Shown here piece after piece: positions 1 to 57,765 of a stretch of 57,765 nt of DNA. Under the pieces are notes generated by a model. The model ran no database searches. It saw nothing but the letters and a program-made list of their open reading frames with translations, and was not told the origin of the DNA. This stretch comes from Verrucomicrobiota bacterium (GTDB lineage Bacteria > Verrucomicrobiota > Verrucomicrobiia > Limisphaerales > UBA9464). Where the stretch lies: the NCBI GenBank assembly GCA_947454705.1, contig CANGKZ010000032.1:1-57765 (forward strand). Direction: 5' to 3'. The stretch's first letter is position 1. Each line of letters begins with the position of its first letter. The position numbers and the translations under genes were made by a program.

Positions 1-148
1 CCGGCCGCCCTCCGGCCCTCCCAGACCGCGCCACCCGTGGTCACAGGCTCGGAGCCATCTCCGTCCGCAAAAAACTCCCGACCTAGGACCCCTGTCACTC
101 CGCCATCTCGCAACACTCCCACTGACCAACTCTCGCTGTCATACGCCC
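1..148. other. window edge, no clear gene
   Basis: No convincing gene is visible here. The minus strand has a frame without stops running off the left edge of the window, which could be the beginning of a gene lying further left, but no start signal or family match is visible. The segment lies beyond the 3' side of fabD. Confidence 0.3.
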
Positions 149-174
149 GTTGAAGAGTTGAAGCGTTGAAAGGG
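149..174. repeat. GTTGAAGC-type short-period repeat
   Basis: Three near-copies of GTTGAAG(C/A) follow one another with a spacing of 8-9 bases. The same unit, or its complement CTTCAAC, recurs in other intergenic stretches near 4432-4460, 27605-27662 and 46695-46730. It lies just beyond the hairpin downstream of fabD. Confidence 0.6.
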
Positions 175-208
175 GGTGAGTGCGCAGATTCGACCTGCGC
201 GACTCACC
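175..208 (-). terminator. hairpin downstream of fabD
   Basis: GGTGAGT (175-181) plus GCGCAG (182-187) pair with CTGCGC (195-200) and ACTCACC (202-208), leaving one bulged base and a 7-base loop. It lies about 40 bases past the fabD stop on the minus strand. Only a short CCCCTTT run follows, so it may end transcription inefficiently or simply protect the 3' end. Confidence 0.45.
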
Positions 209-213
209 TGTCT

Positions 214-247
214 CCCGATCTCCGATCTTCGATCTTCGATCTCCGAT
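214..247. repeat. CGATCTCC/CGATCTTC tandem repeat
   Basis: Four successive units of CGATCTYC with 8-9-base spacing run up to the fabD stop codon. A similar tract (27738-27780) abuts the stop codon of the DnaJ-like gene, so this family appears at the 3' ends of genes. Confidence 0.6.
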
Positions 248-1182
248 TAAGCCGTCGCGGTCAACGCCGCGACGGTCGCCTCCAGCGAGGCTGCATCCGA
301 CACGCCGAGAACCTGCACCGACTTGTCGATGCGCTTCATGAAGCCGGCCAGCGCATTGCCGGGTCCGAGCTCAATGAACCGCGTGTAGCCCTGCGCGATC
401 AGATAGCGCATCGAATCCTCCCAGCGGACCGACGACGTCACCTGGCGCACCAGCAGGTCGGACAGCGTCGCCGCCGGACCGTGCGGCTGGGCCGTCACGT
501 TGGCGATCACCGGCACCGAAGGATCCCGCAGCGTGATCCCGGCCAGCGCCTGCGCCAGCTTCGGCTGCGCGCTCGCCATCAACGGAGAATGATACGCACC
601 GGCCACCGGCAGCGGAATCGCCTTCTTTGCGCCCTTCGCCTTCGCCGCATCCACTGCGGCAGGAATTCGGTCCGATGCACCGGAAATCACGATCTGCCCG
701 GGGCAGTTCAAATTCGCCAGCGTCACGCCGGTGGCCTCGCACACTTCGCGCGTGGCCGCCTCATCGAGACCGATCACCGCGGCCATCCCGCCCTGGGTCG
801 CATCGCAGGCCTCCTGCATGAAGCGCCCGCGCAGCTGCACCACCTTCAATCCGTCCTCAAAACTCATCGCCCCCGCGGCAGCCAGCGCGGTGAATTCCCC
901 CAGCGACAACCCGGCGGTCGCGCTGAAGACCAATCCTGGTACACGCTGCTGGAGCAGTCGCAACGCCACGAAGCTCACCAGATAAATACCCGGCTGGGCG
1001 TTCTCGGTGCGGGTCAGCTCGGACTCCGGTCCTTCGAAGCAGATGGTGGACAACCCATAGCCCAGCGCCTGGTCGGCGGATTCAAACAAGGCCTTGGCTT
1101 CGGGAAAGGCCGACGCCAGATCGCGTCCCATTCCCACGGTTTGTGCGCCCTGACCGGCAAAGAGAAGTGCTGTTTTGCTCAT
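247..1182 (-). CDS. fabD: Malonyl-CoA:ACP transacylase
   Basis: This cytoplasmic enzyme loads malonate from malonyl-CoA onto acyl carrier protein for type II fatty acid synthesis. The 311-residue protein has the family's usual length. Near the N-terminus is the GQGAQ motif (10-14), then the nucleophile Ser93 in GLSLGEFTAL and the partner His198 in AYHSP. I start it at the ATG whose product begins MSKTALLFAGQG; the open frame extends further upstream, but that part overlaps the neighbouring gene in another frame and resembles no FabD. No other fab gene lies nearby. The gene ends exactly at a CGATCTYC tandem repeat. Confidence 0.96.
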   Translation of the reverse strand: MSKTALLFAGQGAQTVGMGRDLASAFPEAKALFESADQALGYGLSTICFEGPESELTRTENAQPGIYLVSFVALRLLQQRVPGLVFSATAGLSLGEFTALAAAGAMSFEDGLKVVQLRGRFMQEACDATQGGMAAVIGLDEAATREVCEATGVTLANLNCPGQIVISGASDRIPAAVDAAKAKGAKKAIPLPVAGAYHSPLMASAQPKLAQALAGITLRDPSVPVIANVTAQPHGPAATLSDLLVRQVTSSVRWEDSMRYLIAQGYTRFIELGPGNALAGFMKRIDKSVQVLGVSDAASLEATVAALTATA

Positions 1183-1231
1183 TACGGACGACCAGCCTAG
1201 CGCAGATCCGTCCGACGGATGAAGAAGGAAT

Positions 1232-2230
1232 TCACCGCCCCGGCGCCCCGCTGCGGTCCGGCCGATCGCACCGCCAGAGGGTCGGCCGCTTGTCATTCTT
1301 GTCCGCCACGCGGGCGAATCCGTTGTTGTCCACGCAGAGCCAGATCGACTTCGCATCCACCGCCAGCCCCTCCACAAACCCGTACGGATACGGGTGCGCA
1401 TAGGCATTCGCTTTCGAGGTCTCGAGATCAAAGTAGTCGAACTGCGCCAGCACCCGGCGCGACTTCGGCTCCACCTGCAGCACGCACCGGCTCTCCCGGC
1501 ACAGCACCCAAAGCGAGTCCTCAAACCAGCAGAGATCCGTGTAGTGGACATCGCGCGCGGTCACGCCGATTGGACTCACCTGAAAGCTGTCCCGCACGCG
1601 CATGGTGGAAAGGTCCACCTCAATGATGCGCCCGATTTCACGCTCGTTGGCGACGTACAACGTGTCGCCTCCCACAGCGATCCCCTCAAAACTCGCGTTG
1701 AGATCCGACCCAAACCACCGCTTCACCGGGGACCAGTCGATCTGCAGCCGCTCCACCCGTCCGCTCGACGGATCCTCGCGCACCACCCACCGGTCGCTCT
1801 CATCGCACACGTACAACCTTCCCGCCGAATCCCGGGCCAAACCCTCGCAATCCCACGGACCCGTTTTGGTCCGTTGGATCGATTTCAATTTTGAGGCATC
1901 CAGCCATCCGGTCGGCTGGAGCGTCGCCGTGTCATCGGTTCCAAGCAGGATCCGCCACACCCCGGGAGTCTTGTCATTCACCGTGAGTAGCGATCCATCG
2001 GGCTGGAGCAGCAGCGCCGAGGCATCGAATCGGGCGCCGCCGGGCAGATCGATGCGCCACGTCCGCGCCGCCTGAAGCGTGTGGCGGGCGATCGAACGGT
2101 CCGCCGCCCGAACCACTGGAGGTGCGGCATCAAGCCGTAAAATCAGGCCCAAACCCACACCCAATCCCCAGACGGCCATGGCGGCCAGAGCCGGGAATTG
2201 GAAACCACGTCGGGAAGAAAACGCACTCAC
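1232..2230 (-). CDS. Secreted beta-propeller protein, SdiA-regulated/esterase-like phytase type
   Basis: A 332-residue protein with an N-terminal membrane or signal segment (about 13-35). The rest reads as repeated strand units such as DCEGLARDSAGRLYVCDESD, SFEGIAVGGDTLYVANE and VEGLAVDAKSIWLCVD. This pattern of EG-A plus LYV-D/N is typical of six-bladed propellers in the SdiA-regulated and phytase-like esterase families. The place of action is probably the periplasm or surface; the substrate is unknown. It starts with GTG, with a weak GGTGG upstream. The 49-base gap to fabD on the same strand allows cotranscription, but the functions are unrelated. Confidence 0.7.
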   Translation of the reverse strand: MSAFSSRRGFQFPALAAMAVWGLGVGLGLILRLDAAPPVVRAADRSIARHTLQAARTWRIDLPGGARFDASALLLQPDGSLLTVNDKTPGVWRILLGTDDTATLQPTGWLDASKLKSIQRTKTGPWDCEGLARDSAGRLYVCDESDRWVVREDPSSGRVERLQIDWSPVKRWFGSDLNASFEGIAVGGDTLYVANEREIGRIIEVDLSTMRVRDSFQVSPIGVTARDVHYTDLCWFEDSLWVLCRESRCVLQVEPKSRRVLAQFDYFDLETSKANAYAHPYPYGFVEGLAVDAKSIWLCVDNNGFARVADKNDKRPTLWRCDRPDRSGAPGR

Positions 2231-2313
2231 GGGGAACCACCTTGCGGACGCCCGGCAGGCTGCGCAACTGCGGGTCGATTCATGCGTTCAGAAATCCGTT
2301 TACACCGGGGGCC

Positions 2314-2339
2314 ATCGCGTTACGGTCAGGCAACGCGAT
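2314..2339 (+). promoter_or_regulatory. inverted repeat before the 74-aa gene
   Basis: ATCGCGTT (2314-2321) and AACGCGAT (2332-2339) form a perfect 8-bp inverted repeat with a 10-base loop. It ends 15 bases before the ATG at 2355. It could be an operator or a 5' hairpin; the position is compatible with either. Confidence 0.4.
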
Positions 2340-2354
2340 ACCTACTGCCGTCCC

Positions 2355-2579
2355 ATGGGCACCGAAATTGATACACGACGCGAAGCGCGCGCCCTTCTCC
2401 TCAACACCACCCTTTACCGGGAGTTTCAGGCGGAGAAGGAAGAGATCCTCAAGCACAAGTGGATCGAATCCGAGAAGGCCGGCTACGACATCGGCTTTGA
2501 GCGGGCGCTTGTCGATTGGATCACCCACCACCGGGCGGGCTGGCGTCGCGCGCGGCACCCATCGGCGGGAATGAATTGA
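2355..2579 (+). CDS. Conserved small protein of unknown function
   Basis: A 74-residue soluble protein starting MGTEIDTRREARALLLN. The middle (about 24-60) is charged and probably helical, with EKEEILKHKW, ESEKAGYDIGFE and ALVDWI as striking blocks, and a basic C-terminal tail. The composition, codon use and compact well-formed sequence suggest a real gene. I recall similar short proteins in Verrucomicrobia and other bacteria but cannot assign a function. The frame is open further upstream, but that part looks non-coding. It is flanked by an inverted repeat upstream and a palindrome just after its stop. Confidence 0.7.
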   Translation: MGTEIDTRREARALLLNTTLYREFQAEKEEILKHKWIESEKAGYDIGFERALVDWITHHRAGWRRARHPSAGMN

Positions 2580-2615
2580 TCGATCCCCGGGATCGACTTC
2601 GCCCCGCCCCTTTAA
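2580..2615 (+). terminator. palindrome after the 74-aa gene
   Basis: TCGATCCC (2580-2587) and GGGATCGA (2589-2596) form a near-perfect palindrome immediately after the stop codon. A C-rich stretch and TTTAATT follow. A weak intrinsic terminator is the simplest reading. Confidence 0.4.
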
Positions 2616-2690
2616 TTCCGGCCAGCGAGCCGGCAAAGGCGCAGTGAGCTACTCCTTCCAGTCTTCCAAGACCACGCTTAAGCCCACACC

Positions 2691-2728
2691 CCGGTTCGAA
2701 ACCGGATTCAACTCTGAATCCGGAGGGG
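2691..2728 (+). promoter_or_regulatory. two mutually exclusive hairpins in the pyrR leader, overlapping the RBS
   Basis: Hairpin 1 is CCGGTT (2691-2696) with AACCGG (2700-2705). Hairpin 2 is CCGGATTCA (2702-2710) with TGAATCCGG (2715-2723) around the loop ACTC. They share bases 2702-2705, so only one can form fully at a time. The ribosome-binding sequence GGAGGGG (2722-2728) begins inside the 3' arm of hairpin 2. The gene downstream encodes PyrR, a family known to regulate pyr mRNAs by RNA binding. This looks like a translation-level switch for pyrR-pyrB, though the PyrR-binding consensus of Bacillus is not recognisable. Confidence 0.5.
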
Positions 2729-2732
2729 TGCG

Positions 2733-3263
2733 GTGAGTGGTGTCCTTCTTGATTCCGCGGCGCTCGCGCGCACGCTGACCCGCATCGCCCACGAGATCGC
2801 CGAACGCAACGGCACCTGCCACGATGTGGTGATCGTCGGCATCCAGCGGCGCGGAGCATTCCTGGCCGATCGCCTCGGGCCCATGCTCAGCCGCATTGCA
2901 GGGATCCCGGTTCCCGTCGGTCGCATCGATGTGACCATGCACCGGGACGACCTCAACTGGCGCACCCTCCCGAAGCTGCGTCCGACCGAAATCCCCGTGG
3001 ACATCACCGGCAAGACGGTGGTGCTGGTCGATGACGTCCTGTTCCACGGCCGCACCATCCGCGCAGGACTCGATGCGCTCGCCGATCTGGGCCGCCCCAC
3101 CCGCGTTCAGCTCGCCGTGCTGATTGATCGCGGCCATCGCGAACTTCCCATTCGTGCCGATTTCGTGGGCAAGAACATCCCCACCTCCCTCACCCAGCGC
3201 ATCAAGGTTCACCTCGTCGAAGATGACGGCACCGACACCGTGACCTTGGAGGATCCCTCATGA
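2733..3263 (+). CDS. pyrR: PyrR bifunctional pyr regulator/uracil phosphoribosyltransferase
   Basis: PyrR-family proteins make UMP from uracil and PRPP, and in many bacteria bind the leaders of pyrimidine mRNAs when UMP is high. The 176-residue product has the usual length. The PRPP-binding loop is [16 protein letters not shown] (about 96-111). [12 protein letters not shown] and the Arg-rich DVTMHRDDL region match the family. The start is GTG at 2733, placed by GGAGGGG five bases upstream; an alternative GTG at 2728 is followed at once by a stop. The stop overlaps the pyrB start in ATGA, so the two genes are translationally coupled. Confidence 0.95.
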
Positions 3264-4222
3264 GTTTCGCCCCCGCTTCCCCCGCAGTCCCCTGGAACCG
3301 CAAGCACCTGCTCGATCTTCAATCGCTCGGTGCGGAGGATCTCACGCTCATCCTCGACACCGCCCGCTCGTTCAAGGCGATCAATGAACGCGCCATCAAA
3401 CGCGTTCCGCCGCTGCGGGGAAAGACGGTCATCAACCTGTTCGTCGAACCGAGCACGCGCACGCGCATCAGCTTTGAACTCGCGGCGCTGCGTCTCAGTG
3501 CCGATGTGATTAATTTCTCAGCCGAGGCGAGCTCGCTGAAAAAGGGCGAGACCCTGCGCGACACCGTGCGGAATCTGGAGTCGCTCAACGCGGACGTCAT
3601 CATTCTGCGCCACAGCGCGAGCGGAGCGCCGCATTACCTCTCCCGGTTCGCACGGGCGCACATCATCAACGCCGGCGACGGGGCGCACGAGCATCCCACC
3701 CAGGGCTTGCTCGACACCTTCACCATCCGCGAACGCAAGGGACGGATCGAAGGACTGAACGTCACGATCCTGGGCGACATTCTCTACAGCCGCGTGGCCC
3801 GTTCGAACATCTGGGCCCTGCTCAAGCTCGGCGCGAAGGTCACGCTCTGCGGCCCGCCCACGCTGGTTCCAAAGGTGTTTGAACGCTTCGGCTGCCGGGT
3901 GACGTGGAATCTCGAAGAAGCGCTGCGCGATGCCGATGTGGTGAACCTGCTGCGCATTCAGCACGAGCGTCAACGCGTGACCATGTTTCCCAGCTTGGGC
4001 GAATACACGGCGCTCTTCGGTTTGAATCAGGCCCGCATGAAATGGGTGAAACCCGATGCGTTGATCATGCATCCGGGCCCGATCAACCGCGGCGTCGAGA
4101 TCGAGGGCGACATCGCGGACGGTGCGCAGTCAGTGATTTTGGAACAAGTTACCAACGGACTTGCAGTGCGAATGGCCGTGCTCTTCCTGGTGACGGGCGG
4201 TCGCGCGGAAGATGCGGCGTAA
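3260..4222 (+). CDS. pyrB: Aspartate carbamoyltransferase, catalytic chain
   Basis: Condenses carbamoyl phosphate with aspartate to N-carbamoyl-aspartate, the committed step of pyrimidine synthesis. The 320-residue protein is standard length. The carbamoyl-phosphate site is FVEPSTRTR (61-69); HPTQG and the [12 protein letters not shown] block are also present, followed by the aspartate-domain [10 protein letters not shown] motif. It begins inside the last codon of pyrR (ATGA). No regulatory chain pyrI and no dihydroorotase gene follow. The stop is immediately followed by a GC hairpin (GCGCGC-GCTG-GCGCGC, 4223-4238) and repeats. Confidence 0.97.
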
Positions 4223-4239
4223 GCGCGCGCTGGCGCGCA

Positions 4240-4272
4240 GTCCCAAGTCCAAGGTCCAAAGTCCAAGGTCAC
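4240..4272. repeat. AAGTCCAAGGTCC tandem repeat
   Basis: Four units of (A)AGTCCAA(G/A)G with 7-8-base period lie just after pyrB and its GC hairpin. Related tracts lie at 16634-16654, inside the galK 3' end, and at 46634-46650. Confidence 0.6.
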
Positions 4273-4293
4273 TTTCGACTCCCGTAACCGTTT

Positions 4294-4392
4294 GGAGTAC
4301 CGCGTTTACGCGGCTCGGCTGTTGGACGCGGGACCATCGAACGGTTGGAAATCAACCCGCTGCATCCCCGAACCGTCTGAAGACGGGACTCC
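4294..4392. repeat. inverted pair of GGAGT-CCGCG palindromic repeats
   Basis: The left unit (4294-4319) contains GGAGTACCGCG-TTTA-CGCGG-CTCGG. The right unit (4368-4392) is the same family inverted: CCGAACCGTC-TGA-AGACGGGACTCC. Each is itself a small hairpin. The complement of the left unit closely matches a tract at 16722-16744 inside galK. The 330-base gap between pyrB and trxA consists mainly of such repeats and the trxA terminator, with no gene visible. Confidence 0.6.
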
Positions 4393-4431
4393 GAACGAAG
4401 AAGAAAACCATCGCGGTTGCGTCGGCCCCCC

Positions 4432-4473
4432 TTCAACACTTTAACTTTTAACCCTTCAACTGCCGTTTCTAGG
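4432..4473. repeat. CTTCAAC repeat plus solo element-end motif
   Basis: CCTTCAACACTTTAAC and CCCTTCAAC are followed by AACTGCCGTTTCTAGG (4458-4473). The latter motif equals the terminal inverted repeat of the 190-bp element at 37235-37424, so this may be a remnant or solo end. Confidence 0.5.
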
Positions 4474-4501
4474 TTCAACCGCCGCTCCCAACCTCGAAGA
4501 G

Positions 4502-4533
4502 AAAAAGCAAAACGCCCGGGGGACACCCGGGCG
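4502..4533 (-). terminator. intrinsic terminator of trxA
   Basis: CGCCCGGG (4513-4520) pairs with CCCGGGCG (4526-4533). On the minus strand the stem is followed by TTTTGCTTTTTC. It lies 20 bases past the trxA stop. Confidence 0.85.
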
Positions 4534-4552
4534 CTTTCGTAATGAAGCGAGG

Positions 4553-4897
4553 TTACTTGACCTCGGCGACGATCGCCTTTTCCAGCTCGGCCTTCAGATC
4601 CTTCTTGGAACGGAGTCCAACGATCTGGCCGACCACCTGGCCCTTTTTGAAGAAGAGCAGCGCGGGGATGCCGCTGATGCCGTACTGGACCGCGAGGTCC
4701 TGATCGGTATCCACGTTGATCTTGCCGATGGCGGCGCGTCCGTCGAACTCGGTCGCGAGTTCGTCGAGCAGCGGAGCGATCATGCGGCAGGGACCGCACC
4801 ATTCCGCCCAGAAATCAACGAGGACGGGGACGGGAGAATTGACCACCTTCTCCTGAAAGTTCTGACCGGTGATGGTATGGATCAAAGGGGAGGCCAT
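4553..4897 (-). CDS. trxA: Thioredoxin
   Basis: A 114-residue cytosolic disulfide reductase. The active site WCGPC (Cys34, Cys37) sits after VDFWAE, and the conserved cis-proline loop is SGIPALL. Length and spacing are those of classic thioredoxin 1. A strong terminator follows. The upstream Ala/Pro-rich membrane-protein gene lies 19 bases away on the same strand, and the promoter before that gene probably serves both. Confidence 0.96.
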   Translation of the reverse strand: MASPLIHTITGQNFQEKVVNSPVPVLVDFWAEWCGPCRMIAPLLDELATEFDGRAAIGKINVDTDQDLAVQYGISGIPALLFFKKGQVVGQIVGLRSKKDLKAELEKAIVAEVK

Positions 4898-4916
4898 GGA
4901 TCTGGAATAATCGAAC

Positions 4917-5342
4917 TTACTTCGGAGCCTGGAGGAAAATCACGACGGCCAGGGCGATGCCGACGACCACGCCGGCGAAGGCGAGACCGACATCGATGCC
5001 ACTGACACCGGCGGCGGCGCGAGCCGGAGCGGCAGCAGGGCGGGCGGGAGCTGCAGCAGGAGCCGGAGCGGCAACCGCGGCGGCGGGCTTCGCCGGAGCA
5101 GCAGCGGCCGCGGGAGCGGCAGGGGCGGCAGCAGCGGGAGCCGCAGGCGCGGCAGCGGCAGGGGCGGCGGGAGCTCCAGCAGGAGCAGGAATCTTGATCG
5201 AAGGACCACCAGCCGGCTTGGGCGGAAGAGTGATGCGGACGGTCTGTTTCTTCTGGGCCGAATCAGCGGCAGCAGCCTTGGGAGCTTCAGGTGCCGGTGC
5301 CGGCGCGGGCGCGGGCGGAACAGGATTGGTTGGCTCGGACAT
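4917..5342 (-). CDS. Ala/Pro-rich protein with C-terminal membrane anchor
   Basis: A 141-residue protein of unknown function. Residues 1-25 are Pro/Ala-rich. A short basic segment (KKQTVRITLPPKPAGGPSIKI) follows. A long low-complexity Ala-Pro stretch fills about 52-112, and one transmembrane helix (about 116-137, GLAFAGVVVGIALAVVIFLQ) ends the protein. It looks like a tail-anchored protein with a flexible cytoplasmic arm. Its promoter is well formed and it sits directly upstream of trxA. The low complexity makes homology assignment unreliable. Confidence 0.65.
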   Translation of the reverse strand: MSEPTNPVPPAPAPAPAPEAPKAAAADSAQKKQTVRITLPPKPAGGPSIKIPAPAGAPAAPAAAAPAAPAAAAPAAPAAAAAPAKPAAAVAAPAPAAAPARPAAAPARAAAGVSGIDVGLAFAGVVVGIALAVVIFLQAPK

Positions 5343-5361
5343 AGGTGAAATGTGTCACGCC

Positions 5362-5390
5362 ACGCTAGAGAGGCGTCTGTGCCGAGTCAA
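5362..5390 (-). promoter_or_regulatory. sigma70-like promoter of the Ala/Pro-rich gene and trxA
   Basis: On the minus strand, TTGACT (5385-5390) and TAGCGT (5362-5367) are separated by 17 bp. The predicted start is about 15 bases before the ATG at 5342. The pattern TTGAC-17-TAGNNT recurs before clpP and secA. Confidence 0.6.
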
Positions 5391-5445
5391 ACGGATTGGC
5401 GTCGATGATCAAGGATCGTTTGCGACCGTGAATCTTGGACCACCC

Positions 5446-5488
5446 GGAAAAGACAAACGGCCGATTCCGGGAAAATCGGAATCGGCCG
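5446..5488 (-). terminator. intrinsic terminator of the RRM gene
   Basis: CGGCCGATTCCG (5458-5469) and CGGAATCGGCCG (5477-5488) form a perfect 12-bp stem with a 7-base loop. On the minus strand it is followed by TTTGTCTTTTCC. It lies about 112 bases past the RRM stop. Confidence 0.85.
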
Positions 5489-5600
5489 CTGAAATTGCTT
5501 CATTCGGTGCCGCGCTCACGCCGGTTGAACGGCGGAACTGCGGTCGAAGAGCGTGTTGGAATCCGATGCGACCGCATTTTTGAGTGCGGCCACGACCAGA

Positions 5601-6059
5601 TCAGTACCGGTCGCCACCGCGATCACCGCGCCAGCCGCCGCCGCCGCCGCCACGGTCGCCGCCGCCGCCGCGATCACCGCGCCAGCCGCCACCACCGCCG
5701 CCGCCACCACCGCCACGGTCGCCGCCGCGATCACCACGGTATCCGCCGCCACCACCGCCACCGCCACGGAAGCCGCCGCCACCACCACCACCGGGCGGGC
5801 GTTCTTCACGGGGACGAGCGATGTTCACCGTCAGGGCGCGGCCACCGAGGTCCTTGCCGTGGAAAAGATCCACAGCCTTCTGCGCCTCGTCGGGCGTGCT
5901 GAATTCAACGAAAGCAAACCCGCGGGATTTGCCCGTGAACTTGTCGAGCATGAGGTTGACACTGGTCACCACTCCAGCAGCGCTGAAATGATCCTGGATG
6001 TCGCGCTCCATGGTCTGGTACGACAAATTGCCCACAAAGAGCCTCGAATTATTGTCCAT
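5601..6059 (-). CDS. RRM-domain RNA-binding protein with Gly/Arg tail
   Basis: A 152-residue protein with one RNA recognition motif (about 6-80): RNP2 is LFVGNL (7-12) and RNP1 is KSRGFAFVEF (44-53). The C-terminal half (from about 88) is a Gly-Arg-Asp-Tyr tail built from GGGGGG, GYRGDRGG and GWRGDRGG units, like cold-inducible bacterial and cyanobacterial Rbp proteins. It probably binds single-stranded RNA and may act in cold adaptation or RNA chaperoning. A perfect palindrome precedes its start, and a strong terminator follows. Confidence 0.9.
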   Translation of the reverse strand: MDNNSRLFVGNLSYQTMERDIQDHFSAAGVVTSVNLMLDKFTGKSRGFAFVEFSTPDEAQKAVDLFHGKDLGGRALTVNIARPREERPPGGGGGGGFRGGGGGGGGYRGDRGGDRGGGGGGGGGGWRGDRGGGGDRGGGGGGWRGDRGGDRY

Positions 6060-6091
6060 AACTGACTGACCGCGCCAAACGCCGTGGAGGG

Positions 6092-6109
6092 AACCTGCAC
6101 CTGCAGGTT
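6092..6109 (-). promoter_or_regulatory. palindrome upstream of the RRM gene
   Basis: AACCTGCA (6092-6099) and TGCAGGTT (6102-6109) form a perfect 8-bp inverted repeat with a 2-base centre, 33 bases before the ATG. It could be a repressor site or an mRNA hairpin for autoregulation. The last 160 bases up to iscX show no gene. Confidence 0.4.
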
Positions 6110-6271
6110 ACTGGTTGCGTGGGTTATTCCAACTTCCACTCAAGCCGTCTTTGTGACACCGACACTGCCGTTCTTAACGGACGGGCAGGAATACGGCACA
6201 AATCAGGCCCCGCCGTCAACGGGGGATTTTCCACCGCAGGGGGTTCGGAGGCCGGATTGCGATGCGTTTCC

Positions 6272-6472
6272 CTACTTCCGCTCCTCGTACCAGGCCATCT
6301 GGATGTTCTCCAAAACTTTCTCGTTCGACGCATCGGGCCGATCGCTGAAGTCCTCGAGTTCGCAGACCATGGCGTGGAGCTTCGGAAACGACAGGCGCAG
6401 CGGATCCTGGTCCGGGAACTTGTCCATCAAGGCCCAGGCAATCTCGTCGTAGTCCTTCCAAGTCAGTTGCAT
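6272..6472 (-). CDS. iscX: IscX-like Fe-S assembly protein
   Basis: A 66-residue acidic protein, exactly the length of E. coli IscX. It keeps the family pattern: LTWKDYDEIAWAL at the start, FPDQDPLRLSF, then CELEDFSDRPDASNEKVLE and a Trp near the end. IscX binds IscS and iron through its acidic surface and modulates Fe-S cluster assembly. I start it at the ATG whose product begins MQLTWKD; the longer open frame upstream lies antisense to other coding sequence. No other isc gene is nearby. It lies 55 bases after the alpha-2-macroglobulin stop, same strand. Confidence 0.85.
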   Translation of the reverse strand: MQLTWKDYDEIAWALMDKFPDQDPLRLSFPKLHAMVCELEDFSDRPDASNEKVLENIQMAWYEERK

Positions 6473-6527
6473 GGCCAACTCGTCGCCGATGCCCCGGAAC
6501 ACGTCAAGCCTCGGTCCGGGAGCCGCA

Positions 6528-9500
6528 TCAGGGATGCGCGGTTCCGGACTTGCGATCGCGAACCTCCACGCGCCATTCCGATGAATTCCCGCGAATTTCC
6601 GGCACGTACATGGCCTGCGCCACGACCGGCAGCGCGTGATAGGTTCCGGGCGTCGTCGCCCGGAAGCGGTACCGCAGTTCCCAGAGCCCCTCGGGAAGCC
6701 GGTGCACGAACACCGACACCGTCCGGTCGCGCCACTCGGGATGCGCCCACGAGGTGCGACCGGTGCGTTCAAGGAAATCCCCGGGCGGGCCGGACGACGC
6801 GAGACGCGCCTCAATTTTGGTCCGCTGAAGTTCGTTGAGTTCGATCCCGCCGCCGCTCCGCAGCTCCTCGGCCTCGATGCCCGCAGGCTTCAGGTCCTCC
6901 AGCAGCACGTACTCGAGATCGACCTTCGACTCCACCGTCACCACGGTCTCCAGACGGTCGCCTGAATCAATTTTGGTTCCATCGGCCAGCCGTTCACGAC
7001 GCTCCTTCACCCCGCTGAGCAGCGTCGGCTCGGGCACGAGTCGGAAATAGTCGCGACGGATGAACACCTCGTTTCCGGCGGCGGCCACCGGTTCGGTCAC
7101 GGTGAAGCATCCCGCCGACACGTTGAAATAAATCGGCGCGTTTCCCGAGAGTCGCACGATGCGGATCTCGTTCGTGTCGCCCAACCAAGCCGGATTCACG
7201 CTCCAGCTCATCGGCGCCTGCAGCATGGTCTCGGGAGTGACGGAGTGGCGGCCCACCGCGTGTCCGTTCACTTCCACCGAGAACTCGAGGCGGTTCTTCA
7301 ACTCGCCGGTGGTCTCCAGGTAGTCGTTGAGCGCGAGAATCGCGAGCGCGGTGTCGCGGGTGTTCGACCACTGCGCGCCGCGGCGATTCTTCAACAGCCA
7401 GTTCACGGCGGGTTCGATCAGCGCGTTCTTCGGATCCTCCAGCAACAGCGCCCGGATCACGGCCGACGTGGTTTCCACCGCACCGTCCTCCCATCGGTAC
7501 CAATTTTGATCGCGCCCCCAGTGCACCGTGGGCGGAGCGCCTGCGCCGCCGCCCGAGATCAGGACGGAGACATCGGGTTTCTCGTCGCGGATCACACCGT
7601 TGGACAGCGTGAGGATCACATCAGCAGCCCGGGCGCGGTCGCCCAGATGGTGCAACACGCCCACCAGCAGGGCACGGCTGTACGACGACAGTTCCTTCCG
7701 CTGCGCCCACACGTTTTCCAAGGCCTGTTCCAAGGACGGTCGCCGTTGAAGACTCAGCTTGCCGTCGATGGACAGCGGCTCGACCAGCGCCTGCAGCATC
7801 CAGAGTTGAAGCGCGGGATTGCCCTTGAACTCGACCAGATGCGCCAGCATCCAATCGTCGGCGCGACGCAGACGATCCGCCTCCACTCCCGGAATGCCGG
7901 CCCGGCTGGCGCGCTTCATTCCCCAGGCGACGTACGCGGTCATCCACGCATCGCTGCCGCCTTCCTTCCACCAGCCCCAGCTGCCGTCGTCGTGCTGGAA
8001 ATCCGCCAGACGTTCCAACCCCGACTGCGTCATCAGCCCGAGCCGGGTGAGATCCTTCCGCGCTCCGAGCGACGGACTGACCGCGCCGTTCCGGTTGGTG
8101 GAAATGCCGCCAAAGGTGCGCTGCATGGCCGCCTCGGCATCTAGCCCGGTGGTCTTAAGGGTTTGACGCACCATCACTGCAGGAAGGAACCGGCTCATGG
8201 TTTGCTCGGTGCAGCCGTACGGGTAGTCCGCGAGGTAGGGCAGCGCGTCGAGCAGCGTCAACGCGAGGCTCGGTGTCACCCGCACTTCCATGCGCGAGGA
8301 TCCCGGGGCGCGCTCTGGCAGGGGCAGGCGCACGGTCACATCGCCATTCGCCGCTTTTCCGGCGCGGGTGAATTCCTGCAGCAGCCCGTGGGCGTGGACT
8401 TCGATCGATTTCTCCACGCCGTCCGAAACCGATCCGCCATTGGCCGTCAGCCGGAACGCGGCGCGTCCCGCGGCGGCGGCCGACACGGTCCAGTCCAGAC
8501 GCGCCTCGGCCCCGGGCGCGAGCGTGATCCTGCGCGGTGTACCAAATTCGGTCGCCAACGGATGAACCCCGGTGGCCTCCAGCCGGATGGCGGCGTTCAC
8601 CGTGTTGAATGCGTGGTTGTGAATCAGGGCGGAGACCACGGCGGTGTCGCCCACCACGAGGAAACGCGGGAGTTCGAGTCGCGCCACCAGCGGTTGCACG
8701 GTCCGCGTTTCGGTGCGTGCCTGTCCAAACTCACTGCCCGTGGTCACGGCGCGGGCAACCACCTCCCAGCGGGTGAGCGATTCGGGATAGCGCACCGTCA
8801 CCCGCGCGGTTCCGTCCGAACCGGTTCGCACATCCGACTGCCAGAACGCGGTCGCGCGGAAATCCGTCCGAACCACCACCGCATTGCCGCCTTCGTCCGC
8901 CGCTCCACCGCCACCGGCGGCTGCGGAATCCATGACCATCGACGCGGCGGCCGCTGGCATGAGACTTCCGGTGACCACCTGACGCTGGTCCCCTTTGCGC
9001 ATGAGTCCGTAACGCGCAACCTCGGCACCTGCCATCATGCTCTTCGATGCACTCGCTCCAGCGAGCCCATACCGCCTCGCCAGCACCGGAGCGTTGAGGG
9101 GATCCACGGGAGGCGGAGGAATCGGCAACGGGTTGCCCGACGCGTCCAATTCCGCACGTTCGCGATCATCCAGGATCGAGCCATTGCGGGTCCGGATGAG
9201 CCGAAGGTACGGCCGCTCGTCCAACGTACTTGCACCACGCATTCGCTCGGGGCGATGGCCGCCGAGGAAGAGCCGACGCGGATCTTCGGCGAGCTCGGAT
9301 TGAATCTGCAGCACGCTTTCATCGAAGACCGAAAGCGCGACCTCCGCGCTGACCGGCCGCCCCGCCGCATCGCGCGTCACCACGGTGAACGGCGTTTCCG
9401 CGCGCGGCGCAGACTGGCCGACCTCCGGCTTTACCTCCACGGCGAGCACGTGTTTGAGCGGCGGCACCGCAATGTCTTTTTGAACCGAGTGCATCGCGCG

Positions 9501-12500
9501 GTCGTTCACCAGCACGCCGTGAATCCAGAGGTTGGGCGACATGGCATCGGTGATGGGGATCTCGATCCGGGCCACCGTTCCGACGAGGTGCACCACGCGT
9601 CGCTCGATCCAATGATCCGAGACCACGGAGAGCAGCACCCATCGATCCGACTCGGGTCCAACCACCAGCACCGGGAGCGATTCACCGGGTCGCGCGGTCT
9701 CGACACTGGGAATCAACTCGAGGCCGTTGTGCGAATAGGAAAGATCCGTGGTGGTGCGCGTCGAGACCCACACGAGCGTCTCCGCGCGCACGACCGGCTT
9801 CCACTGCGGGAGCTGCGGATCGGCTCGGTCCGGCCCCTCCCAGATGAACCGGTAGAATCCCTCGCGCTCGGGCTGAAACACCGTTTCCGCTCGGCCCGAT
9901 TCATTCAGGGCGACCTGCCGCGAACCGAGTTCCTCGCGTTTGTAGCCGGAGGATTTCAACCGCCATTCGCGCATTCCGGGAGCAGGCCGCGGTGGCCAGA
10001 CGGGGGATTTTTCGCGCGCACGCTTGAGGGCCGGGCCCTCGATTTCATTGCCCAGGCTGTCGAGCCACACTTCCCACCAGGTCTCGCGGGAGATCTTCAG
10101 GGTTCCCGTGACCGCGATGGGCTGGCCGTTGGGGTCCACGGATCGGAATCCCAGGCGAACGGTGTCGCCGGGGCGCGGAACGCGAATCGAGGGTTTCACC
10201 GCCACCGAATACGCGGAACGCGTGGCGCGCACGACACCGCGTCCCGTAACTTCACGACGCGACGCATCGGTCACCCGGGCCTCCACCCGCAGCTCCACGT
10301 CGCCCTGCGCGGCATCGGAATCGACCCACACCACGACCCGGCCCTGCGCATCGGTTCGCACGGTTTCGCGTTTCACTTCCTGCGGCGGCGTCTGTCCGGG
10401 CCCCATCCAACGGCGTCCCATCCGTGCCATTCCCCCGCCACCCCCATCCGTGGCCGCGTCCGCATCCACCGGAGAGAGCCATGGGTATTCGGTCTCCACC
10501 GGATGATTCCACCCGAACGGACTTTGCCGGATGCGCACTTCCACCTCGGCATCGGCCACCGGTCCGCCAAAATAATATTCGGCACGAAGCGTCACCGGAA
10601 TCCGCTCGCCGGGCCGAAACGACTTCGGCTTCACCACGCCGCCTGCCGTGGTTTCGGTGGGCGGTTCGACCCGCACTTCAAACTCGGGCAGCTTGTATTC
10701 CTCCAGGCGGAACAGGACCGCGGTGGCGATAAACTTCCCCTTGGCATTCGCGTCGCGGAACCGAATTTGGTACTGGCCCAGAATGGCCGTGGAACCGGGT
10801 GAGAAGGTTCCCCAGGCCGACCCGAATGCGTTGAGCGTCACGGTTCCATTGGTGAAGGCGGAGCCGCGGGAATCGAGGAGTTCATACCACAGGATGCGTC
10901 CGCCGGGCGTCACCAGTTCGCCGTTTTGCTGATGCCGCACGGTGAGTTTCCAATTCACCACATCGCCGGGCCGGTAGGCCGGACGGTCGGTGAAGGCGTG
11001 GACCTTCCATTGATCCGGATTGCGAGCATCCCCGGAAGTCCATCCGCCGACGAACGCCTGTCGCGCCCCCGCGCGGGCCGAGATCCACTGCTCACCCCAC
11101 TGTCCCGTTTCTGAAACCCACTCGGCGATGCCCTCGGCGTCGGCCACGCGATCGCGCGATTCCCAGCGTCCAGCGGTCCCGCTGCCCGGCTGGAAGCGAA
11201 CCCATTCGCGCACCTGCGCCCCGGGCTGCGGACGCCCGGTGATTGCATCCACCACCCACGCCACCGTCCTCGCGCCCACGCTTTGGACCACCACGGTGAG
11301 GTCGGTCACCAGCAGCACCTCGCGGGCCGTGGTGGATCCGGTCTTCGCCTCCAGCAGATACGCACCGGCGGGAAGTTTCGGACTCACCACAATCGCTCGA
11401 TCGGCGGCCTGGTGCTCGCCGGTATCGCCGGTATCCAACGTCCATTCCTGAACCGGCTTCACACCCTCAACGCGAATCGCCTGCTGCCAGGCGTTGATTC
11501 CGATCCCCGGATCGGCGAAGCGCACGTCCCGCGTGAGATCAATCGGAGTGATGCTGAAGCGGATCGATTTTGTGTTCCGCCAGTTGGCCTGGAATTGGAT
11601 CTCGGATCCCGGCAGGAACACTCCCTGGACGGAAAGGCCGAGCGACACCGAGGTGATTTCCTTCACCCGTTCGCGTGCGGCTTCCCAATAGGCGGATTCG
11701 CCCTGTTTGAATTCCCGCAGGAACCGTTGGTACGCGGCGAGGGCCCGGGGCGCATCGGGTTCGCGCACCCATTGTCCATCGGGCATGCCGCGGAACCGTC
11801 CGCTGGATTCCAGCCAGCCGGCGTATTGAAAAAGGGTTTCATCGAAATCGGACACCGTCTTCCCCGCAGCGAGGGCAGCCTCCAAATCCTGCTCCACTTG
11901 AAGGCGCATCCGTTCGGAATTTCCGGAGGCGATGGCAGCCTGCGCGCGGATGCGATGGGCGCGCGCGACATCCGCAGGCGTGCGGGCGATGGACACCGCG
12001 TTGTCCAGCACCTGCAGGGGCATCTCCTGGCTAAACCCCTGGAACCCGCGTCCGAAATGCGCCGGTGAATGCCACTTCCACACCAGAGAGAGGTAGCGGC
12101 TTCGCGCGGTCTCCAAATCGGTGCTCCCCGCCCACGCTTCGAGGGCGGCGGTGTAATGGGCGATCACCTGTTCGCGCGCCTCGCCGCGTCGCGATCCCAA
12201 ATCCCCGAGGGATTCGCGAACCTCGCGCCACACGGCATCGCGCTCAGCAGGGACCGCATCCAGCGGTGCAAGCGCGGACAACGCGGCTTGGGCCGCATCC
12301 ACCGACTGGCCGTCGGGACCGGAAATCGCGGCCCGCCAGGCGGAGTCCGCACGACGGAACAGGATCCAGCGCACGTCCGCCGGTGGGAGCCCGTTGGTCT
12401 GGAGTTTGAGGTACGCATCGCGGGCGAGCGCGAAGGCGCCCTTGGCGTGGAGTTCCTCGGCCTTGTCCCACGGATGCGCCGCCCACGCGACGGAGCGCAG

Positions 12501-12551
12501 GCCGGGGGCAAGGCCAAGCATCAACAGGAGAAGAAGAATCGGGCGTTTCAT
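6528..12551 (-). CDS. Bacterial alpha-2-macroglobulin family protein
   Basis: A 2007-residue exported protein. MKRPILLLLLMLG begins a signal peptide ending near AWA-A. An N-terminal helical region is followed by macroglobulin domains. A Gly/Ala/Met-rich, protease-exposed stretch near residue 1200 (MMAGAEVARYG to AAAGGGGAADEG) may serve as bait region. The DFRATAFWQSDVRT block starts the A2M core domain. The thioester motif is YGCTEQ with Cys1447 and Gln1450. These proteins trap attacking proteases by bait cleavage. It is longer than the ~1650-residue E. coli type and no pbpC is adjacent. I chose the ATG at 12551 over a TTG six codons earlier because it gives a clean signal peptide. Confidence 0.88.
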   Translation of the reverse strand: MKRPILLLLLMLGLAPGLRSVAWAAHPWDKAEELHAKGAFALARDAYLKLQTNGLPPADVRWILFRRADSAWRAAISGPDGQSVDAAQAALSALAPLDAVPAERDAVWREVRESLGDLGSRRGEAREQVIAHYTAALEAWAGSTDLETARSRYLSLVWKWHSPAHFGRGFQGFSQEMPLQVLDNAVSIARTPADVARAHRIRAQAAIASGNSERMRLQVEQDLEAALAAGKTVSDFDETLFQYAGWLESSGRFRGMPDGQWVREPDAPRALAAYQRFLREFKQGESAYWEAARERVKEITSVSLGLSVQGVFLPGSEIQFQANWRNTKSIRFSITPIDLTRDVRFADPGIGINAWQQAIRVEGVKPVQEWTLDTGDTGEHQAADRAIVVSPKLPAGAYLLEAKTGSTTAREVLLVTDLTVVVQSVGARTVAWVVDAITGRPQPGAQVREWVRFQPGSGTAGRWESRDRVADAEGIAEWVSETGQWGEQWISARAGARQAFVGGWTSGDARNPDQWKVHAFTDRPAYRPGDVVNWKLTVRHQQNGELVTPGGRILWYELLDSRGSAFTNGTVTLNAFGSAWGTFSPGSTAILGQYQIRFRDANAKGKFIATAVLFRLEEYKLPEFEVRVEPPTETTAGGVVKPKSFRPGERIPVTLRAEYYFGGPVADAEVEVRIRQSPFGWNHPVETEYPWLSPVDADAATDGGGGGMARMGRRWMGPGQTPPQEVKRETVRTDAQGRVVVWVDSDAAQGDVELRVEARVTDASRREVTGRGVVRATRSAYSVAVKPSIRVPRPGDTVRLGFRSVDPNGQPIAVTGTLKISRETWWEVWLDSLGNEIEGPALKRAREKSPVWPPRPAPGMREWRLKSSGYKREELGSRQVALNESGRAETVFQPEREGFYRFIWEGPDRADPQLPQWKPVVRAETLVWVSTRTTTDLSYSHNGLELIPSVETARPGESLPVLVVGPESDRWVLLSVVSDHWIERRVVHLVGTVARIEIPITDAMSPNLWIHGVLVNDRAMHSVQKDIAVPPLKHVLAVEVKPEVGQSAPRAETPFTVVTRDAAGRPVSAEVALSVFDESVLQIQSELAEDPRRLFLGGHRPERMRGASTLDERPYLRLIRTRNGSILDDRERAELDASGNPLPIPPPPVDPLNAPVLARRYGLAGASASKSMMAGAEVARYGLMRKGDQRQVVTGSLMPAAAASMVMDSAAAGGGGAADEGGNAVVVRTDFRATAFWQSDVRTGSDGTARVTVRYPESLTRWEVVARAVTTGSEFGQARTETRTVQPLVARLELPRFLVVGDTAVVSALIHNHAFNTVNAAIRLEATGVHPLATEFGTPRRITLAPGAEARLDWTVSAAAAGRAAFRLTANGGSVSDGVEKSIEVHAHGLLQEFTRAGKAANGDVTVRLPLPERAPGSSRMEVRVTPSLALTLLDALPYLADYPYGCTEQTMSRFLPAVMVRQTLKTTGLDAEAAMQRTFGGISTNRNGAVSPSLGARKDLTRLGLMTQSGLERLADFQHDDGSWGWWKEGGSDAWMTAYVAWGMKRASRAGIPGVEADRLRRADDWMLAHLVEFKGNPALQLWMLQALVEPLSIDGKLSLQRRPSLEQALENVWAQRKELSSYSRALLVGVLHHLGDRARAADVILTLSNGVIRDEKPDVSVLISGGGAGAPPTVHWGRDQNWYRWEDGAVETTSAVIRALLLEDPKNALIEPAVNWLLKNRRGAQWSNTRDTALAILALNDYLETTGELKNRLEFSVEVNGHAVGRHSVTPETMLQAPMSWSVNPAWLGDTNEIRIVRLSGNAPIYFNVSAGCFTVTEPVAAAGNEVFIRRDYFRLVPEPTLLSGVKERRERLADGTKIDSGDRLETVVTVESKVDLEYVLLEDLKPAGIEAEELRSGGGIELNELQRTKIEARLASSGPPGDFLERTGRTSWAHPEWRDRTVSVFVHRLPEGLWELRYRFRATTPGTYHALPVVAQAMYVPEIRGNSSEWRVEVRDRKSGTAHP

Positions 12552-12761
12552 GGAACAATGCGGGAGCAACCTCTGAAGTCAGTCAGGTCCGGTGCGGGAC
12601 GCAAGTCCCCAAAGATTGCTGAACCTTCAACGGGCGAAAGCGGGATTTCTTAGGGCAAGCGACGAGATTTCCAATCAACCAACCATTGCCCGGAAGGGCG
12701 GGAAGCGGCCATCTTTCCTCCCGACCAATGCCCACCAGCGCACGCCGTCCCAGCCCCCCTT

Positions 12762-14081
12762 ATGAGCGCGCCGATTGATTCACGACCCATTGCCATTGTG
12801 GGTCTTGGATACGTCGGGCTTCCGCTGGCGCTCCACTTTGCCGATGCAGGGGCCATGGTCATCGGTCTCGATGTGGATCCCGCCAAGAACGCGCGCCTGA
12901 ACCGCGGCGAATCCTACATCCTGCACCTGCCCTCCGAGCGCGTGTCGCGCGCCGTATCCGCGGCGAAGTTCCACGCCACCGCCGATTTCTCGCGCATCCG
13001 GGAATGCCAGGCCGTGCTGATCTGCGTGCCGACCCCGCTGAAGGGTTCCCCCGAAACCAGCCGCGAACCCGACCTCAGCCACGTGCTGAACACCGGACGT
13101 TCACTCGCCCCGCACCTCACTCCGGGCATTCTCATCATTCTCGAATCCACCACCTATCCGGGCACCACCGAGGACGAACTCCGCGCCGTGCTGGAGGAAG
13201 GCTCGGGACTCAAAGCGGGGGTCGATTTCCATCTCGCCTACTCGCCCGAACGCGAGGATCCAGGCAACCCGGCATCTGACGTGTCGCGTATTCCAAAAGT
13301 GGTCGGCGGCCTCACTCCCGCCTGTCGCGATCTGGCGATGGCGCTGTACGGACGTATCGTGAAAACGCTCGTGCCGGTGGAGAGCTGCCGCGTGGCCGAG
13401 GCGGTAAAACTCACGGAGAACATCTTCCGTTCGGTCAACATCGCGATGATCAATGAGCTGAAGGTGGTGTACGCGGCCATGGGGATCGACATCTGGGATG
13501 TCATCGCCGCGGCCTCCACCAAGCCGTTTGGCTTCATGCCCTTTTACCCCGGGCCTGGGCTGGGGGGGCATTGCATTCCGATCGATCCCTTCTACCTCAC
13601 GTGGAAGGCACGCGCGTACGGACAGGAAACGCGGTTCATTGAACTCGCCGGCGAGATCAACACCGGGATGCCGCGCTACGTGGTGAACCGCGTGCAGGCG
13701 GCCCTGGAGACGCGTGGCAAATGCCTCGCAGAATCGCGCATCCTGCTTCTCGGTCTGGCCTACAAGCCCGACGTGGACGACGACCGCGAGAGCCCCGCTT
13801 ACAGCCTTTGGAAGCTGCTGGAAGAGGCGGATGCCACGGTCGAGTACCACGATCCCCACATTCCCGTGGTGCGTCCTTCGCGCGAGCACCGTCAATTCAC
13901 CGGCCGGACCTCGGTGCCATTGACGGCAGAAACACTGGCCACCTTCGACGCTGTCCTCGTGGTCACCCGACATCAGGCCGTGGACTTTGCGCTCGTGGCC
14001 AAGTCCGCTGCCTTGATCATCGACACCCGCAACGCGCTCGCCGGACTCCCGGTGAATCCCCAGACCTATTTCAAGGCATAA
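12762..14081 (+). CDS. UDP-N-acetylglucosamine 6-dehydrogenase (WbpA/TviB type)
   Basis: Oxidises C6 of a UDP-HexNAc to the uronic acid with two NAD. The 439-residue protein has the Rossmann motif IVGLGYVGLPLA (12-23), the dimerisation helix with Lys216 and Asn220 (AVKLTEN), and the catalytic Cys271 in GPGLGGHCIPID. The C-terminal NAD-sugar domain has LGLAYKPDVDDDRESP. Group features (SPEREDPG, GGHCIPIDP) point to UDP-GlcNAc or UDP-ManNAc rather than UDP-glucose. The epimerase downstream matches the Vi-antigen/WbpP pair, which would give UDP-GalNAcA. Confidence 0.88.
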   Translation: MSAPIDSRPIAIVGLGYVGLPLALHFADAGAMVIGLDVDPAKNARLNRGESYILHLPSERVSRAVSAAKFHATADFSRIRECQAVLICVPTPLKGSPETSREPDLSHVLNTGRSLAPHLTPGILIILESTTYPGTTEDELRAVLEEGSGLKAGVDFHLAYSPEREDPGNPASDVSRIPKVVGGLTPACRDLAMALYGRIVKTLVPVESCRVAEAVKLTENIFRSVNIAMINELKVVYAAMGIDIWDVIAAASTKPFGFMPFYPGPGLGGHCIPIDPFYLTWKARAYGQETRFIELAGEINTGMPRYVVNRVQAALETRGKCLAESRILLLGLAYKPDVDDDRESPAYSLWKLLEEADATVEYHDPHIPVVRPSREHRQFTGRTSVPLTAETLATFDAVLVVTRHQAVDFALVAKSAALIIDTRNALAGLPVNPQTYFKA

Positions 14082-14110
14082 ACCTGAAAGCGAAGAGTGT
14101 GGAAGCGTGA

Positions 14111-14251
14111 AACCACAGATGAACACGGATAAACACAGATAAAACGCGCAGAACAAGGCAACCTATGAATCGCTCCGAAGGGGATCATGTTCGACGTGCG
14201 TCGACTCTCAACTCCCGTCCCATCTGTGTGAATCTGTGTCCATCTGTGGTT
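14111..14251. repeat. inverted CACAGAT-period element
   Basis: AACCACAGATGAACACGGAT... (14111-14140) and its complement (14222-14251) match at 26 of 30 positions. Each arm has three ~10-base units ending in CAGAT or CGGAT. The 81-base centre shows no gene. The element fills the gap between the dehydrogenase and epimerase genes. Confidence 0.75.
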
Positions 14252-14269
14252 TAAACTGCCCCATTTAAG

Positions 14270-15214
14270 ATGAAGGCTTTGATCACCGGCGGCGCCGGAT
14301 TCATTGGATCGCATATTGCGGAGGCCCTAGCGCGACGCGGTGCCGAAGTGGTGATCGTGGATCCCGCCGCGGAATCGCGTCGTTCCAACCTGGAGTGGAT
14401 CCGCCCCACGGATCGCGTCGAGGTCGTTGCGGGCGACATGGGCGATGCCTCCCTGCTCCGGCAGCTGCTCACGGGCGTGAACTGCGTGTCGCACCACGGC
14501 GCGATGCCCAGTGTACCAAAATCGGTCGCCCATCCGGTCGAGACCCACGAGCAGAACCTCAATGCAACGCTCACGTTGCTGACGGCGGCGCGCGAGGCCC
14601 GGGTGGATCGATTCATCTTCGCCTCCTCCTCCTCGATTTACGGCGACAACGAAGCTCCCTCGAAGCGCGAGGACCTTCCCGCGCAGCCGCTTTCTCCATA
14701 CGCCCTGCAGAAATACGCCGCTGAGCGCTACGGCCAGCTGTTTCACCGGCTGTATGGAGTCCCGGTGGTGAGCCTGCGCTACTTCAATGTGTTTGGTCCG
14801 CGCCAGGCCTTCGATTCGCCGTATTCCGGGGTGATCGCGAAGTTCTGCACCGGATTCCTGCGCAACGAGGCGCCGGTGATTTTTGGCGACGGCCTTCAGT
14901 CGCGCGATTTCACCCACATCCGAAATGTCATCTCGGCCAACCTCCTCGCCATCGATTCCCCGGCCGAGCGCGTGGCGGGACGTGTTTTCAACGTGGCCTG
15001 TGGGGAGAGCATTTCGCTGCTGCGTCTGGTTTCCGATCTGAACCGCCTGACCGGACGCACGCTGCAGCCGCGCTTCGAGCCCGAGCGCGTGGGCGACGTG
15101 AAACACTCGCGTGCCGACATCGGTTCCGCCCGCGAGCGCCTCGGCTACACGCCGCTGGTGGATTGGGAAACCGGCCTCGCAGAAACGCTCGATTGGTATC
15201 GCTCCCAAAAATGA
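14270..15214 (+). CDS. NAD-dependent sugar-nucleotide 4-epimerase (WbpP/TviC type)
   Basis: An extended short-chain dehydrogenase of 314 residues that likely interconverts UDP-GlcNAc(A) and UDP-GalNAc(A) by C4 oxidation and reduction. It has the NAD motif GGAGFIG (7-13), the catalytic Ser cluster ASSSSIYG (119-125) and YALQK (Tyr144, Lys148). The RYFNVFGPRQ motif and C-terminal substrate helix are typical. Its partner is the upstream dehydrogenase, separated by a repeat element. The stop overlaps the next start as ATGA. Confidence 0.88.
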   Translation: MKALITGGAGFIGSHIAEALARRGAEVVIVDPAAESRRSNLEWIRPTDRVEVVAGDMGDASLLRQLLTGVNCVSHHGAMPSVPKSVAHPVETHEQNLNATLTLLTAAREARVDRFIFASSSSIYGDNEAPSKREDLPAQPLSPYALQKYAAERYGQLFHRLYGVPVVSLRYFNVFGPRQAFDSPYSGVIAKFCTGFLRNEAPVIFGDGLQSRDFTHIRNVISANLLAIDSPAERVAGRVFNVACGESISLLRLVSDLNRLTGRTLQPRFEPERVGDVKHSRADIGSARERLGYTPLVDWETGLAETLDWYRSQK

Positions 15215-15510
15215 AACCGCTCTCCCGCGATGAGTTTGACGCCATTCGTCCCCGCATTCCGGAATGGAAACGCCGCGGCGAGGTCATTCGCCGCACCTTT
15301 GAGTTTGCCGACTTCAAGGCCGCGCTCCGGTTTGTGAACGCAGTGGGACGCGCCGCCGAATCCGCCCAGCACCATCCGGACATCGACATCCGGTGGAATC
15401 GCGTCCGACTCGCCCTCACCACGCACGACGCCGGCGGGCTCACGACGCTCGACGTGGACCTCGCCGCGAAGTGCGATCGACTCGCCGCATCATCCCTCGC
15501 GAAGGCCTGA
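15211..15510 (+). CDS. Pterin-4a-carbinolamine dehydratase
   Basis: A 99-residue protein of the PCD/DCoH family that dehydrates 4a-hydroxytetrahydropterin. The signature HHPDIDI (54-60), WNRV and TTHDAGGLTTLDVDLA with His72 are all present. No phenylalanine hydroxylase is nearby, so it may serve molybdopterin or pterin recycling in general. It starts inside the epimerase stop codon (ATGA), which suggests coupled translation with an apparently unrelated gene. A longer open frame extends upstream inside the epimerase gene. Confidence 0.9.
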   Translation: MKPLSRDEFDAIRPRIPEWKRRGEVIRRTFEFADFKAALRFVNAVGRAAESAQHHPDIDIRWNRVRLALTTHDAGGLTTLDVDLAAKCDRLAASSLAKA

Positions 15511-15530
15511 TTCCAGGCCTCGCTGAACCC

Positions 15531-16781
15531 ATGTCCCCGGCTTCAGAGATCCGCGAAGCCAGCCACGCCTTTCAGCTCGAATTCTGCCGCGCGCCCGATC
15601 GTGTATTCCGCGCCCCGGGCCGAATCGAACTGCTGGGCAACCACACGGATTACAATCAGGGGTTGGTCCTCGGCATGACCCTCGATCTCGGAATCACCGT
15701 GGCGGTAGCGCATCGGTCCGACCGAACAATCCGCCTGCGTTCTTCCGCCTTCCCGGATTCGCCGGCGAATCTGGATTCTTCCTCCCTTCGCAAACTGCCT
15801 CGCCAACATTGGGCCCGTTACCTCCTCGCACTGGTACCAGAATTGAAACAGGAAGGATTTCGAATTGGGGGATTCGACGGAGTTGTCACCAGCAGCCTTC
15901 CGTCCGGCGGCGGATTGAGCAGTTCGGCGGCCCTGCTGGTGGCGACCGTGATCGCGCTGACCGGGCTGCCGCATCGGACGGGATCGGAGCGCCTTCGTAT
16001 CGCGCGGATCTGCGAGCGCGCGGAGCACCGGCTCGGCGTGAACTGCGGATTGCTCGACTACCTGACCATCCTGCACGGGAAGGCGGGTCGTGCGGTGTTC
16101 ATGGATCTCCGATCCTTGCGGGTCGAAGTCATGCCCTGGCCCAAGTCTCTCACCCTGGTTCTGGTGGACTCCGGCGTGCGGCATGAACTCTCCGATGGCC
16201 GCTACAATCGAATCGTGCGCACCTGCGCCGCTGCCGCATCGGCCTGTGGTGTTCGAAGCCTACGCGAGCTCCATCGACGCGACCTGGAAACCGCGGTTCC
16301 GGGTTCAAAGTCGAAATCAAAACTCTCTCCGCGACAGCGCGAAGTCGCGTTGCATGTGTTGGAGGAAAACGAACGCGTGCGTCGGGCCACGCGAAGTTTG
16401 AAACGAAAGGCCTATTCGGAGCTGGGGCCGCTGTTCACCGCGAGTCACGCGAGTTCACGGGACCAACTTCGGAACAGTTGCCCAGCCCTCGATGACTCGA
16501 TTCAGCGCGCATCAACACTTCCCGGCTGGCTGGGCGGACGCCTCACTGGAGGCGGTTTCGGAGGCATGACGCTGCACTTGGTGAAGGCGCGTTCGGTGGG
16601 AGAATTTTTCCGGGCGCTTCCAAACGGCGGGGAACAAAGTCCAAAATCCAAAGCCTCTGTCCCAATCCGTGTGGGTCCGTGGAATCCGTGTCCCTTTGTC
16701 TCTTCGACTGCACGCTTAGCAGAGCCACGTGAAGGCGGTACTCCGTGCAACGAACGGGCTCAGACTTTGGAGAGGAAGTAG
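15531..16781 (+). CDS. galK: Galactokinase with repeat-derived C-terminus
   Basis: A GHMP kinase that phosphorylates galactose at C1. The signature PGRIELLGNHTDY is at 29-41, the ATP loop LPSGGGLSSSAAL at 123-135, catalytic Asp176 in NCGLLDY and Arg31, then TGGGFGG at 339-345. At 416 residues it is longer than the ~385 usual for GalK. The last ~50 residues (after FFRAL, 359-363) do not look like GalK: they translate three intergenic repeat families (16634-16744). Residues 257-267 (PGSKSKSKLSP) also come from a short-period tract. The end overlaps the uracil-DNA glycosylase stop by 22 bases, tail to tail. Activity is uncertain. Confidence 0.85.
   Translation: MSPASEIREASHAFQLEFCRAPDRVFRAPGRIELLGNHTDYNQGLVLGMTLDLGITVAVAHRSDRTIRLRSSAFPDSPANLDSSSLRKLPRQHWARYLLALVPELKQEGFRIGGFDGVVTSSLPSGGGLSSSAALLVATVIALTGLPHRTGSERLRIARICERAEHRLGVNCGLLDYLTILHGKAGRAVFMDLRSLRVEVMPWPKSLTLVLVDSGVRHELSDGRYNRIVRTCAAAASACGVRSLRELHRRDLETAVPGSKSKSKLSPRQREVALHVLEENERVRRATRSLKRKAYSELGPLFTASHASSRDQLRNSCPALDDSIQRASTLPGWLGGRLTGGGFGGMTLHLVKARSVGEFFRALPNGGEQSPKSKASVPIRVGPWNPCPFVSSTARLAEPREGGTPCNERAQTLERK
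16634..16744. repeat. composite of three repeat families inside the galK 3' end
   Basis: In order: AAGTCCAAAATCCAAAG (16635-16654), then ATCCGTGTGGGTCCGTGGAATCC-like units (16664-16693), then GAGCCACGTGAAGGCGGTACTCC-like (16722-16744). These match intergenic repeats at 4240-4272, 57581-57599 and 4294-4319 respectively. The composite is read as the last part of GalK. Confidence 0.65.
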
Positions 16782-17875
16782 CCGCGCTGCTTGGCGGAGA
16801 TCGGGAGTTCGAGGTGCTCCATCACGGCCATGAGATCTTCCCACACCTTGCGCTTCTCCGACGGGGCCTGATTCCGGAGCAGATACGCCGGATGGTAGGT
16901 CGGCATCAGATGGATTCCGCGGTACTGCTGCCAATTTCCGCGAAGCTTGGAAATTCCCAGCGTCTTGCCCAACAGACCCTCCACGGCTGTCGCCCCCAGC
17001 GCCACGATGGCCGAGGGTTGGATGATGTCGATCTGCTGATGCAGCCACGGAATGCAGGTGGCCATTTCGTCGGTGGTCGGCTTGCGATTTCCACTCGTCT
17101 GCCCCGGGGTGTCGGGTCGGCACTTGAGGATGTTCGCGATGTACACGTCGGACCGGCTCAGGCCCATGGCGCCGATCATTCGTGTGAGCAATTCGCCCGC
17201 CTTTCCGACGAACGGTTCGCCCTGCTCGTCTTCATCCGCTCCCGGCGCCTCGCCCACGAACATCAGACGCGCCTGAACCGTTCCCACCCCGAACACCACA
17301 GTCGTGCGGGAGGAGGCCAGATTCGGGCAGCGCGTGCAGGCCAGGGCCTTGACGCGCAATTCGGCGAGCGCGGCCTCCTTGGCGGCGGGGTCCAGGGGCG
17401 GAGGCAACGGCGGCTGGGCGGGGGGCGGCGTGGGCGGCATCGGAGAACTGGAACTGAAACTGGGCGAAGACGAGGGAATCGAAGCGGTGGATGCGCGAGC
17501 GGGAGCAGGCGTCGGCCCAACGGGGGTTCCCGACGACCGGGCCCAGCGGGCCACTGTGGCACTGGAAATGGAACGCGGACCCGCCGGAGCTGGAGCAGGA
17601 GCCGCGGGCGGAGCGGAAATCCGGTCGGGCTGCGATGTCGGATCGGCCGCCACGAAGCCCGGGGCGGAGGCGGTGGCGGATCGGGCCGGGGAGAAGGACG
17701 ACGTCGGAGCAACGGCGGCAGCGGCGCGGGAGGCCGAGGGCCGGGGCGGCGGGGCCATGAGCGCCGAAAGCGTTTCCGGGCGCACCGACACCCATCGCAC
17801 CCCGTCAGCGCGCTGCGCTTCCAGGTGGCGGATGACGGCATCCATCAATTCCACGGCGACGGGACCGGACGACAC
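16760..17875 (-). CDS. Family 4 uracil-DNA glycosylase, long Ala/Pro linker
   Basis: Removes uracil from DNA. The catalytic domain is residues 165-371, with [20 protein letters not shown] (208-227) and HPAYLLR (328-334). Cys180, Cys183, Cys252 and Cys274 are the expected four iron-sulfur ligands. A short conserved N-terminal segment (1-40) is joined by a long Ala/Pro/Ser-rich linker (about 41-162). Homologues with similar N-terminal extensions are known and are sometimes annotated as a DNA-polymerase-related protein. Start is GTG. The 3' end overlaps galK by 22 bases in the opposite direction. Confidence 0.93.
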
Positions 17876-17985
17876 GGGCGAATCCTAGCCCCGGGAGGAA
17901 CCGGAGCGAAGTGCGAAGTGCCATCGGATCGGTTTCGGCACTGGAATCGAATCCGGAGCCGCATAGAGTGTCGCACGTCCTCGAT

Positions 17986-18528
17986 ATGACTCCGTTGTTC
18001 TCCTCCGCAGGCACCCGGCGCATTGCCACTCTGGCCGTGGTGATCTTTGCCGCCGACCAACTCACCAAGCTGGCGGTGCTCCGCTGGCTTGGCGTCACGG
18101 AGGAACGGCAGGTCGTGGAGGGATTCTTCAAGTTCGTCCACTGGCAGAACACCGGGGCCGCCTTCTCCATGTTCCGTCAGAACAACAACGTGCTGGGCAT
18201 CATCTCGGCCATCGCGTTGGTGGCATTGTGGGTGTTTCGACGTCACTTCGAGGCGCATCGCCCCCTCGGCCAGCTCGCGCTCGGTCTGCTCTTTGGCGGC
18301 ATCACCGGGAACCTGCTCGATCGACTCCTTCCCACGCGCCATCACGTGATCGATTTCCTCTACTTTCACCTGCATCCGCGCGGCGGCGGGGAGATCGGCT
18401 TTCCGGCGTTCAACATTGCCGACATGGCCATCACCGGCGGGGTCGGATTGCTGATGTTGCTCTCGCTGCGTCCTGAGGCAGAAGCCCCGGCCGCAAACTC
18501 CGGCGCCGCTGCGACCGAAGGCCGATGA
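17986..18528 (+). CDS. lspA: Lipoprotein signal peptidase
   Basis: Inner-membrane aspartyl protease that cleaves lipoprotein signal peptides. It has 180 residues and four predicted helices. The catalytic Asp112 is in GNLLDRLL and Asp146 in FNIADMAI; QNTGAAFSM is the family's loop motif. I use the ATG at 17986; the frame is open upstream, but those residues do not resemble LspA. It is coupled to miaA by an ATGA overlap. The 110-base gap to the glycosylase start is divergent and should hold both promoters. Confidence 0.96.
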   Translation: MTPLFSSAGTRRIATLAVVIFAADQLTKLAVLRWLGVTEERQVVEGFFKFVHWQNTGAAFSMFRQNNNVLGIISAIALVALWVFRRHFEAHRPLGQLALGLLFGGITGNLLDRLLPTRHHVIDFLYFHLHPRGGGEIGFPAFNIADMAITGGVGLLMLLSLRPEAEAPAANSGAAATEGR

Positions 18529-19466
18529 TCCAACCCCTGCTGCTGACCGGGCCCACCGCCTCGGGAAAATCGGCCGTCGGACTCCTGCTCGCCGAGGCTT
18601 TGGGCGGGGAGATCGTTTCGGTGGACAGCATGCAGGTGTATCGCGGACTCGACATCGGCACCGCCAAACCGACCCGCGAGGAACTGGGCCGCGTGCCGCA
18701 TCATTTGATCGATGTGGTCGATCTCACCGAATCGTTCGACGCCGCCCAGTTTGTCCGACTCGCCAAGGCCGCGATGGAGGACGTTCAATCGAGGGGCCGC
18801 GTGCCGATTCTCTGCGGTGGAACCGGATTGTATTTCAACGCGCTGCTCGGCGGGTTGGGCGAGGCGCCGCCGGCAGACCCAGTGGTGCGCGCCGAAGTCG
18901 AGGCCCTGCCCACGGAGGCGTTGCTCGATGAACTGGCGACCCGCGATCCGGTGTTGTTTGACGAGATCGACGTGAACAATCGTCGGCGTCTGGTCCGGGC
19001 CGTGGAAGTGATCCGCATCACCGGCCGTCCCTTCTCTATTCAGCGCGCAGCCTGGCCCGACCGCGCCCCGGGACTCGCGGGACGCAGCTTCGGATTGGAG
19101 CGATCGGTCGAAGATCAACGCCGACGCATCCACGAGCGGGTGGAGGTGATGATGAATTCCGGCTGGATCGAGGAAACCCAGCGCGCGCTGGCGGCCGGGC
19201 TGGCGTCGAATCGAACCGCCGCCCAGGCCATAGGCTATCGATACATCGCCGAATTTCTCCAAGGCGAGCGCACGCGTCTGATGACCGTGGATCTCATCCA
19301 AACCAAGACCCGCCAGTTCGCGAAGCGCCAGCGCACCTGGTTGCACAATCAGTTGGATCTCGAGTGGCTGGAAGTCGCCCGGGAGGAATCTCCAGAGGTC
19401 ACCGCAGAACGAATCCTGTCGAAGCTCACCGCCGGAAGTCCTGCGGGGCCGGTTGCGGAAAAATAA
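18525..19466 (+). CDS. miaA: tRNA dimethylallyltransferase
   Basis: Transfers a dimethylallyl group to A37 of tRNAs reading UNN codons. The 313-residue protein has the P-loop GPTASGKS (9-16), SVDSMQVYRGLDIGTAKP with the catalytic Asp, and the C-terminal DLIQTKTRQFAKRQRTW motif that contacts the anticodon loop. Translation is coupled to lspA. Only a minus-directed terminator follows, so the plus transcript is not obviously ended here. Confidence 0.97.
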   Translation: MIQPLLLTGPTASGKSAVGLLLAEALGGEIVSVDSMQVYRGLDIGTAKPTREELGRVPHHLIDVVDLTESFDAAQFVRLAKAAMEDVQSRGRVPILCGGTGLYFNALLGGLGEAPPADPVVRAEVEALPTEALLDELATRDPVLFDEIDVNNRRRLVRAVEVIRITGRPFSIQRAAWPDRAPGLAGRSFGLERSVEDQRRRIHERVEVMMNSGWIEETQRALAAGLASNRTAAQAIGYRYIAEFLQGERTRLMTVDLIQTKTRQFAKRQRTWLHNQLDLEWLEVAREESPEVTAERILSKLTAGSPAGPVAEK

Positions 19467-19497
19467 AAACCCGGCGGGTCTAGAGGACACCGCCGGG
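19460..19497 (-). terminator. intrinsic terminator
   Basis: CCCGGCGG (19470-19477) pairs with CCGCCGGG (19490-19497) and on the minus strand is followed by TTTTTATTTTT. It terminates minus-strand transcripts coming from 19613-20734 and from the small-RNA promoter. Confidence 0.85.
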
Positions 19498-19531
19498 CAC
19501 AGGAGGAACCGGGGCAAAAGCCCCTGACAAC
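19460..19531 (-). ncRNA. candidate ~70-nt small RNA
   Basis: A minus-strand promoter-like pair (19538-19565) is followed directly by two hairpins and an oligo-U end. Hairpin 1 is GGGGC-TTTT-GCCCC. Hairpin 2 is CCCGGCGG (19490-19497 side) with CCGCCGGG, followed by TTTTTATTTTT, a classic intrinsic terminator. Between them lies the single-stranded CU-rich GGTTCCTCCTGTG, able to pair with Shine-Dalgarno sequences. No reading frame fits. The alternative is that it is only the terminator and 3' UTR of the operon at 19613-20734, but the internal promoter argues for an independent RNA. Confidence 0.4.
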
Positions 19532-19537
19532 GGAGGA

Positions 19538-19565
19538 AGTTTAGAAACGCGCGTCCGCCAGTCAA
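19538..19565 (-). promoter_or_regulatory. promoter of the small-RNA candidate
   Basis: TTGACT (19560-19565) and TAAACT (19538-19543) on the minus strand, 16 bp apart. There is no minus-strand gene downstream before the terminator, so it would drive only the ~70-nt RNA. Confidence 0.5.
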
Positions 19566-19612
19566 ATGACGATTTGACGACGGCCCAACGGTCGCGCGGA
19601 ACCGATGGCGGA

Positions 19613-20083
19613 CTATCGGTAGTGGAAGGAACTGAAGACCAGTCCCCACAAAATCGCGAGCAGCGTCAGGAACAGGAAAATAAACCGGTTGCGCGCCACG
19701 CGTCGTTCGCGTCGCAGCGGTCGTAGCCCATGCAGGCTTCCCGCTGCCAGCATGCGCACCATGGCCGGATTGTTCCCGGTCGGGCCGCTCAGATGATTCC
19801 GAAGGCTCTTCCACAGGGCCACAACATCGAACTTCCGGACCCCGCGATCGTTGAAATGGCCGGTCGAATTGCCACCGGAAGCCGACCGGGCAGAAGCCGC
19901 GGGTAAAGGGGCTGCAAAGCCCTTGCCGGATGCCGACGACGGCTCGGTGGACTTCGGAATCGGAGCGGGCTTGGGCTTCTCGCGGGACAGGCGCTGGATC
20001 TCCTGCTCGAGACGGACGAGATCTGCGCTCAGCGCCTTTTCGCGCTGGGTCATGAGATCGTCCTTTTTCGAAAACAGGGACAT
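19613..20083 (-). CDS. Small membrane protein with N-terminal coiled coil
   Basis: A 156-residue protein not assigned to a family. Residues 8-36 (LMTQREKALSADLVRLEQEI...) form a probable short coiled coil, followed by a Pro/Ser/Ala linker. A conserved-looking middle (KFDVVALWKSLRNHLSGPTG) and a basic stretch precede one C-terminal transmembrane helix (about 133-153). It follows the next gene by 12 bases and shares its layout (coiled coil, linker, C-terminal membrane anchor), so they probably work together in the inner membrane. Confidence 0.65.
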   Translation of the reverse strand: MSLFSKKDDLMTQREKALSADLVRLEQEIQRLSREKPKPAPIPKSTEPSSASGKGFAAPLPAASARSASGGNSTGHFNDRGVRKFDVVALWKSLRNHLSGPTGNNPAMVRMLAAGSLHGLRPLRRERRVARNRFIFLFLTLLAILWGLVFSSFHYR

Positions 20084-20095
20084 GGGACCCGAAGG

Positions 20096-20734
20096 TTATT
20101 TGCGCAGGATCAGCACGACGGCCGCGATCACAGCAATCAAGGCCACCAACGCGAGGGGCCAGGTGATGGCGAATCCGATTCGCATCCATTGCGCCGTGGA
20201 AAGAGAGGCGAGAGAGCCGAGTCCAGAAGTGCTTGTTTCCGAGCCCACGGGTTCGAGACGACCATCGAGCACGGGCCACTTGAGGCGCGCGGCATTGAAT
20301 TCCAATCGGGCATTCTCGATGGCCGTGAGACCGCGGGTGAGTTCCTGCTCCCAGTTCTCATCGGTCCACGCGGATTCGCCCAGCGGTTCCAGCGATTCGA
20401 GTGAACCGCGGAGCGCATCCAACGTCCGGGCGAGCTGCTCGGCTTCGCGACGTGCATCGAGCTCGGCCTTTTGAAGCAGCCCTTCCCCGCGGGTGAGCTG
20501 CTGCCGCATCTCGTTGAGGCCGGCGGAAAATTCCGCACGACGACGGCGCATTTCCTCCAGCGCAATTCGGGCCCGTTCCAACTGCTCCTGGGTTTCCCGG
20601 AGCTTGGCGAGCTGCTGCTGCGTCCCGGTCAGCTGGGAATCCAACTCCTCGCGCGTCGGCGCCCGGCCGGGCGTCGCGGACGGACGCGGTTTGGAGTAGT
20701 CGGTATCCTCAAAATCTGTGCCTTCGAACGCCAC
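20096..20734 (-). CDS. Coiled-coil protein with C-terminal membrane anchor
   Basis: A 212-residue protein of unknown function. A long coiled coil spans about 22-130 (REELDSQLTGTQQQLAKL, ARIALEEMRRRR, ARREAEQLARTLDALR). A soluble segment follows, then one transmembrane helix at the end (about 188-210). The start is uncertain: I use a GTG giving MAFEGTDFEDTDYSKP, because the longer frame runs into the preceding gene. It sits 12 bases upstream of another coiled-coil/membrane-anchor gene, suggesting a two-component membrane complex. Confidence 0.6.
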   Translation of the reverse strand: MAFEGTDFEDTDYSKPRPSATPGRAPTREELDSQLTGTQQQLAKLRETQEQLERARIALEEMRRRRAEFSAGLNEMRQQLTRGEGLLQKAELDARREAEQLARTLDALRGSLESLEPLGESAWTDENWEQELTRGLTAIENARLEFNAARLKWPVLDGRLEPVGSETSTSGLGSLASLSTAQWMRIGFAITWPLALVALIAVIAAVVLILRK

Positions 20735-20805
20735 GGCCCTAACTTGCGAAGCCCGAAGCCAGTTGCCAACGAACAAATCGACGGAGTGACGTTTTCTCGC
20801 GGCGA

Positions 20806-23694
20806 TCAGGGTTTGAACGCCCGGAGGTAGCCGGTGTTCGTTCCCGGAGCTGCGGTGTACGGGAGCGTAATCGCGGCGTCCACCCACGGACCTTCCGGCG
20901 AAGACGCCGTCTGGAGTTTGTACCCGGCAGGAACCCCTGAATCCGAGGTGACGGTATATTTGCCATCGGACCAAGTTACGCTCAGCACCGGGGTAACCAC
21001 GTTCACCACTCCCTTGTAAGGCCGGAGCGCGATGTAGTCGGCATCCCCGCCACCACTCCGAAGCGAAAGACGCAAAGTCTGGGTCCCCCCGGGAATGCTC
21101 ACGATCGCAGGCTTGCCGCCGTTCGTCTCATCCGTCCCCTGGAACACTTCGAAGGAATCCAACCCACGGGTCGGACGGCCGGGCTTGAACACCGCCAGCC
21201 GGCTCAGGGTTTGACTGGCAGTCCCGGCACCCTCGGTGACCAGGTCGAGCGTCCAGTCAATCGATCCGGTGTCGGACGCCGTGTGCATGAAGACCTCATA
21301 GTAGCCGGTACCAGAATTGGTCGGGAAAGTCCGGGTGTAGTTGTACCACTCGCCGGGATCATTGCCGGTGACCACCCACCAGTCCTTCACCGAGAAGTAA
21401 CCACGATCGCCACCCGCCGCCCCACCCTGCCGGCTCGCCGCAACAAACGTCGCTGGCCGATAGGTCTGATCCACCACGCTGTCGGCGTAGTAGTCGAAGA
21501 ACAGGTCATCCGACGTGCCCCGGCCCTTGAACGATCCACCGTTGTACGGTCCGGTCATGCCAATGGCCACGTCGGTCACCGACTGTCCGTGTCCGAAATC
21601 GAAATCCTCCGATTCGATGAACAGGGTATCGCGGGTGATGAACGAGGTGGTGAAGGACCAGGCAATCGTGCGCGGATTGCCGATATTGTCCCGGAAGGTG
21701 AGCGTCACCGGAATCTGGGTGCTGGCCGGAAGATCGGTCGGCGGGGTGTAGGTCACCGTGGTCACCCCGTCGAGCTGGGTGATCGTGGGCACCACGTTCG
21801 TCCCCTGAACGGACATCACCATGGCGTTCTTGCTCACCCGCTTCACGCCGTCCACGAGGATCGCCGTGATGGCCGGGGCCGGGGACTGTTCGATCGACCC
21901 GTCGGCCGGAATGACCGCCTTCACATAGGGGTTGGCAATGGGGTTGCCGACTGCGGCCCGATACGAACGGATGGCACTCGGATTGGCCGGATCGTTCAGC
22001 AGCACCTTGGTGCCGTCCGCCGCATAGGAGAACAACTCAATGTCGGCTCCATCGCCGCCACTCACCCAGGTCACGCGAATCGGATAGGTGCCATCTTCGG
22101 CCACTACGAAGCGGAATCGGGTGTTCGAGGAAGCGCGCGTGCCGTTGAACTCCCCGAGGAAAACCCGGGAAAGCGCGTCCTGAATGGGTCCGCCGGTGGC
22201 GCGGAATCCGTCGTCGGAATTCACGCCGAGAATGACGACGCCCTTCTTGAGCGTCGCATAGGTGATGAAATCCGCGCGCGCTCCGGTCCAGCTGCCAGCC
22301 GCGGTCGGATTACCAGGCATGGCGTCATCGGGAACAAAGAATCCGTGGCTCGCGTCCGCGGATCCCGTGGCATCCAGATTGATCACGCCGGGAACTTCCC
22401 AGGCGAGGTTCGCATTCGCGGCGGCGCTCTCCGGCTTGCCGGCGGCGAGGGCGACTCCGAGGGCGTTCGGATTGGAAAGATTGGGCAGCGGGCTTCCATC
22501 CGAGGCCTTGAGCAATCCGTTCAGCGCATCCTCGGTGGTCTGGTTGTCGGTGCTTCGATTGGCCGGATTGGTGAAGGTGCGGACCTGGAACCCGGGCTTC
22601 GAGGTGTCGGGAGTCACCCGCATCGTGGCGGCCAGCAGTCCGTAGTTTTGAACCGTGAAACTCCACTGAAGCGTCTGCGGGGCTCCGTCGTTGAAACTGA
22701 CCTGGACGGTGTGCTGCGACTTGGGGGCGAAGAAGGTGGTGGGCTGGTAACGGACATCGGTGGTGCCGTTCAACTGCGACTTGGTGACGGGCACCGTGAC
22801 GCCGTCCACTTTCATCACCAGGCTGGCGTCGTTCTTGACGTTATCGCCCACCAGCGTGATGCGGATCGGCGTGTCAAACGGGGCCGCCGGAGCTCCGTTG
22901 GCCGGAACGAGGAAACTGGCGTAGGTGGGAATCGTCCCGGTGACCGTGCGGAAGGTCCGCAGACCGCCGTTGACCGTATCGTTCAACAACACCAACCCGC
23001 CGCCCGCGCCGATGCTGTACAATTCGATGTTTGCCCCATCGGTCGCGCTCTCCCAAATCACGCGGGCCGGATACAACCCGGCCTTGGTGGTGACCACGCT
23101 GAAGACGGTGTCGGAGGCGGTGCGCGTGCCGCTGTACTCGGCCGCGGTGAGGGTGCCGATGCGATCTCTCGGCGCCACGCCGCCGATGCTGAAGCGGAAG
23201 CCATCGTCGGAGTTGCAGCCAAAGGTGGTGGCGCCCGCCGGAAGTTCGATCCAGAAGAGGATTTCGGCCGCGCTGTTGTCGGTTCCACCGCTCAGGCCGG
23301 GAGCACCGGGCATCTGATCATCGGGAACGAAATTCCCGTTAAATCCGCCCGCGCGATCGACATTGATCACCGAGGAAACGGTAAACCCGATCACGTCGGT
23401 GCTCGTGGCCGGAGACGCAGCCGGCGCGTCGGCGATGCCGGCCGAGGAGGGATCCGCGATGTTGTCCCCGTGCAATCCCGCAAGTTGATCCTCGGTCCAT
23501 TCGAGGTCGTTCGGCTGAGATTCGGCGGTTTGGTGAAAATTCCAGATGAACCCCGGCTTGGCAGTGTCCGCACGGCTCACCGGCAGCGCGAACCGCTCCT
23601 GGAGGGCAACCTCCACGGCGCGGAGGTTGGAGGTCAGGGAAGTCAGTGCAACCGCGGCGGCGAGAGTCAGGCGGTGGGTGGAGGGGGATCGCAT
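20806..23694 (-). CDS. Secreted multi-domain PA14-like / carbohydrate-binding-type protein
   Basis: A 962-residue exported protein (signal peptide MRSPSTHRLTLAAAVALTSLTS). Two related halves each contain a PA14-like module: GCNSDDGFRFSIGG with WESATDGANIELYS in the first, and GVNSDDGFRATGGP with WVSGGDGADIELFS in the second. Each is followed by an Ig-like strand domain. A C-terminal module beginning IESEDFDFGHGQ, with EWYNYTRTFP and GTQTLRLSL, resembles family 6/35 carbohydrate-binding modules. No catalytic domain is visible, and the protein ends in a short adhesive-type domain. It probably binds polysaccharide or cell-surface glycans. The internal duplication is clear by eye. Confidence 0.75.
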   Translation of the reverse strand: MRSPSTHRLTLAAAVALTSLTSNLRAVEVALQERFALPVSRADTAKPGFIWNFHQTAESQPNDLEWTEDQLAGLHGDNIADPSSAGIADAPAASPATSTDVIGFTVSSVINVDRAGGFNGNFVPDDQMPGAPGLSGGTDNSAAEILFWIELPAGATTFGCNSDDGFRFSIGGVAPRDRIGTLTAAEYSGTRTASDTVFSVVTTKAGLYPARVIWESATDGANIELYSIGAGGGLVLLNDTVNGGLRTFRTVTGTIPTYASFLVPANGAPAAPFDTPIRITLVGDNVKNDASLVMKVDGVTVPVTKSQLNGTTDVRYQPTTFFAPKSQHTVQVSFNDGAPQTLQWSFTVQNYGLLAATMRVTPDTSKPGFQVRTFTNPANRSTDNQTTEDALNGLLKASDGSPLPNLSNPNALGVALAAGKPESAAANANLAWEVPGVINLDATGSADASHGFFVPDDAMPGNPTAAGSWTGARADFITYATLKKGVVILGVNSDDGFRATGGPIQDALSRVFLGEFNGTRASSNTRFRFVVAEDGTYPIRVTWVSGGDGADIELFSYAADGTKVLLNDPANPSAIRSYRAAVGNPIANPYVKAVIPADGSIEQSPAPAITAILVDGVKRVSKNAMVMSVQGTNVVPTITQLDGVTTVTYTPPTDLPASTQIPVTLTFRDNIGNPRTIAWSFTTSFITRDTLFIESEDFDFGHGQSVTDVAIGMTGPYNGGSFKGRGTSDDLFFDYYADSVVDQTYRPATFVAASRQGGAAGGDRGYFSVKDWWVVTGNDPGEWYNYTRTFPTNSGTGYYEVFMHTASDTGSIDWTLDLVTEGAGTASQTLSRLAVFKPGRPTRGLDSFEVFQGTDETNGGKPAIVSIPGGTQTLRLSLRSGGGDADYIALRPYKGVVNVVTPVLSVTWSDGKYTVTSDSGVPAGYKLQTASSPEGPWVDAAITLPYTAAPGTNTGYLRAFKP

Positions 23695-23804
23695 ACAGGA
23701 CAATCGGGATAGAAGGGAAAACACCCTGAAATGTTACAGCGGGAATCGAGGCCCGCCCTGGGGCATCTGGCGGGTGTGGATCAAAAAGGGTCAGGGGCTG
23801 AAGC

Positions 23805-25067
23805 TCAGGCGGCGACCGACGAAGGACGCGTTTGCAGCAGGGCGGGAACCTCCCCGGTCACCACCGCGCGATTGATGGTGACGCCTGCAATGTCCTCGGA
23901 GGACGGAATCTCGAACATCACATCGCGCATCAGCCGTTCCAAAATTCCGCGCAGCGCCCGCGCGCCAGTGCCCTTGCGAATCGCCTGCGCCGCGAGTTCT
24001 GCGACCGCATCCGGAGTGACGGTCAGCGTCACACCATCCAGCGACAGCAGCTTGGCAAACTGCTTCACCAGCGCGTTGCGCGGCTCGGTCAGAATGCGAA
24101 CCAGGTCGGCTTCCGACAATTCGTCGAGCACGCTCACCACCGGAAGGCGGCCAATGAATTCCGGAATGAATCCGTAGCTGAGGATGTCCTCGGGCTCCAC
24201 GCGCTTGAGCACTTCCTGCGTGGTGATCTTCGCCGCCTCGGTGGCATCGGCCCCGGCAGAGAATCCCATCACGCGTCGACCCAGCCGGCGCTGGATGAGG
24301 CGATCCAATCCCACGAACGCCCCGCCGCAAATGAACAGGATGTGGGTGGTGTCCACCCGGATGTATTCCTGCTGTGGGTGCTTGCGTCCCCCCTGCGGCG
24401 GAACGGCGCAAACGGTGCCCTCCAAAATCTTCAACAACGCCTGCTGAACGCCCTCACCCGAGACGTCGCGAGTGATCGACACGTTCTCGGTCTTGCGGGC
24501 GATCTTGTCGATTTCGTCGATGTACACGATGCCCATCTGGGCCCGCTTCACATCGTACTCCGCGTTCTGCAGCAGACGAAGAATGATGGTCTCGACGTCC
24601 TCGCCCACGTAGCCTGCCTCGGTGATCGAGGTGGCATCGGCCATGGCAAACGGGACGTCCAAAAGCCGGGCAATGGTCTGCGCCACGAGCGTCTTGCCGC
24701 AACCGGTCGGACCGATCAGCAGGACGTTGCTCTTTTGGAGCTCCACCTCGCCGTCCTCCGGCGTGCCAGTCGGCAGGTTCTGAATGCGCTTGTAGTGGTT
24801 GTAAACCGCGACGCTCAGGCTCTTCTTGGCGTCTTCCTGGCCGATGATGTGTTCATCCAGCCGGCGCTTCAGCTCAGTCGGCTTCGGCACATTGAGGCGC
24901 TGCGCCTCCTTGTTGCTGTCCGATCGAAGCTCCTTCGCGAGCACGCCCTGGCACACCGACACGCAAGCATCGCAAATGTACACGCCGGGGCCGGCGATGA
25001 GCTTCTTCACCTCTGCGCGACTCTTGCCGCAGAAGCTGCACATCGTGATCTGGTTGGGACGGGCCAC
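23805..25067 (-). CDS. clpX: ClpX, ATPase subunit of the ClpXP protease
   Basis: Unfolds tagged substrates and feeds them into ClpP. The 420-residue protein has the zinc-binding domain (Cys10, Cys13, Cys32, Cys35), Walker A GPTGCGKT (119-126), Walker [12 protein letters not shown] and the sensor-2 region [12 protein letters not shown]. The ClpP-docking loop reads VMGF rather than the usual IGF. Start is GTG. It follows clpP by 77 bases, with a terminator-like hairpin between them, so clpX may be expressed by read-through plus its own promoter. Confidence 0.97.
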
Positions 25068-25084
25068 GGAGGGAACCTGCCAAA

Positions 25085-25117
25085 AAACGGCGAAAGGGCC
25101 AGTCCAGAGAATGGCCC
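25085..25117 (-). terminator. terminator-like hairpin between clpP and clpX
   Basis: GGGCCA (25096-25101) pairs with TGGCCC (25112-25117). On the minus strand the stem is followed by TTTCGCCGTTTTTT. It could attenuate transcription from clpP into clpX. Confidence 0.5.
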
Positions 25118-25144
25118 CCTCGCATTGGGATGTTCGAACCGACC

Positions 25145-25786
25145 TTAGGCTGGCTTGCCCGGGCCGCGGGTATCCTCCGCCACCAGGGCGGGAATCTCGC
25201 GGCGGGAGGCCACCACTTCATCGACCAGACCAAACTCCTTGGCCTCGGCCGCGGTCATGAAATTGTCGCGATCGCAGGCACGCTCCACCACATCGTAGGG
25301 CTGGCCGGTGTGATGGCTGATCAGCGTGTTCAACCGCTGCTTCAATCGCAGCATGTGCTTCACGCGGATTTCTACATCGCTGGCCTGGCCTTCGGCGCCG
25401 CCGAGGACCTGGTGGATCATGATGTCGGCATTCGGCAGCGCGAACCGCTTGCCCTTGGTGCCGGCGCAGAGGAGCACCGCGCCCATGCTGGCGGCCATGC
25501 CCACGCAGTAGGTGTTCACGTCGCACGTGAGCCACTGCATGGTGTCGTAAATGGCCAGACCCGCCGAGACGCTGCCGCCGGGCGAGTTGATGTAGAAATG
25601 AATGTCCTTCTTGGGATCGTTCATTTGGAGGAACAGGAACTGCGCCACGATGACGTTGGCCACCATGTCGTCCACAGGGGTTCCCAGGAAGATGATGCGA
25701 TCCTTGAGGAGCCGGCTGTAGAGGTCGTAGCCGCGCTCACTGCGGCCGTCCTGTTCGATGACGTAGGGAATGGAAAAATTCCGCAT
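25145..25786 (-). CDS. clpP: ClpP proteolytic subunit
   Basis: The serine protease chamber of ClpXP. It has 213 residues from the ATG that gives [12 protein letters not shown]. The triad is Ser100 ([10 protein letters not shown]), His125 (MIHQVLGG) and Asp174 (DRDNFM). Axial-loop and handle regions ([17 protein letters not shown]) are intact. The leader is short and has no Shine-Dalgarno sequence. A well-formed promoter lies 36-64 bases upstream. Confidence 0.97.
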
Positions 25787-25821
25787 AGAAGGAGAATTCA
25801 GAAACACCGATGAATGGCGCG

Positions 25822-25850
25822 AAGCTAGGAGGCAGGGTCCGCAGCGTCAA
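25822..25850 (-). promoter_or_regulatory. clpP promoter
   Basis: TTGACG (25845-25850) and TAGCTT (25822-25827) with a 17-bp spacer on the minus strand. The predicted start is about 28 bases before the ATG. Confidence 0.65.
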
Positions 25851-25972
25851 GGAACCGGGCCTTGGGGACTGCGGTTTCGTTACATGCCTGGAGAAACCCG
25901 TGACCCAATTGATTCAAAAGTCGGCATGACATACGCCTCGGAAATCAGGAATGCTTCCTCCCGATTTTCGTC

Positions 25973-26635
25973 ATGACACGCCGCTGGAATGGTTCCATTG
26001 CCGACGCCGGACCGGTTCGATTCCCTTCGACCCGGATGTTTTTCCCTGCGCTGGTCGCACTCGGCGTGTTGAGTTTCGCGCTGGCTTGTGACCCCTGGGG
26101 AGTCATGCACCTCCAACTTCCCCACGGCTCACGCACCCGCGAAATTGCGGGATTCCTGAGCCGGTGGATGGACTGGCCATGGGTGTTCGCAGTGCTTGGG
26201 GCCGGCGCGCTGGTGTCCCAATTTCGGGGCGATCGCGGTTCGCGTCGATTCTACCTCGCCCTGCTCCTCGCCGCCGGCATTGCCGGTGGATCCGCCACGC
26301 TGATTCGCAGCGTAACCGGAAGAACCCGCCCCTCCGCCACCGTGACCCAAGGTTGGTACGGTCTCCGATCCGAAGGCCGGTGGTTGATTGGCGTCCGCGA
26401 TTACAACGCCTTTCCCTCCGGGCACACCGCCACGCTGGCGGGCATTGCGGCCCTGCTGGTGGTCCGACGCCACCGGGCCGCGCCCGTCGGCGTGTCCCTC
26501 ACCGCACTCGTTGCCTGGACCCGAATCTCCGTCGGCGCACACCGCATCTCCGATGTCGTGGCTTCTGACGTGCTCGCCGCCGTGGTGGTGTCGTGGTCGG
26601 AGGCCCGTTTTCCGGGCTTCCGGGCTTTACGCTGA
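25973..26635 (+). CDS. PAP2-family membrane phosphatase
   Basis: A 220-residue protein with about four to five membrane helices. The three lipid-phosphatase motifs are present: RSVTGRTRPS (Arg replaces the usual first Lys), FPSGHTAT, and RISVGAHRISD. It probably removes phosphate from a lipid pyrophosphate such as undecaprenyl-PP, or from phosphatidate. I use the ATG at 25973; an internal ATG at 26036 would also give a good membrane protein. Its stop codon lies at the left edge of a repeat element. Confidence 0.85.
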   Translation: MTRRWNGSIADAGPVRFPSTRMFFPALVALGVLSFALACDPWGVMHLQLPHGSRTREIAGFLSRWMDWPWVFAVLGAGALVSQFRGDRGSRRFYLALLLAAGIAGGSATLIRSVTGRTRPSATVTQGWYGLRSEGRWLIGVRDYNAFPSGHTATLAGIAALLVVRRHRAAPVGVSLTALVAWTRISVGAHRISDVVASDVLAAVVVSWSEARFPGFRALR

Positions 26636-26808
26636 GAGGGAAAACAACCGCAGATAAACGCAGATGGACGCAGATTCAAATGCACCGTACGGAGGCCATT
26701 GAGACTCACCCAGCAGGTGAATGAATTGGAAGTGCCTCAAGCAATTCATCTCCCTCTCCATCTGCGTTCATCTGCGCTCATCTGCGGTTCGAACCGCCGT
26801 TTTTAGGT
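26634..26808. repeat. MITE-like palindromic element, copy 1
   Basis: AACCGCAGAT-AAACGCAGAT-GGACGCAGAT (26646-26675) is mirrored by the complementary arm at 26760-26789 with 27 of 30 matches. The right end has AACCGCCGTTTTTAGG (26792-26807). The interior CGGAGGCCATTGAGA and GCAGGTGAATGAAT is shared with copy 2 at 37235-37424. It fills the gap between two convergent genes, with their stop codons at or next to its ends. It has no transposase. Confidence 0.8.
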
Positions 26809-27516
26809 TCAACACTTGGCCGTTTTTCGCTTTTTCCCGAGGGAGCCACGCGCCTCGATCTTGCGAATGTAGTCCGGTGCGAACGGAATCGAACACTCGG
26901 TGTCGCCGAGATCGGCCGTCACCGGGCCGATGCGCTCGCCGGTCTGAATCGCCAGCGCACTGAGCGGCAGCACATAGGCTCCCACCGCAATGACGAAGCC
27001 GTTCATCTGGTACCGAACCACGTCCGGTGCGGTGTGAATCGATTTCTCCACCCGACGCAACAGGGCTTCGAAGGCTTTGGTGTCGAGTTGCGCGTCGGGC
27101 GTGACGGACACCCAGCTTCCCAGCGTGGCCCAGCCGCAGGCGGCTTCGTTGGCCGTTTTGGAATCAATCCACTTCAGCGCCATTTCCCAAGCGAACGGAC
27201 CCCCGGCCGCCACCCAAGCCACCGTTGATCCGCAAAGCCCGCGGCAGTAGGCCCCATCGACCCAGTGTTGAAGATCCTTCCGGGTCATCCGCGCGTCGTC
27301 GGCGATGAGGCCGGCGAGGTACATCGCGTCGTAAACCCCGGTGTCGTACAGATCGAGCGCGAGCTGATAATCCTTTTTGATCCGCTTTCGGATCACCTGG
27401 AGATCACTGACCTTCACGCCGTACACCGGCTCACGAATGCCGTGATTGAGCAGCACCTTGCGGATGCTGGCGCTGCCGAGGGGTTTGAGTTCGGACAGGA
27501 TTTCCTTCGCGGTCAT
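26809..27516 (-). CDS. AlkD-like HEAT-repeat DNA alkylation repair protein
   Basis: A 235-residue helical protein of the DNA-alkylation-repair HEAT-like family. MTAKEILSELKPL, GVKVSDLQVIRKRIKKDY and ALDLYDTGVYDAMYLAGLI at the start are characteristic. AlkD enzymes excise alkylated bases without flipping them. This subgroup's substrate is not established, so the glycosylase role is a family-based guess. The C-terminus is basic (GSLGKKRKTAK), useful for DNA contact. The stop is directly next to the repeat element. Confidence 0.75.
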   Translation of the reverse strand: MTAKEILSELKPLGSASIRKVLLNHGIREPVYGVKVSDLQVIRKRIKKDYQLALDLYDTGVYDAMYLAGLIADDARMTRKDLQHWVDGAYCRGLCGSTVAWVAAGGPFAWEMALKWIDSKTANEAACGWATLGSWVSVTPDAQLDTKAFEALLRRVEKSIHTAPDVVRYQMNGFVIAVGAYVLPLSALAIQTGERIGPVTADLGDTECSIPFAPDYIRKIEARGSLGKKRKTAKC

Positions 27517-27604
27517 GGGGATCCTCCGGGGTTGGATTTTCCCCAGTAGGAATCAACCGCCAAAGTCCGGCAACTCGAAGGTTTGGGTTGAGAAGCGGAA
27601 GCTG

Positions 27605-27690
27605 AGGCGTTGAACCGGGAAACGGGAGTTGAAGGGTTAAAAAAGTTGAAGCGTTGAAGGGGAATCCGGCGCTGCGGAGCGTCAGCGCCG
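27605..27690. repeat. TTGAAGC short-period repeats and a hairpin
   Basis: GTTGAAC, GTTGAAGG, GTTGAAGC and GTTGAAGG units (27605-27662) are followed by CGGCGCTG (27667-27674)/CAGCGCCG (27683-27690), a perfect 8-bp hairpin with TCGTTTT after it on the plus strand. The 266-base gap between the AlkD-like and DnaJ-like genes shows no gene. Confidence 0.55.
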
Positions 27691-27737
27691 TCGTTTTAGC
27701 ACTGGAAGCCGATCGGAGAAATCTATGACGCGCCCCC

Positions 27738-27780
27738 TCCGATCTTCCATCTGCGATCTCCGATCTCCGACTTCCGAATC
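27738..27780. repeat. CGATCTCC tandem repeat
   Basis: Units CCGATCTT, GCGATCTC, CGATCTCC and GACTTCCG with 8-9-base period end two bases from the stop of the DnaJ-like gene. It is the same family as 214-247 at the end of fabD. Confidence 0.55.
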
Positions 27781-27782
27781 CC

Positions 27783-28787
27783 CTACTCCGCGACCGGCTC
27801 TTCGTTTCGCGGATTGAATTGCGAGGTCGCCGCCAGCGTACGCCAGGCTGCGAGTTCGTTCTCCGTGAAGGTTGTCGGCATTTCGATCTGCAGACGCACG
27901 TAAAGGTCTCCGCGATCCAGCGGGGCTTCGACCCGCGGCAGCCCACGTTTGCGAACGCGCAACTGCTGGCCGTTGGCCGTGCCGGCGGGAATCTTGATTT
28001 GCACCGGCCCTTCGAGACTCGGCGCGGTCACCGTGGCCCCGAGTACCGCCTCCCACGGCGCGATGGGCAGGTCCGTGTGAAGGTCGTTGTCCTCGACCTC
28101 GAAATCCGGATGCGGACTAATCCGCACGCGCAGCATCAGGTCGCCCGCCGTGCCGCCGCCGACTCCTGCGCCACCCTTTCCGGCCACGCGGATGCGTTGT
28201 CCTTCCTTCACTCCTATCGGGATCCGAACCTTGAAGGTCTCTGATTCCGCCGCGCCGGTCGTGGGATTGGTCGAGCGCACCGACACGGAGCGCACCGAAC
28301 CCTCCAACACTTCCAAGAGCGACACGGCGAGGTCGCCTTCCACGTCCTGACCGCGACGCGAGGCCGCGGCGTCATCATCGCTGTCGTAGCGATCAAAGCC
28401 GCGTCCGCCCGGGCTGCCCGACTGGCTGAAGAACCGTTCGAAGAAGTCGCTGAATCCGGTTCCGCCGAAGTTGAATTCCTGCGAATTGGCGCGTCCCCGG
28501 CCCGGGCCGCGCTGGCCGCGGGGGTTCCATCCGGGCGGGGGTTGCGAGGCTGCCCCGCGCTTCCAATCGGCCCCGAGGGTGTCGTATTTGCGACGGTTTT
28601 CCGGAGTGCCGAGGACTTCGTAGGCCTCGTTGATCTCCTTGAACTTCTCCTCCGAACCCTTTTTGTCGCGCGAGACATCGGGGTGATGGATCCGCGCGAG
28701 TTTGCGGAATGCTTTTTTGATCTCGTCGTCCGACGCGGTGCGCGGAACGCCGAGAGTCGCGTAGTAATCTTTGAATTCCAGACCCAT
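27783..28787 (-). CDS. CbpA-type DnaJ co-chaperone
   Basis: A 334-residue J-domain protein that stimulates DnaK. The J-domain (about 5-70) has HPD at 35-37, followed by a Gly/Phe/Arg-rich region with NFGGTGFSDFFERFF. Two C-terminal substrate-binding domains follow (DVEGDLAVSLLEVLEG; RGDLYVRLQIEMP). There is no zinc-finger CXXCXGXG set, so it is CbpA/DnaJ class II, not DnaJ. I start at the ATG giving MGLEFKDYYATLG; GGAAG lies upstream. A longer frame adds 14 non-homologous residues. Confidence 0.93.
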   Translation of the reverse strand: MGLEFKDYYATLGVPRTASDDEIKKAFRKLARIHHPDVSRDKKGSEEKFKEINEAYEVLGTPENRRKYDTLGADWKRGAASQPPPGWNPRGQRGPGRGRANSQEFNFGGTGFSDFFERFFSQSGSPGGRGFDRYDSDDDAAASRRGQDVEGDLAVSLLEVLEGSVRSVSVRSTNPTTGAAESETFKVRIPIGVKEGQRIRVAGKGGAGVGGGTAGDLMLRVRISPHPDFEVEDNDLHTDLPIAPWEAVLGATVTAPSLEGPVQIKIPAGTANGQQLRVRKRGLPRVEAPLDRGDLYVRLQIEMPTTFTENELAAWRTLAATSQFNPRNEEPVAE

Positions 28788-28896
28788 GTTGCTTCCTGGC
28801 GAACATCGCTCGCGCCATCCCGCTGGCAACTGTTGCTTGCCCCGCGATTCGGAGGGCGGACGGGTCCCGGATCCGGCACAAAGGGCCGGCTGCGGA

Positions 28897-29607
28897 TCAG
28901 GCTGCGCTGGCCGCTGCGGCAGCCTTCAGGCCGCGCGCCATGCTTTCGAAGATCCAGCGTCCGTCGTCGGTGCCCAAGATTGATTCACTGGCCCGGTCCG
29001 GATGCGGCATCAATCCGGCCACGTTGAAGCGGTCGTTGGCGATGCCGGCAATGTTCAGAAGCGATCCGTTCGGATTCGCCCCGTCCGACAGCTCACCGCC
29101 CGCGGTGCAGTACTGCCAGAGAATTTGTCCGCGCGACTGGAGCCCGGCGAGCGTGGCTTCATCGGCAAAATAGCATCCCTCGCCGTGAGCCACCGGCATG
29201 CGCATCGGGCGGTCCGACGGCGTGGCTGAAGTGAACGGCGTGTTGCGATTCGCGGTCTTGAGATAGACCTGCTCGCAATGGAACTGGAGATCGCGATTGC
29301 GAACCAGCGCGCCCGGCAGCAACCCGGCTTCGCACAGGATCTGGAATCCATTGCAGATCCCGAGCACCAGGCCGCCGTTCGCGGCAAATTGCTGCACGGC
29401 CTGCATGACCGGACTGAAACGCGCAATGGCCCCGCAGCGGAGGTAATCGCCGTAGCTGAACCCGCCCGGCACGATCACGGCATCGGCCGCGCCAAGGCTG
29501 GTGTTCTTGTGCCACACAAAATCACCCGTGTGCCCGAGCACGCGAACGGCGTGGAGGCAGTCCTGGTCGCAATTGCTGGCGGGGAACTGGAGGACAGCGA
29601 AGTGCAT
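28897..29607 (-). CDS. purQ: Phosphoribosylformylglycinamidine synthase, glutaminase subunit
   Basis: Supplies ammonia from glutamine for FGAM synthesis in purine biosynthesis. It has 236 residues; the nucleophile Cys85 is in GICNGFQ, the catalytic His in MPHPDR and the FSYGDYLR motif is intact. It works with PurS, encoded 78 bases upstream, and a large PurL not in this window. The gap between purS and purQ shows only a GGTGGC tandem. Confidence 0.95.
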
Positions 29608-29685
29608 CGAAACAGAAAGGGTTCGGGAAATCTCGGGTCGGTGGCGGTGGCGGTGGCGTAGCGTTTGGAAGCACTAAATCCGGGC

Positions 29686-29931
29686 TCAATCCACGATTTC
29701 CAACCGGTAGTCCTCGATCACCGGGTTGCTCAGAAACCGGTGGGCGGCCTCGTTCAAGGCCTGACGCGCCGCGGCGGCGTCGGTGCCCGGGGCGAGATCG
29801 ATTTCCAGATACTTGCCCACGTGGACGCCGGTGACCCCGGTGTAGCCCATGTGTTCCAGCGCGTTCTGGACCGTCTTACCCTGGGGGTCGAGAACGGCTT
29901 TCTTCGGGGTGATGACGATCTTGGCTTTCAT
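29686..29931 (-). CDS. purS: PurS subunit of FGAM synthase
   Basis: An 81-residue subunit that bridges PurQ and PurL in small-type FGAM synthases. VLDPQGKTVQNALEHMGY and VHVGKYLEIDL match the family. Gram-negative gamma-proteobacteria have a fused PurL instead, so separate subunits are a useful lineage marker. It is the first gene of the purS-purQ pair. Confidence 0.93.
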   Translation of the reverse strand: MKAKIVITPKKAVLDPQGKTVQNALEHMGYTGVTGVHVGKYLEIDLAPGTDAAAARQALNEAAHRFLSNPVIEDYRLEIVD

Positions 29932-29999
29932 GTCATTTCAGAGCGGAAAACTCGGCACGGGCACTGTGAGAGCCGGAGGGAGAACCGGCGAGGGATTTT

Positions 30000-30815
30000 T
30001 CACGCCAACGGCGGCGCATACCGGCGCAGGTATTTCAACGCCACCTGCATCACCTTCGGCGTGGGAGACTGGATCCGGACCAGCTCGTTGGTCGCCGGAT
30101 GGGGCAGTTGAAGCGATGCGGCATGCAACGCGAGAGTGCCGATCAACGGGCGCTCCTCGCGATCGTGCTTGAGCCGGTAATCCCCGTGCTTCAGCGCCGA
30201 AAGCATGAGCTGACGGCCGCCGTACACGGGATCGGCGTAGATCGGGTGCCCCGCCTCCATGAGGTGGACACGGATCTGATGCGTCCGCCCGGTGCGCGGA
30301 TGGCACTCCACCAGCGCGGCGCCGGCGAAGCGTTCGATCACCTTGAACGCAGTGAACGACTTCTTGCCCGCACGCGACACGCGCATGCGACCGGGCTCGA
30401 AGTGATCCTGATCCAGCGGCAGATCGATCGAAAACTCATCCGTGGCGGGCGATCCCATCACCAGAGCGAGATACGTCTTCTTGGGCGTCTCGGACCCGAA
30501 ATGATTCGCCAGCCGAACCAATGAGGGACGGTCCTTGGCGAGCAGCAGCACGCCAGTGGTTTCAAAATCGAGGCGATGCGCGTTCGACAGATATTCCAGC
30601 CCCCGCTCCTTGGCCCACGGCTTGCCCGCGGCGATGCCGTCGTGCAGCAGCCGCATCAAATTTGGGCGGTCCGGGTCGTAACGGTCCGGCGATGTCAGGA
30701 GACACGCCGGTTTATCGATGGCCAGAAGATGATCGTCCTCGTGGAGGACGGGGATTTCCCAGAACTCGGACGTGGCGCGGGACGACAGCTTGATGGCCGG
30801 GGCGGCCGGTTTCAT
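30000..30815 (-). CDS. RluA-family pseudouridine synthase
   Basis: A 271-residue enzyme that isomerises uridine to pseudouridine in rRNA or tRNA. The catalytic motif is HRLDFETTG with Asp83. GRTHQIRVHL and the PVYGG motif are conserved. There is no N-terminal S4 domain, so the target may be a single position; the exact site cannot be read from sequence. The start is one base after the stop of the foldase gene upstream, so the two form an operon. Confidence 0.9.
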   Translation of the reverse strand: MKPAAPAIKLSSRATSEFWEIPVLHEDDHLLAIDKPACLLTSPDRYDPDRPNLMRLLHDGIAAGKPWAKERGLEYLSNAHRLDFETTGVLLLAKDRPSLVRLANHFGSETPKKTYLALVMGSPATDEFSIDLPLDQDHFEPGRMRVSRAGKKSFTAFKVIERFAGAALVECHPRTGRTHQIRVHLMEAGHPIYADPVYGGRQLMLSALKHGDYRLKHDREERPLIGTLALHAASLQLPHPATNELVRIQSPTPKVMQVALKYLRRYAPPLA

Positions 30816-30816
30816 G

Positions 30817-32481
30817 TCAGTTCGCCCCGCCCTGCTTCTTGAGCAGCGACGCGAGCCCGGACTTCTGGAATTCGTGGCCGAACCATTCCTGGAACGCCTC
30901 TTCCTGACGCTGACGGCGCTGTTCTTCAATGAACCCGCTGAGACCGGCCTTCACGACCGCCTCGTCCGCGGGCTTCACTTCCTTGAGGAACATCACCAGA
31001 CCTCCGTCCAGGTACGGAACGAATGAACCCACCGAGCCCGGCTTGAGGCTCGAAGCGACACGCTGGAGGAAGGGCAGGCTGATGGCCGGGGCTCCTGCGG
31101 GCAGCGCCGTGGTGGTGGCGGAGAACGGAGGAAGTTCGGCGACGAACACCTTGGCTTCGGCAGCGGCGGCGGCGAAGGACTTGGTCGGGCCGACGGCCTT
31201 CTGGGCGGCAGCGGCGAAATTCTGGCCGGCCTGGCGGGCCAGTTCTGCCGAACGGGCGCGGCGGTAATCCACCGTCACCTGCGGCTGCACGGATTCAAAG
31301 GCCGGCACCCGGCTCGGGATGCGACGCACGAGCGAGGCGACGAACACCGACTTTTCCGAACGCACCGGACGGGTGAACGGCTGGGCCGGGGTGAGGCGGA
31401 CCGACGCACGGATCAGCTCACCGGCGTCCTCGAGTCCAACGATCTGACCGCCCTCGGAAAACGGCTGGCTCTCGTGAACGACCAGCTTCTGTGACTTCGC
31501 GAGCGAAACCAGATTCTCGGCCTTCGCCGGCTCCATGGCGTAGAGGGCGTTGGCAAACTCGGTCGCAGCGCGACCGGCGCGATTCACGGCTTCGCTCTCG
31601 ACCACGGTGCGACGGATCTCAACCAGCGCCGCGTCCTGCGTCATGACTGCGCCCGCCTTGTCGCGGAAGAAGTCGGCACCGCGCTGACGGTAGATGCCGA
31701 GGAAGGTGTTGGTGAGGTCAGGCCGCTTCGCGAGCTCGGCTTCGACTTCCGCCATGTGGGCCGCGGAATCCCAGCGGACGTAGCTGATCACGGTCTGCTC
31801 GGGAATGCGGTAGTTGGCGAGCTGGTTGGTGAAGTACTGGCGGATCGAGGAAGGATCCATGGCGACCGATGCCGTGAAATTGGTCGGCGAGAACATCGCT
31901 ACGCTGGCGACGTACTGGTCGTTGAGGCGGCGGAACTCGGTCTTAGCTTCCTCCGGAGTCACGAGCTGACCGGCGACGCCCACGACGTCATGCAAGTGGG
32001 TCAGACCAATCTGACGGCGGACGAAATCCTGGAAGTCGGCTTCGGTGAAGTGATTGGCGGTCAGCACGCGATCGACGAATCCCTGATAATCCACGGCACC
32101 GGTCTTGGGATCCTTCAGGTTGTCGCGAATCCAGTTGGCCACGGCTTCATCGCTGGCGGTGATTCCGAACTCCTTCAGCTTGGCGTCCACGAGCATGAGC
32201 TCCAGGCGCTGCTGGTTGACGTCGAATCCCATCTGGCGGGCCTGCTGGCCATCCGCGCCGTCGCCGAAACGGAGCCGACCGGCGAGCTGAGCCTGGCGCC
32301 CGAAATTGATCAGCATCTCGCGGGTCAGCGGTTTGCCGTTCAGGGTGCCGAACTCACCTCCCCCAGTGAGACCACTGAGAGCGGGTTGATTGGGCGTGAA
32401 AAAGGCTACGAAGCTGATGATCACCCCGGCGATGATCACGATCCAGAGCCACTGCTGATGCTTACGAATGGTGCCAAACAT
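30817..32481 (-). CDS. PpiD/SurA-like membrane-anchored foldase
   Basis: A 554-residue protein with one N-terminal transmembrane helix (12-28) and a periplasmic part. The first half (LNGKPLTREMLINFGRQAQ..., LELMLVDAKLKEFGI) is a SurA/PpiD-type chaperone domain. The later half is a parvulin-like region that is hard to align, so isomerase activity is uncertain. It probably assists folding of secreted or outer-membrane proteins near the Sec translocon. The downstream pseudouridine synthase starts right after it. A good promoter lies upstream. Confidence 0.82.
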   Translation of the reverse strand: MFGTIRKHQQWLWIVIIAGVIISFVAFFTPNQPALSGLTGGGEFGTLNGKPLTREMLINFGRQAQLAGRLRFGDGADGQQARQMGFDVNQQRLELMLVDAKLKEFGITASDEAVANWIRDNLKDPKTGAVDYQGFVDRVLTANHFTEADFQDFVRRQIGLTHLHDVVGVAGQLVTPEEAKTEFRRLNDQYVASVAMFSPTNFTASVAMDPSSIRQYFTNQLANYRIPEQTVISYVRWDSAAHMAEVEAELAKRPDLTNTFLGIYRQRGADFFRDKAGAVMTQDAALVEIRRTVVESEAVNRAGRAATEFANALYAMEPAKAENLVSLAKSQKLVVHESQPFSEGGQIVGLEDAGELIRASVRLTPAQPFTRPVRSEKSVFVASLVRRIPSRVPAFESVQPQVTVDYRRARSAELARQAGQNFAAAAQKAVGPTKSFAAAAAEAKVFVAELPPFSATTTALPAGAPAISLPFLQRVASSLKPGSVGSFVPYLDGGLVMFLKEVKPADEAVVKAGLSGFIEEQRRQRQEEAFQEWFGHEFQKSGLASLLKKQGGAN

Positions 32482-32511
32482 ACTGAAAAACCGTTGGATT
32501 CGGAGCCGGGG

Positions 32512-32541
32512 AAGCTATCGGTCCGGTGAAAAGGCGGTCAA
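32512..32541 (-). promoter_or_regulatory. promoter of the foldase gene
   Basis: TTGACC (32536-32541) and TAGCTT (32512-32517) on the minus strand, 18 bp apart. The predicted start is about 24 bases before the ATG. Confidence 0.55.
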
Positions 32542-32598
32542 ACACCAATTCCAAGGGAATGACGGGTTCCGAAAACCTCCCGGCGGACCCTTTCCGAC

Positions 32599-32970
32599 TC
32601 ACTTGGGACGCACGGCATCCCCGGATTGAGCCTGTCCGGCCACCAAATCCGCCACGGTCATGGTGTTTGAGGCCGGTCCAGTCACCCGCAATTCGCCCAC
32701 CGATTGCCCATCGCGAACCACTTCCAGCCGCTGCCCGGGCTGCGGCACGGCGGTCAGTGTGAAGTCCAAGACCACAAACTTCAGACGCGCATCCACCCGC
32801 ACCACCTTGCCCGACCCGGAATCGAGCGGACGGATCCGATCGGCCGGCACCGGATGCTTCAGCACCCTCGGCACCGCGGGATTCTTCGATTTTCCGGCGC
32901 ATCCCATCCCGGCCATGGAACCGAGAACCACCAAGGACAACACGAGGCGCTGGAATCCGCCGGTTCCCAT
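32599..32970 (-). CDS. Small lipoprotein-like protein
   Basis: A 123-residue protein with a signal segment ending in a lipobox-like SMAGMGC. Residues 45-115 alternate strands (GKVVRVDARLKFVVLDFTL, GQRLEVVRDGQSVGELRVTG, TMTVADLVAGQAQSGDAV), the pattern of a small beta-barrel seen in many Verrucomicrobial lipoproteins. The function is not known. It is divergent from the redox-type cluster that starts at 33107, and an unusual nested palindrome lies between them. Confidence 0.65.
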   Translation of the reverse strand: MGTGGFQRLVLSLVVLGSMAGMGCAGKSKNPAVPRVLKHPVPADRIRPLDSGSGKVVRVDARLKFVVLDFTLTAVPQPGQRLEVVRDGQSVGELRVTGPASNTMTVADLVAGQAQSGDAVRPK

Positions 32971-32985
32971 CCTGGAACGCCCCTT

Positions 32986-33024
32986 GGCTGCATCGTGATG
33001 ACTGCGCATGCGCAGGATGCAGCC
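32986..33024. promoter_or_regulatory. nested palindrome in the divergent promoter region
   Basis: GGCTGCATC (32986-32994) and GATGCAGCC (33016-33024) flank the perfect 14-bp palindrome CTGCGCATGCGCAG (33002-33015). A -35-like TTGACG lies at 33040-33045 on the minus strand, so the palindrome would cover the -10 region of the lipoprotein-like gene. It is likely an operator for one or both divergent genes. Confidence 0.5.
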
Positions 33025-33106
33025 CTGCCCGTCGCGGTTCGTCAATCCTCGCCCGGCCCGGATCCCGACCCGTAACCGCCGGGGAATCGATACGGTCTTT
33101 GGTGGC

Positions 33107-33715
33107 ATGAAGTCCGCATCGTTGTGTCTGATCACCACTGCTCTGCTGAGCCTTTCGGTTCAACTCCCCATCACTTTCGCTCAGGAACCCCCAAAGGATC
33201 GGCCCGAAGGTCCAAGGCGGGAAGAGGGGGGCCCGGGCGGCGGCGACCGGGAACGCTTCGGCGGAGAAGGATTCGGACGCGGACGCATGCGGGTGTCGCC
33301 ACTCATGCAGGCGCTCGACACCAACCACGACGGCGAACTTTCCGCCGAGGAAATTGCCAACGCCCCCAAGGCGCTCAAGAGCCTCGACAAGAATGGCGAC
33401 GGCAAATTGTCCGCCGAAGAATTGCGACCGGCGGGAGGGTTCGGACCCGGCGGTGAAGGTCGACGCTCCAATGCGGCCGACGTGACGGATCAGGTCGGAC
33501 GCCTCATGGCCTACGACAAAAACGGCGACGGCAAACTCGCTCCCGACGAACTGCCGGAACGGATGCGCGCCATTGTGACCCGCGCCGACGCCAATCGCGA
33601 CGGCTTCGCCTCCAAGGAAGAGCTGACCGCATTCATCACCGCGCAGGCGTCCAAGGATGGCGCCCGGGGACCCGAGGAAGGCGAACGCCGGGGACCGCGT
33701 CGCGAACAACAATAA
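33107..33715 (+). CDS. Secreted EF-hand calcium-binding protein
   Basis: A 202-residue exported protein (signal peptide 1-25, cleavage near TFA-Q). Four EF-hand-like loops are visible: DTNHDGELSAEE (71-82), DKNGDGKLSAEE (94-105), DKNGDGKLAPDE (137-148) and DANRDGFASKEE (161-172). Before them is a Gly/Arg-rich stretch. Such proteins are common in Planctomycetes and Verrucomicrobia and bind calcium in the periplasm or on the surface. It opens the cluster that continues with ApbE-DUF2271, 24 bases downstream. Confidence 0.85.
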   Translation: MKSASLCLITTALLSLSVQLPITFAQEPPKDRPEGPRREEGGPGGGDRERFGGEGFGRGRMRVSPLMQALDTNHDGELSAEEIANAPKALKSLDKNGDGKLSAEELRPAGGFGPGGEGRRSNAADVTDQVGRLMAYDKNGDGKLAPDELPERMRAIVTRADANRDGFASKEELTAFITAQASKDGARGPEEGERRGPRREQQ

Positions 33716-33739
33716 CGGTCCGTCGGTGATTGTCGCCTT

Positions 33740-35290
33740 ATGATCTCTCCCCTGCTGCGCCGATTCGCCCTCGGCTGCTGTCTCACCGCAACCGTTGCCG
33801 CCGTCGCCGCACGGGCCGCTTCGGTGGGCGAGCCGGAGCGGTTTGTCTTTCACCACGAGAACGTCCTCGGCACCTCGATGGAGCTTCGCCTGCGAGCGCG
33901 CGACGCGAACTCGGCAGCCCGGGCGGAGTCGATCGCCCTCGCGGAGATCGACCGGCTGGCGAGGATTTTCAGCAGCTATTCTCCGGATTCCGAATTCTCA
34001 CGTTGGCAGCGCACCCGCGGTGAAGCGGTCGCCATTACGCCCGAATTGTTCGAGGTGCTGGATCAGTGCGACCGCTGGCGCACGGTCTCCCATGGGGCCT
34101 TCAATCCGACGGCCGAGGTGTTCAGTCGACTCTGGAAATCAGCCTCTGCAACCCAGAAGGAACCTTCGTCCGAGCAATTGTCCGCAGCGGCACTGCAGGC
34201 CAATCGTCCCGCGTGGAGCCTGGACCGCGCGCACGGCACCGCGACGCATCTTTCCGATGCTCCGCTCACATTGAACGCCATCGCCAAGGGCTTTATCATC
34301 GAACGCGCCAGCCTCCGCGCCCAAAATACCGAGGGCGTGGAGGGTGTGATGCTGGAGATCGGCGGCGATCTTCGGGTCCGCGGCCGGTTCACCGAAACCA
34401 TCGCTCTCACCGATCCGCGGCACGATGCCGAAAACGTCACCCCGATCGGGACCGTCACCCTGCGCGACTCCGCACTCACCACCAGCGGCAACTACCGCCG
34501 CGGAACCGACGCCGCGGGGCGTCACCGTTCCCACATCATCGATCCCCGCAGCGGGGAACCCGCCGACCACGTCCTGGGAGCAACGGTGATTGCCGCCGAC
34601 ACCACCACTGCGGACGCGCTTTCCACCACCTTCAGCGTGATGGATCCGATCGAAAGTCTGCGCGTCGCCGACGCCACCCCCGGAGTGGCGTGTTTGCTGA
34701 CCCTGGCCGACGGGCGCACCGTTCGCAGCACCCGCTGGCCGGAATCAGGCCCGACGCTGGTGGTCGACGATCTCAAGCCGGGATCCGCCAAGCCCTCCGC
34801 ATCCAAGGCCGAAACGTCGATGGAACTGGCCGTGGACTTCGAACTCGGGCGCGCTGAAGGCGAGCGCTATCGGCGTCCCTATGTTGCCATTTGGGTTGAA
34901 GACACCGACGGATTCCCGGTGCGCACCGTCCTGCTCTGGGTCCTGCAATCGCCCAAGGGTGCGCGCTGGATTCCGGATCTCCGCCGCTGGCGTCGGTCCG
35001 ACGACACCCGGCGTCTCGCCGACGACAAGGACCTTGTCACCACCACCTCCGGCGCCACCCGCAATCCGGGGAAATACTCCGTGGTGTGGGACGGCAAGGA
35101 CGACGCCGGCGTGGCGGTGAAGCCGGGCAAGTACACCCTCTACGTCGAAGCAGCGCGCGAGCACGGGCCTTACAGTCTGGTGAAGCACGAATTCACCCTC
35201 GGCGAGCAGCCCTTCAACGCCACGCTGAAGGGCAACGAAGACATCCAGGGAGCCACACTTGAACTCCGACGACGCAGCGCCCGGAAGTGA
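33740..35290 (+). CDS. ApbE flavin transferase fused to a DUF2271 domain
   Basis: A 516-residue exported protein. The ApbE part (about 35-345) should transfer FMN from FAD onto Thr/Ser of target proteins: NAIAKGFIIERA, LEIGGDLRVRG, TSGNY and HIIDPRSGEPADH fit the family, with Asp and Thr near ADALSTTFSV for the metal site. The C-terminal part (about 360-510, ELAVDFELG, RRPYVAIWVED, NPGKYSVVWDGKDD) is DUF2271. Both parts are known in flavinylation and PepSY gene clusters. It overlaps the next gene by 32 bases. Confidence 0.85.
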   Translation: MISPLLRRFALGCCLTATVAAVAARAASVGEPERFVFHHENVLGTSMELRLRARDANSAARAESIALAEIDRLARIFSSYSPDSEFSRWQRTRGEAVAITPELFEVLDQCDRWRTVSHGAFNPTAEVFSRLWKSASATQKEPSSEQLSAAALQANRPAWSLDRAHGTATHLSDAPLTLNAIAKGFIIERASLRAQNTEGVEGVMLEIGGDLRVRGRFTETIALTDPRHDAENVTPIGTVTLRDSALTTSGNYRRGTDAAGRHRSHIIDPRSGEPADHVLGATVIAADTTTADALSTTFSVMDPIESLRVADATPGVACLLTLADGRTVRSTRWPESGPTLVVDDLKPGSAKPSASKAETSMELAVDFELGRAEGERYRRPYVAIWVEDTDGFPVRTVLLWVLQSPKGARWIPDLRRWRRSDDTRRLADDKDLVTTTSGATRNPGKYSVVWDGKDDAGVAVKPGKYTLYVEAAREHGPYSLVKHEFTLGEQPFNATLKGNEDIQGATLELRRRSARK

Positions 35291-35906
35291 ACCGTCCTCC
35301 GGGGGCGGATCCGGCCGCAGTCGTCTCCCCGCCTGGATGCGCTGGCTCCACACCTACGCCTCCATGGCCGGGCTCGGCGCGTTGCTCTTCTTCGCGCTGA
35401 CCGGGCTCACGCTCAATCATCCCGATTGGACCTTTGGCACCCGACCATCCACGCACCGGATCACGGGTAAAATGCGGGTTGAATGGTTGAAGCCCGGGGA
35501 CGATGCGAAGTCGGTGAACCGCCTGGCCGTCGTCGAATTCCTGCGACAGGCGCATGGAGTGACCGGCCTGGTGGACGACTTCCGGGTGGAAGACGACGAA
35601 GCCAGTCTGGCCTTCAAAGGTCCGGCCTTCTCGGCCGATGCAGTCATCCAGCGCAAGACGGGCGCGTACCAACTCACCGTCACCCGCGAAGGCTGGGTCG
35701 CGCTCGTGAACGACCTGCACAAGGGACGCCACACCGGCACTGGATGGGCCTGGGTGATCGACGTCTCCGCGGGGCTGCTTGCGCTTATTGCAGCATCCGG
35801 TCTCTGGCTGCTCCTGTACGTCCGTCGCCGCCGCGCCTCCGGGCTTTGGATCGGAATTCTCGGTGCCGGCGCAGTGGCCATTCTCTACGCGCTGTTGGTG
35901 CGCTGA
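35259..35906 (+). CDS. PepSY-associated transmembrane protein
   Basis: A 215-residue inner-membrane protein. Helices are about 33-53 (ASMAGLGALLFFALTGLTLN), 166-185 and 193-213, with a periplasmic PepSY-like domain between (VEWLKPGDDAKSVNRLAV... to ...LHKGRHTG). Relatives transfer electrons across the membrane with heme or flavin. I use the TTG start at 35259 because AGGGAG lies six bases upstream; an ATG at 35337 would lose 26 residues but keep all helices. It is translationally linked to ApbE-DUF2271. Confidence 0.8.
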   Translation: MNSDDAAPGSEPSSGGGSGRSRLPAWMRWLHTYASMAGLGALLFFALTGLTLNHPDWTFGTRPSTHRITGKMRVEWLKPGDDAKSVNRLAVVEFLRQAHGVTGLVDDFRVEDDEASLAFKGPAFSADAVIQRKTGAYQLTVTREGWVALVNDLHKGRHTGTGWAWVIDVSAGLLALIAASGLWLLLYVRRRRASGLWIGILGAGAVAILYALLVR

Positions 35907-36021
35907 GACGCCACCATCCACGCGTGAACCCGCAGCGTCGTTGATCGGGTTGGAAACGATTTCAACCTCGCGGAGCAAGTCAGGACGTTGACAACCCGGC
36001 TCAGGTGACGAGGTTTGGCGC

Positions 36022-36276
36022 ATGGATTGGCAGCAGCCGGCAGCCCTTGCGGTGGTGGCAGCGACCGCCGGGATTTTCCTGTGGCGGCGCTTCCGGCCGC
36101 GCCGGTTTTCCCTCCAGCACGACACCGCCTGCGGTTGCAGCGCTCCCCCGGGACAAACGCCTCCGGGATTGGTGATCCAGGGTCGACGCGGGGAACAGGC
36201 CACCATCCGCTTCACTCCGTCGGCACCGCGATCCCCTTCCGCCCGCAAACCCGTTCCGGGCTCCCCACGCGCATGA
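36022..36276 (+). CDS. Small Cys-containing membrane protein
   Basis: An 84-residue protein with one N-terminal helix (ALAVVAATAGIFLW), a basic segment, and ACGCS at about 36-40, then a Pro-rich tail. The layout resembles FeoB-associated Cys-rich membrane proteins, but no FeoB is present. It is probably a short metal- or redox-related membrane protein. Its stop overlaps the next start (ATGA). An intact TTGACA (35988-35993) upstream may be its -35 element, with a poor -10. Confidence 0.55.
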   Translation: MDWQQPAALAVVAATAGIFLWRRFRPRRFSLQHDTACGCSAPPGQTPPGLVIQGRRGEQATIRFTPSAPRSPSARKPVPGSPRA

Positions 36277-37073
36277 TTCCTTTCCTTCCCAAGTCTGCTG
36301 CCGCCGCCCGGATCACCCGAGTGGCTGCCCTCCTCCTGAGCCTTTCCAGCGCGGTCCCGGTGTTGGTGCGTGCCGCAGAACCTGTGTTGATCGCCGCCGG
36401 AAACGACGCGTCGGAAGGAATGGCCCTCGCCGCCGAATTGCGAACCGCGCGGCCGAACCAGAGTTTCACCAACGCGGCGGTCCTGCATCGGCGCGGTGCC
36501 GACGGGCGCCGGACGCAAATCCCGATTCGCATCCAGACGCTGGTTCCGCAGACCGGCGACGATTGGACCGTGGTGTACCGGGCCGAGCCGAGCGGTGCCT
36601 TGGGCGGACAGACGCTCACGCTGCATCATCGTCCGGGAAGCACCCCCACCCGCGAAGTGCTGCGCGATGGCGCTGCCACCGCGGTGACGGCCGGACCGGA
36701 AGAATCCTTCGCCGGATCAGATTTCAGCGTGTCGGATCTCGCCCTCGAATTCCTTCACTGGCCGGGACAAAAGATCATTCGTCGCGACCGACCCGAGATG
36801 CGGAAAGGCCGTCCCTGTCGAATCTTGGAAAGCACGCGTCCTGCGGGAAGCACCTCCAACGGCGGACCGGTGAGGGTGAAGTCGTGGATCGATCTCGAGC
36901 ACAAGCAGCCCCTGATGGCCGAGGCCTACGATGCGCGCGGCACGTTGATCAAGGCCTTCAGCGTGGGCAGCGTGAAGAAGGTGGACGGCGTCTGGAAACT
37001 GAAGGATCTGGAAATCGTAGACGAACAAGCCGGCACCCTGACGCGCCTGGAGTTCGACTGGACCGTTCAGTAA
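36273..37073 (+). CDS. LolA-like periplasmic protein
   Basis: A 266-residue exported protein (signal 1-34, LVRAAEP). The C-terminal half (LEFLHWPGQKIIRRDRPEMRKGRPCRILES..., VKSWIDLEHKQPLMAEAYD, WKLKDLEIVDEQAGTLTRLEF) fits the outer-membrane lipoprotein-sorting LolA-like family (a half beta-barrel that binds lipids). It lacks the first LolA domain of the classical carrier, so it could bind a lipid or a lipidated redox protein. It starts within the stop of the Cys-containing gene and ends the cluster. Confidence 0.7.
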   Translation: MIPFLPKSAAAARITRVAALLLSLSSAVPVLVRAAEPVLIAAGNDASEGMALAAELRTARPNQSFTNAAVLHRRGADGRRTQIPIRIQTLVPQTGDDWTVVYRAEPSGALGGQTLTLHHRPGSTPTREVLRDGAATAVTAGPEESFAGSDFSVSDLALEFLHWPGQKIIRRDRPEMRKGRPCRILESTRPAGSTSNGGPVRVKSWIDLEHKQPLMAEAYDARGTLIKAFSVGSVKKVDGVWKLKDLEIVDEQAGTLTRLEFDWTVQ

Positions 37074-37450
37074 TTCGAACTTTTCCGCGTAGCCGCCGCC
37101 GGGAGAAGGCGGATCACACGGGTCTCGGAAGTCATCCGCACTTGCATTGGGGTTGCCCGGCGCCCAGCAACGACGGCGCTCGCGCTGGTCGTTTTGTAGT
37201 TACGAAGAAGCGGCAGCTCCTCCCTACCGTTGATCCTAGAAACGGCAGTTGAGAGAGAAAACAACCGCAGATAAACGCAGATGGACGCAGATTCGAATGC
37301 GCGGAACGGAGGCCATTGAGATTCACCCCGCAGGTGAATGAATGGGAGGCGCATCCAGCGACCTATCTCCCTCTCCATCTGCGTTGATCTGCGTCCATCT
37401 GCGGTTCGAACTGCCGCTTTTAGGTTGATGGATAGGGGGCCGCTGGCGCG
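37074..37450. other. 377-base gap, mostly repeat element
   Basis: The gap between the LolA-like gene and the DadA-type gene (convergent). It holds the 190-bp palindromic element at 37235-37424. The left ~160 bases show no gene, RNA or clear terminator; the right ~25 bases are plain. Confidence 0.6.
37235..37424. repeat. MITE-like palindromic element, copy 2
   Basis: Terminal inverted repeats are CCTAGAAACGGCAGTT (37235-37250) and AACTGCCGCTTTTAGG (37409-37424), 14 of 16 matching. The inner arms AACCGCAGAT-AAACGCAGAT-GGACGCAGAT (37263-37292) and their complement (37377-37406) match nearly throughout. Interior shared with copy 1 at 26634-26808. The element lies between convergent genes and could fold into a long hairpin ending both transcripts. 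Confidence 0.82.
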
Positions 37451-38707
37451 TCATGCGAAGCGGTCGGGATTCATCAGCGTCAGAGGGATGGACGGCGTCT
37501 TGTGAGCCAGCAACTCGGTCACCAGTTGACCGGTCACCGGACCGAGGCTCAGTCCCATCATCGCGTGTCCGGTAGCAACCACCAGGTTGTGGAATCGCGC
37601 CGGGCGACCCAGGAACGGCATGCCGTCGGGGGAGCACGGACGCAATCCGCGCCACGGCTGGATGCCTTCAAAATCGCTGACCTGGAATTCCGGAAAATAC
37701 TTGGGCACCGACTTGATGATGCCCCGGACGCGGACCGGATTGATGTCCTCGTTCAATCCCGCGATCTCCATCGTTCCGCCGAAACGGAGCGTCTCCCCCA
37801 TGGGCGTGATCGCCATGCGGGCTTCGGTGAAAATCGAGCACAAGCGCGGGAGCTGACGCGGCTTTTTCAGGGTCAGCGAGTATCCCTTGCCCGCCTGCAT
37901 CGGCAGGTGGAGTTCGAGTCCGTTGGCAATGCCCGTGGACCACGACCCACCCGCGAGAACGAATTCGTCCCCGGTGAGTTCGCCCACTCCGCCGGAACAA
38001 CGCACCGAACGAACTTTACCAGATTCGGTACGCCAGCCTTCCACCTCGGTACTCCAGTGCCATCGCACGCCGAGGCCCTTGAGTTTGCGGAGCAGCCCGG
38101 CCATCAGGCGATCGGGCGACAGGTGGCAATCCCGCGGATAGTAGACCGAACCGACGATGTCCATGGTGACATCGGGATCAAGCGCAGCGGTCTGCGCGGC
38201 ATCCAGGATATCGGCGGGAATTCCCAGCGCGCGCGCACGGGTGGCGCCGCGGGCTTCGTCGTCGAGCGCGTGCTGCGTCTTGCACAGCATCAGCAGGCCC
38301 TTGCGGACGAGGCCGAAGTCCATGTCGGGAAGCGCCGCGAGTTCCTCGTACGCGCGCCGGCTGGCGAAGCTGAGATCGCGGATGACCGGGCCGGCCCGTT
38401 CCACATGGCCTGCCGTGGCGGAGCGCCAGAATTGATACCCCCACGCGATGAGGTCCGCATTGAGGCGGGGCTTGATGTAGAACGGCGACTCCGGATTCCA
38501 CATCCACTTCAACCCCATGGCCACCATTCCAGGCGCGGCCAGGGGCACGAAGTGGCTGGGCACGATCATGCCCGCGTTGCCGAAGGAACAGCCATCGCGC
38601 TGCTCCGGGTTGCGGTCCACGACCGTGACCCGGTGCCCGTCGAGCGCCGCATAATACGCGGTGCACAACCCAATGACCCCGCCGCCGAGAATGACGACTT
38701 CCGCCAT
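37451..38707 (-). CDS. DadA-type FAD-dependent amino-acid oxidoreductase
   Basis: A 418-residue flavoenzyme of the DAO superfamily. The FAD motif is VVILGGGVIGLCTAYYAALD (4-23); CSFGNAGMIVPSHFVPLAAPGM and GLRPCSPDGMPFLG match D-amino acid dehydrogenases such as DadA, and VATGHAMMGLSLGPVTG is the C-terminal FAD stretch. It should oxidise a D-amino acid (or D-hydroxyproline) to the imino acid and pass electrons to quinones. It starts 19 bases after the secA stop on the same strand, so it probably uses the secA transcript. Confidence 0.85.
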   Translation of the reverse strand: MAEVVILGGGVIGLCTAYYAALDGHRVTVVDRNPEQRDGCSFGNAGMIVPSHFVPLAAPGMVAMGLKWMWNPESPFYIKPRLNADLIAWGYQFWRSATAGHVERAGPVIRDLSFASRRAYEELAALPDMDFGLVRKGLLMLCKTQHALDDEARGATRARALGIPADILDAAQTAALDPDVTMDIVGSVYYPRDCHLSPDRLMAGLLRKLKGLGVRWHWSTEVEGWRTESGKVRSVRCSGGVGELTGDEFVLAGGSWSTGIANGLELHLPMQAGKGYSLTLKKPRQLPRLCSIFTEARMAITPMGETLRFGGTMEIAGLNEDINPVRVRGIIKSVPKYFPEFQVSDFEGIQPWRGLRPCSPDGMPFLGRPARFHNLVVATGHAMMGLSLGPVTGQLVTELLAHKTPSIPLTLMNPDRFA

Positions 38708-38725
38708 GGAGGATGCGATCGCGAA

Positions 38726-41700
38726 TTACTTGCCGCAGCAGCTCTTGTACTTCTTTCCGCTGCCGCAGGGGCAGAGGTCGTTGCGGCCGACGCGCGGCGT
38801 GGCCTGCACGGGACGCGCCTTGGCCAGCGTGGCGTTGGCTTCCGAAACCATTTCGCTGGTCTCCCCCTGGGAGGGCTCGGCGAAGGCATCAGGAGTCTGG
38901 TGCGTGGTGACCTGGGGCAGGTTGTGCAGAAACTGCTCAAACGCCATGAGGCTCGACGCACTGCGGAAGATGTTGTGGCAGACCTCCGTCTTGATGTTGA
39001 CCATCAATTCGTCGAAGAGCTTGAAGGCTTCCGCCTTGTACTCGATGAGCGGATCCCGCTGGCCGTAGGCGCGCAGGCCGATCGAGCTGCGGAGCGAATC
39101 CATTCCGTACAGGTGCTCCTGCCAGAGACGGTCGATCGCACTGAGAATGGTGTAGCGTTCGATGCTCGCGAGTGCCTCGGGCTTCTCGAAGCTGACCTTG
39201 AGTTCGTACGCGTCGCGGATGGCTGCGCTGACGAAGTTCAACGTCGCAAACTGCGCCTCGCTCAGGCCGTCGAAGAGCGAACCCGTCACCGGGAGCTCCT
39301 TGCCGGAACGGCCGGCCTTGAGGATTTCCTCCTCGGGCATGCCGATGGGGAAGTTCAGATTCACCCAGTCGGACAGGCCGCGGATGTTCCATTCGCCCGG
39401 ATCGGACTCCGCGCTGGTGAACTCCTGCACCTTGAGCAGCACCACTTCTTCCATGACGTCCATCAAACGGTCGCGGACGTCGTCAGAGCGGATGATCTCG
39501 TTGCGGAAGCCATAGATGACCTCGCGCTGCTTGTTCATCACGTCGTCGTACTCGAGCGTGCGTTTGCGGATCTGGAAGTTGTGCTGTTCGACGCGTTTCT
39601 GCGCGGTTTCGATCGAGCGGTTGAGCAGCGGATGCTCCAGCTCCTGGCCTTCTTCGAGGCCCATGCGTTCCATGACCTTGGTGATGCGGTCGGAACCGAA
39701 GAGACGCATGAGGTCATCTTCGAGGGACACAAAGAAGTGGGAGGAGCCTGGATCGCCCTGACGCGAGCAACGGCCGCGCAACTGGCGGTCGATGCGGCGT
39801 GACTCATGACGCTCGGTGCCGAGCACGTGGAGTCCGCCGACCTCGGCCACGCCGGGTCCGAGCTTAATGTCGGTGCCGCGGCCCGCCATGTTGGTGGCGA
39901 TGGTAACCGCGCCGCGCTGACCGGCGCGGGTGACGATCTCCGCTTCCTGCTCGTGGTACTTCGCATTGAGCACGGCGTGCGGGATCTTTTCCTTGGTCAG
40001 CATCCTGCTCAGCATTTCGCTGGTTTCCACGGAAATGGTGCCGACGAGAATCGGGCGTCCCTGCGCATGCAGTTCGCGGATTTCCTTCAACACGGCGGCG
40101 AACTTCTCGCGGCGCGTCTTGTACACCGTGTCGTTCGAGTCCTTGCGGATGTTCGGACGATTGGTCGGGATGGTCATCACCCCGAGCTTGTAGATGTCGT
40201 GGAACTCCGAGGCCTCGGTCTCCGCCGTACCGGTCATGCCGGCCAGCTTCGCATAGAGGCGGAAGTAATTCTGGATGGTGATGGTGGCGAGGGTCTGCGT
40301 TTCGCGTTCGATTTCGACGCCTTCCTTCGCTTCCACGGCCTGGTGGAGGCCTTCGCTCCAGCGGCGGCCCGACATCAGACGACCGGTGTTTTCATCGACG
40401 ATGACCACCTTGTTGTCCTGCACCACGTACTGCACATCGCGCTCGTAAATGCAGTAGGCCTTGAGCAGCTGGGAAATCGCGTGAATGACCTGAGCGCGCT
40501 CCTCGAACTGCGCCTGGAGCTTGGCCTTGGCCTCAAGACGCTTGCGGGGATCCGCCTCGGCGCCGGAATCGATCTGGCTGAACATGGTCGCCAGGTCGGG
40601 AAGCACGAAGGCCTCGGGATCGGACGGAGAGATGAATTCGCGGCCCTTTTCGGTGAGATCCGCCTCGTGGGATTTTTCCTCGATGGCGAAGAAGAGCTGT
40701 TCCTTCTCTTCGTAGAGTCCCTTCTTGGACTGGTCGCCGTGCAGCTCCACTTCGTACATCTGCACGCGCTTCTGGTTCTCCGGCGTTTCGAAGAACCGCA
40801 TCAGGCCTTCGGACTTGGGCTGGCCGAGTTTCACCTTGTAGAGCAGCGAAGCGAGCTGGCGTTCCAGTTCCTCGGGGGCCTTGGGATTCGATCCATCCGC
40901 CGGCTTGAGCTTGCGCAGCACTTCCTCGGCTTCGCGGAGGTACCGGTTGGTCAGCTCGCGCTGCGCCTGAACCAGACGCTCCACCGCGGGCTTGAACTCG
41001 GTGTACTTGTGTTCGACCGAAATGACGGCCGGACCAGAAATGATCAGCGGGGTGCGCGCCTCGTCGATGAGGATCGAGTCCACTTCGTCCACGATGGCGA
41101 AGTAGTGTCCGCGCTGGACCTGCTCTTCGGCGCGGGAGGCCATGCCGTTGTCGCGCAGGTAATCGAAGCCGAATTCGGCGTTCGTGCCGTAGGTGATGTC
41201 GCAGGCGTACATTTCGCGACGCACCTGCGGAGATTGATCATGCAGGATACAACCGACGGTCAGCCCGAGGTAACGGTACACGGCGCCCATCCAGTCGGAA
41301 TCGCGGGCGGCGAGGTAGTCGTTGACCGTGACCACATGAACGCCGCGGCCAGTGATGGCGTTGAGATAGACAGGGAGAGTGCCGACCAGCGTCTTACCTT
41401 CGCCGGTGGCCATTTCAGCGATGTGACCGCGGTGCAGCGCGATGCCGCCGATCAACTGGACGTCGAACGGAACCATGTTCCACACCAGCTTGTGCCCGCG
41501 CACTTCAACCTCGGCCTTCGAATCCGTGAGGCGGCGGCAGGCGTTCTTCACCACCGCGTAGGCCTCCGGCAGGATGGCTTCGAGCTCCTGCTTGAGCACG
41601 TCGAGATCCTCGATCTTGGAGAGCTTTTCCTTCCACGCGGCGGTCTTCTGGCGCAGCACCTCTTCGGGCTGGGCTTGGAGCTGCTGCTCGAACGCGTTGA

Positions 41701-41782
41701 TCTGAGTGACCAACGGACGCAGTTTCCGAACCTCACGTTCGTTCCTCGATCCGAGGATCTTTTTGATGATGTAGCCGATCAT
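38726..41782 (-). CDS. secA: SecA preprotein translocase ATPase
   Basis: A 1018-residue motor that pushes unfolded preproteins through SecYEG. Walker A is MATGEGKT (124-131), then DEVDSILIDEARTPLIISG. IATNMAGRGTDIKLG and LRGRCSRQGDPG are motifs V and VI; the usual RSGRQG is RCSRQG here. The zinc-binding SecB-contact tail CPCGSGKKYKSCCGK is at the end. I use the ATG at 41782 because MIGYIIKKILGSRNEREV is a typical SecA start; the open frame runs a further ~860 bases upstream but is antisense to panB. A good promoter precedes it. Confidence 0.97.
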   Translation of the reverse strand: MIGYIIKKILGSRNEREVRKLRPLVTQINAFEQQLQAQPEEVLRQKTAAWKEKLSKIEDLDVLKQELEAILPEAYAVVKNACRRLTDSKAEVEVRGHKLVWNMVPFDVQLIGGIALHRGHIAEMATGEGKTLVGTLPVYLNAITGRGVHVVTVNDYLAARDSDWMGAVYRYLGLTVGCILHDQSPQVRREMYACDITYGTNAEFGFDYLRDNGMASRAEEQVQRGHYFAIVDEVDSILIDEARTPLIISGPAVISVEHKYTEFKPAVERLVQAQRELTNRYLREAEEVLRKLKPADGSNPKAPEELERQLASLLYKVKLGQPKSEGLMRFFETPENQKRVQMYEVELHGDQSKKGLYEEKEQLFFAIEEKSHEADLTEKGREFISPSDPEAFVLPDLATMFSQIDSGAEADPRKRLEAKAKLQAQFEERAQVIHAISQLLKAYCIYERDVQYVVQDNKVVIVDENTGRLMSGRRWSEGLHQAVEAKEGVEIERETQTLATITIQNYFRLYAKLAGMTGTAETEASEFHDIYKLGVMTIPTNRPNIRKDSNDTVYKTRREKFAAVLKEIRELHAQGRPILVGTISVETSEMLSRMLTKEKIPHAVLNAKYHEQEAEIVTRAGQRGAVTIATNMAGRGTDIKLGPGVAEVGGLHVLGTERHESRRIDRQLRGRCSRQGDPGSSHFFVSLEDDLMRLFGSDRITKVMERMGLEEGQELEHPLLNRSIETAQKRVEQHNFQIRKRTLEYDDVMNKQREVIYGFRNEIIRSDDVRDRLMDVMEEVVLLKVQEFTSAESDPGEWNIRGLSDWVNLNFPIGMPEEEILKAGRSGKELPVTGSLFDGLSEAQFATLNFVSAAIRDAYELKVSFEKPEALASIERYTILSAIDRLWQEHLYGMDSLRSSIGLRAYGQRDPLIEYKAEAFKLFDELMVNIKTEVCHNIFRSASSLMAFEQFLHNLPQVTTHQTPDAFAEPSQGETSEMVSEANATLAKARPVQATPRVGRNDLCPCGSGKKYKSCCGK

Positions 41783-41810
41783 GGCAGGCGCATTTCTGTA
41801 CGGAAACCCG

Positions 41811-41839
41811 AACCTAGGGGTCGGGAGAAGGGGCGTCAA
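41811..41839 (-). promoter_or_regulatory. secA promoter
   Basis: TTGACG (41834-41839) and TAGGTT (41811-41816), 17 bp apart on the minus strand. The predicted start is about 20 bases before the ATG. Confidence 0.65.
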
Positions 41840-41986
41840 AGGCTTTGGCCAAGGCAAATTGGCACCCCTCATTGGCAAAGTGGGGTCATTCGCGCGACAA
41901 ATCCGATCCAAGCCGGGGCGTGACACATCAATTCGCCCGATGCACTGGCCGCTGGACTCCGAACCGTTTCCAGCGACCTTATCGCA

Positions 41987-42772
41987 GTGACTGCGGAACA
42001 CGCTTCGCCAAAGCAAACCATCGCCAGCATCGCCGCCCGAAAGGGAAAGTCGCGCATCCCGGCCCTGACCGCCTACGACTACCCGACGGCGCGTCTGCTG
42101 GATGAAGCCGGAATTCCTTTTCTCCTCGTGGGTGATTCCCTCGGCATGGTCGTGCTCGGACACCCCGACACCACGCTGGTGACCATGGAGGACATGATCC
42201 ACCACACCCGCGCCGTGTCCAACGCGCGTCCCGCGGCGCTCGTCGGGGCCGATCTGCCCTACCACAGCTACGACACTCCGGAGATCGCCGTCGCCAATGC
42301 GCGTCGCCTCATGGAGGCCGGGGCCGAGTACGTGAAGGCGGAGGGCGGCACCGAGATTTTGCCGCAGATTGAGGCCATCATTGATGCCGGCATCCCCTTC
42401 TGCGGCCATTTGGGAATGCTGCCCCAGCACGTGGTGGAGGAAGGCGGCAAGTACCGCATCAAGGGCCGGGATGACGAAGGCCGCAACCGGCTGGTGCGCG
42501 ATGCACTCGCGCTGGAGGCTGCGGGCGTGTTTGCCTGCGTGCTGGAATTGGTCACCCCACCGGTGGCCGAGGAGATCACGCGCTCCTGCAAAAAGATGAT
42601 CACGATTGGCATCGGAAGCGGGGACGCCTGCGACGGACAAATCCTCGTGACGCCAGACCTGGTGGGATCGTTCCCGTGGTTTACGCCGCGCTTCGTCACG
42701 CCCCGCGCCAAGACCGGCGAGGCCGTTCGACAGGCGGTCGGCGAGTGGATCAACGTGGTCAATCCGCGCTGA
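41987..42772 (+). CDS. panB: Ketopantoate hydroxymethyltransferase
   Basis: Makes ketopantoate from 2-ketoisovalerate and methylene-tetrahydrofolate for pantothenate and CoA synthesis. It has 261 residues. AYDYPTARLLDEAGIPFLLVGDSLGMVVLG at the start, ADLPYHSY and MLPQHVVEEGGKYRIKGR are characteristic; Asp and Lys/Glu ligands are in place. Start is GTG at 41987, close to the divergent secA promoter region (about 200 bases). No panC follows. Confidence 0.96.
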   Translation: MTAEHASPKQTIASIAARKGKSRIPALTAYDYPTARLLDEAGIPFLLVGDSLGMVVLGHPDTTLVTMEDMIHHTRAVSNARPAALVGADLPYHSYDTPEIAVANARRLMEAGAEYVKAEGGTEILPQIEAIIDAGIPFCGHLGMLPQHVVEEGGKYRIKGRDDEGRNRLVRDALALEAAGVFACVLELVTPPVAEEITRSCKKMITIGIGSGDACDGQILVTPDLVGSFPWFTPRFVTPRAKTGEAVRQAVGEWINVVNPR

Positions 42773-42806
42773 GGTACCACCAATAGGAGTGGTCCGGCGA
42801 ATCCGG

Positions 42807-44177
42807 TCAGGGTTCCACCACGACGGTCGTTCCCGGCTTCACGCGACGACGCAGCAGTTCCGCATTCCAGTTGGCCAGACGAAAGCACCCGTGGCTTTCG
42901 GTTCGGCCGACCTGCTCGGGTCCGGGCGTGCCGTGAATGCCGAATCCGGGGCGGTTGAGTCCGATCCAGGCCACGCCCACCGGATTGTTGGGGCCGGGCG
43001 GGAGGATCAGTTTAGTGCGGATTCCGCGGGCCTCCGCCGATTCCGGAAACACTGCGGGATCGAAGGTGTAGTTGGGATCCTTCGCCGTCACCAGCACCTG
43101 CAATTCGCCCACCGGACGCTTCTCGGCGATTCGGCCAATGCTGCACGGGAAATGCAGGAGCAGGAACCCGCGGTCATCGAACGCCCGCAGCCAGCGCTGA
43201 CTGAGATTGATCCGCACCACCGAAGCCTGGCGCACGGGGGGTGTTTCAATTTTGGGCACCACCAACTCGACGCCCGGTTGGAGGGCGTCGAAGTTCACCG
43301 TCGGATTGAGCTGCCGGATCAAACGCGGATGCGACTGCGCCTCTTCGGCGACGAGTTCGAGTACGGATTCGTAATCGAGCCGCGGAGATTGGGATTTGCC
43401 CAGCCACGTGGTTGGGATGGGACGAATCCGGGCCAGGTCGGCCTCGGTGATCCGACGCGCAGTCAGGCAACGCCCGCCGGGTTGCAATCGGCGCAACGTC
43501 TCGGAATCGGGTCGACCGGTGGACTCCAATCCCTGCTGAAGCTGAAACGCACGAATCGCCGATTCGGTCTGCGCGCCCGGAAGACCATCGATCGATCCAC
43601 TCGAAATGCCCCGCGCCGCGAGCGCGATTTGCAGCGCGATTCGATTGGTGGCCGGCAACGACCACCGGGCCGAGTCCAACTCATTGGTGCCCGCGACGAC
43701 GACCTCACGCGGCGCGTTGGTGCGGACCAATCCTGATTCCACCCGCAGCGCGGGGCGGTTCGACGACACCACCGGCGCATTGGTGAGGACCGGTGAAGGG
43801 ATCGGCGCGGCGATGACATTCGTGTTCCGCGACGTCGCGACCGGGCGGTTGGTAAGCGCGGGACGAACGGGAGGAGGTTCCACCACGCGTCGCTCGACGG
43901 GAGCAACGACCCGATTGGAAGCTGAAGGGGGAACCACCGTCGGTGGGACCACGGGCCGGGGTGCGGTCACGGCGTTGGTCACGACCTGGGCTACGGGCGC
44001 GGGTACAGGCGCGGGCGAAGGGGTGCGATCGGTGGACCGGGATCGATTCCAATATTGAGACACTCCCCATCCTCCGCCGATCAGCCCGGCGAGCAGGAGG
44101 AACCAGATCCATGGGGGAACCACCGAGGGACGGCGGCGCGGTTTCCCGCCGCTCAACTGGATGGAGGGCCGGGGCAT
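42807..44177 (-). CDS. L,D-transpeptidase with peptidoglycan-binding domain
   Basis: A 456-residue cell-wall cross-linker. One N-terminal transmembrane helix (about 22-44) is followed by a long Pro/Ala/Thr-rich linker (50-165). A PG-binding domain (about 175-235, QIALAARGISSGSIDGLPG), a LysM-like segment (VLELVAEEAQSHPRLIRQLN, about 270-315) and a YkuD catalytic domain follow. The catalytic motif is IHGTPGPEQ and SHGCFRLANW with the nucleophilic Cys. It makes 3-3 or Lpp-type cross-links in the periplasm. A holin-family gene lies 9 bases upstream on the same strand. Confidence 0.9.
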   Translation of the reverse strand: MPRPSIQLSGGKPRRRPSVVPPWIWFLLLAGLIGGGWGVSQYWNRSRSTDRTPSPAPVPAPVAQVVTNAVTAPRPVVPPTVVPPSASNRVVAPVERRVVEPPPVRPALTNRPVATSRNTNVIAAPIPSPVLTNAPVVSSNRPALRVESGLVRTNAPREVVVAGTNELDSARWSLPATNRIALQIALAARGISSGSIDGLPGAQTESAIRAFQLQQGLESTGRPDSETLRRLQPGGRCLTARRITEADLARIRPIPTTWLGKSQSPRLDYESVLELVAEEAQSHPRLIRQLNPTVNFDALQPGVELVVPKIETPPVRQASVVRINLSQRWLRAFDDRGFLLLHFPCSIGRIAEKRPVGELQVLVTAKDPNYTFDPAVFPESAEARGIRTKLILPPGPNNPVGVAWIGLNRPGFGIHGTPGPEQVGRTESHGCFRLANWNAELLRRRVKPGTTVVVEP

Positions 44178-44186
44178 GGGACCGGA

Positions 44187-44618
44187 TCAGACGTCGATCA
44201 CCGGCCCCTGGTCGTCATCGCGACGACGCGGGTTGGTATGGCGGCCTTTGACCGCGACCTTGGGTCCACCGCCGAGGAAGAGTCCGAGCACGAGCGAGAT
44301 GATGCTGATGACCAGCGCGCCCCAAAACGCGGGCCAAAATCCCGCGACGTGGAATCCCTTCACGGCGGAGCCCACGAACCACAGCAGGAGCGCGTTGATA
44401 ACCAGGACGAACAAGCCCAGCGTCGAGAGCAGCAGCGGCATGGAAAGCACCAGCAGCAGCGGGCGCGCGAACGCGTTGAGGAATCCGAGCAAGGCAGAGG
44501 CGAGCAACAGTGCGACGAAGGAATCGTAAGCAATGCCCTTCACCACGGACGCCGCCACCATCACGGCAAATGCGGTGATCGCCCATCGCTTGAGAAACTG
44601 GATTACCGAGGCGGACAT
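44187..44618 (-). CDS. Phage-holin-family-4 membrane protein (YvlD type)
   Basis: A 143-residue membrane protein with four hydrophobic helices (about 10-28, 33-50, 55-80, 88-115). The spacing and GFLNAFARPLLLVLSMPLLLSTLGLF signature match the family often annotated as phage holin family 4/DUF360. The tail is basic and charged. Despite the name, these are chromosomal and not phage. It sits directly ahead of the L,D-transpeptidase and shares its direction. Confidence 0.85.
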   Translation of the reverse strand: MSASVIQFLKRWAITAFAVMVAASVVKGIAYDSFVALLLASALLGFLNAFARPLLLVLSMPLLLSTLGLFVLVINALLLWFVGSAVKGFHVAGFWPAFWGALVISIISLVLGLFLGGGPKVAVKGRHTNPRRRDDDQGPVIDV

Positions 44619-44627
44619 CGTTTCGAG

Positions 44628-44656
44628 ACGATAGCGGACGACGCGGAGCGGCCCAA
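44628..44656 (-). promoter_or_regulatory. promoter of the holin-family gene
   Basis: TTGGGC (44651-44656) and TATCGT (44628-44633) on the minus strand, 17 bp apart. The predicted start is just before the ATG at 44618, leaving almost no leader. Confidence 0.45.
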
Positions 44657-44672
44657 GCGAATCGGGACGGAA

Positions 44673-46622
44673 TCAGCGCGGAAGTGTTCCGGCCGAGGCC
44701 AATTCCACGAGATGTTCCACCCGGGCGATCTGGCCGGGAAACAGCCACGCGGGTCGCAGGAATTGCATCTCGCGGGCGACCTCGACAGGACGCCCCGATT
44801 GAGAGCCGAGCAGGACCCGGGCGTAGGCGAGTGCATGCCGTTGACGCGGCGTGAGGGAGTCGAGATCGACTGACTCCAGCAGCGGACGCGCTGCCCGGAC
44901 CTGCCCGGTCCCAAGCAGGGCGAGACTGTGGTGGATCAAAGCGGAAGAAGAACCGGGATCCAACTCAAGGACACGGCGGGTCAACTCCCGGGCGCGTTCG
45001 GGTTCCCGTTCGTTGATCAGCAAGGCGACTGCGAGGTCATTGGTGGCATCCAGGCTCTCGGGCTTGAGGTCCCATTCCCGCTGCGCCGCCTGCAACAACA
45101 GGGAGCTGTCCTGAAGAACCAACGCCGCCTGCACCAAGGTCTGCCAGTACCGGACTGATTCGGAGGCACCAGATTCGTGTCGAAGCAGGAGTTCGGCGGT
45201 GATCTCCGGGAATCCGCGATGGATCAAATCCGATCCCACCGTCACCAGCGCCCCGGGATCGAACCGCGAGGGTTCCAACATGCGCCGAAGCGTCCCGAGG
45301 GCGGCGTTGGTTTGTCCATTGGCGAGAAGGGAGAGTCCGTCGAGGTAATGACTGTAGCCAATCCATGAAACGACCTCCGTGGGGTGACTGCGCATTTGAC
45401 CCGCCAGGTCTCCCGCTTCGCGCCAGCGTTCGAGACGAACCAGCAGCGAGCCGAGCGTGACCCAGATTCGTCCGCGTCCCTCGGGCCGCTCACACCAGCG
45501 GCGGTAGGAGTCCACGGCCTCGTTCGTCAATCCGAGCCGGACCAGGGAAGCGCCGATCCATTCGAGCTCATCGACCGTCACCGGAGGATCCGCGAACGAT
45601 TGCGCGAGCGTTCGGGCCTCGTCCTCTCGACCGAGATTGGCGAGCAGGTTCCAAAATCGGGCATGATCCACCGGAGTGTCCCCGCGCGCCTCCCGCAGTC
45701 GGGACAGGGCAATCCGGACCGCATGGGGATCCTGCCGATGCATCGACACCACATATTCAAGGCGGAGACAGATCAAATGCGTGCGGGTGGAGTCGGAGGC
45801 CGGGCCGGATTCAGTGTTTGAGGCCTCTTCCTCCCTCAGGGACCGCAGCGCCTCGGCGCCGCGGTCCGACAGGTCGGTCCCTGCGATCCATGCCAGCCAA
45901 TAAAGTGGCCACGAGGAATCGGAAGCCGTGTCGAGCGCGGTCAGGGTTCGGGCTTCGGCTTCGAATGCGTCAAATCGACCCGACCGCAGATGCCATTTCG
46001 CCCGTTCGCGCCGTTGAAACGGGGAGCGATCGGCCCGGTCAGCCGCGAGCACCGCGCCAAGAAGCTCCTCCGCGTGCAGGGAATCCAGAACCTGCACTGC
46101 GAGGTCGAGATCCGCCCGATTGGTCGCAGTCAGGCGCAACAACCACTGCACCTCGCCGCCGAGCCGATCAAGGGCGGCGCGATTGCGTTGGGGCAGGTGT
46201 CCTTCGGTTCGGACCAATTCCCGAAGCGCGATGGGATCTGCGGGATTCGCGTTCACCGAAGCCCGCCAGTGATTCAATGCGCCGGAATCATCGTGTCGCA
46301 CCCAACACGCTCGCGCAGCGCGGGATTCCATCCGGGCCTCAAGGGCATCGAACCCGCTGATTCGGATTTCAGGGATGAATCCCCGCGGCGTGACCCTCCA
46401 AAGCCTGAGACCACTGGCGGCAGTGCCCGAAAGAACGATCAAGCAAAGGGCAGCAGCCACGCCGAAACGAGGCTCCGCAAACAGCTGCCTCAGGAACGCA
46501 GGATCAATCCGTTGTGCGAAATCGATTCCACGGGCCCCCTTCGTGGTCAGCCAAACCACAACCCGCCGGAAGGGGTTCCTCTCAACGCAATCCAAGCCTT
46601 CGGGCTGGTTCGACGAAACCAT
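44673..46622 (-). CDS. Membrane-anchored TPR protein, paralogue A
   Basis: A 649-residue protein with one helix (about 54-72) and a large periplasmic part built of TPR-like helix pairs (for example YWLAWIAGTDLSDRGAEALRSL, ALLINEREPERARELTRRVLELDPGSS). After the helix comes TPRGFIPEIRISG (78-90). The function is not known. The neighbour upstream has the same layout, its own version of the post-helix motif (SPEGYIPVRKVRG) and a similar C-terminal WLFPGQ/FLFPEQ end. They are tandem paralogues, possibly parts of one envelope complex. Confidence 0.75.
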   Translation of the reverse strand: MVSSNQPEGLDCVERNPFRRVVVWLTTKGARGIDFAQRIDPAFLRQLFAEPRFGVAAALCLIVLSGTAASGLRLWRVTPRGFIPEIRISGFDALEARMESRAARACWVRHDDSGALNHWRASVNANPADPIALRELVRTEGHLPQRNRAALDRLGGEVQWLLRLTATNRADLDLAVQVLDSLHAEELLGAVLAADRADRSPFQRRERAKWHLRSGRFDAFEAEARTLTALDTASDSSWPLYWLAWIAGTDLSDRGAEALRSLREEEASNTESGPASDSTRTHLICLRLEYVVSMHRQDPHAVRIALSRLREARGDTPVDHARFWNLLANLGREDEARTLAQSFADPPVTVDELEWIGASLVRLGLTNEAVDSYRRWCERPEGRGRIWVTLGSLLVRLERWREAGDLAGQMRSHPTEVVSWIGYSHYLDGLSLLANGQTNAALGTLRRMLEPSRFDPGALVTVGSDLIHRGFPEITAELLLRHESGASESVRYWQTLVQAALVLQDSSLLLQAAQREWDLKPESLDATNDLAVALLINEREPERARELTRRVLELDPGSSSALIHHSLALLGTGQVRAARPLLESVDLDSLTPRQRHALAYARVLLGSQSGRPVEVAREMQFLRPAWLFPGQIARVEHLVELASAGTLPR

Positions 46623-46633
46623 GGGTCAACGGA

Positions 46634-46735
46634 AGAAGTCCAAAGTCCGGGCAGCGGGAATGCGCGGTTCGATTCCCACCTGCGTTGCTTCCCATTTCAA
46701 CCCTTCAGCATTTCGCCCCTTCAACCGCCGGATTT
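46634..46735. repeat. AAGTCC and CTTCAAC repeats between paralogues
   Basis: GAAGTCCAAAGTCC (46634-46650) and CATTTCAACCCTTCAGCATTTCG, CCCTTCAACCGCC (46695-46730) belong to two dispersed families. A hairpin CCCGGGGT (46772-46779)/ACCCCGGG (46794-46801) lies near the end of the upstream paralogue without a U run. The 190-base gap has no gene. Confidence 0.5.
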
Positions 46736-46812
46736 CGGTTCACCAACCTTCGGGAACCGCCAGCGGTCCAGCCCGGGGTTCGCAACATGGCGCACCCCGG
46801 GGCCGAGCCCGA

Positions 46813-48756
46813 CTACTTCTTCGGAGCCCCCTCCACCGCGGTCTTCAACCACTCCAGCTGCTCGGGGAAGAGGAAGGTGCGGTCGAGGTTTTTGGCGAGG
46901 CTCTGCGCTTCGGCCACTTTTCCATTCTGGAGGTAAACCTCGATCTGAGTGAGGTCGTATTGAATCAGCTGCGCCGACACGAGGGACGCACGCGGGATGG
47001 ACCGGAGCATCGAGCGCGCCTCGTCGGTCCGCCGGTTCTGAACCAGCGACTGGGCGTGGTTGATTTGATAGTTGATCGAGCCCGGACTCCGCTGAATGAG
47101 ATCAAAGGTGAGGCGGAGGGCTTCCTGCGGCTCCTGCCGGAGCGTGAGCAGCGCGGCCGCGTAGTCATTCATGGCTTCGCGATCGGAACGATCCGTATCG
47201 TAAAGTTTCTTCGCCGCCACGAGCAGTTCCTTCGCATTCCGTGCCTCAAAAGCCGTGAGGAGGTACTGCTTCCAGAAAACGGTTCCGGCATTGGTGGAAC
47301 CCGCCATGGTCTTGAGAAGGTTCAATCCCAGGGCCGAGTAGCCAAGGCGCGCCATGGTGGTGGCGGAATTGAAGTTCGCTCCCTCGGACACGGTGGGCTG
47401 AGCCACAAAGCGCTGGAAGGCATCTTCTGCGGCCTCGTCGCGGCGCTGGCCGCGAAGACCGACGCCCTCAAGGTACCAGCCGTAATTGCCGAGGACTGGA
47501 CGCACCAGTTCGATGCCACGGAGCTGGATGCCGATCGCGCGCAGTTCATCCCAGGCCTTTCCGTCCACCAGAATCTGGCCGAGCTGAATCCAGATCGTGG
47601 GAGTGTAGCGGAAACGCAGGAGCTGCTCGCGGGCAAACTTGGCCGCCTCCGGATACATCTGGAATTCCGACCACACCTGAAGCAGCTGTGCCGCCTCGTT
47701 GGGCGAATCCGGCGCACCCAGCGCGGTTCGGGCGAGATCCTCCGCGTCCTTGGAACGACCCAGGGATTTCAACAGCAACAAGTGCACGAAGCGGTCGTGG
47801 AACCGGGCTTTCTTCAACGCCTCCAGTGCCTGCAGGTGTTTCTCAAATTCGTTGATTCGAAGTTCCTTCTGATCGAGGAACAGCAGGATGCGCAGGGCGG
47901 ACACCTGACGTTTGGGATCCGTCGCGGCGGTCTCCAACTCGGCCCGGGCGGCCTTGCTTTCCACGGTCGTTCCGGTCACCGTCAGAAACGCCCGCTTGTA
48001 GAGCTGAGACTCCTGATCGTTCTCCACCAGAGCCGCCCGCTCCTTGAACAGCGCTCCCAGCCGGCCGAACTGGTCATTGAAAAACAGGGCGGCGATGAGA
48101 CACCGGGTGGCGGTGAGGTTCTTGGGGGCGGTCGGATTGTCGAGCCGCTCCATCAGCCACTCGTACTGGTTGTACCGAAGATAAAACTCCGAGGCGGCGG
48201 TGATGGTGGTTTCGTTCGTTCCCGCCAGGCGCATCAGTTCCGAAGCCTCGTAGGCTCCCTGCGGAAGAAGTTCATGATCGGGAACCGGCTGAATCGAGAG
48301 CGCCTTCAGGAAGCCTTTGACCGCATCGACATTCGCCGGATCGGCGGCGAGGGCCGCACGCCATTTTTGAATCGATTCCTCCAGCCTTCCAGCCTCGGCC
48401 TCCTTCACGGCCGCACGACGGAACGACGCTCCCTGGATGATGTCCAGCCCGCGAACCTTGCGAACCGGGATGTACCCCTCGGGCGAGGTGATCCAGATGC
48501 GCGGCACCAGTGCCACGACGATCAACACGCAAACCACACCCGCCGCGACGGCCCAACGGAAGAAGCCCTCGTAGAACAGCAGGTACAAAAAGTAATTCCG
48601 CCGAACCGCACGCGGAACGCGCTTGGTGCGCATCCGGAGGTTCCTGGCCATCATGTCCGAAATCTCGGCCGGCGTGGCGCGATTCGGGGCGTCCCCGGTA
48701 CGGGGCGCCTCATGCGCAGACGGCTTCTCGGAACCTTCAGGCAATGATTCAGGCAT
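46813..48756 (-). CDS. Membrane-anchored TPR protein, paralogue B
   Basis: A 647-residue protein with a cytoplasmic arm of about 65 residues, one helix (68-88), the post-helix motif SPEGYIPVRKVRG (91-103), and a TPR-like solenoid to the end. It shares overall length, the motif after the helix, WRAALAADPANVDAVKG-type TPRs and the FLFPEQLEWLKTAVE end with the next gene. The pair probably arose by duplication. A weak promoter-like TTCAAT-TATCCA precedes it. The role is unknown; the large solenoid suggests scaffolding in the envelope. Confidence 0.75.
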   Translation of the reverse strand: MPESLPEGSEKPSAHEAPRTGDAPNRATPAEISDMMARNLRMRTKRVPRAVRRNYFLYLLFYEGFFRWAVAAGVVCVLIVVALVPRIWITSPEGYIPVRKVRGLDIIQGASFRRAAVKEAEAGRLEESIQKWRAALAADPANVDAVKGFLKALSIQPVPDHELLPQGAYEASELMRLAGTNETTITAASEFYLRYNQYEWLMERLDNPTAPKNLTATRCLIAALFFNDQFGRLGALFKERAALVENDQESQLYKRAFLTVTGTTVESKAARAELETAATDPKRQVSALRILLFLDQKELRINEFEKHLQALEALKKARFHDRFVHLLLLKSLGRSKDAEDLARTALGAPDSPNEAAQLLQVWSEFQMYPEAAKFAREQLLRFRYTPTIWIQLGQILVDGKAWDELRAIGIQLRGIELVRPVLGNYGWYLEGVGLRGQRRDEAAEDAFQRFVAQPTVSEGANFNSATTMARLGYSALGLNLLKTMAGSTNAGTVFWKQYLLTAFEARNAKELLVAAKKLYDTDRSDREAMNDYAAALLTLRQEPQEALRLTFDLIQRSPGSINYQINHAQSLVQNRRTDEARSMLRSIPRASLVSAQLIQYDLTQIEVYLQNGKVAEAQSLAKNLDRTFLFPEQLEWLKTAVEGAPKK

Positions 48757-48859
48757 AGTTGTTGAGCTGTGTTACCGATGGATAGACTCCGAAAACAGTA
48801 ATTGAAGTGATGTTCAAACTCCAATCAATCCTGTGCGCCAGAGGCCAATCCGAATCCGA

Positions 48860-50827
48860 TCACCGATCCTCTTGGCGGCGACGCAAACTCCGAACCGCCT
48901 CGCGGATCGTTCGCAGGGCGCTCACCGGGGCACTTCCTGCACCGTTCTTGGTTCCCGGCATCAACGCCTCCACGGCCTCGGCATACCCCACCCCGGTCAA
49001 CTCCATGACCATGCGCGCCGCCCGGTCGCGCAGTTTCGCGTTGGAGGGATTCAGGTCCACCATCAAATTATCCATCACCTTTCCCAGCCGCACCATCGAC
49101 AGGCTGGTGATGACATTTAGGATCAGCTTGGTGGCTGTACCGGCTTTGAGACGCGTGGAGCCGGTGATCACTTCCGGCCCGGTCTCCACCGCGATCACGT
49201 GATCCGGCTTCCATCCCCCGCGAAAGGAGAGTCGCGGGTTCAGGGTGATGAGACCGGTCTTCGCACCGACCTTCCGTGCCGCGTCGAGGGCTCCCCAGAC
49301 AAACGGGGTCCGGCCGCTGGCGGCAATTCCCACCACCACGTCGAAGGAACAAACCTTGCGTCCCTCCACCGACCGGGATCCCGCCGCCGTGTCGTCCTCC
49401 GCGCCTTCCACCGCCGAATGAAGCGCCGTCACGCCACCGGCCATGACTCCCTGCACCCACTCGGGTGGGGTGCGAAAGGTGGGGGGACACTCACTCGCAT
49501 CCAGGACCCCCAGTCGCCCGCTGGTGCCGGCTCCGACATAGATCAGACGCCCACCGTTTCGAAAGGCCGCCTCGACCGAACGCACCAGAGCCATCACGGA
49601 TCGACGCACCGGCACAGAATTCAATGCCTCCATGCCGAGTCGTTCCTCTGACCAGAAGCAGTCGAGGGCCTTTGAAAGCGTCATGCGGTCCAACCCACGG
49701 GACCGCGGATTCCGCAACTCGGTGGGGGAAAGCCCGCGACTCGCAGGAATCCAAGGGCCGGATTGGGTATTGGAATCAAGGACCGGAGCGCTGGCGCGCG
49801 TGGGGATTGAAGTCCGATTCGCCGCCTTGCGTGCGGGCGTCACAGGACTTCCCGGGGCATTGCGCGCCAGCCACACCTCCCGGGCCATCGCGACCGCGCC
49901 CCACACCGACTCGCGCTGCAGCGGCGCCACCAGCGATCCTGGCCGGGCGGCACGGATTCGACGCGCCACCGCCGCACCAAACTTGGGCTGCTTCAACAGC
50001 ACGCTGCCGGTCAGGTGAAACGCAACCTTGCCGCCTCCGGGCACCAGCCGCCGGGCGCAGGCCACGGCATCCTCGGCGAGGCTCCCGGCAAGCACTTCCA
50101 GCACGTGCCTCGATCCACGGTCTCCAGCCTCGGCTGCGGCGAAGACTTCGGGAGCCAGCCCGGCTATGTCGCCTTTCCCGGCGGACTGCATCCAGGCGAT
50201 GAGGTCATCGGGTTCATTCAACTGAAGGCGCCGCAATACGCGGGATCCGAGGACGCCCCAGGTTCCCGATCGATCCAACTCCGCGACCGCATGCCGAAGC
50301 GCGGAATGCGCAATGTCGTAGCCGCTGCACCGGTCTCCGAGGAGGTGTCCCCATCCGCCCACCTTGGCGGTCGTCCCCCGGGAAGCCCGGCCAAAGCAGC
50401 AGGAGCCGGTTCCGCTGAGAACGATGACCCGCGCCTCCACCAGGGAGCGTTTCGCGCCTTTTCCAGCGGTTCCCTCCATCTCCGCCGCAGCGAGCGCGGA
50501 CTGCAAATCGTGATCAATCGCCCGTGGCACTCCGGGCCACACCCGCTCCAGCAATCCTTCCACCCGTCGAACATCGGCCGCGCCCCGGACCCCAGCGATG
50601 CCGGCTCCGATCGCACGCACGGTCGGAATCTTTCCGCGCAACTCCTCGAATCGGGCCACGAGGGCCTCGTCCGAAACCAGACGCAGGTTGGCGGGCCCGG
50701 ATTCCACACGGGCCTTGAGGACTCCCGATGCGTCCACGGCAAGCGCCACGGTGCGCGTCCCCCCGCACTCCAAGCCGAGGAACACGTCATCCTGATCCTT
50801 CTGCCATTGAACTGGATTCTGGCTCAC
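48860..50827 (-). CDS. N-acetylglucosamine kinase fused to MurNAc-6-P etherase (MurQ)
   Basis: A 655-residue natural fusion for cell-wall sugar recycling. The N-terminal half (about 15-320) is a BadF/BadG-type ATPase-kinase with LGLECGGTRTVALAVD and VLSGTGS, likely phosphorylating GlcNAc or MurNAc. A ~50-residue linker (about 320-375) follows. The C-terminal half (about 375-655) is MurQ, with YVGAGTSGRLGVLDASECPP, EGAEDD and the SIS-domain STRLKAGTATKLILN. It splits the lactyl ether of MurNAc-6-P to GlcNAc-6-P. The MurQ start lacks about 20 residues of free-standing MurQ. The start codon is uncertain; I use the GTG at 50827. Confidence 0.88.
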   Translation of the reverse strand: MSQNPVQWQKDQDDVFLGLECGGTRTVALAVDASGVLKARVESGPANLRLVSDEALVARFEELRGKIPTVRAIGAGIAGVRGAADVRRVEGLLERVWPGVPRAIDHDLQSALAAAEMEGTAGKGAKRSLVEARVIVLSGTGSCCFGRASRGTTAKVGGWGHLLGDRCSGYDIAHSALRHAVAELDRSGTWGVLGSRVLRRLQLNEPDDLIAWMQSAGKGDIAGLAPEVFAAAEAGDRGSRHVLEVLAGSLAEDAVACARRLVPGGGKVAFHLTGSVLLKQPKFGAAVARRIRAARPGSLVAPLQRESVWGAVAMAREVWLARNAPGSPVTPARKAANRTSIPTRASAPVLDSNTQSGPWIPASRGLSPTELRNPRSRGLDRMTLSKALDCFWSEERLGMEALNSVPVRRSVMALVRSVEAAFRNGGRLIYVGAGTSGRLGVLDASECPPTFRTPPEWVQGVMAGGVTALHSAVEGAEDDTAAGSRSVEGRKVCSFDVVVGIAASGRTPFVWGALDAARKVGAKTGLITLNPRLSFRGGWKPDHVIAVETGPEVITGSTRLKAGTATKLILNVITSLSMVRLGKVMDNLMVDLNPSNAKLRDRAARMVMELTGVGYAEAVEALMPGTKNGAGSAPVSALRTIREAVRSLRRRQEDR

Positions 50828-50882
50828 TGCGTCAGCATGCGATTCCTCCCGCCGGACGGGCAATCCCTTAGCCTCGGAACCC

Positions 50883-50900
50883 ACCACCGTTTTTAGGTTC
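50883..50900. repeat. solo ACCACCGTTTTTAGGTTC motif
   Basis: It matches the terminal inverted repeat of the 190-bp element (AACYGCCGYTTTTAGGTT). It lies in the divergent gap between the NagK-MurQ fusion and the old yellow enzyme gene. No second arm is nearby. Confidence 0.4.
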
Positions 50901-50934
50901 TTCCATCGGCTCGAATTCGATTCACTTCGTCCAC

Positions 50935-52374
50935 ATGCAAATCCCCAAGATCGCCTCGTTCCGCACAGCGGAGACCCTGCGCGACCACGCGAGTTCCCTC
51001 GGACTTCGCCTGCCCTGCGACGCCACCTTGATCTCGGGAGCCGCATCGCCGCTGGGAAGTCCGGTGACGCTCGGTTCGCGCCGCATTGGGAATCGATTTG
51101 CGGTGTTGCCGATGGAGGGATGGGACGGCACCCCGGACGGACGGCCGACCGACCTGACCGTGCGACGTTGGAAGCGATTCGGCAGCGGTGGTGCCAAATT
51201 GATCTGGGGCGGCGAGGCCGCTGCGGTTCGGCACGACGGACGCGCCAACCCGAATCAACTGCTCCTCACCGAGGAAAATCTAGGGCCGATCGCTGCGATG
51301 CGCGAGGCGCTCGTGACATCCCATCGGGAGAGGTTCGGATCCGCAGACGACCTGTTCATCGGCCTTCAGCTCACCCACTCCGGACGCTTCAGCCGGCCCA
51401 ACGACTCCAAACGCGGCGAGCCCCGCGTCGCCTACCGGCATCCCCTGCTCGACGGCCGCTTTGCCGTCACCTCCGACGCGCAGGTGTTCACCGACGACGA
51501 GCTCGACCGCCTGGTCGAAGATTTCATTCTCGCGGCCGGACGCGCCGCACGCGCGGGGTTTGATTTCGTGGATCTGAAACACTGCCACGGCTACCTCGGG
51601 CACGAACTCCTCAGCGCCGTGCAGCGCCCCGGCCGATACGGGGGCAGTCTGGAAAATCGGACCCGCTTCCTGCGCTCCATCGTGGCGGGCATCCGCGCCA
51701 CCCAGCCCCAGCTCCAAATTGGAGTCCGCCTTAGCCTCTTCGATCAACTTCCCTTCCAACCCGGTCCCGATCGACGCGGCGTTCCGATGCCCTGGACCGG
51801 CGCCTATCCCTTTGGTTTTGGCACCGATCCCAGCGATCCCACCCGCATTGCCTGGGATGAACCCGTCGCCTTTCTTGAACTTCTGGAATCCCTCGGAATC
51901 CGCCTCGTCTGCCTCAGCTGCGGAAGTCCGTACTACAACCCCCACATCCAGCGCCCCGCGGCCACTCCGCCGAGCGACGGCTACCTCCCGCCGGAGGACC
52001 CGCTGGCCGGCGTGATCCGGCAAATGGAATCCGTCGCGCACGTGAAGGCGGCGTTCCCAAACCTCCTGCTCGTTGGAAGCGGCTACAGCTACCTTCAGGA
52101 CTGGCTGCCCCACGTCGGTCAAGCCCAGGTGGCCGCAGGCGGAGTCGATTTTATCGGGCTCGGACGCATGATCCTGAGCTACCCGGATCTCCCGGCCGAT
52201 GTCCTCGAAGGCCGCGCCGTCGAACGCCGGAAAATTTGTCGCACCTTCAGCGAATGCACCACCGGTCCGCGAAACGGCCTGGTCAGTGGATGCTTCCCGC
52301 TCGACGACTTCTACAAGGATCACCCCGCCGCCGCTGCGCTCAAGGCGCTGCGTCGCGATGCCGCGAGCCGCTGA
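50935..52374 (+). CDS. Old-yellow-enzyme family flavin oxidoreductase
   Basis: A 479-residue FMN-dependent NADH oxidoreductase of the old yellow enzyme/2,4-dienoyl-CoA reductase type. Typical blocks are [48 protein letters not shown] and the C-terminal [11 protein letters not shown]. The C-terminal cysteines (CRTFSEC, then SGC) are not arranged as the four-Cys cluster of the larger dienoyl-CoA reductases, so it may lack the Fe-S domain. The substrate is unknown. The last 55 bases overlap the end of a glycosyltransferase gene on the other strand. Confidence 0.85.
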
Positions 52375-53492
52375 TACCAATCCTGGTACTTCGCCCCCAC
52401 CACGGAGGCCGACCGATGGGCGACGCTGGCGCGAATCGCGGCCGGGGACTCAAAGGCCACGCCGCCCGACACGATGCGGCTCAACTGCTGCGCCAAGTCT
52501 GCGGAAGAATCAGGCTCGAACAACACTCCCGTGGCCCCGTCCCGGAGAATGTCGGGATTCCCCCCGCTGCGGCTCGCCAAGGCCGGCACACCCGACGCCA
52601 GGGCCTCGATCAAGGCCACCGAACAGGGCTCCTGGGTGGAGGGCAGTAGAAAGAGATCGGCAGCTGCGAGGGCCTCCATTGCATTCGAAGTCGCCCCCGG
52701 GAAGCGCACCCAGCGCTCCAATCGTCCCTGCGCGACGCGGGCGCGAAGCTCCGATTCAAACAATCGCGCATCCACATCCGGCGGCGTGGGGCCCCACACC
52801 TCGCATTCCACGCCATCGCGGACCGATTCCGGCAACCGTTCCAACGCGTCCAACAGCAGATCCCAACGCTTCCATCGCACCAGATTTCCGAGCCCGACGA
52901 CCCGAAGTTTCCGGCCCGCCCGGGGAGGACGCGCCGCGGGCAGTGCCGACTGGAACCAGCGATCCATGGCACATTCGGAAACGATCTCCACCCGCCCCGG
53001 AGTCTCCGCGATCCCGTAATGACGCGCCATGGAGGGCGTCAGCAGCACGGTCCGCATTCCCGGCCATTGGGCCACGCGACGGTACATGCCGGTCCGTCGC
53101 GCGTAGGCGTGCTGGGTGAACAAGACCGGGCGTTGGCGGGAAAGCCATGCGGCCAGCAGGAACGAACCCCGTGTATGCGCGTGCACCACCCAGGAGGGAT
53201 GCTCCACGAGCAAGCGCTTCAAACCGGGCCACGCGCGGAAGGCGCGAAACAAAAGGCGGGCATGCCCCGGGGATTCATCCAGCGCGAACCGGTCTTTCAG
53301 CAGGTCGAGCGCGGGGGTCCGGGTTTGTTGAAATCCCTCGTTCACCCACACCCGGTGGGAAACCCGATCCCGGGTCGCCTCCTGGACGGCCCGGAGGACG
53401 GAAAGGATTCCACCATCGTCCGCACGGGCCCCGGTGAGGTGCAGCACCGTCAGGCGATCCGACCCCGACGGCGGCTCATGCAGCGCGGTCAT
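52320..53492 (-). CDS. Family 4 glycosyltransferase
   Basis: A 390-residue GT-B enzyme. N-terminal [18 protein letters not shown] and [14 protein letters not shown] fit an acceptor-binding domain; the C-terminal half has [20 protein letters not shown] and [21 protein letters not shown], the GT4 signature with Glu for nucleotide-sugar binding. It probably adds a hexose to a lipid-linked polysaccharide. It begins 17 bases inside the Wzy-like gene. Its end overlaps the OYE gene tail-to-tail by 55 bases, and both reading frames look real. Confidence 0.88.
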
Positions 53493-54990
53493 CGGGAAGG
53501 GTCCCCTGTCCCGCCAGATGCCGGTAGCAGGCAATCAGGAGCCCGGTCTGCAAGGCGAACAGGAGCATTGCGAACTGACTGTCCCCGTGCAGGAAGATGA
53601 ACACGAACGTGTGGGTCAGGTAGAGGCCCGCCACCACGGAGCACAGCCGTCGGAAGGGGGTGTCGCAGCCAATTTCGCGAATCTTCTTCAGGATGCGGAA
53701 TGCAATCGCCGCTCCGCAGGCCACGAAGGCGAGCATCGACACACCGCCCGCCAGACCGGTGTTCACGAGCAACCCGACCGGGCCGTTGTAGAAGGTGCCG
53801 GATTCGATCTGCGCGTTGACGTTCGGATCATCGGTCATCCACTGGGCCTGGACGGTGTCGGTATGACCGAACCCGCGTCCCACCCACAGGAAGTGGGGAA
53901 TCAGCCGCATACCGGCGTTACGCATGAGCGAGCGTCCGTGCAGCGTTGCGGCCGCGTCCTGTTCCGCAAAGGCATCCAGCCGAATTCCCGGCAGCACCGT
54001 CAACGCGCGCTGGGCCGCCAGCGGAAGGCGGTCGCCCACCAGGTACGCGGTGGCCAGGCCCATGCCGATGATGAAGGAAAGAATGATGACCCGCGCCGGG
54101 GTGAACACCCGCTGGGCCCAGCCGACCCAGAGGAAGGTGACGCCGACCATCACCAGCAGCGCGCGATGGCCTCCGAGGAACCCGAGCACCAGGATGATCG
54201 CCACCGGGGGGAGCGTGAACCAGGCGCGGCGATTGATGAAATCCCGGATCGGCACCAGCACCAGGAGCAGCTGGAAAAAGGCGAGACTGACCGAGGCGAA
54301 CGACTGGAAGCGTCGAATACCCTGGGTCATGGACGCCACCTCGAAGCTCAGAGAGTCGTTCGACAACTCGAGGAAGTTCAACAGCCAGTACATCGAACTA
54401 CCGGCCGCGAGCGCGAGATCCGACACGATGAAGCTCAGGCTCAGCACGCACTGCCAGATGTACAGCTTCACCAGCTGACGCGGCGAAAACGCCACCATCA
54501 TGAACAGCAGCGGAAACACCGCGACCGAGATCTGCTGGAAATACACACGGCCGCCCATGCGGTCGCCGCCGAAGATGCGAAGACCCGTTCCGCGCATTTT
54601 CATGGTGAAGATCAGGGCCCCGACGTAGAGCGCACCCCAGAAGAACAAGGCGCGGTGTCGTCGGAAAACTGCCGGAAAATCGGGAGAATAACGGCGCAGG
54701 GCGAAGGTAATCACCGCGCCCGACCAGCCCAGAAACGAGGCAAACTCCCACACGAACGGTCGCCCAGGGAAGCCCGGCACCATGAAAGCCGAGGCAAAGG
54801 TGACCAGCGCCATGCCGCTCGCGAGACGCGCGTGATACGGGAGCAAGCCCAGCCAAAGCACCCCTCCGACCGCGAGAATGAGCAGGAACTCATTGCTCAC
54901 CATCAGCAGCGCAAACATGAACACCGCGACCATGGCGGCGCCGAACCAAAGAAGGCGTTCGAATTGCTGCTGGCGGATGATCTCGGTCAT
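53476..54990 (-). CDS. Wzy-like O-antigen ligase/polymerase family protein
   Basis: A 504-residue multi-span inner-membrane protein (about 10-12 helices). A large periplasmic loop between helices contains RLDAFAEQDAAATLHGRS and HFLWVGRGFGHTDTV, which is the pattern of O-antigen ligase/polymerase (WaaL/Wzy) proteins. It probably polymerises or ligates the repeating unit made by the neighbouring glycosyltransferase. I start it at the ATG giving MTEIIRQQQFERLL. Its stop is inside the GT gene. Confidence 0.8.
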   Translation of the reverse strand: MTEIIRQQQFERLLWFGAAMVAVFMFALLMVSNEFLLILAVGGVLWLGLLPYHARLASGMALVTFASAFMVPGFPGRPFVWEFASFLGWSGAVITFALRRYSPDFPAVFRRHRALFFWGALYVGALIFTMKMRGTGLRIFGGDRMGGRVYFQQISVAVFPLLFMMVAFSPRQLVKLYIWQCVLSLSFIVSDLALAAGSSMYWLLNFLELSNDSLSFEVASMTQGIRRFQSFASVSLAFFQLLLVLVPIRDFINRRAWFTLPPVAIILVLGFLGGHRALLVMVGVTFLWVGWAQRVFTPARVIILSFIIGMGLATAYLVGDRLPLAAQRALTVLPGIRLDAFAEQDAAATLHGRSLMRNAGMRLIPHFLWVGRGFGHTDTVQAQWMTDDPNVNAQIESGTFYNGPVGLLVNTGLAGGVSMLAFVACGAAIAFRILKKIREIGCDTPFRRLCSVVAGLYLTHTFVFIFLHGDSQFAMLLFALQTGLLIACYRHLAGQGTLPDDRAA

Positions 54991-55000
54991 GGACCGCCAT

Positions 55001-55029
55001 TCCCTAGCGGGGGGGGAGGCCGACGGCAA
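55001..55029 (-). promoter_or_regulatory. promoter of the Wzy-like/GT pair
   Basis: TTGCCG (55024-55029) and TAGGGA (55001-55006) on the minus strand, 17 bp apart. The predicted start lies about 5 bases before the ATG, so translation would be nearly leaderless. Confidence 0.45.
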
Positions 55030-55112
55030 TGTCGATCTTTCCGAAAAGCCCTTGTTCCCGGCCGGGACGTCGGCTTGCATTCGCCCGCAGTCCCACTGCG
55101 TCCCGTCCCGCG

Positions 55113-56558
55113 ATGCTTTTCAACAGCTGGTCCTTCGCCGTCTTCCTGCCGCTGGTGTTCCTGGTTCATTTCCTGGGACGCTCGACGGCTTGGCAGATTG
55201 GCGTGCTTACCGTGGCCAGCTTCGCCTTCTACGGCTGGACCGATCCCTCGCTCGTCCCGCTGCTGGTCGCCTCCACCTTCATCAACGGCCTCTGCGCCCA
55301 GCAGCTCCTCACCCCGGGCATGGCCCCGGAACGCCGTCGAACCGCCCTCCGACTCGGCCTCGGATTCAACCTCGGCGCCCTCGCCTTCTATAAATACGCC
55401 TCCCTCCTCGCCGGCCTCATCGTGTCCCGGGAATGGTCCACCGCCCTGCACGAGGAGATCCCGCTCCCCATCGGCATCTCGTTCTACACCTTCCAGGGAA
55501 TCAGCCTGATCCTCGAATCGTGGTGGTCCGGCGACCGCGGACTCGCGGGCCTCACCGCCCCCACCCCATCGACCCCGCTCGCCGGCCGCATCGGCTTCCA
55601 CGCCCGAATTTGGTTCTTCAAGGCCTTCTTCCCGCAGCTCGTCGCCGGCCCGATCGTCAAGGCCGGGGAATTCCTGCATCAAATTGGGTCCAAGACCCTG
55701 CGCGACATCGATTGGAACGACGCCATTCGGAAGCTCGTGCTCGGCTTCTTCCTGAAATGCGTGGTCGCCGACAACCTCAAGGACGAAACCGCCGCGCTTA
55801 ACATTGGCGAATTCACCAAGCTCCCCCGCGCCAATCTCATCGCCCTGCTCTACGGGTTTTCCTTCCAGATCTTTGCCGACTTCGCCGGCTACTCGCTCAT
55901 CGCCCAAGGACTCGCCCGCCTGTTCGGCTACCAGCTCCCGATCAACTTCAACATGCCGTACCTCAGCCGGAGCCTCACCGAGTTCTGGCGACGCTGGCAC
56001 ATCAGCCTGAGCAGCTGGCTCCGCCAATACCTCTACCTCCCGCTCGGCGGGAATCGGCGCGGGCCCTGGCGCACGCATTTCAACCTGTTCGTCGTGATGT
56101 TCCTCGGCGGTCTCTGGCACGGCGCCGCCTGGAGCTACGCCATCTGGGGTTCCGCGCACGGACTCCTCCTCGCCTTCGAACGCATGGGACGCGGCGAGGC
56201 CAAGATCCAGGCCGATCCCCCGTGGAACCCGCTCGGCGTGATCCGCGCCCTGCTGGTCTTCACCGCCGTGTCCGTGCTTTGGCTGCTCTTCAAACTGCCC
56301 GAGTTCTCCCACGTCATCGCCTTCGGCCGAAGCATCGTGCAGAACTCCGCCCCGGCGCAGACCCAGCCCATCTTCGTCATCACCCTGTTCTCCCTCCCGG
56401 TCGTCGCCTGGCATCTGTGGGCCGCGGTTCGTCCGTGGCGTGCGAAGCTGCCCTCCGCCTGGACCACCCCGGTCGAAACCGCGATCTACGCCACCGCCCT
56501 GCTGCTCGTCTGGATCAATTCTGGTTCAGCCGGTGACTTCATTTACTTCCAGTTCTAA
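55113..56558 (+). CDS. MBOAT-family O-acyltransferase (AlgI type)
   Basis: A 481-residue multi-span membrane protein that transfers acetyl groups to polysaccharide. AlgI-like features are SWSFAVFLPLVFLVHFLG, PIGISFYTFQGISLI, RRWHISLSSWLRQYLYLPLGG and FLGGLWHGAAWSYAIWG with the catalytic His. It takes acetyl units from the cytoplasm and passes them across the membrane. The SGNH-like protein downstream is the usual periplasmic partner (AlgJ/AlgX). I use the ATG giving MLFNSWSFAVFLP. Confidence 0.9.
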   Translation: MLFNSWSFAVFLPLVFLVHFLGRSTAWQIGVLTVASFAFYGWTDPSLVPLLVASTFINGLCAQQLLTPGMAPERRRTALRLGLGFNLGALAFYKYASLLAGLIVSREWSTALHEEIPLPIGISFYTFQGISLILESWWSGDRGLAGLTAPTPSTPLAGRIGFHARIWFFKAFFPQLVAGPIVKAGEFLHQIGSKTLRDIDWNDAIRKLVLGFFLKCVVADNLKDETAALNIGEFTKLPRANLIALLYGFSFQIFADFAGYSLIAQGLARLFGYQLPINFNMPYLSRSLTEFWRRWHISLSSWLRQYLYLPLGGNRRGPWRTHFNLFVVMFLGGLWHGAAWSYAIWGSAHGLLLAFERMGRGEAKIQADPPWNPLGVIRALLVFTAVSVLWLLFKLPEFSHVIAFGRSIVQNSAPAQTQPIFVITLFSLPVVAWHLWAAVRPWRAKLPSAWTTPVETAIYATALLLVWINSGSAGDFIYFQF

Positions 56559-56604
56559 ACCCGAATCCCAAGCCCTCTCCCGCGCCCGTTCAAATTCATC
56601 CCTC

Positions 56605-57486
56605 ATGGAACGCGCCCCCTCCAAACCACGTCAGGCCCTGTGGATCGTGCTGCTCGCGATCGCCGGGTTCATTGCGTGGACCCTGCTGAGCGCGCGGGTG
56701 GAACGACCCGAGGTGGCCGAGTCCAACTTCCAGGCCAATCTCATTCGGCTCGAACGCTGGAAGCTCGATCCCGCGCCGGCCGATGTGCTGGTGGGATCCT
56801 CCATCGGCGCACGCCTCCTGCCCCGCTACTTCCGCGGCACCGCGCTCGACGGCATGCACAATCTCAGCCTCGACGGCTCCGGCCCCTCGCTCGGACTCCG
56901 GCTCCTTTTGGAAGGCACGAATCAACCCCGGCGCGTGTTCATTGAAGTCCACCGTCTCGGCAAGCCCTGGCATCCGAACGACGACGCCGTCCTCGCCGCC
57001 GCCCACAGCCCGGGCATGCGCCTTGCCGGATGGCTCCGCGGAATCCGGGCCGAGGCGCGTCCGAGCACGCTGATGTTTGCCTGGATCAAATCCCACCAAC
57101 GCTCCCCCGGCGCACCCTACGTTCCCACGCCCACTGCGAGGACCAACTCTGGTTCAACCTCGAACCCTGGACCCGCCGCATCGCATCGCCCCTTCACACC
57201 CAAGTGGGAGTCGGATCTGGCGCGCGACGTGGCGGCGTTGAAGCAGCGGGGGATTCGGGCCGTGCTGATCCGGTTTCCGGTGGGACGCGAGAATCCGGTC
57301 GATGCCGAAGCGCGGAGCGGATCCGACGAACTCTCCGATCATCTGGGGATCCTGCTGGTGGATCTGCAGCGCGAAGCCGTTCGACGCGGCCTGGAAGTTC
57401 GCTACACCGACAACCTTCACCTGACCCCGCAATCTGCCGAAGCGGTGAGCCGAATCCTCGCCGACTGGGCGGCGAAGCATCCCTGA
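56605..57486 (+). CDS. SGNH-like protein, partner of the MBOAT acyltransferase
   Basis: A 293-residue protein with one N-terminal membrane helix (about 11-28) and a periplasmic domain. VLVGSSIGARLLP is the SGNH block I (Ser nucleophile) and YTDNLHLTPQSAE carries the Asp-x-x-His pair. AlgJ/AlgX-like proteins receive acetyl from the MBOAT partner and transfer it to the chain. A low-complexity Thr/Ser/Pro insertion (about 172-190) interrupts the middle. The start ATG at 56605 is 46 bases past the MBOAT stop; the two genes are one operon. Confidence 0.78.
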   Translation: MERAPSKPRQALWIVLLAIAGFIAWTLLSARVERPEVAESNFQANLIRLERWKLDPAPADVLVGSSIGARLLPRYFRGTALDGMHNLSLDGSGPSLGLRLLLEGTNQPRRVFIEVHRLGKPWHPNDDAVLAAAHSPGMRLAGWLRGIRAEARPSTLMFAWIKSHQRSPGAPYVPTPTARTNSGSTSNPGPAASHRPFTPKWESDLARDVAALKQRGIRAVLIRFPVGRENPVDAEARSGSDELSDHLGILLVDLQREAVRRGLEVRYTDNLHLTPQSAEAVSRILADWAAKHP

Positions 57487-57522
57487 CCTGTCCGATCCGA
57501 AATTCGCGAGACAGAAGCGGTC

Positions 57523-57599
57523 GACACAGATTTCACCGATTTTCACAGATTTGGGGAAACGGAGTTCAGCACTCCGTGAGAATCCGTGAAATCCGTGTC
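57523..57599. repeat. inverted CACAGATTT/ATCCGTG element
   Basis: GACACAGATTTCACCGATT (57523-57541) and its complement at 57581-57599 match at 17 of 19 positions. A second hairpin ACGGAGT (57559-57565)/ACTCCGT (57571-57577) lies inside. It fills the gap between the SGNH gene and the tRNA. Confidence 0.65.
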
Positions 57600-57621
57600 T
57601 CACTCTCACAGAGCTGGGAGT

Positions 57622-57697
<76 letters not shown>

Positions 57698-57765
57698 TGC
57701 CTTCTCTGAAAAATCACCGGATCGGCGGACGAGTAGCAACCAACCGCCAAAACCAGCGACCCCTA

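Follow-up and report, generated by a model that had tools for sequence, protein, structure and literature searches.

We have identified a small RNA gene in the window, a 57,765-nt stretch of DNA from a Verrucomicrobiota bacterium, and as judged from its sequence this gene, kept across a large order together with its own promoter and terminator, is a real element. Computation shows a conserved promoter, both stems, the linker between them, the freestanding position of the gene and a complementarity that recurs. We consider it likely that the product is an independent, intrinsically terminated sRNA of ~70 nt whose linker pairs with a porin Shine-Dalgarno sequence and represses the porin without Hfq. 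The sRNA would be made from its own sigma-70-type promoter and end at an intrinsic terminator, its two hairpins would hold a single-stranded GGUUCCUCC(U) linker, and this linker would pair with the Shine-Dalgarno region (CAGGAGGAAC in the window's own genome) of a BBP2-type porin mRNA, covering the ribosome-binding site and lowering porin synthesis without Hfq. We infer that the gene is transcribed, that the RNA pairs in the cell and represses its target, and that there is an inducing condition.

The element lies on the minus strand between miaA and the gene for a 156-aa protein, where promoter, hairpin, linker and terminator follow one another in this order (Table 1). The first-pass annotation had read a TTGACT-16-TAAACT promoter, a GGGGC-TTTT-GCCCC hairpin, a CU-rich linker and a terminator here, and a recheck of the sequence and coordinates placed all four where it had put them. 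Promoter spacing and conservation point to an RNA start near 19531, and a covariance model matches the window locus at 19464-19531 with 83 bits. The T-run is overlapped by the stop codon of plus-strand miaA (19464-19466). The 156-aa protein has a coiled-coil-like start and a C-terminal hydrophobic stretch, and was matched in 89 of the 96 genomes searched.

Table 1. Positions in the window of the sRNA gene, its parts and its two neighbors.
Feature	Position	Strand	Basis
-35 hexamer TTGACT of the sRNA promoter	19560..19565	-	sequence; TTGAC here in 71/75 homologs
-10 hexamer TAAACT, 16-nt spacer	19538..19543	-	sequence; TTGAC + TAnnnT in 66/75 homologs
small RNA gene, ~68-73 nt, predicted start near 19531	19459..19531	-	block conservation and covariance model
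5' hairpin GGGGC-UUUU-GCCCC	19511..19524	-	fold; covariation G-C/A-U at second pair
single-stranded linker, putative seed, GGUUCCUCCUGUG (DNA GGTTCCTCCTGTG)	19498..19510	-	core conservation, porin complement, co-folding
GUUCCUCCUG in linker, complement of porin ribosome-binding site	19509-19500	-	
terminator stem CCCGGCGG...CCGCCGGG	19470..19497	-	fold; covariation in 10/12 helix pairs
T-run TTTTTATTTTT, TTTTT-A-TTTTT	19459..19469	-	sequence
miaA (IPP transferase, PF01715), convergent 3' neighbor	18525..19466	+	Pfam; convergent at 22/26 family copies examined
156-aa protein, no Pfam family, codirectional upstream neighbor	19613..20083	-	present at 21/26 family copies examined

Taken by itself, the window gives mixed evidence. 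Over 4 kb, a promoter scan returned one match where 0.5 were expected and a terminator scan two where 3.4 were expected; by themselves these scans do not clearly exceed chance, and the case for the RNA therefore rests on comparison. For the 73-nt RNA the folding energy is -35.1 kcal/mol, compared with a mean of -20.4 for 200 shuffled sequences (SD 3.0; z -4.9). A plus-strand reading of the element was rejected, as the hairpins have no T-run after them on that strand.

Among 75 homologs aligned with MAFFT, 93.7% of cells are paired and 13 of the 17 base pairs have changed on both sides, which breaks down into 95.5% paired cells and two-sided changes in three of five pairs for stem 1, and 93.0% and 10 of 12 pairs for stem 2. 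The covariation score of this alignment is 0.424, against 0.237 for shuffles and at most 0.136 when the structure is slid; the alignment was made without reference to the structure, but the structure is the RNAalifold consensus from that same alignment. The linker core GUUCCUCC shows at least 90% identity at each position in the 75 copies. A TTGAC lies 33-50 nt 5' of stem 1 in 71 of the 75 homologs (1.7 expected from shuffles), and in 66 it is followed at 15-19 nt by TAnnnT (0.25 expected). Two of the four exceptions (L188, L190) carry TTGCCT in its place, and in the other two (L172, L173) a duplicated 5' hairpin shifts TTGAC further upstream. This duplication, located between promoter and seed, was observed in L172/L312 (genome G129) and L173/L313 (G265). 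The terminator loop is often GUGCAU in copies from the order (e.g., L165, L175), a constancy that exceeds the need of a mere terminator loop. The locus displays several features of trans-encoded bacterial sRNA genes: its own promoter (by sequence), an intrinsic terminator, a conserved secondary structure and a freestanding gene. The first-pass annotation had proposed a trans-acting regulatory RNA of ~70 nt and had called for a comparison of the stems and the CU-rich linker in relatives. Both stems covary, the linker core is held along with them rather than the terminator alone, and the promoter accompanies the RNA, all of which argues for the proposed RNA.

A DNA search of 96 genomes (the window's own and 95 relatives) found the block in all eight genomes of the genus, the own genome and seven others. 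In the four most distant of these the match covers query positions 79-146 (80-146 in G004), equivalent to window positions 19532-19465, and so extends from the predicted start site as far as the terminator. TTGAC at -35 and UUCCUCCU are present in every sequence of a 17-sequence alignment, in which the spacer drifts. With a covariance model built from this alignment, the RNA was found in 27 of 50 family genomes, counting hits of at least 30 bits with a recognizable seed, altered in some cases; two further hits just above 30 bits were dropped for want of a seed. Weaker second hits of 18-31 bits in family genomes, of which 20 were read, are mostly other GC-rich terminators; UUCCUCC is retained in a few, all from one genus. 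The model matches 180 of the 293 order genomes at E<=0.01, a threshold at which ~3 of the 180 could be chance. A second covariance model, built from the 75 sequences, was applied to 384 class genomes. At E<=0.001 it matched 56, of which 54 belong to the window's own order, and it returned no convincing copy outside the order among these 384. The two weak hits there (G446, G498) were not counted, having no TTGAC in the stretch read and either a broken stem 1 or a changed linker. An exact pattern matched 44 records in the named GTDB collection, with titles that read Verrucomicrobia (several subdivision 3), Verrucomicrobiia, Verrucomicrobiales, Limisphaerales (an order of Verrucomicrobiia), Pedosphaera or, for some, only "bacterium". 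Two other titles stand out: Akkermansia muciniphila for record L213, which is probably wrong, the record apparently belonging to the window's order, and Methylacidimicrobium fagopyrum for L197, which may be a similar mislabeling. The same exact pattern had no match in viral contigs.

A candidate target came from a search for the linker's complement, using GGAGGAAC-N1-9-ATG and hence limited to ATG starts and a single exact pattern. The own genome contains 44 matches at 43 distinct sites, against nine for the reversed pattern, and reading of all 44 revealed one clear gene start, that of a porin. Frames shorter than 90 aa follow 33 of the 43 distinct sites. The other ten comprise the porin, three sites inside Pfam-matched genes (L300, L282, L353) and six frames without a Pfam match (L286, L283, L352, L358, L290, L301), three of which are open for at least 42 codons upstream. 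Apart from the porin, none of the sites in the own genome that carry this 8-nt complement 1-9 nt 5' of an ATG is a clear gene start, and three small frames lacking a Pfam match (L358, L290, L301) may be further ones. A run of the pattern on eight genomes provided leads only, from the matches listed. The porin is a BBP2 beta-barrel protein (PF07642, E 5e-47; G000:C20:17365-18495) with a complete frame of 377 aa and an in-frame stop 13 codons upstream. The unpaired CCTCC had been noted on first pass as able to pair with Shine-Dalgarno sequences, and in the porin ribosome-binding site 10 nt are perfectly complementary to the linker, with which they are predicted to pair.

Porin relatives are present in 45 of 50 family genomes and 200 of 245 order genomes, and 98 of 99 porin starts were read (G195 being skipped), 43 within the family and 55 outside. 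The leaders contain GGAGGAAC in 22 of the 43 and 37 of the 55, respectively (0.02 each in shuffles), and outside the family it is the commonest 8-mer, although the porins are mutually related and these leader counts are not independent. Of the porin leaders, 68 have GGAGG (the 30 others lack it), and in 59 of these the next three letters are AAC, compared with one of 23 other guessed starts with GGAGG in 390 kb made up of the window and 44 named loci. This AAC would be explained by pairing with the small RNA and not by pairing with the 16S anti-Shine-Dalgarno sequence, which we take to be CACCUCCUUU. Co-folding of the full RNA with the porin leader placed the linker on the ribosome-binding site in eight of eight hand-chosen pairs, with both hairpins intact in seven and the first partly rearranged in G008.

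At least eight contiguous Watson-Crick pairs join the RNA and its cognate porin leader in 39 of the 49 genomes in which both sequences were read. Ten pairs fall below eight (G002, G025, G010, G011, G161, G070, G129, G207, G265, G067), three of them with zero complementarity, perhaps reflecting a paralog or a wrong start. In G025 the RNA reads GUUUCUCCUG opposite an mRNA that still reads CAGGAGGAAC, leaving one G-U. The sister genome G037 (support 86/86) carries the same GUUUCUCCUG in its RNA, and its mRNA is now CUCAGGAGAAAC, restoring 12 of 12 pairs, so that this lineage may represent a compensatory path. In G008 the outer pair is lost on both sides and the pairing has moved to CAGUUCCUC/GAGGAACUG. 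Cognate pairing is only modestly better than non-cognate pairing (p 0.015-0.037, from 8-11 hand-picked representatives). Within the family, GGAGGAA occurs in 18 of 23 genomes with the RNA versus 7 of 20 without it (Fisher 0.006, kinship ignored), and of the five with the RNA that lack it (G002, G037, G008, G014, G020), G037 and G008 show the matching change or shift just described. In 12 relatives that form one clade and have no RNA, the porin site has decayed; on the porin tree, RNA and site were lost together in what is essentially a single event, and a test on independent pairs, with five pairs, gave no significance. No RNA was detected in G019 and G035, in which the porin site is kept; the flanking genes nearly touch there, and the RNA is therefore absent from its usual place. 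Outside the family, GGAGGAA is found in 33 of 41 genomes with the RNA versus 8 of 14 without (Fisher p 0.15), where "without" means no hit among the matches listed. Some of the RNA-minus genomes are incomplete, e.g., G048 at 67%.

The gene neighborhood (FREESTANDING) bears on whether an independent RNA is made at all. Among the 26 family copies examined, 17 lie beside both miaA and the 156-aa gene, five beside miaA only and four beside the 156-aa gene only. Outside the family, a convergent MMPL-type gene occupies the 3' side in 47 of 49 copies, 37 of these 47 having on the 5' side a divergent gene whose family is not known, and two of the 49 have neither neighbor. This divergent gene (L142-L192) encodes a ~480-aa protein rich in WPL/FPLY repeats, for which a scan of one member found no Pfam family. 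In every copy where the 3' neighbor was recognized (69/75) it is convergent, and a leader or attenuator is ruled out by this orientation. The first-pass annotation had named a plain operon terminator as the alternative to a regulatory RNA, and a terminator or 3'-UTR of the upstream gene would account for a terminator stem that begins ~115 nt 3' of a codirectional gene, such a gene being upstream in 21 of the 26 family copies. It fits badly, however, with the orientation of the neighbors, the upstream gene outside the family being divergent in 37 of 49 copies, and with the conservation of a promoter, a first hairpin and a linker, and we regard it as hardly credible.

A sequestering RNA, transcribed but binding a protein or the ribosome and pairing with no mRNA, is a very unlikely reading. 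The constancy of GGUUCCUCC would suit a protein site too, but mRNA complements recur across the order, one change is apparently compensatory, and there is no matching Rfam family. It is also rather unlikely, if less so, that the sRNA, though real, has its main target or further targets elsewhere, acting on many mRNAs as a broad anti-Shine-Dalgarno RNA, with GGAGGAAC being kept in porin leaders as a strong ribosome-binding site. The linker contains CCUCC, the anti-Shine-Dalgarno core, and GGAGG is in itself a good Shine-Dalgarno sequence; GGAGGAAC is kept in several genomes without a detected RNA, and neither the association outside the family nor the independent-pairs test reaches significance. 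The restriction of the target search to ATG starts and one exact pattern is likewise compatible with further targets. Against a broad role stand the AAC after GGAGG, left unexplained by 16S pairing and rare at other starts, the putative compensatory change in G037, and the lack in the own genome of a second clear gene start with the 8-nt complement. We thus favor repression of the porin by the sRNA, which is best read as a new family within a known kind, the trans-acting sRNAs.

Comparison with known families agrees with this assignment. A search of the whole window against 4227 Rfam families brought only a tRNA elsewhere to its cut-off; at the locus the best match at E<=10 scored 15 bits against a cut-off of 42, and eight loci from the order gave no Rfam match. 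Seven weak matches at the locus include anti-hemB of Burkholderia (RF02837; 14.4 bits, cut-off 49.5) and sX13 of Xanthomonas (RF02232; 13.6 bits, cut-off 50), both at chance level and like the present RNA in being bacterial sRNAs. Hfq (PF17209) had no match in the own genome, which is 95.7% complete, while a control search matched 5 of 14 genomes; on this one genome the RNA does not belong with the Hfq-dependent sRNAs. MicA/RybB-type sRNAs of enterobacteria are Hfq-dependent and differ from the present RNA in this respect, while sharing the silencing of an outer-membrane protein near its ribosome-binding site. They are named in the work on VrrA of Vibrio cholerae, a 140-nt sRNA whose expression needs sigma-E (PMC2628432). 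As portrayed there, VrrA pairs with an outer-membrane protein mRNA (OmpA) at its 5' region, blocks 30S binding and does not strictly need Hfq (PMC2628432); compared by description rather than alignment, the present RNA differs in its TTGAC/TAnnnT sigma-70-type promoter and its candidate target, a BBP2 porin. NfeR1/alpha-r14 of Rhizobiales is described as an Hfq-independent trans sRNA of 123 nt whose three hairpins all carry CCUCCUCCC, and resembles the present RNA in an unpaired CU-rich anti-Shine-Dalgarno motif over the ribosome-binding site, the motif being ultraconserved and the stems variable (PMC10746234). By the same description, and not by alignment, the RNA reported here falls outside alpha-r14, having ~70 nt, two hairpins and one GGUUCCUCC linker motif, and comes from another phylum.

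In searches of open-access papers we found no prior report of this RNA, and the main texts of two papers on ncRNA discovery (PMC11109978, PMC8632094) do not mention Verrucomicrob or porin. Regulatory RNAs of Verrucomicrobiota have hardly been charted, an Rfam-based 2022 review listing in its Table 1 eight distinct annotated sRNAs for the whole PVC group versus 345 for Proteobacteria (PMC9029176). An order-wide sRNA with a candidate target and an apparent compensatory change offers a testable case of post-transcriptional porin control where no Hfq was found. If true, porin silencing by small RNAs at the ribosome-binding site arose more than once. As a possibility that we advance tentatively, Verrucomicrobiota may have evolved, independently of the enterobacterial porin sRNAs, an Hfq-free, order-wide sRNA for one porin that co-evolves with its target letter by letter, and a 3'-UTR element like its 3' half in G023 and G029, both of one genus, suggests that such a regulator can relocate to the 3' end of a member of the family that it targets. 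In these two genomes the 3'-UTR of a porin paralog (L374 in G023:C1 and L375 in G029:C152; porin copies L369, L372) contains UGUUCCUCCUG and a terminator. This UGUUCCUCCUG is complementary over 11 nt to the ribosome-binding site in a different copy of the porin, and the element resembles the seed-plus-terminator half of the G017 sRNA (L022).
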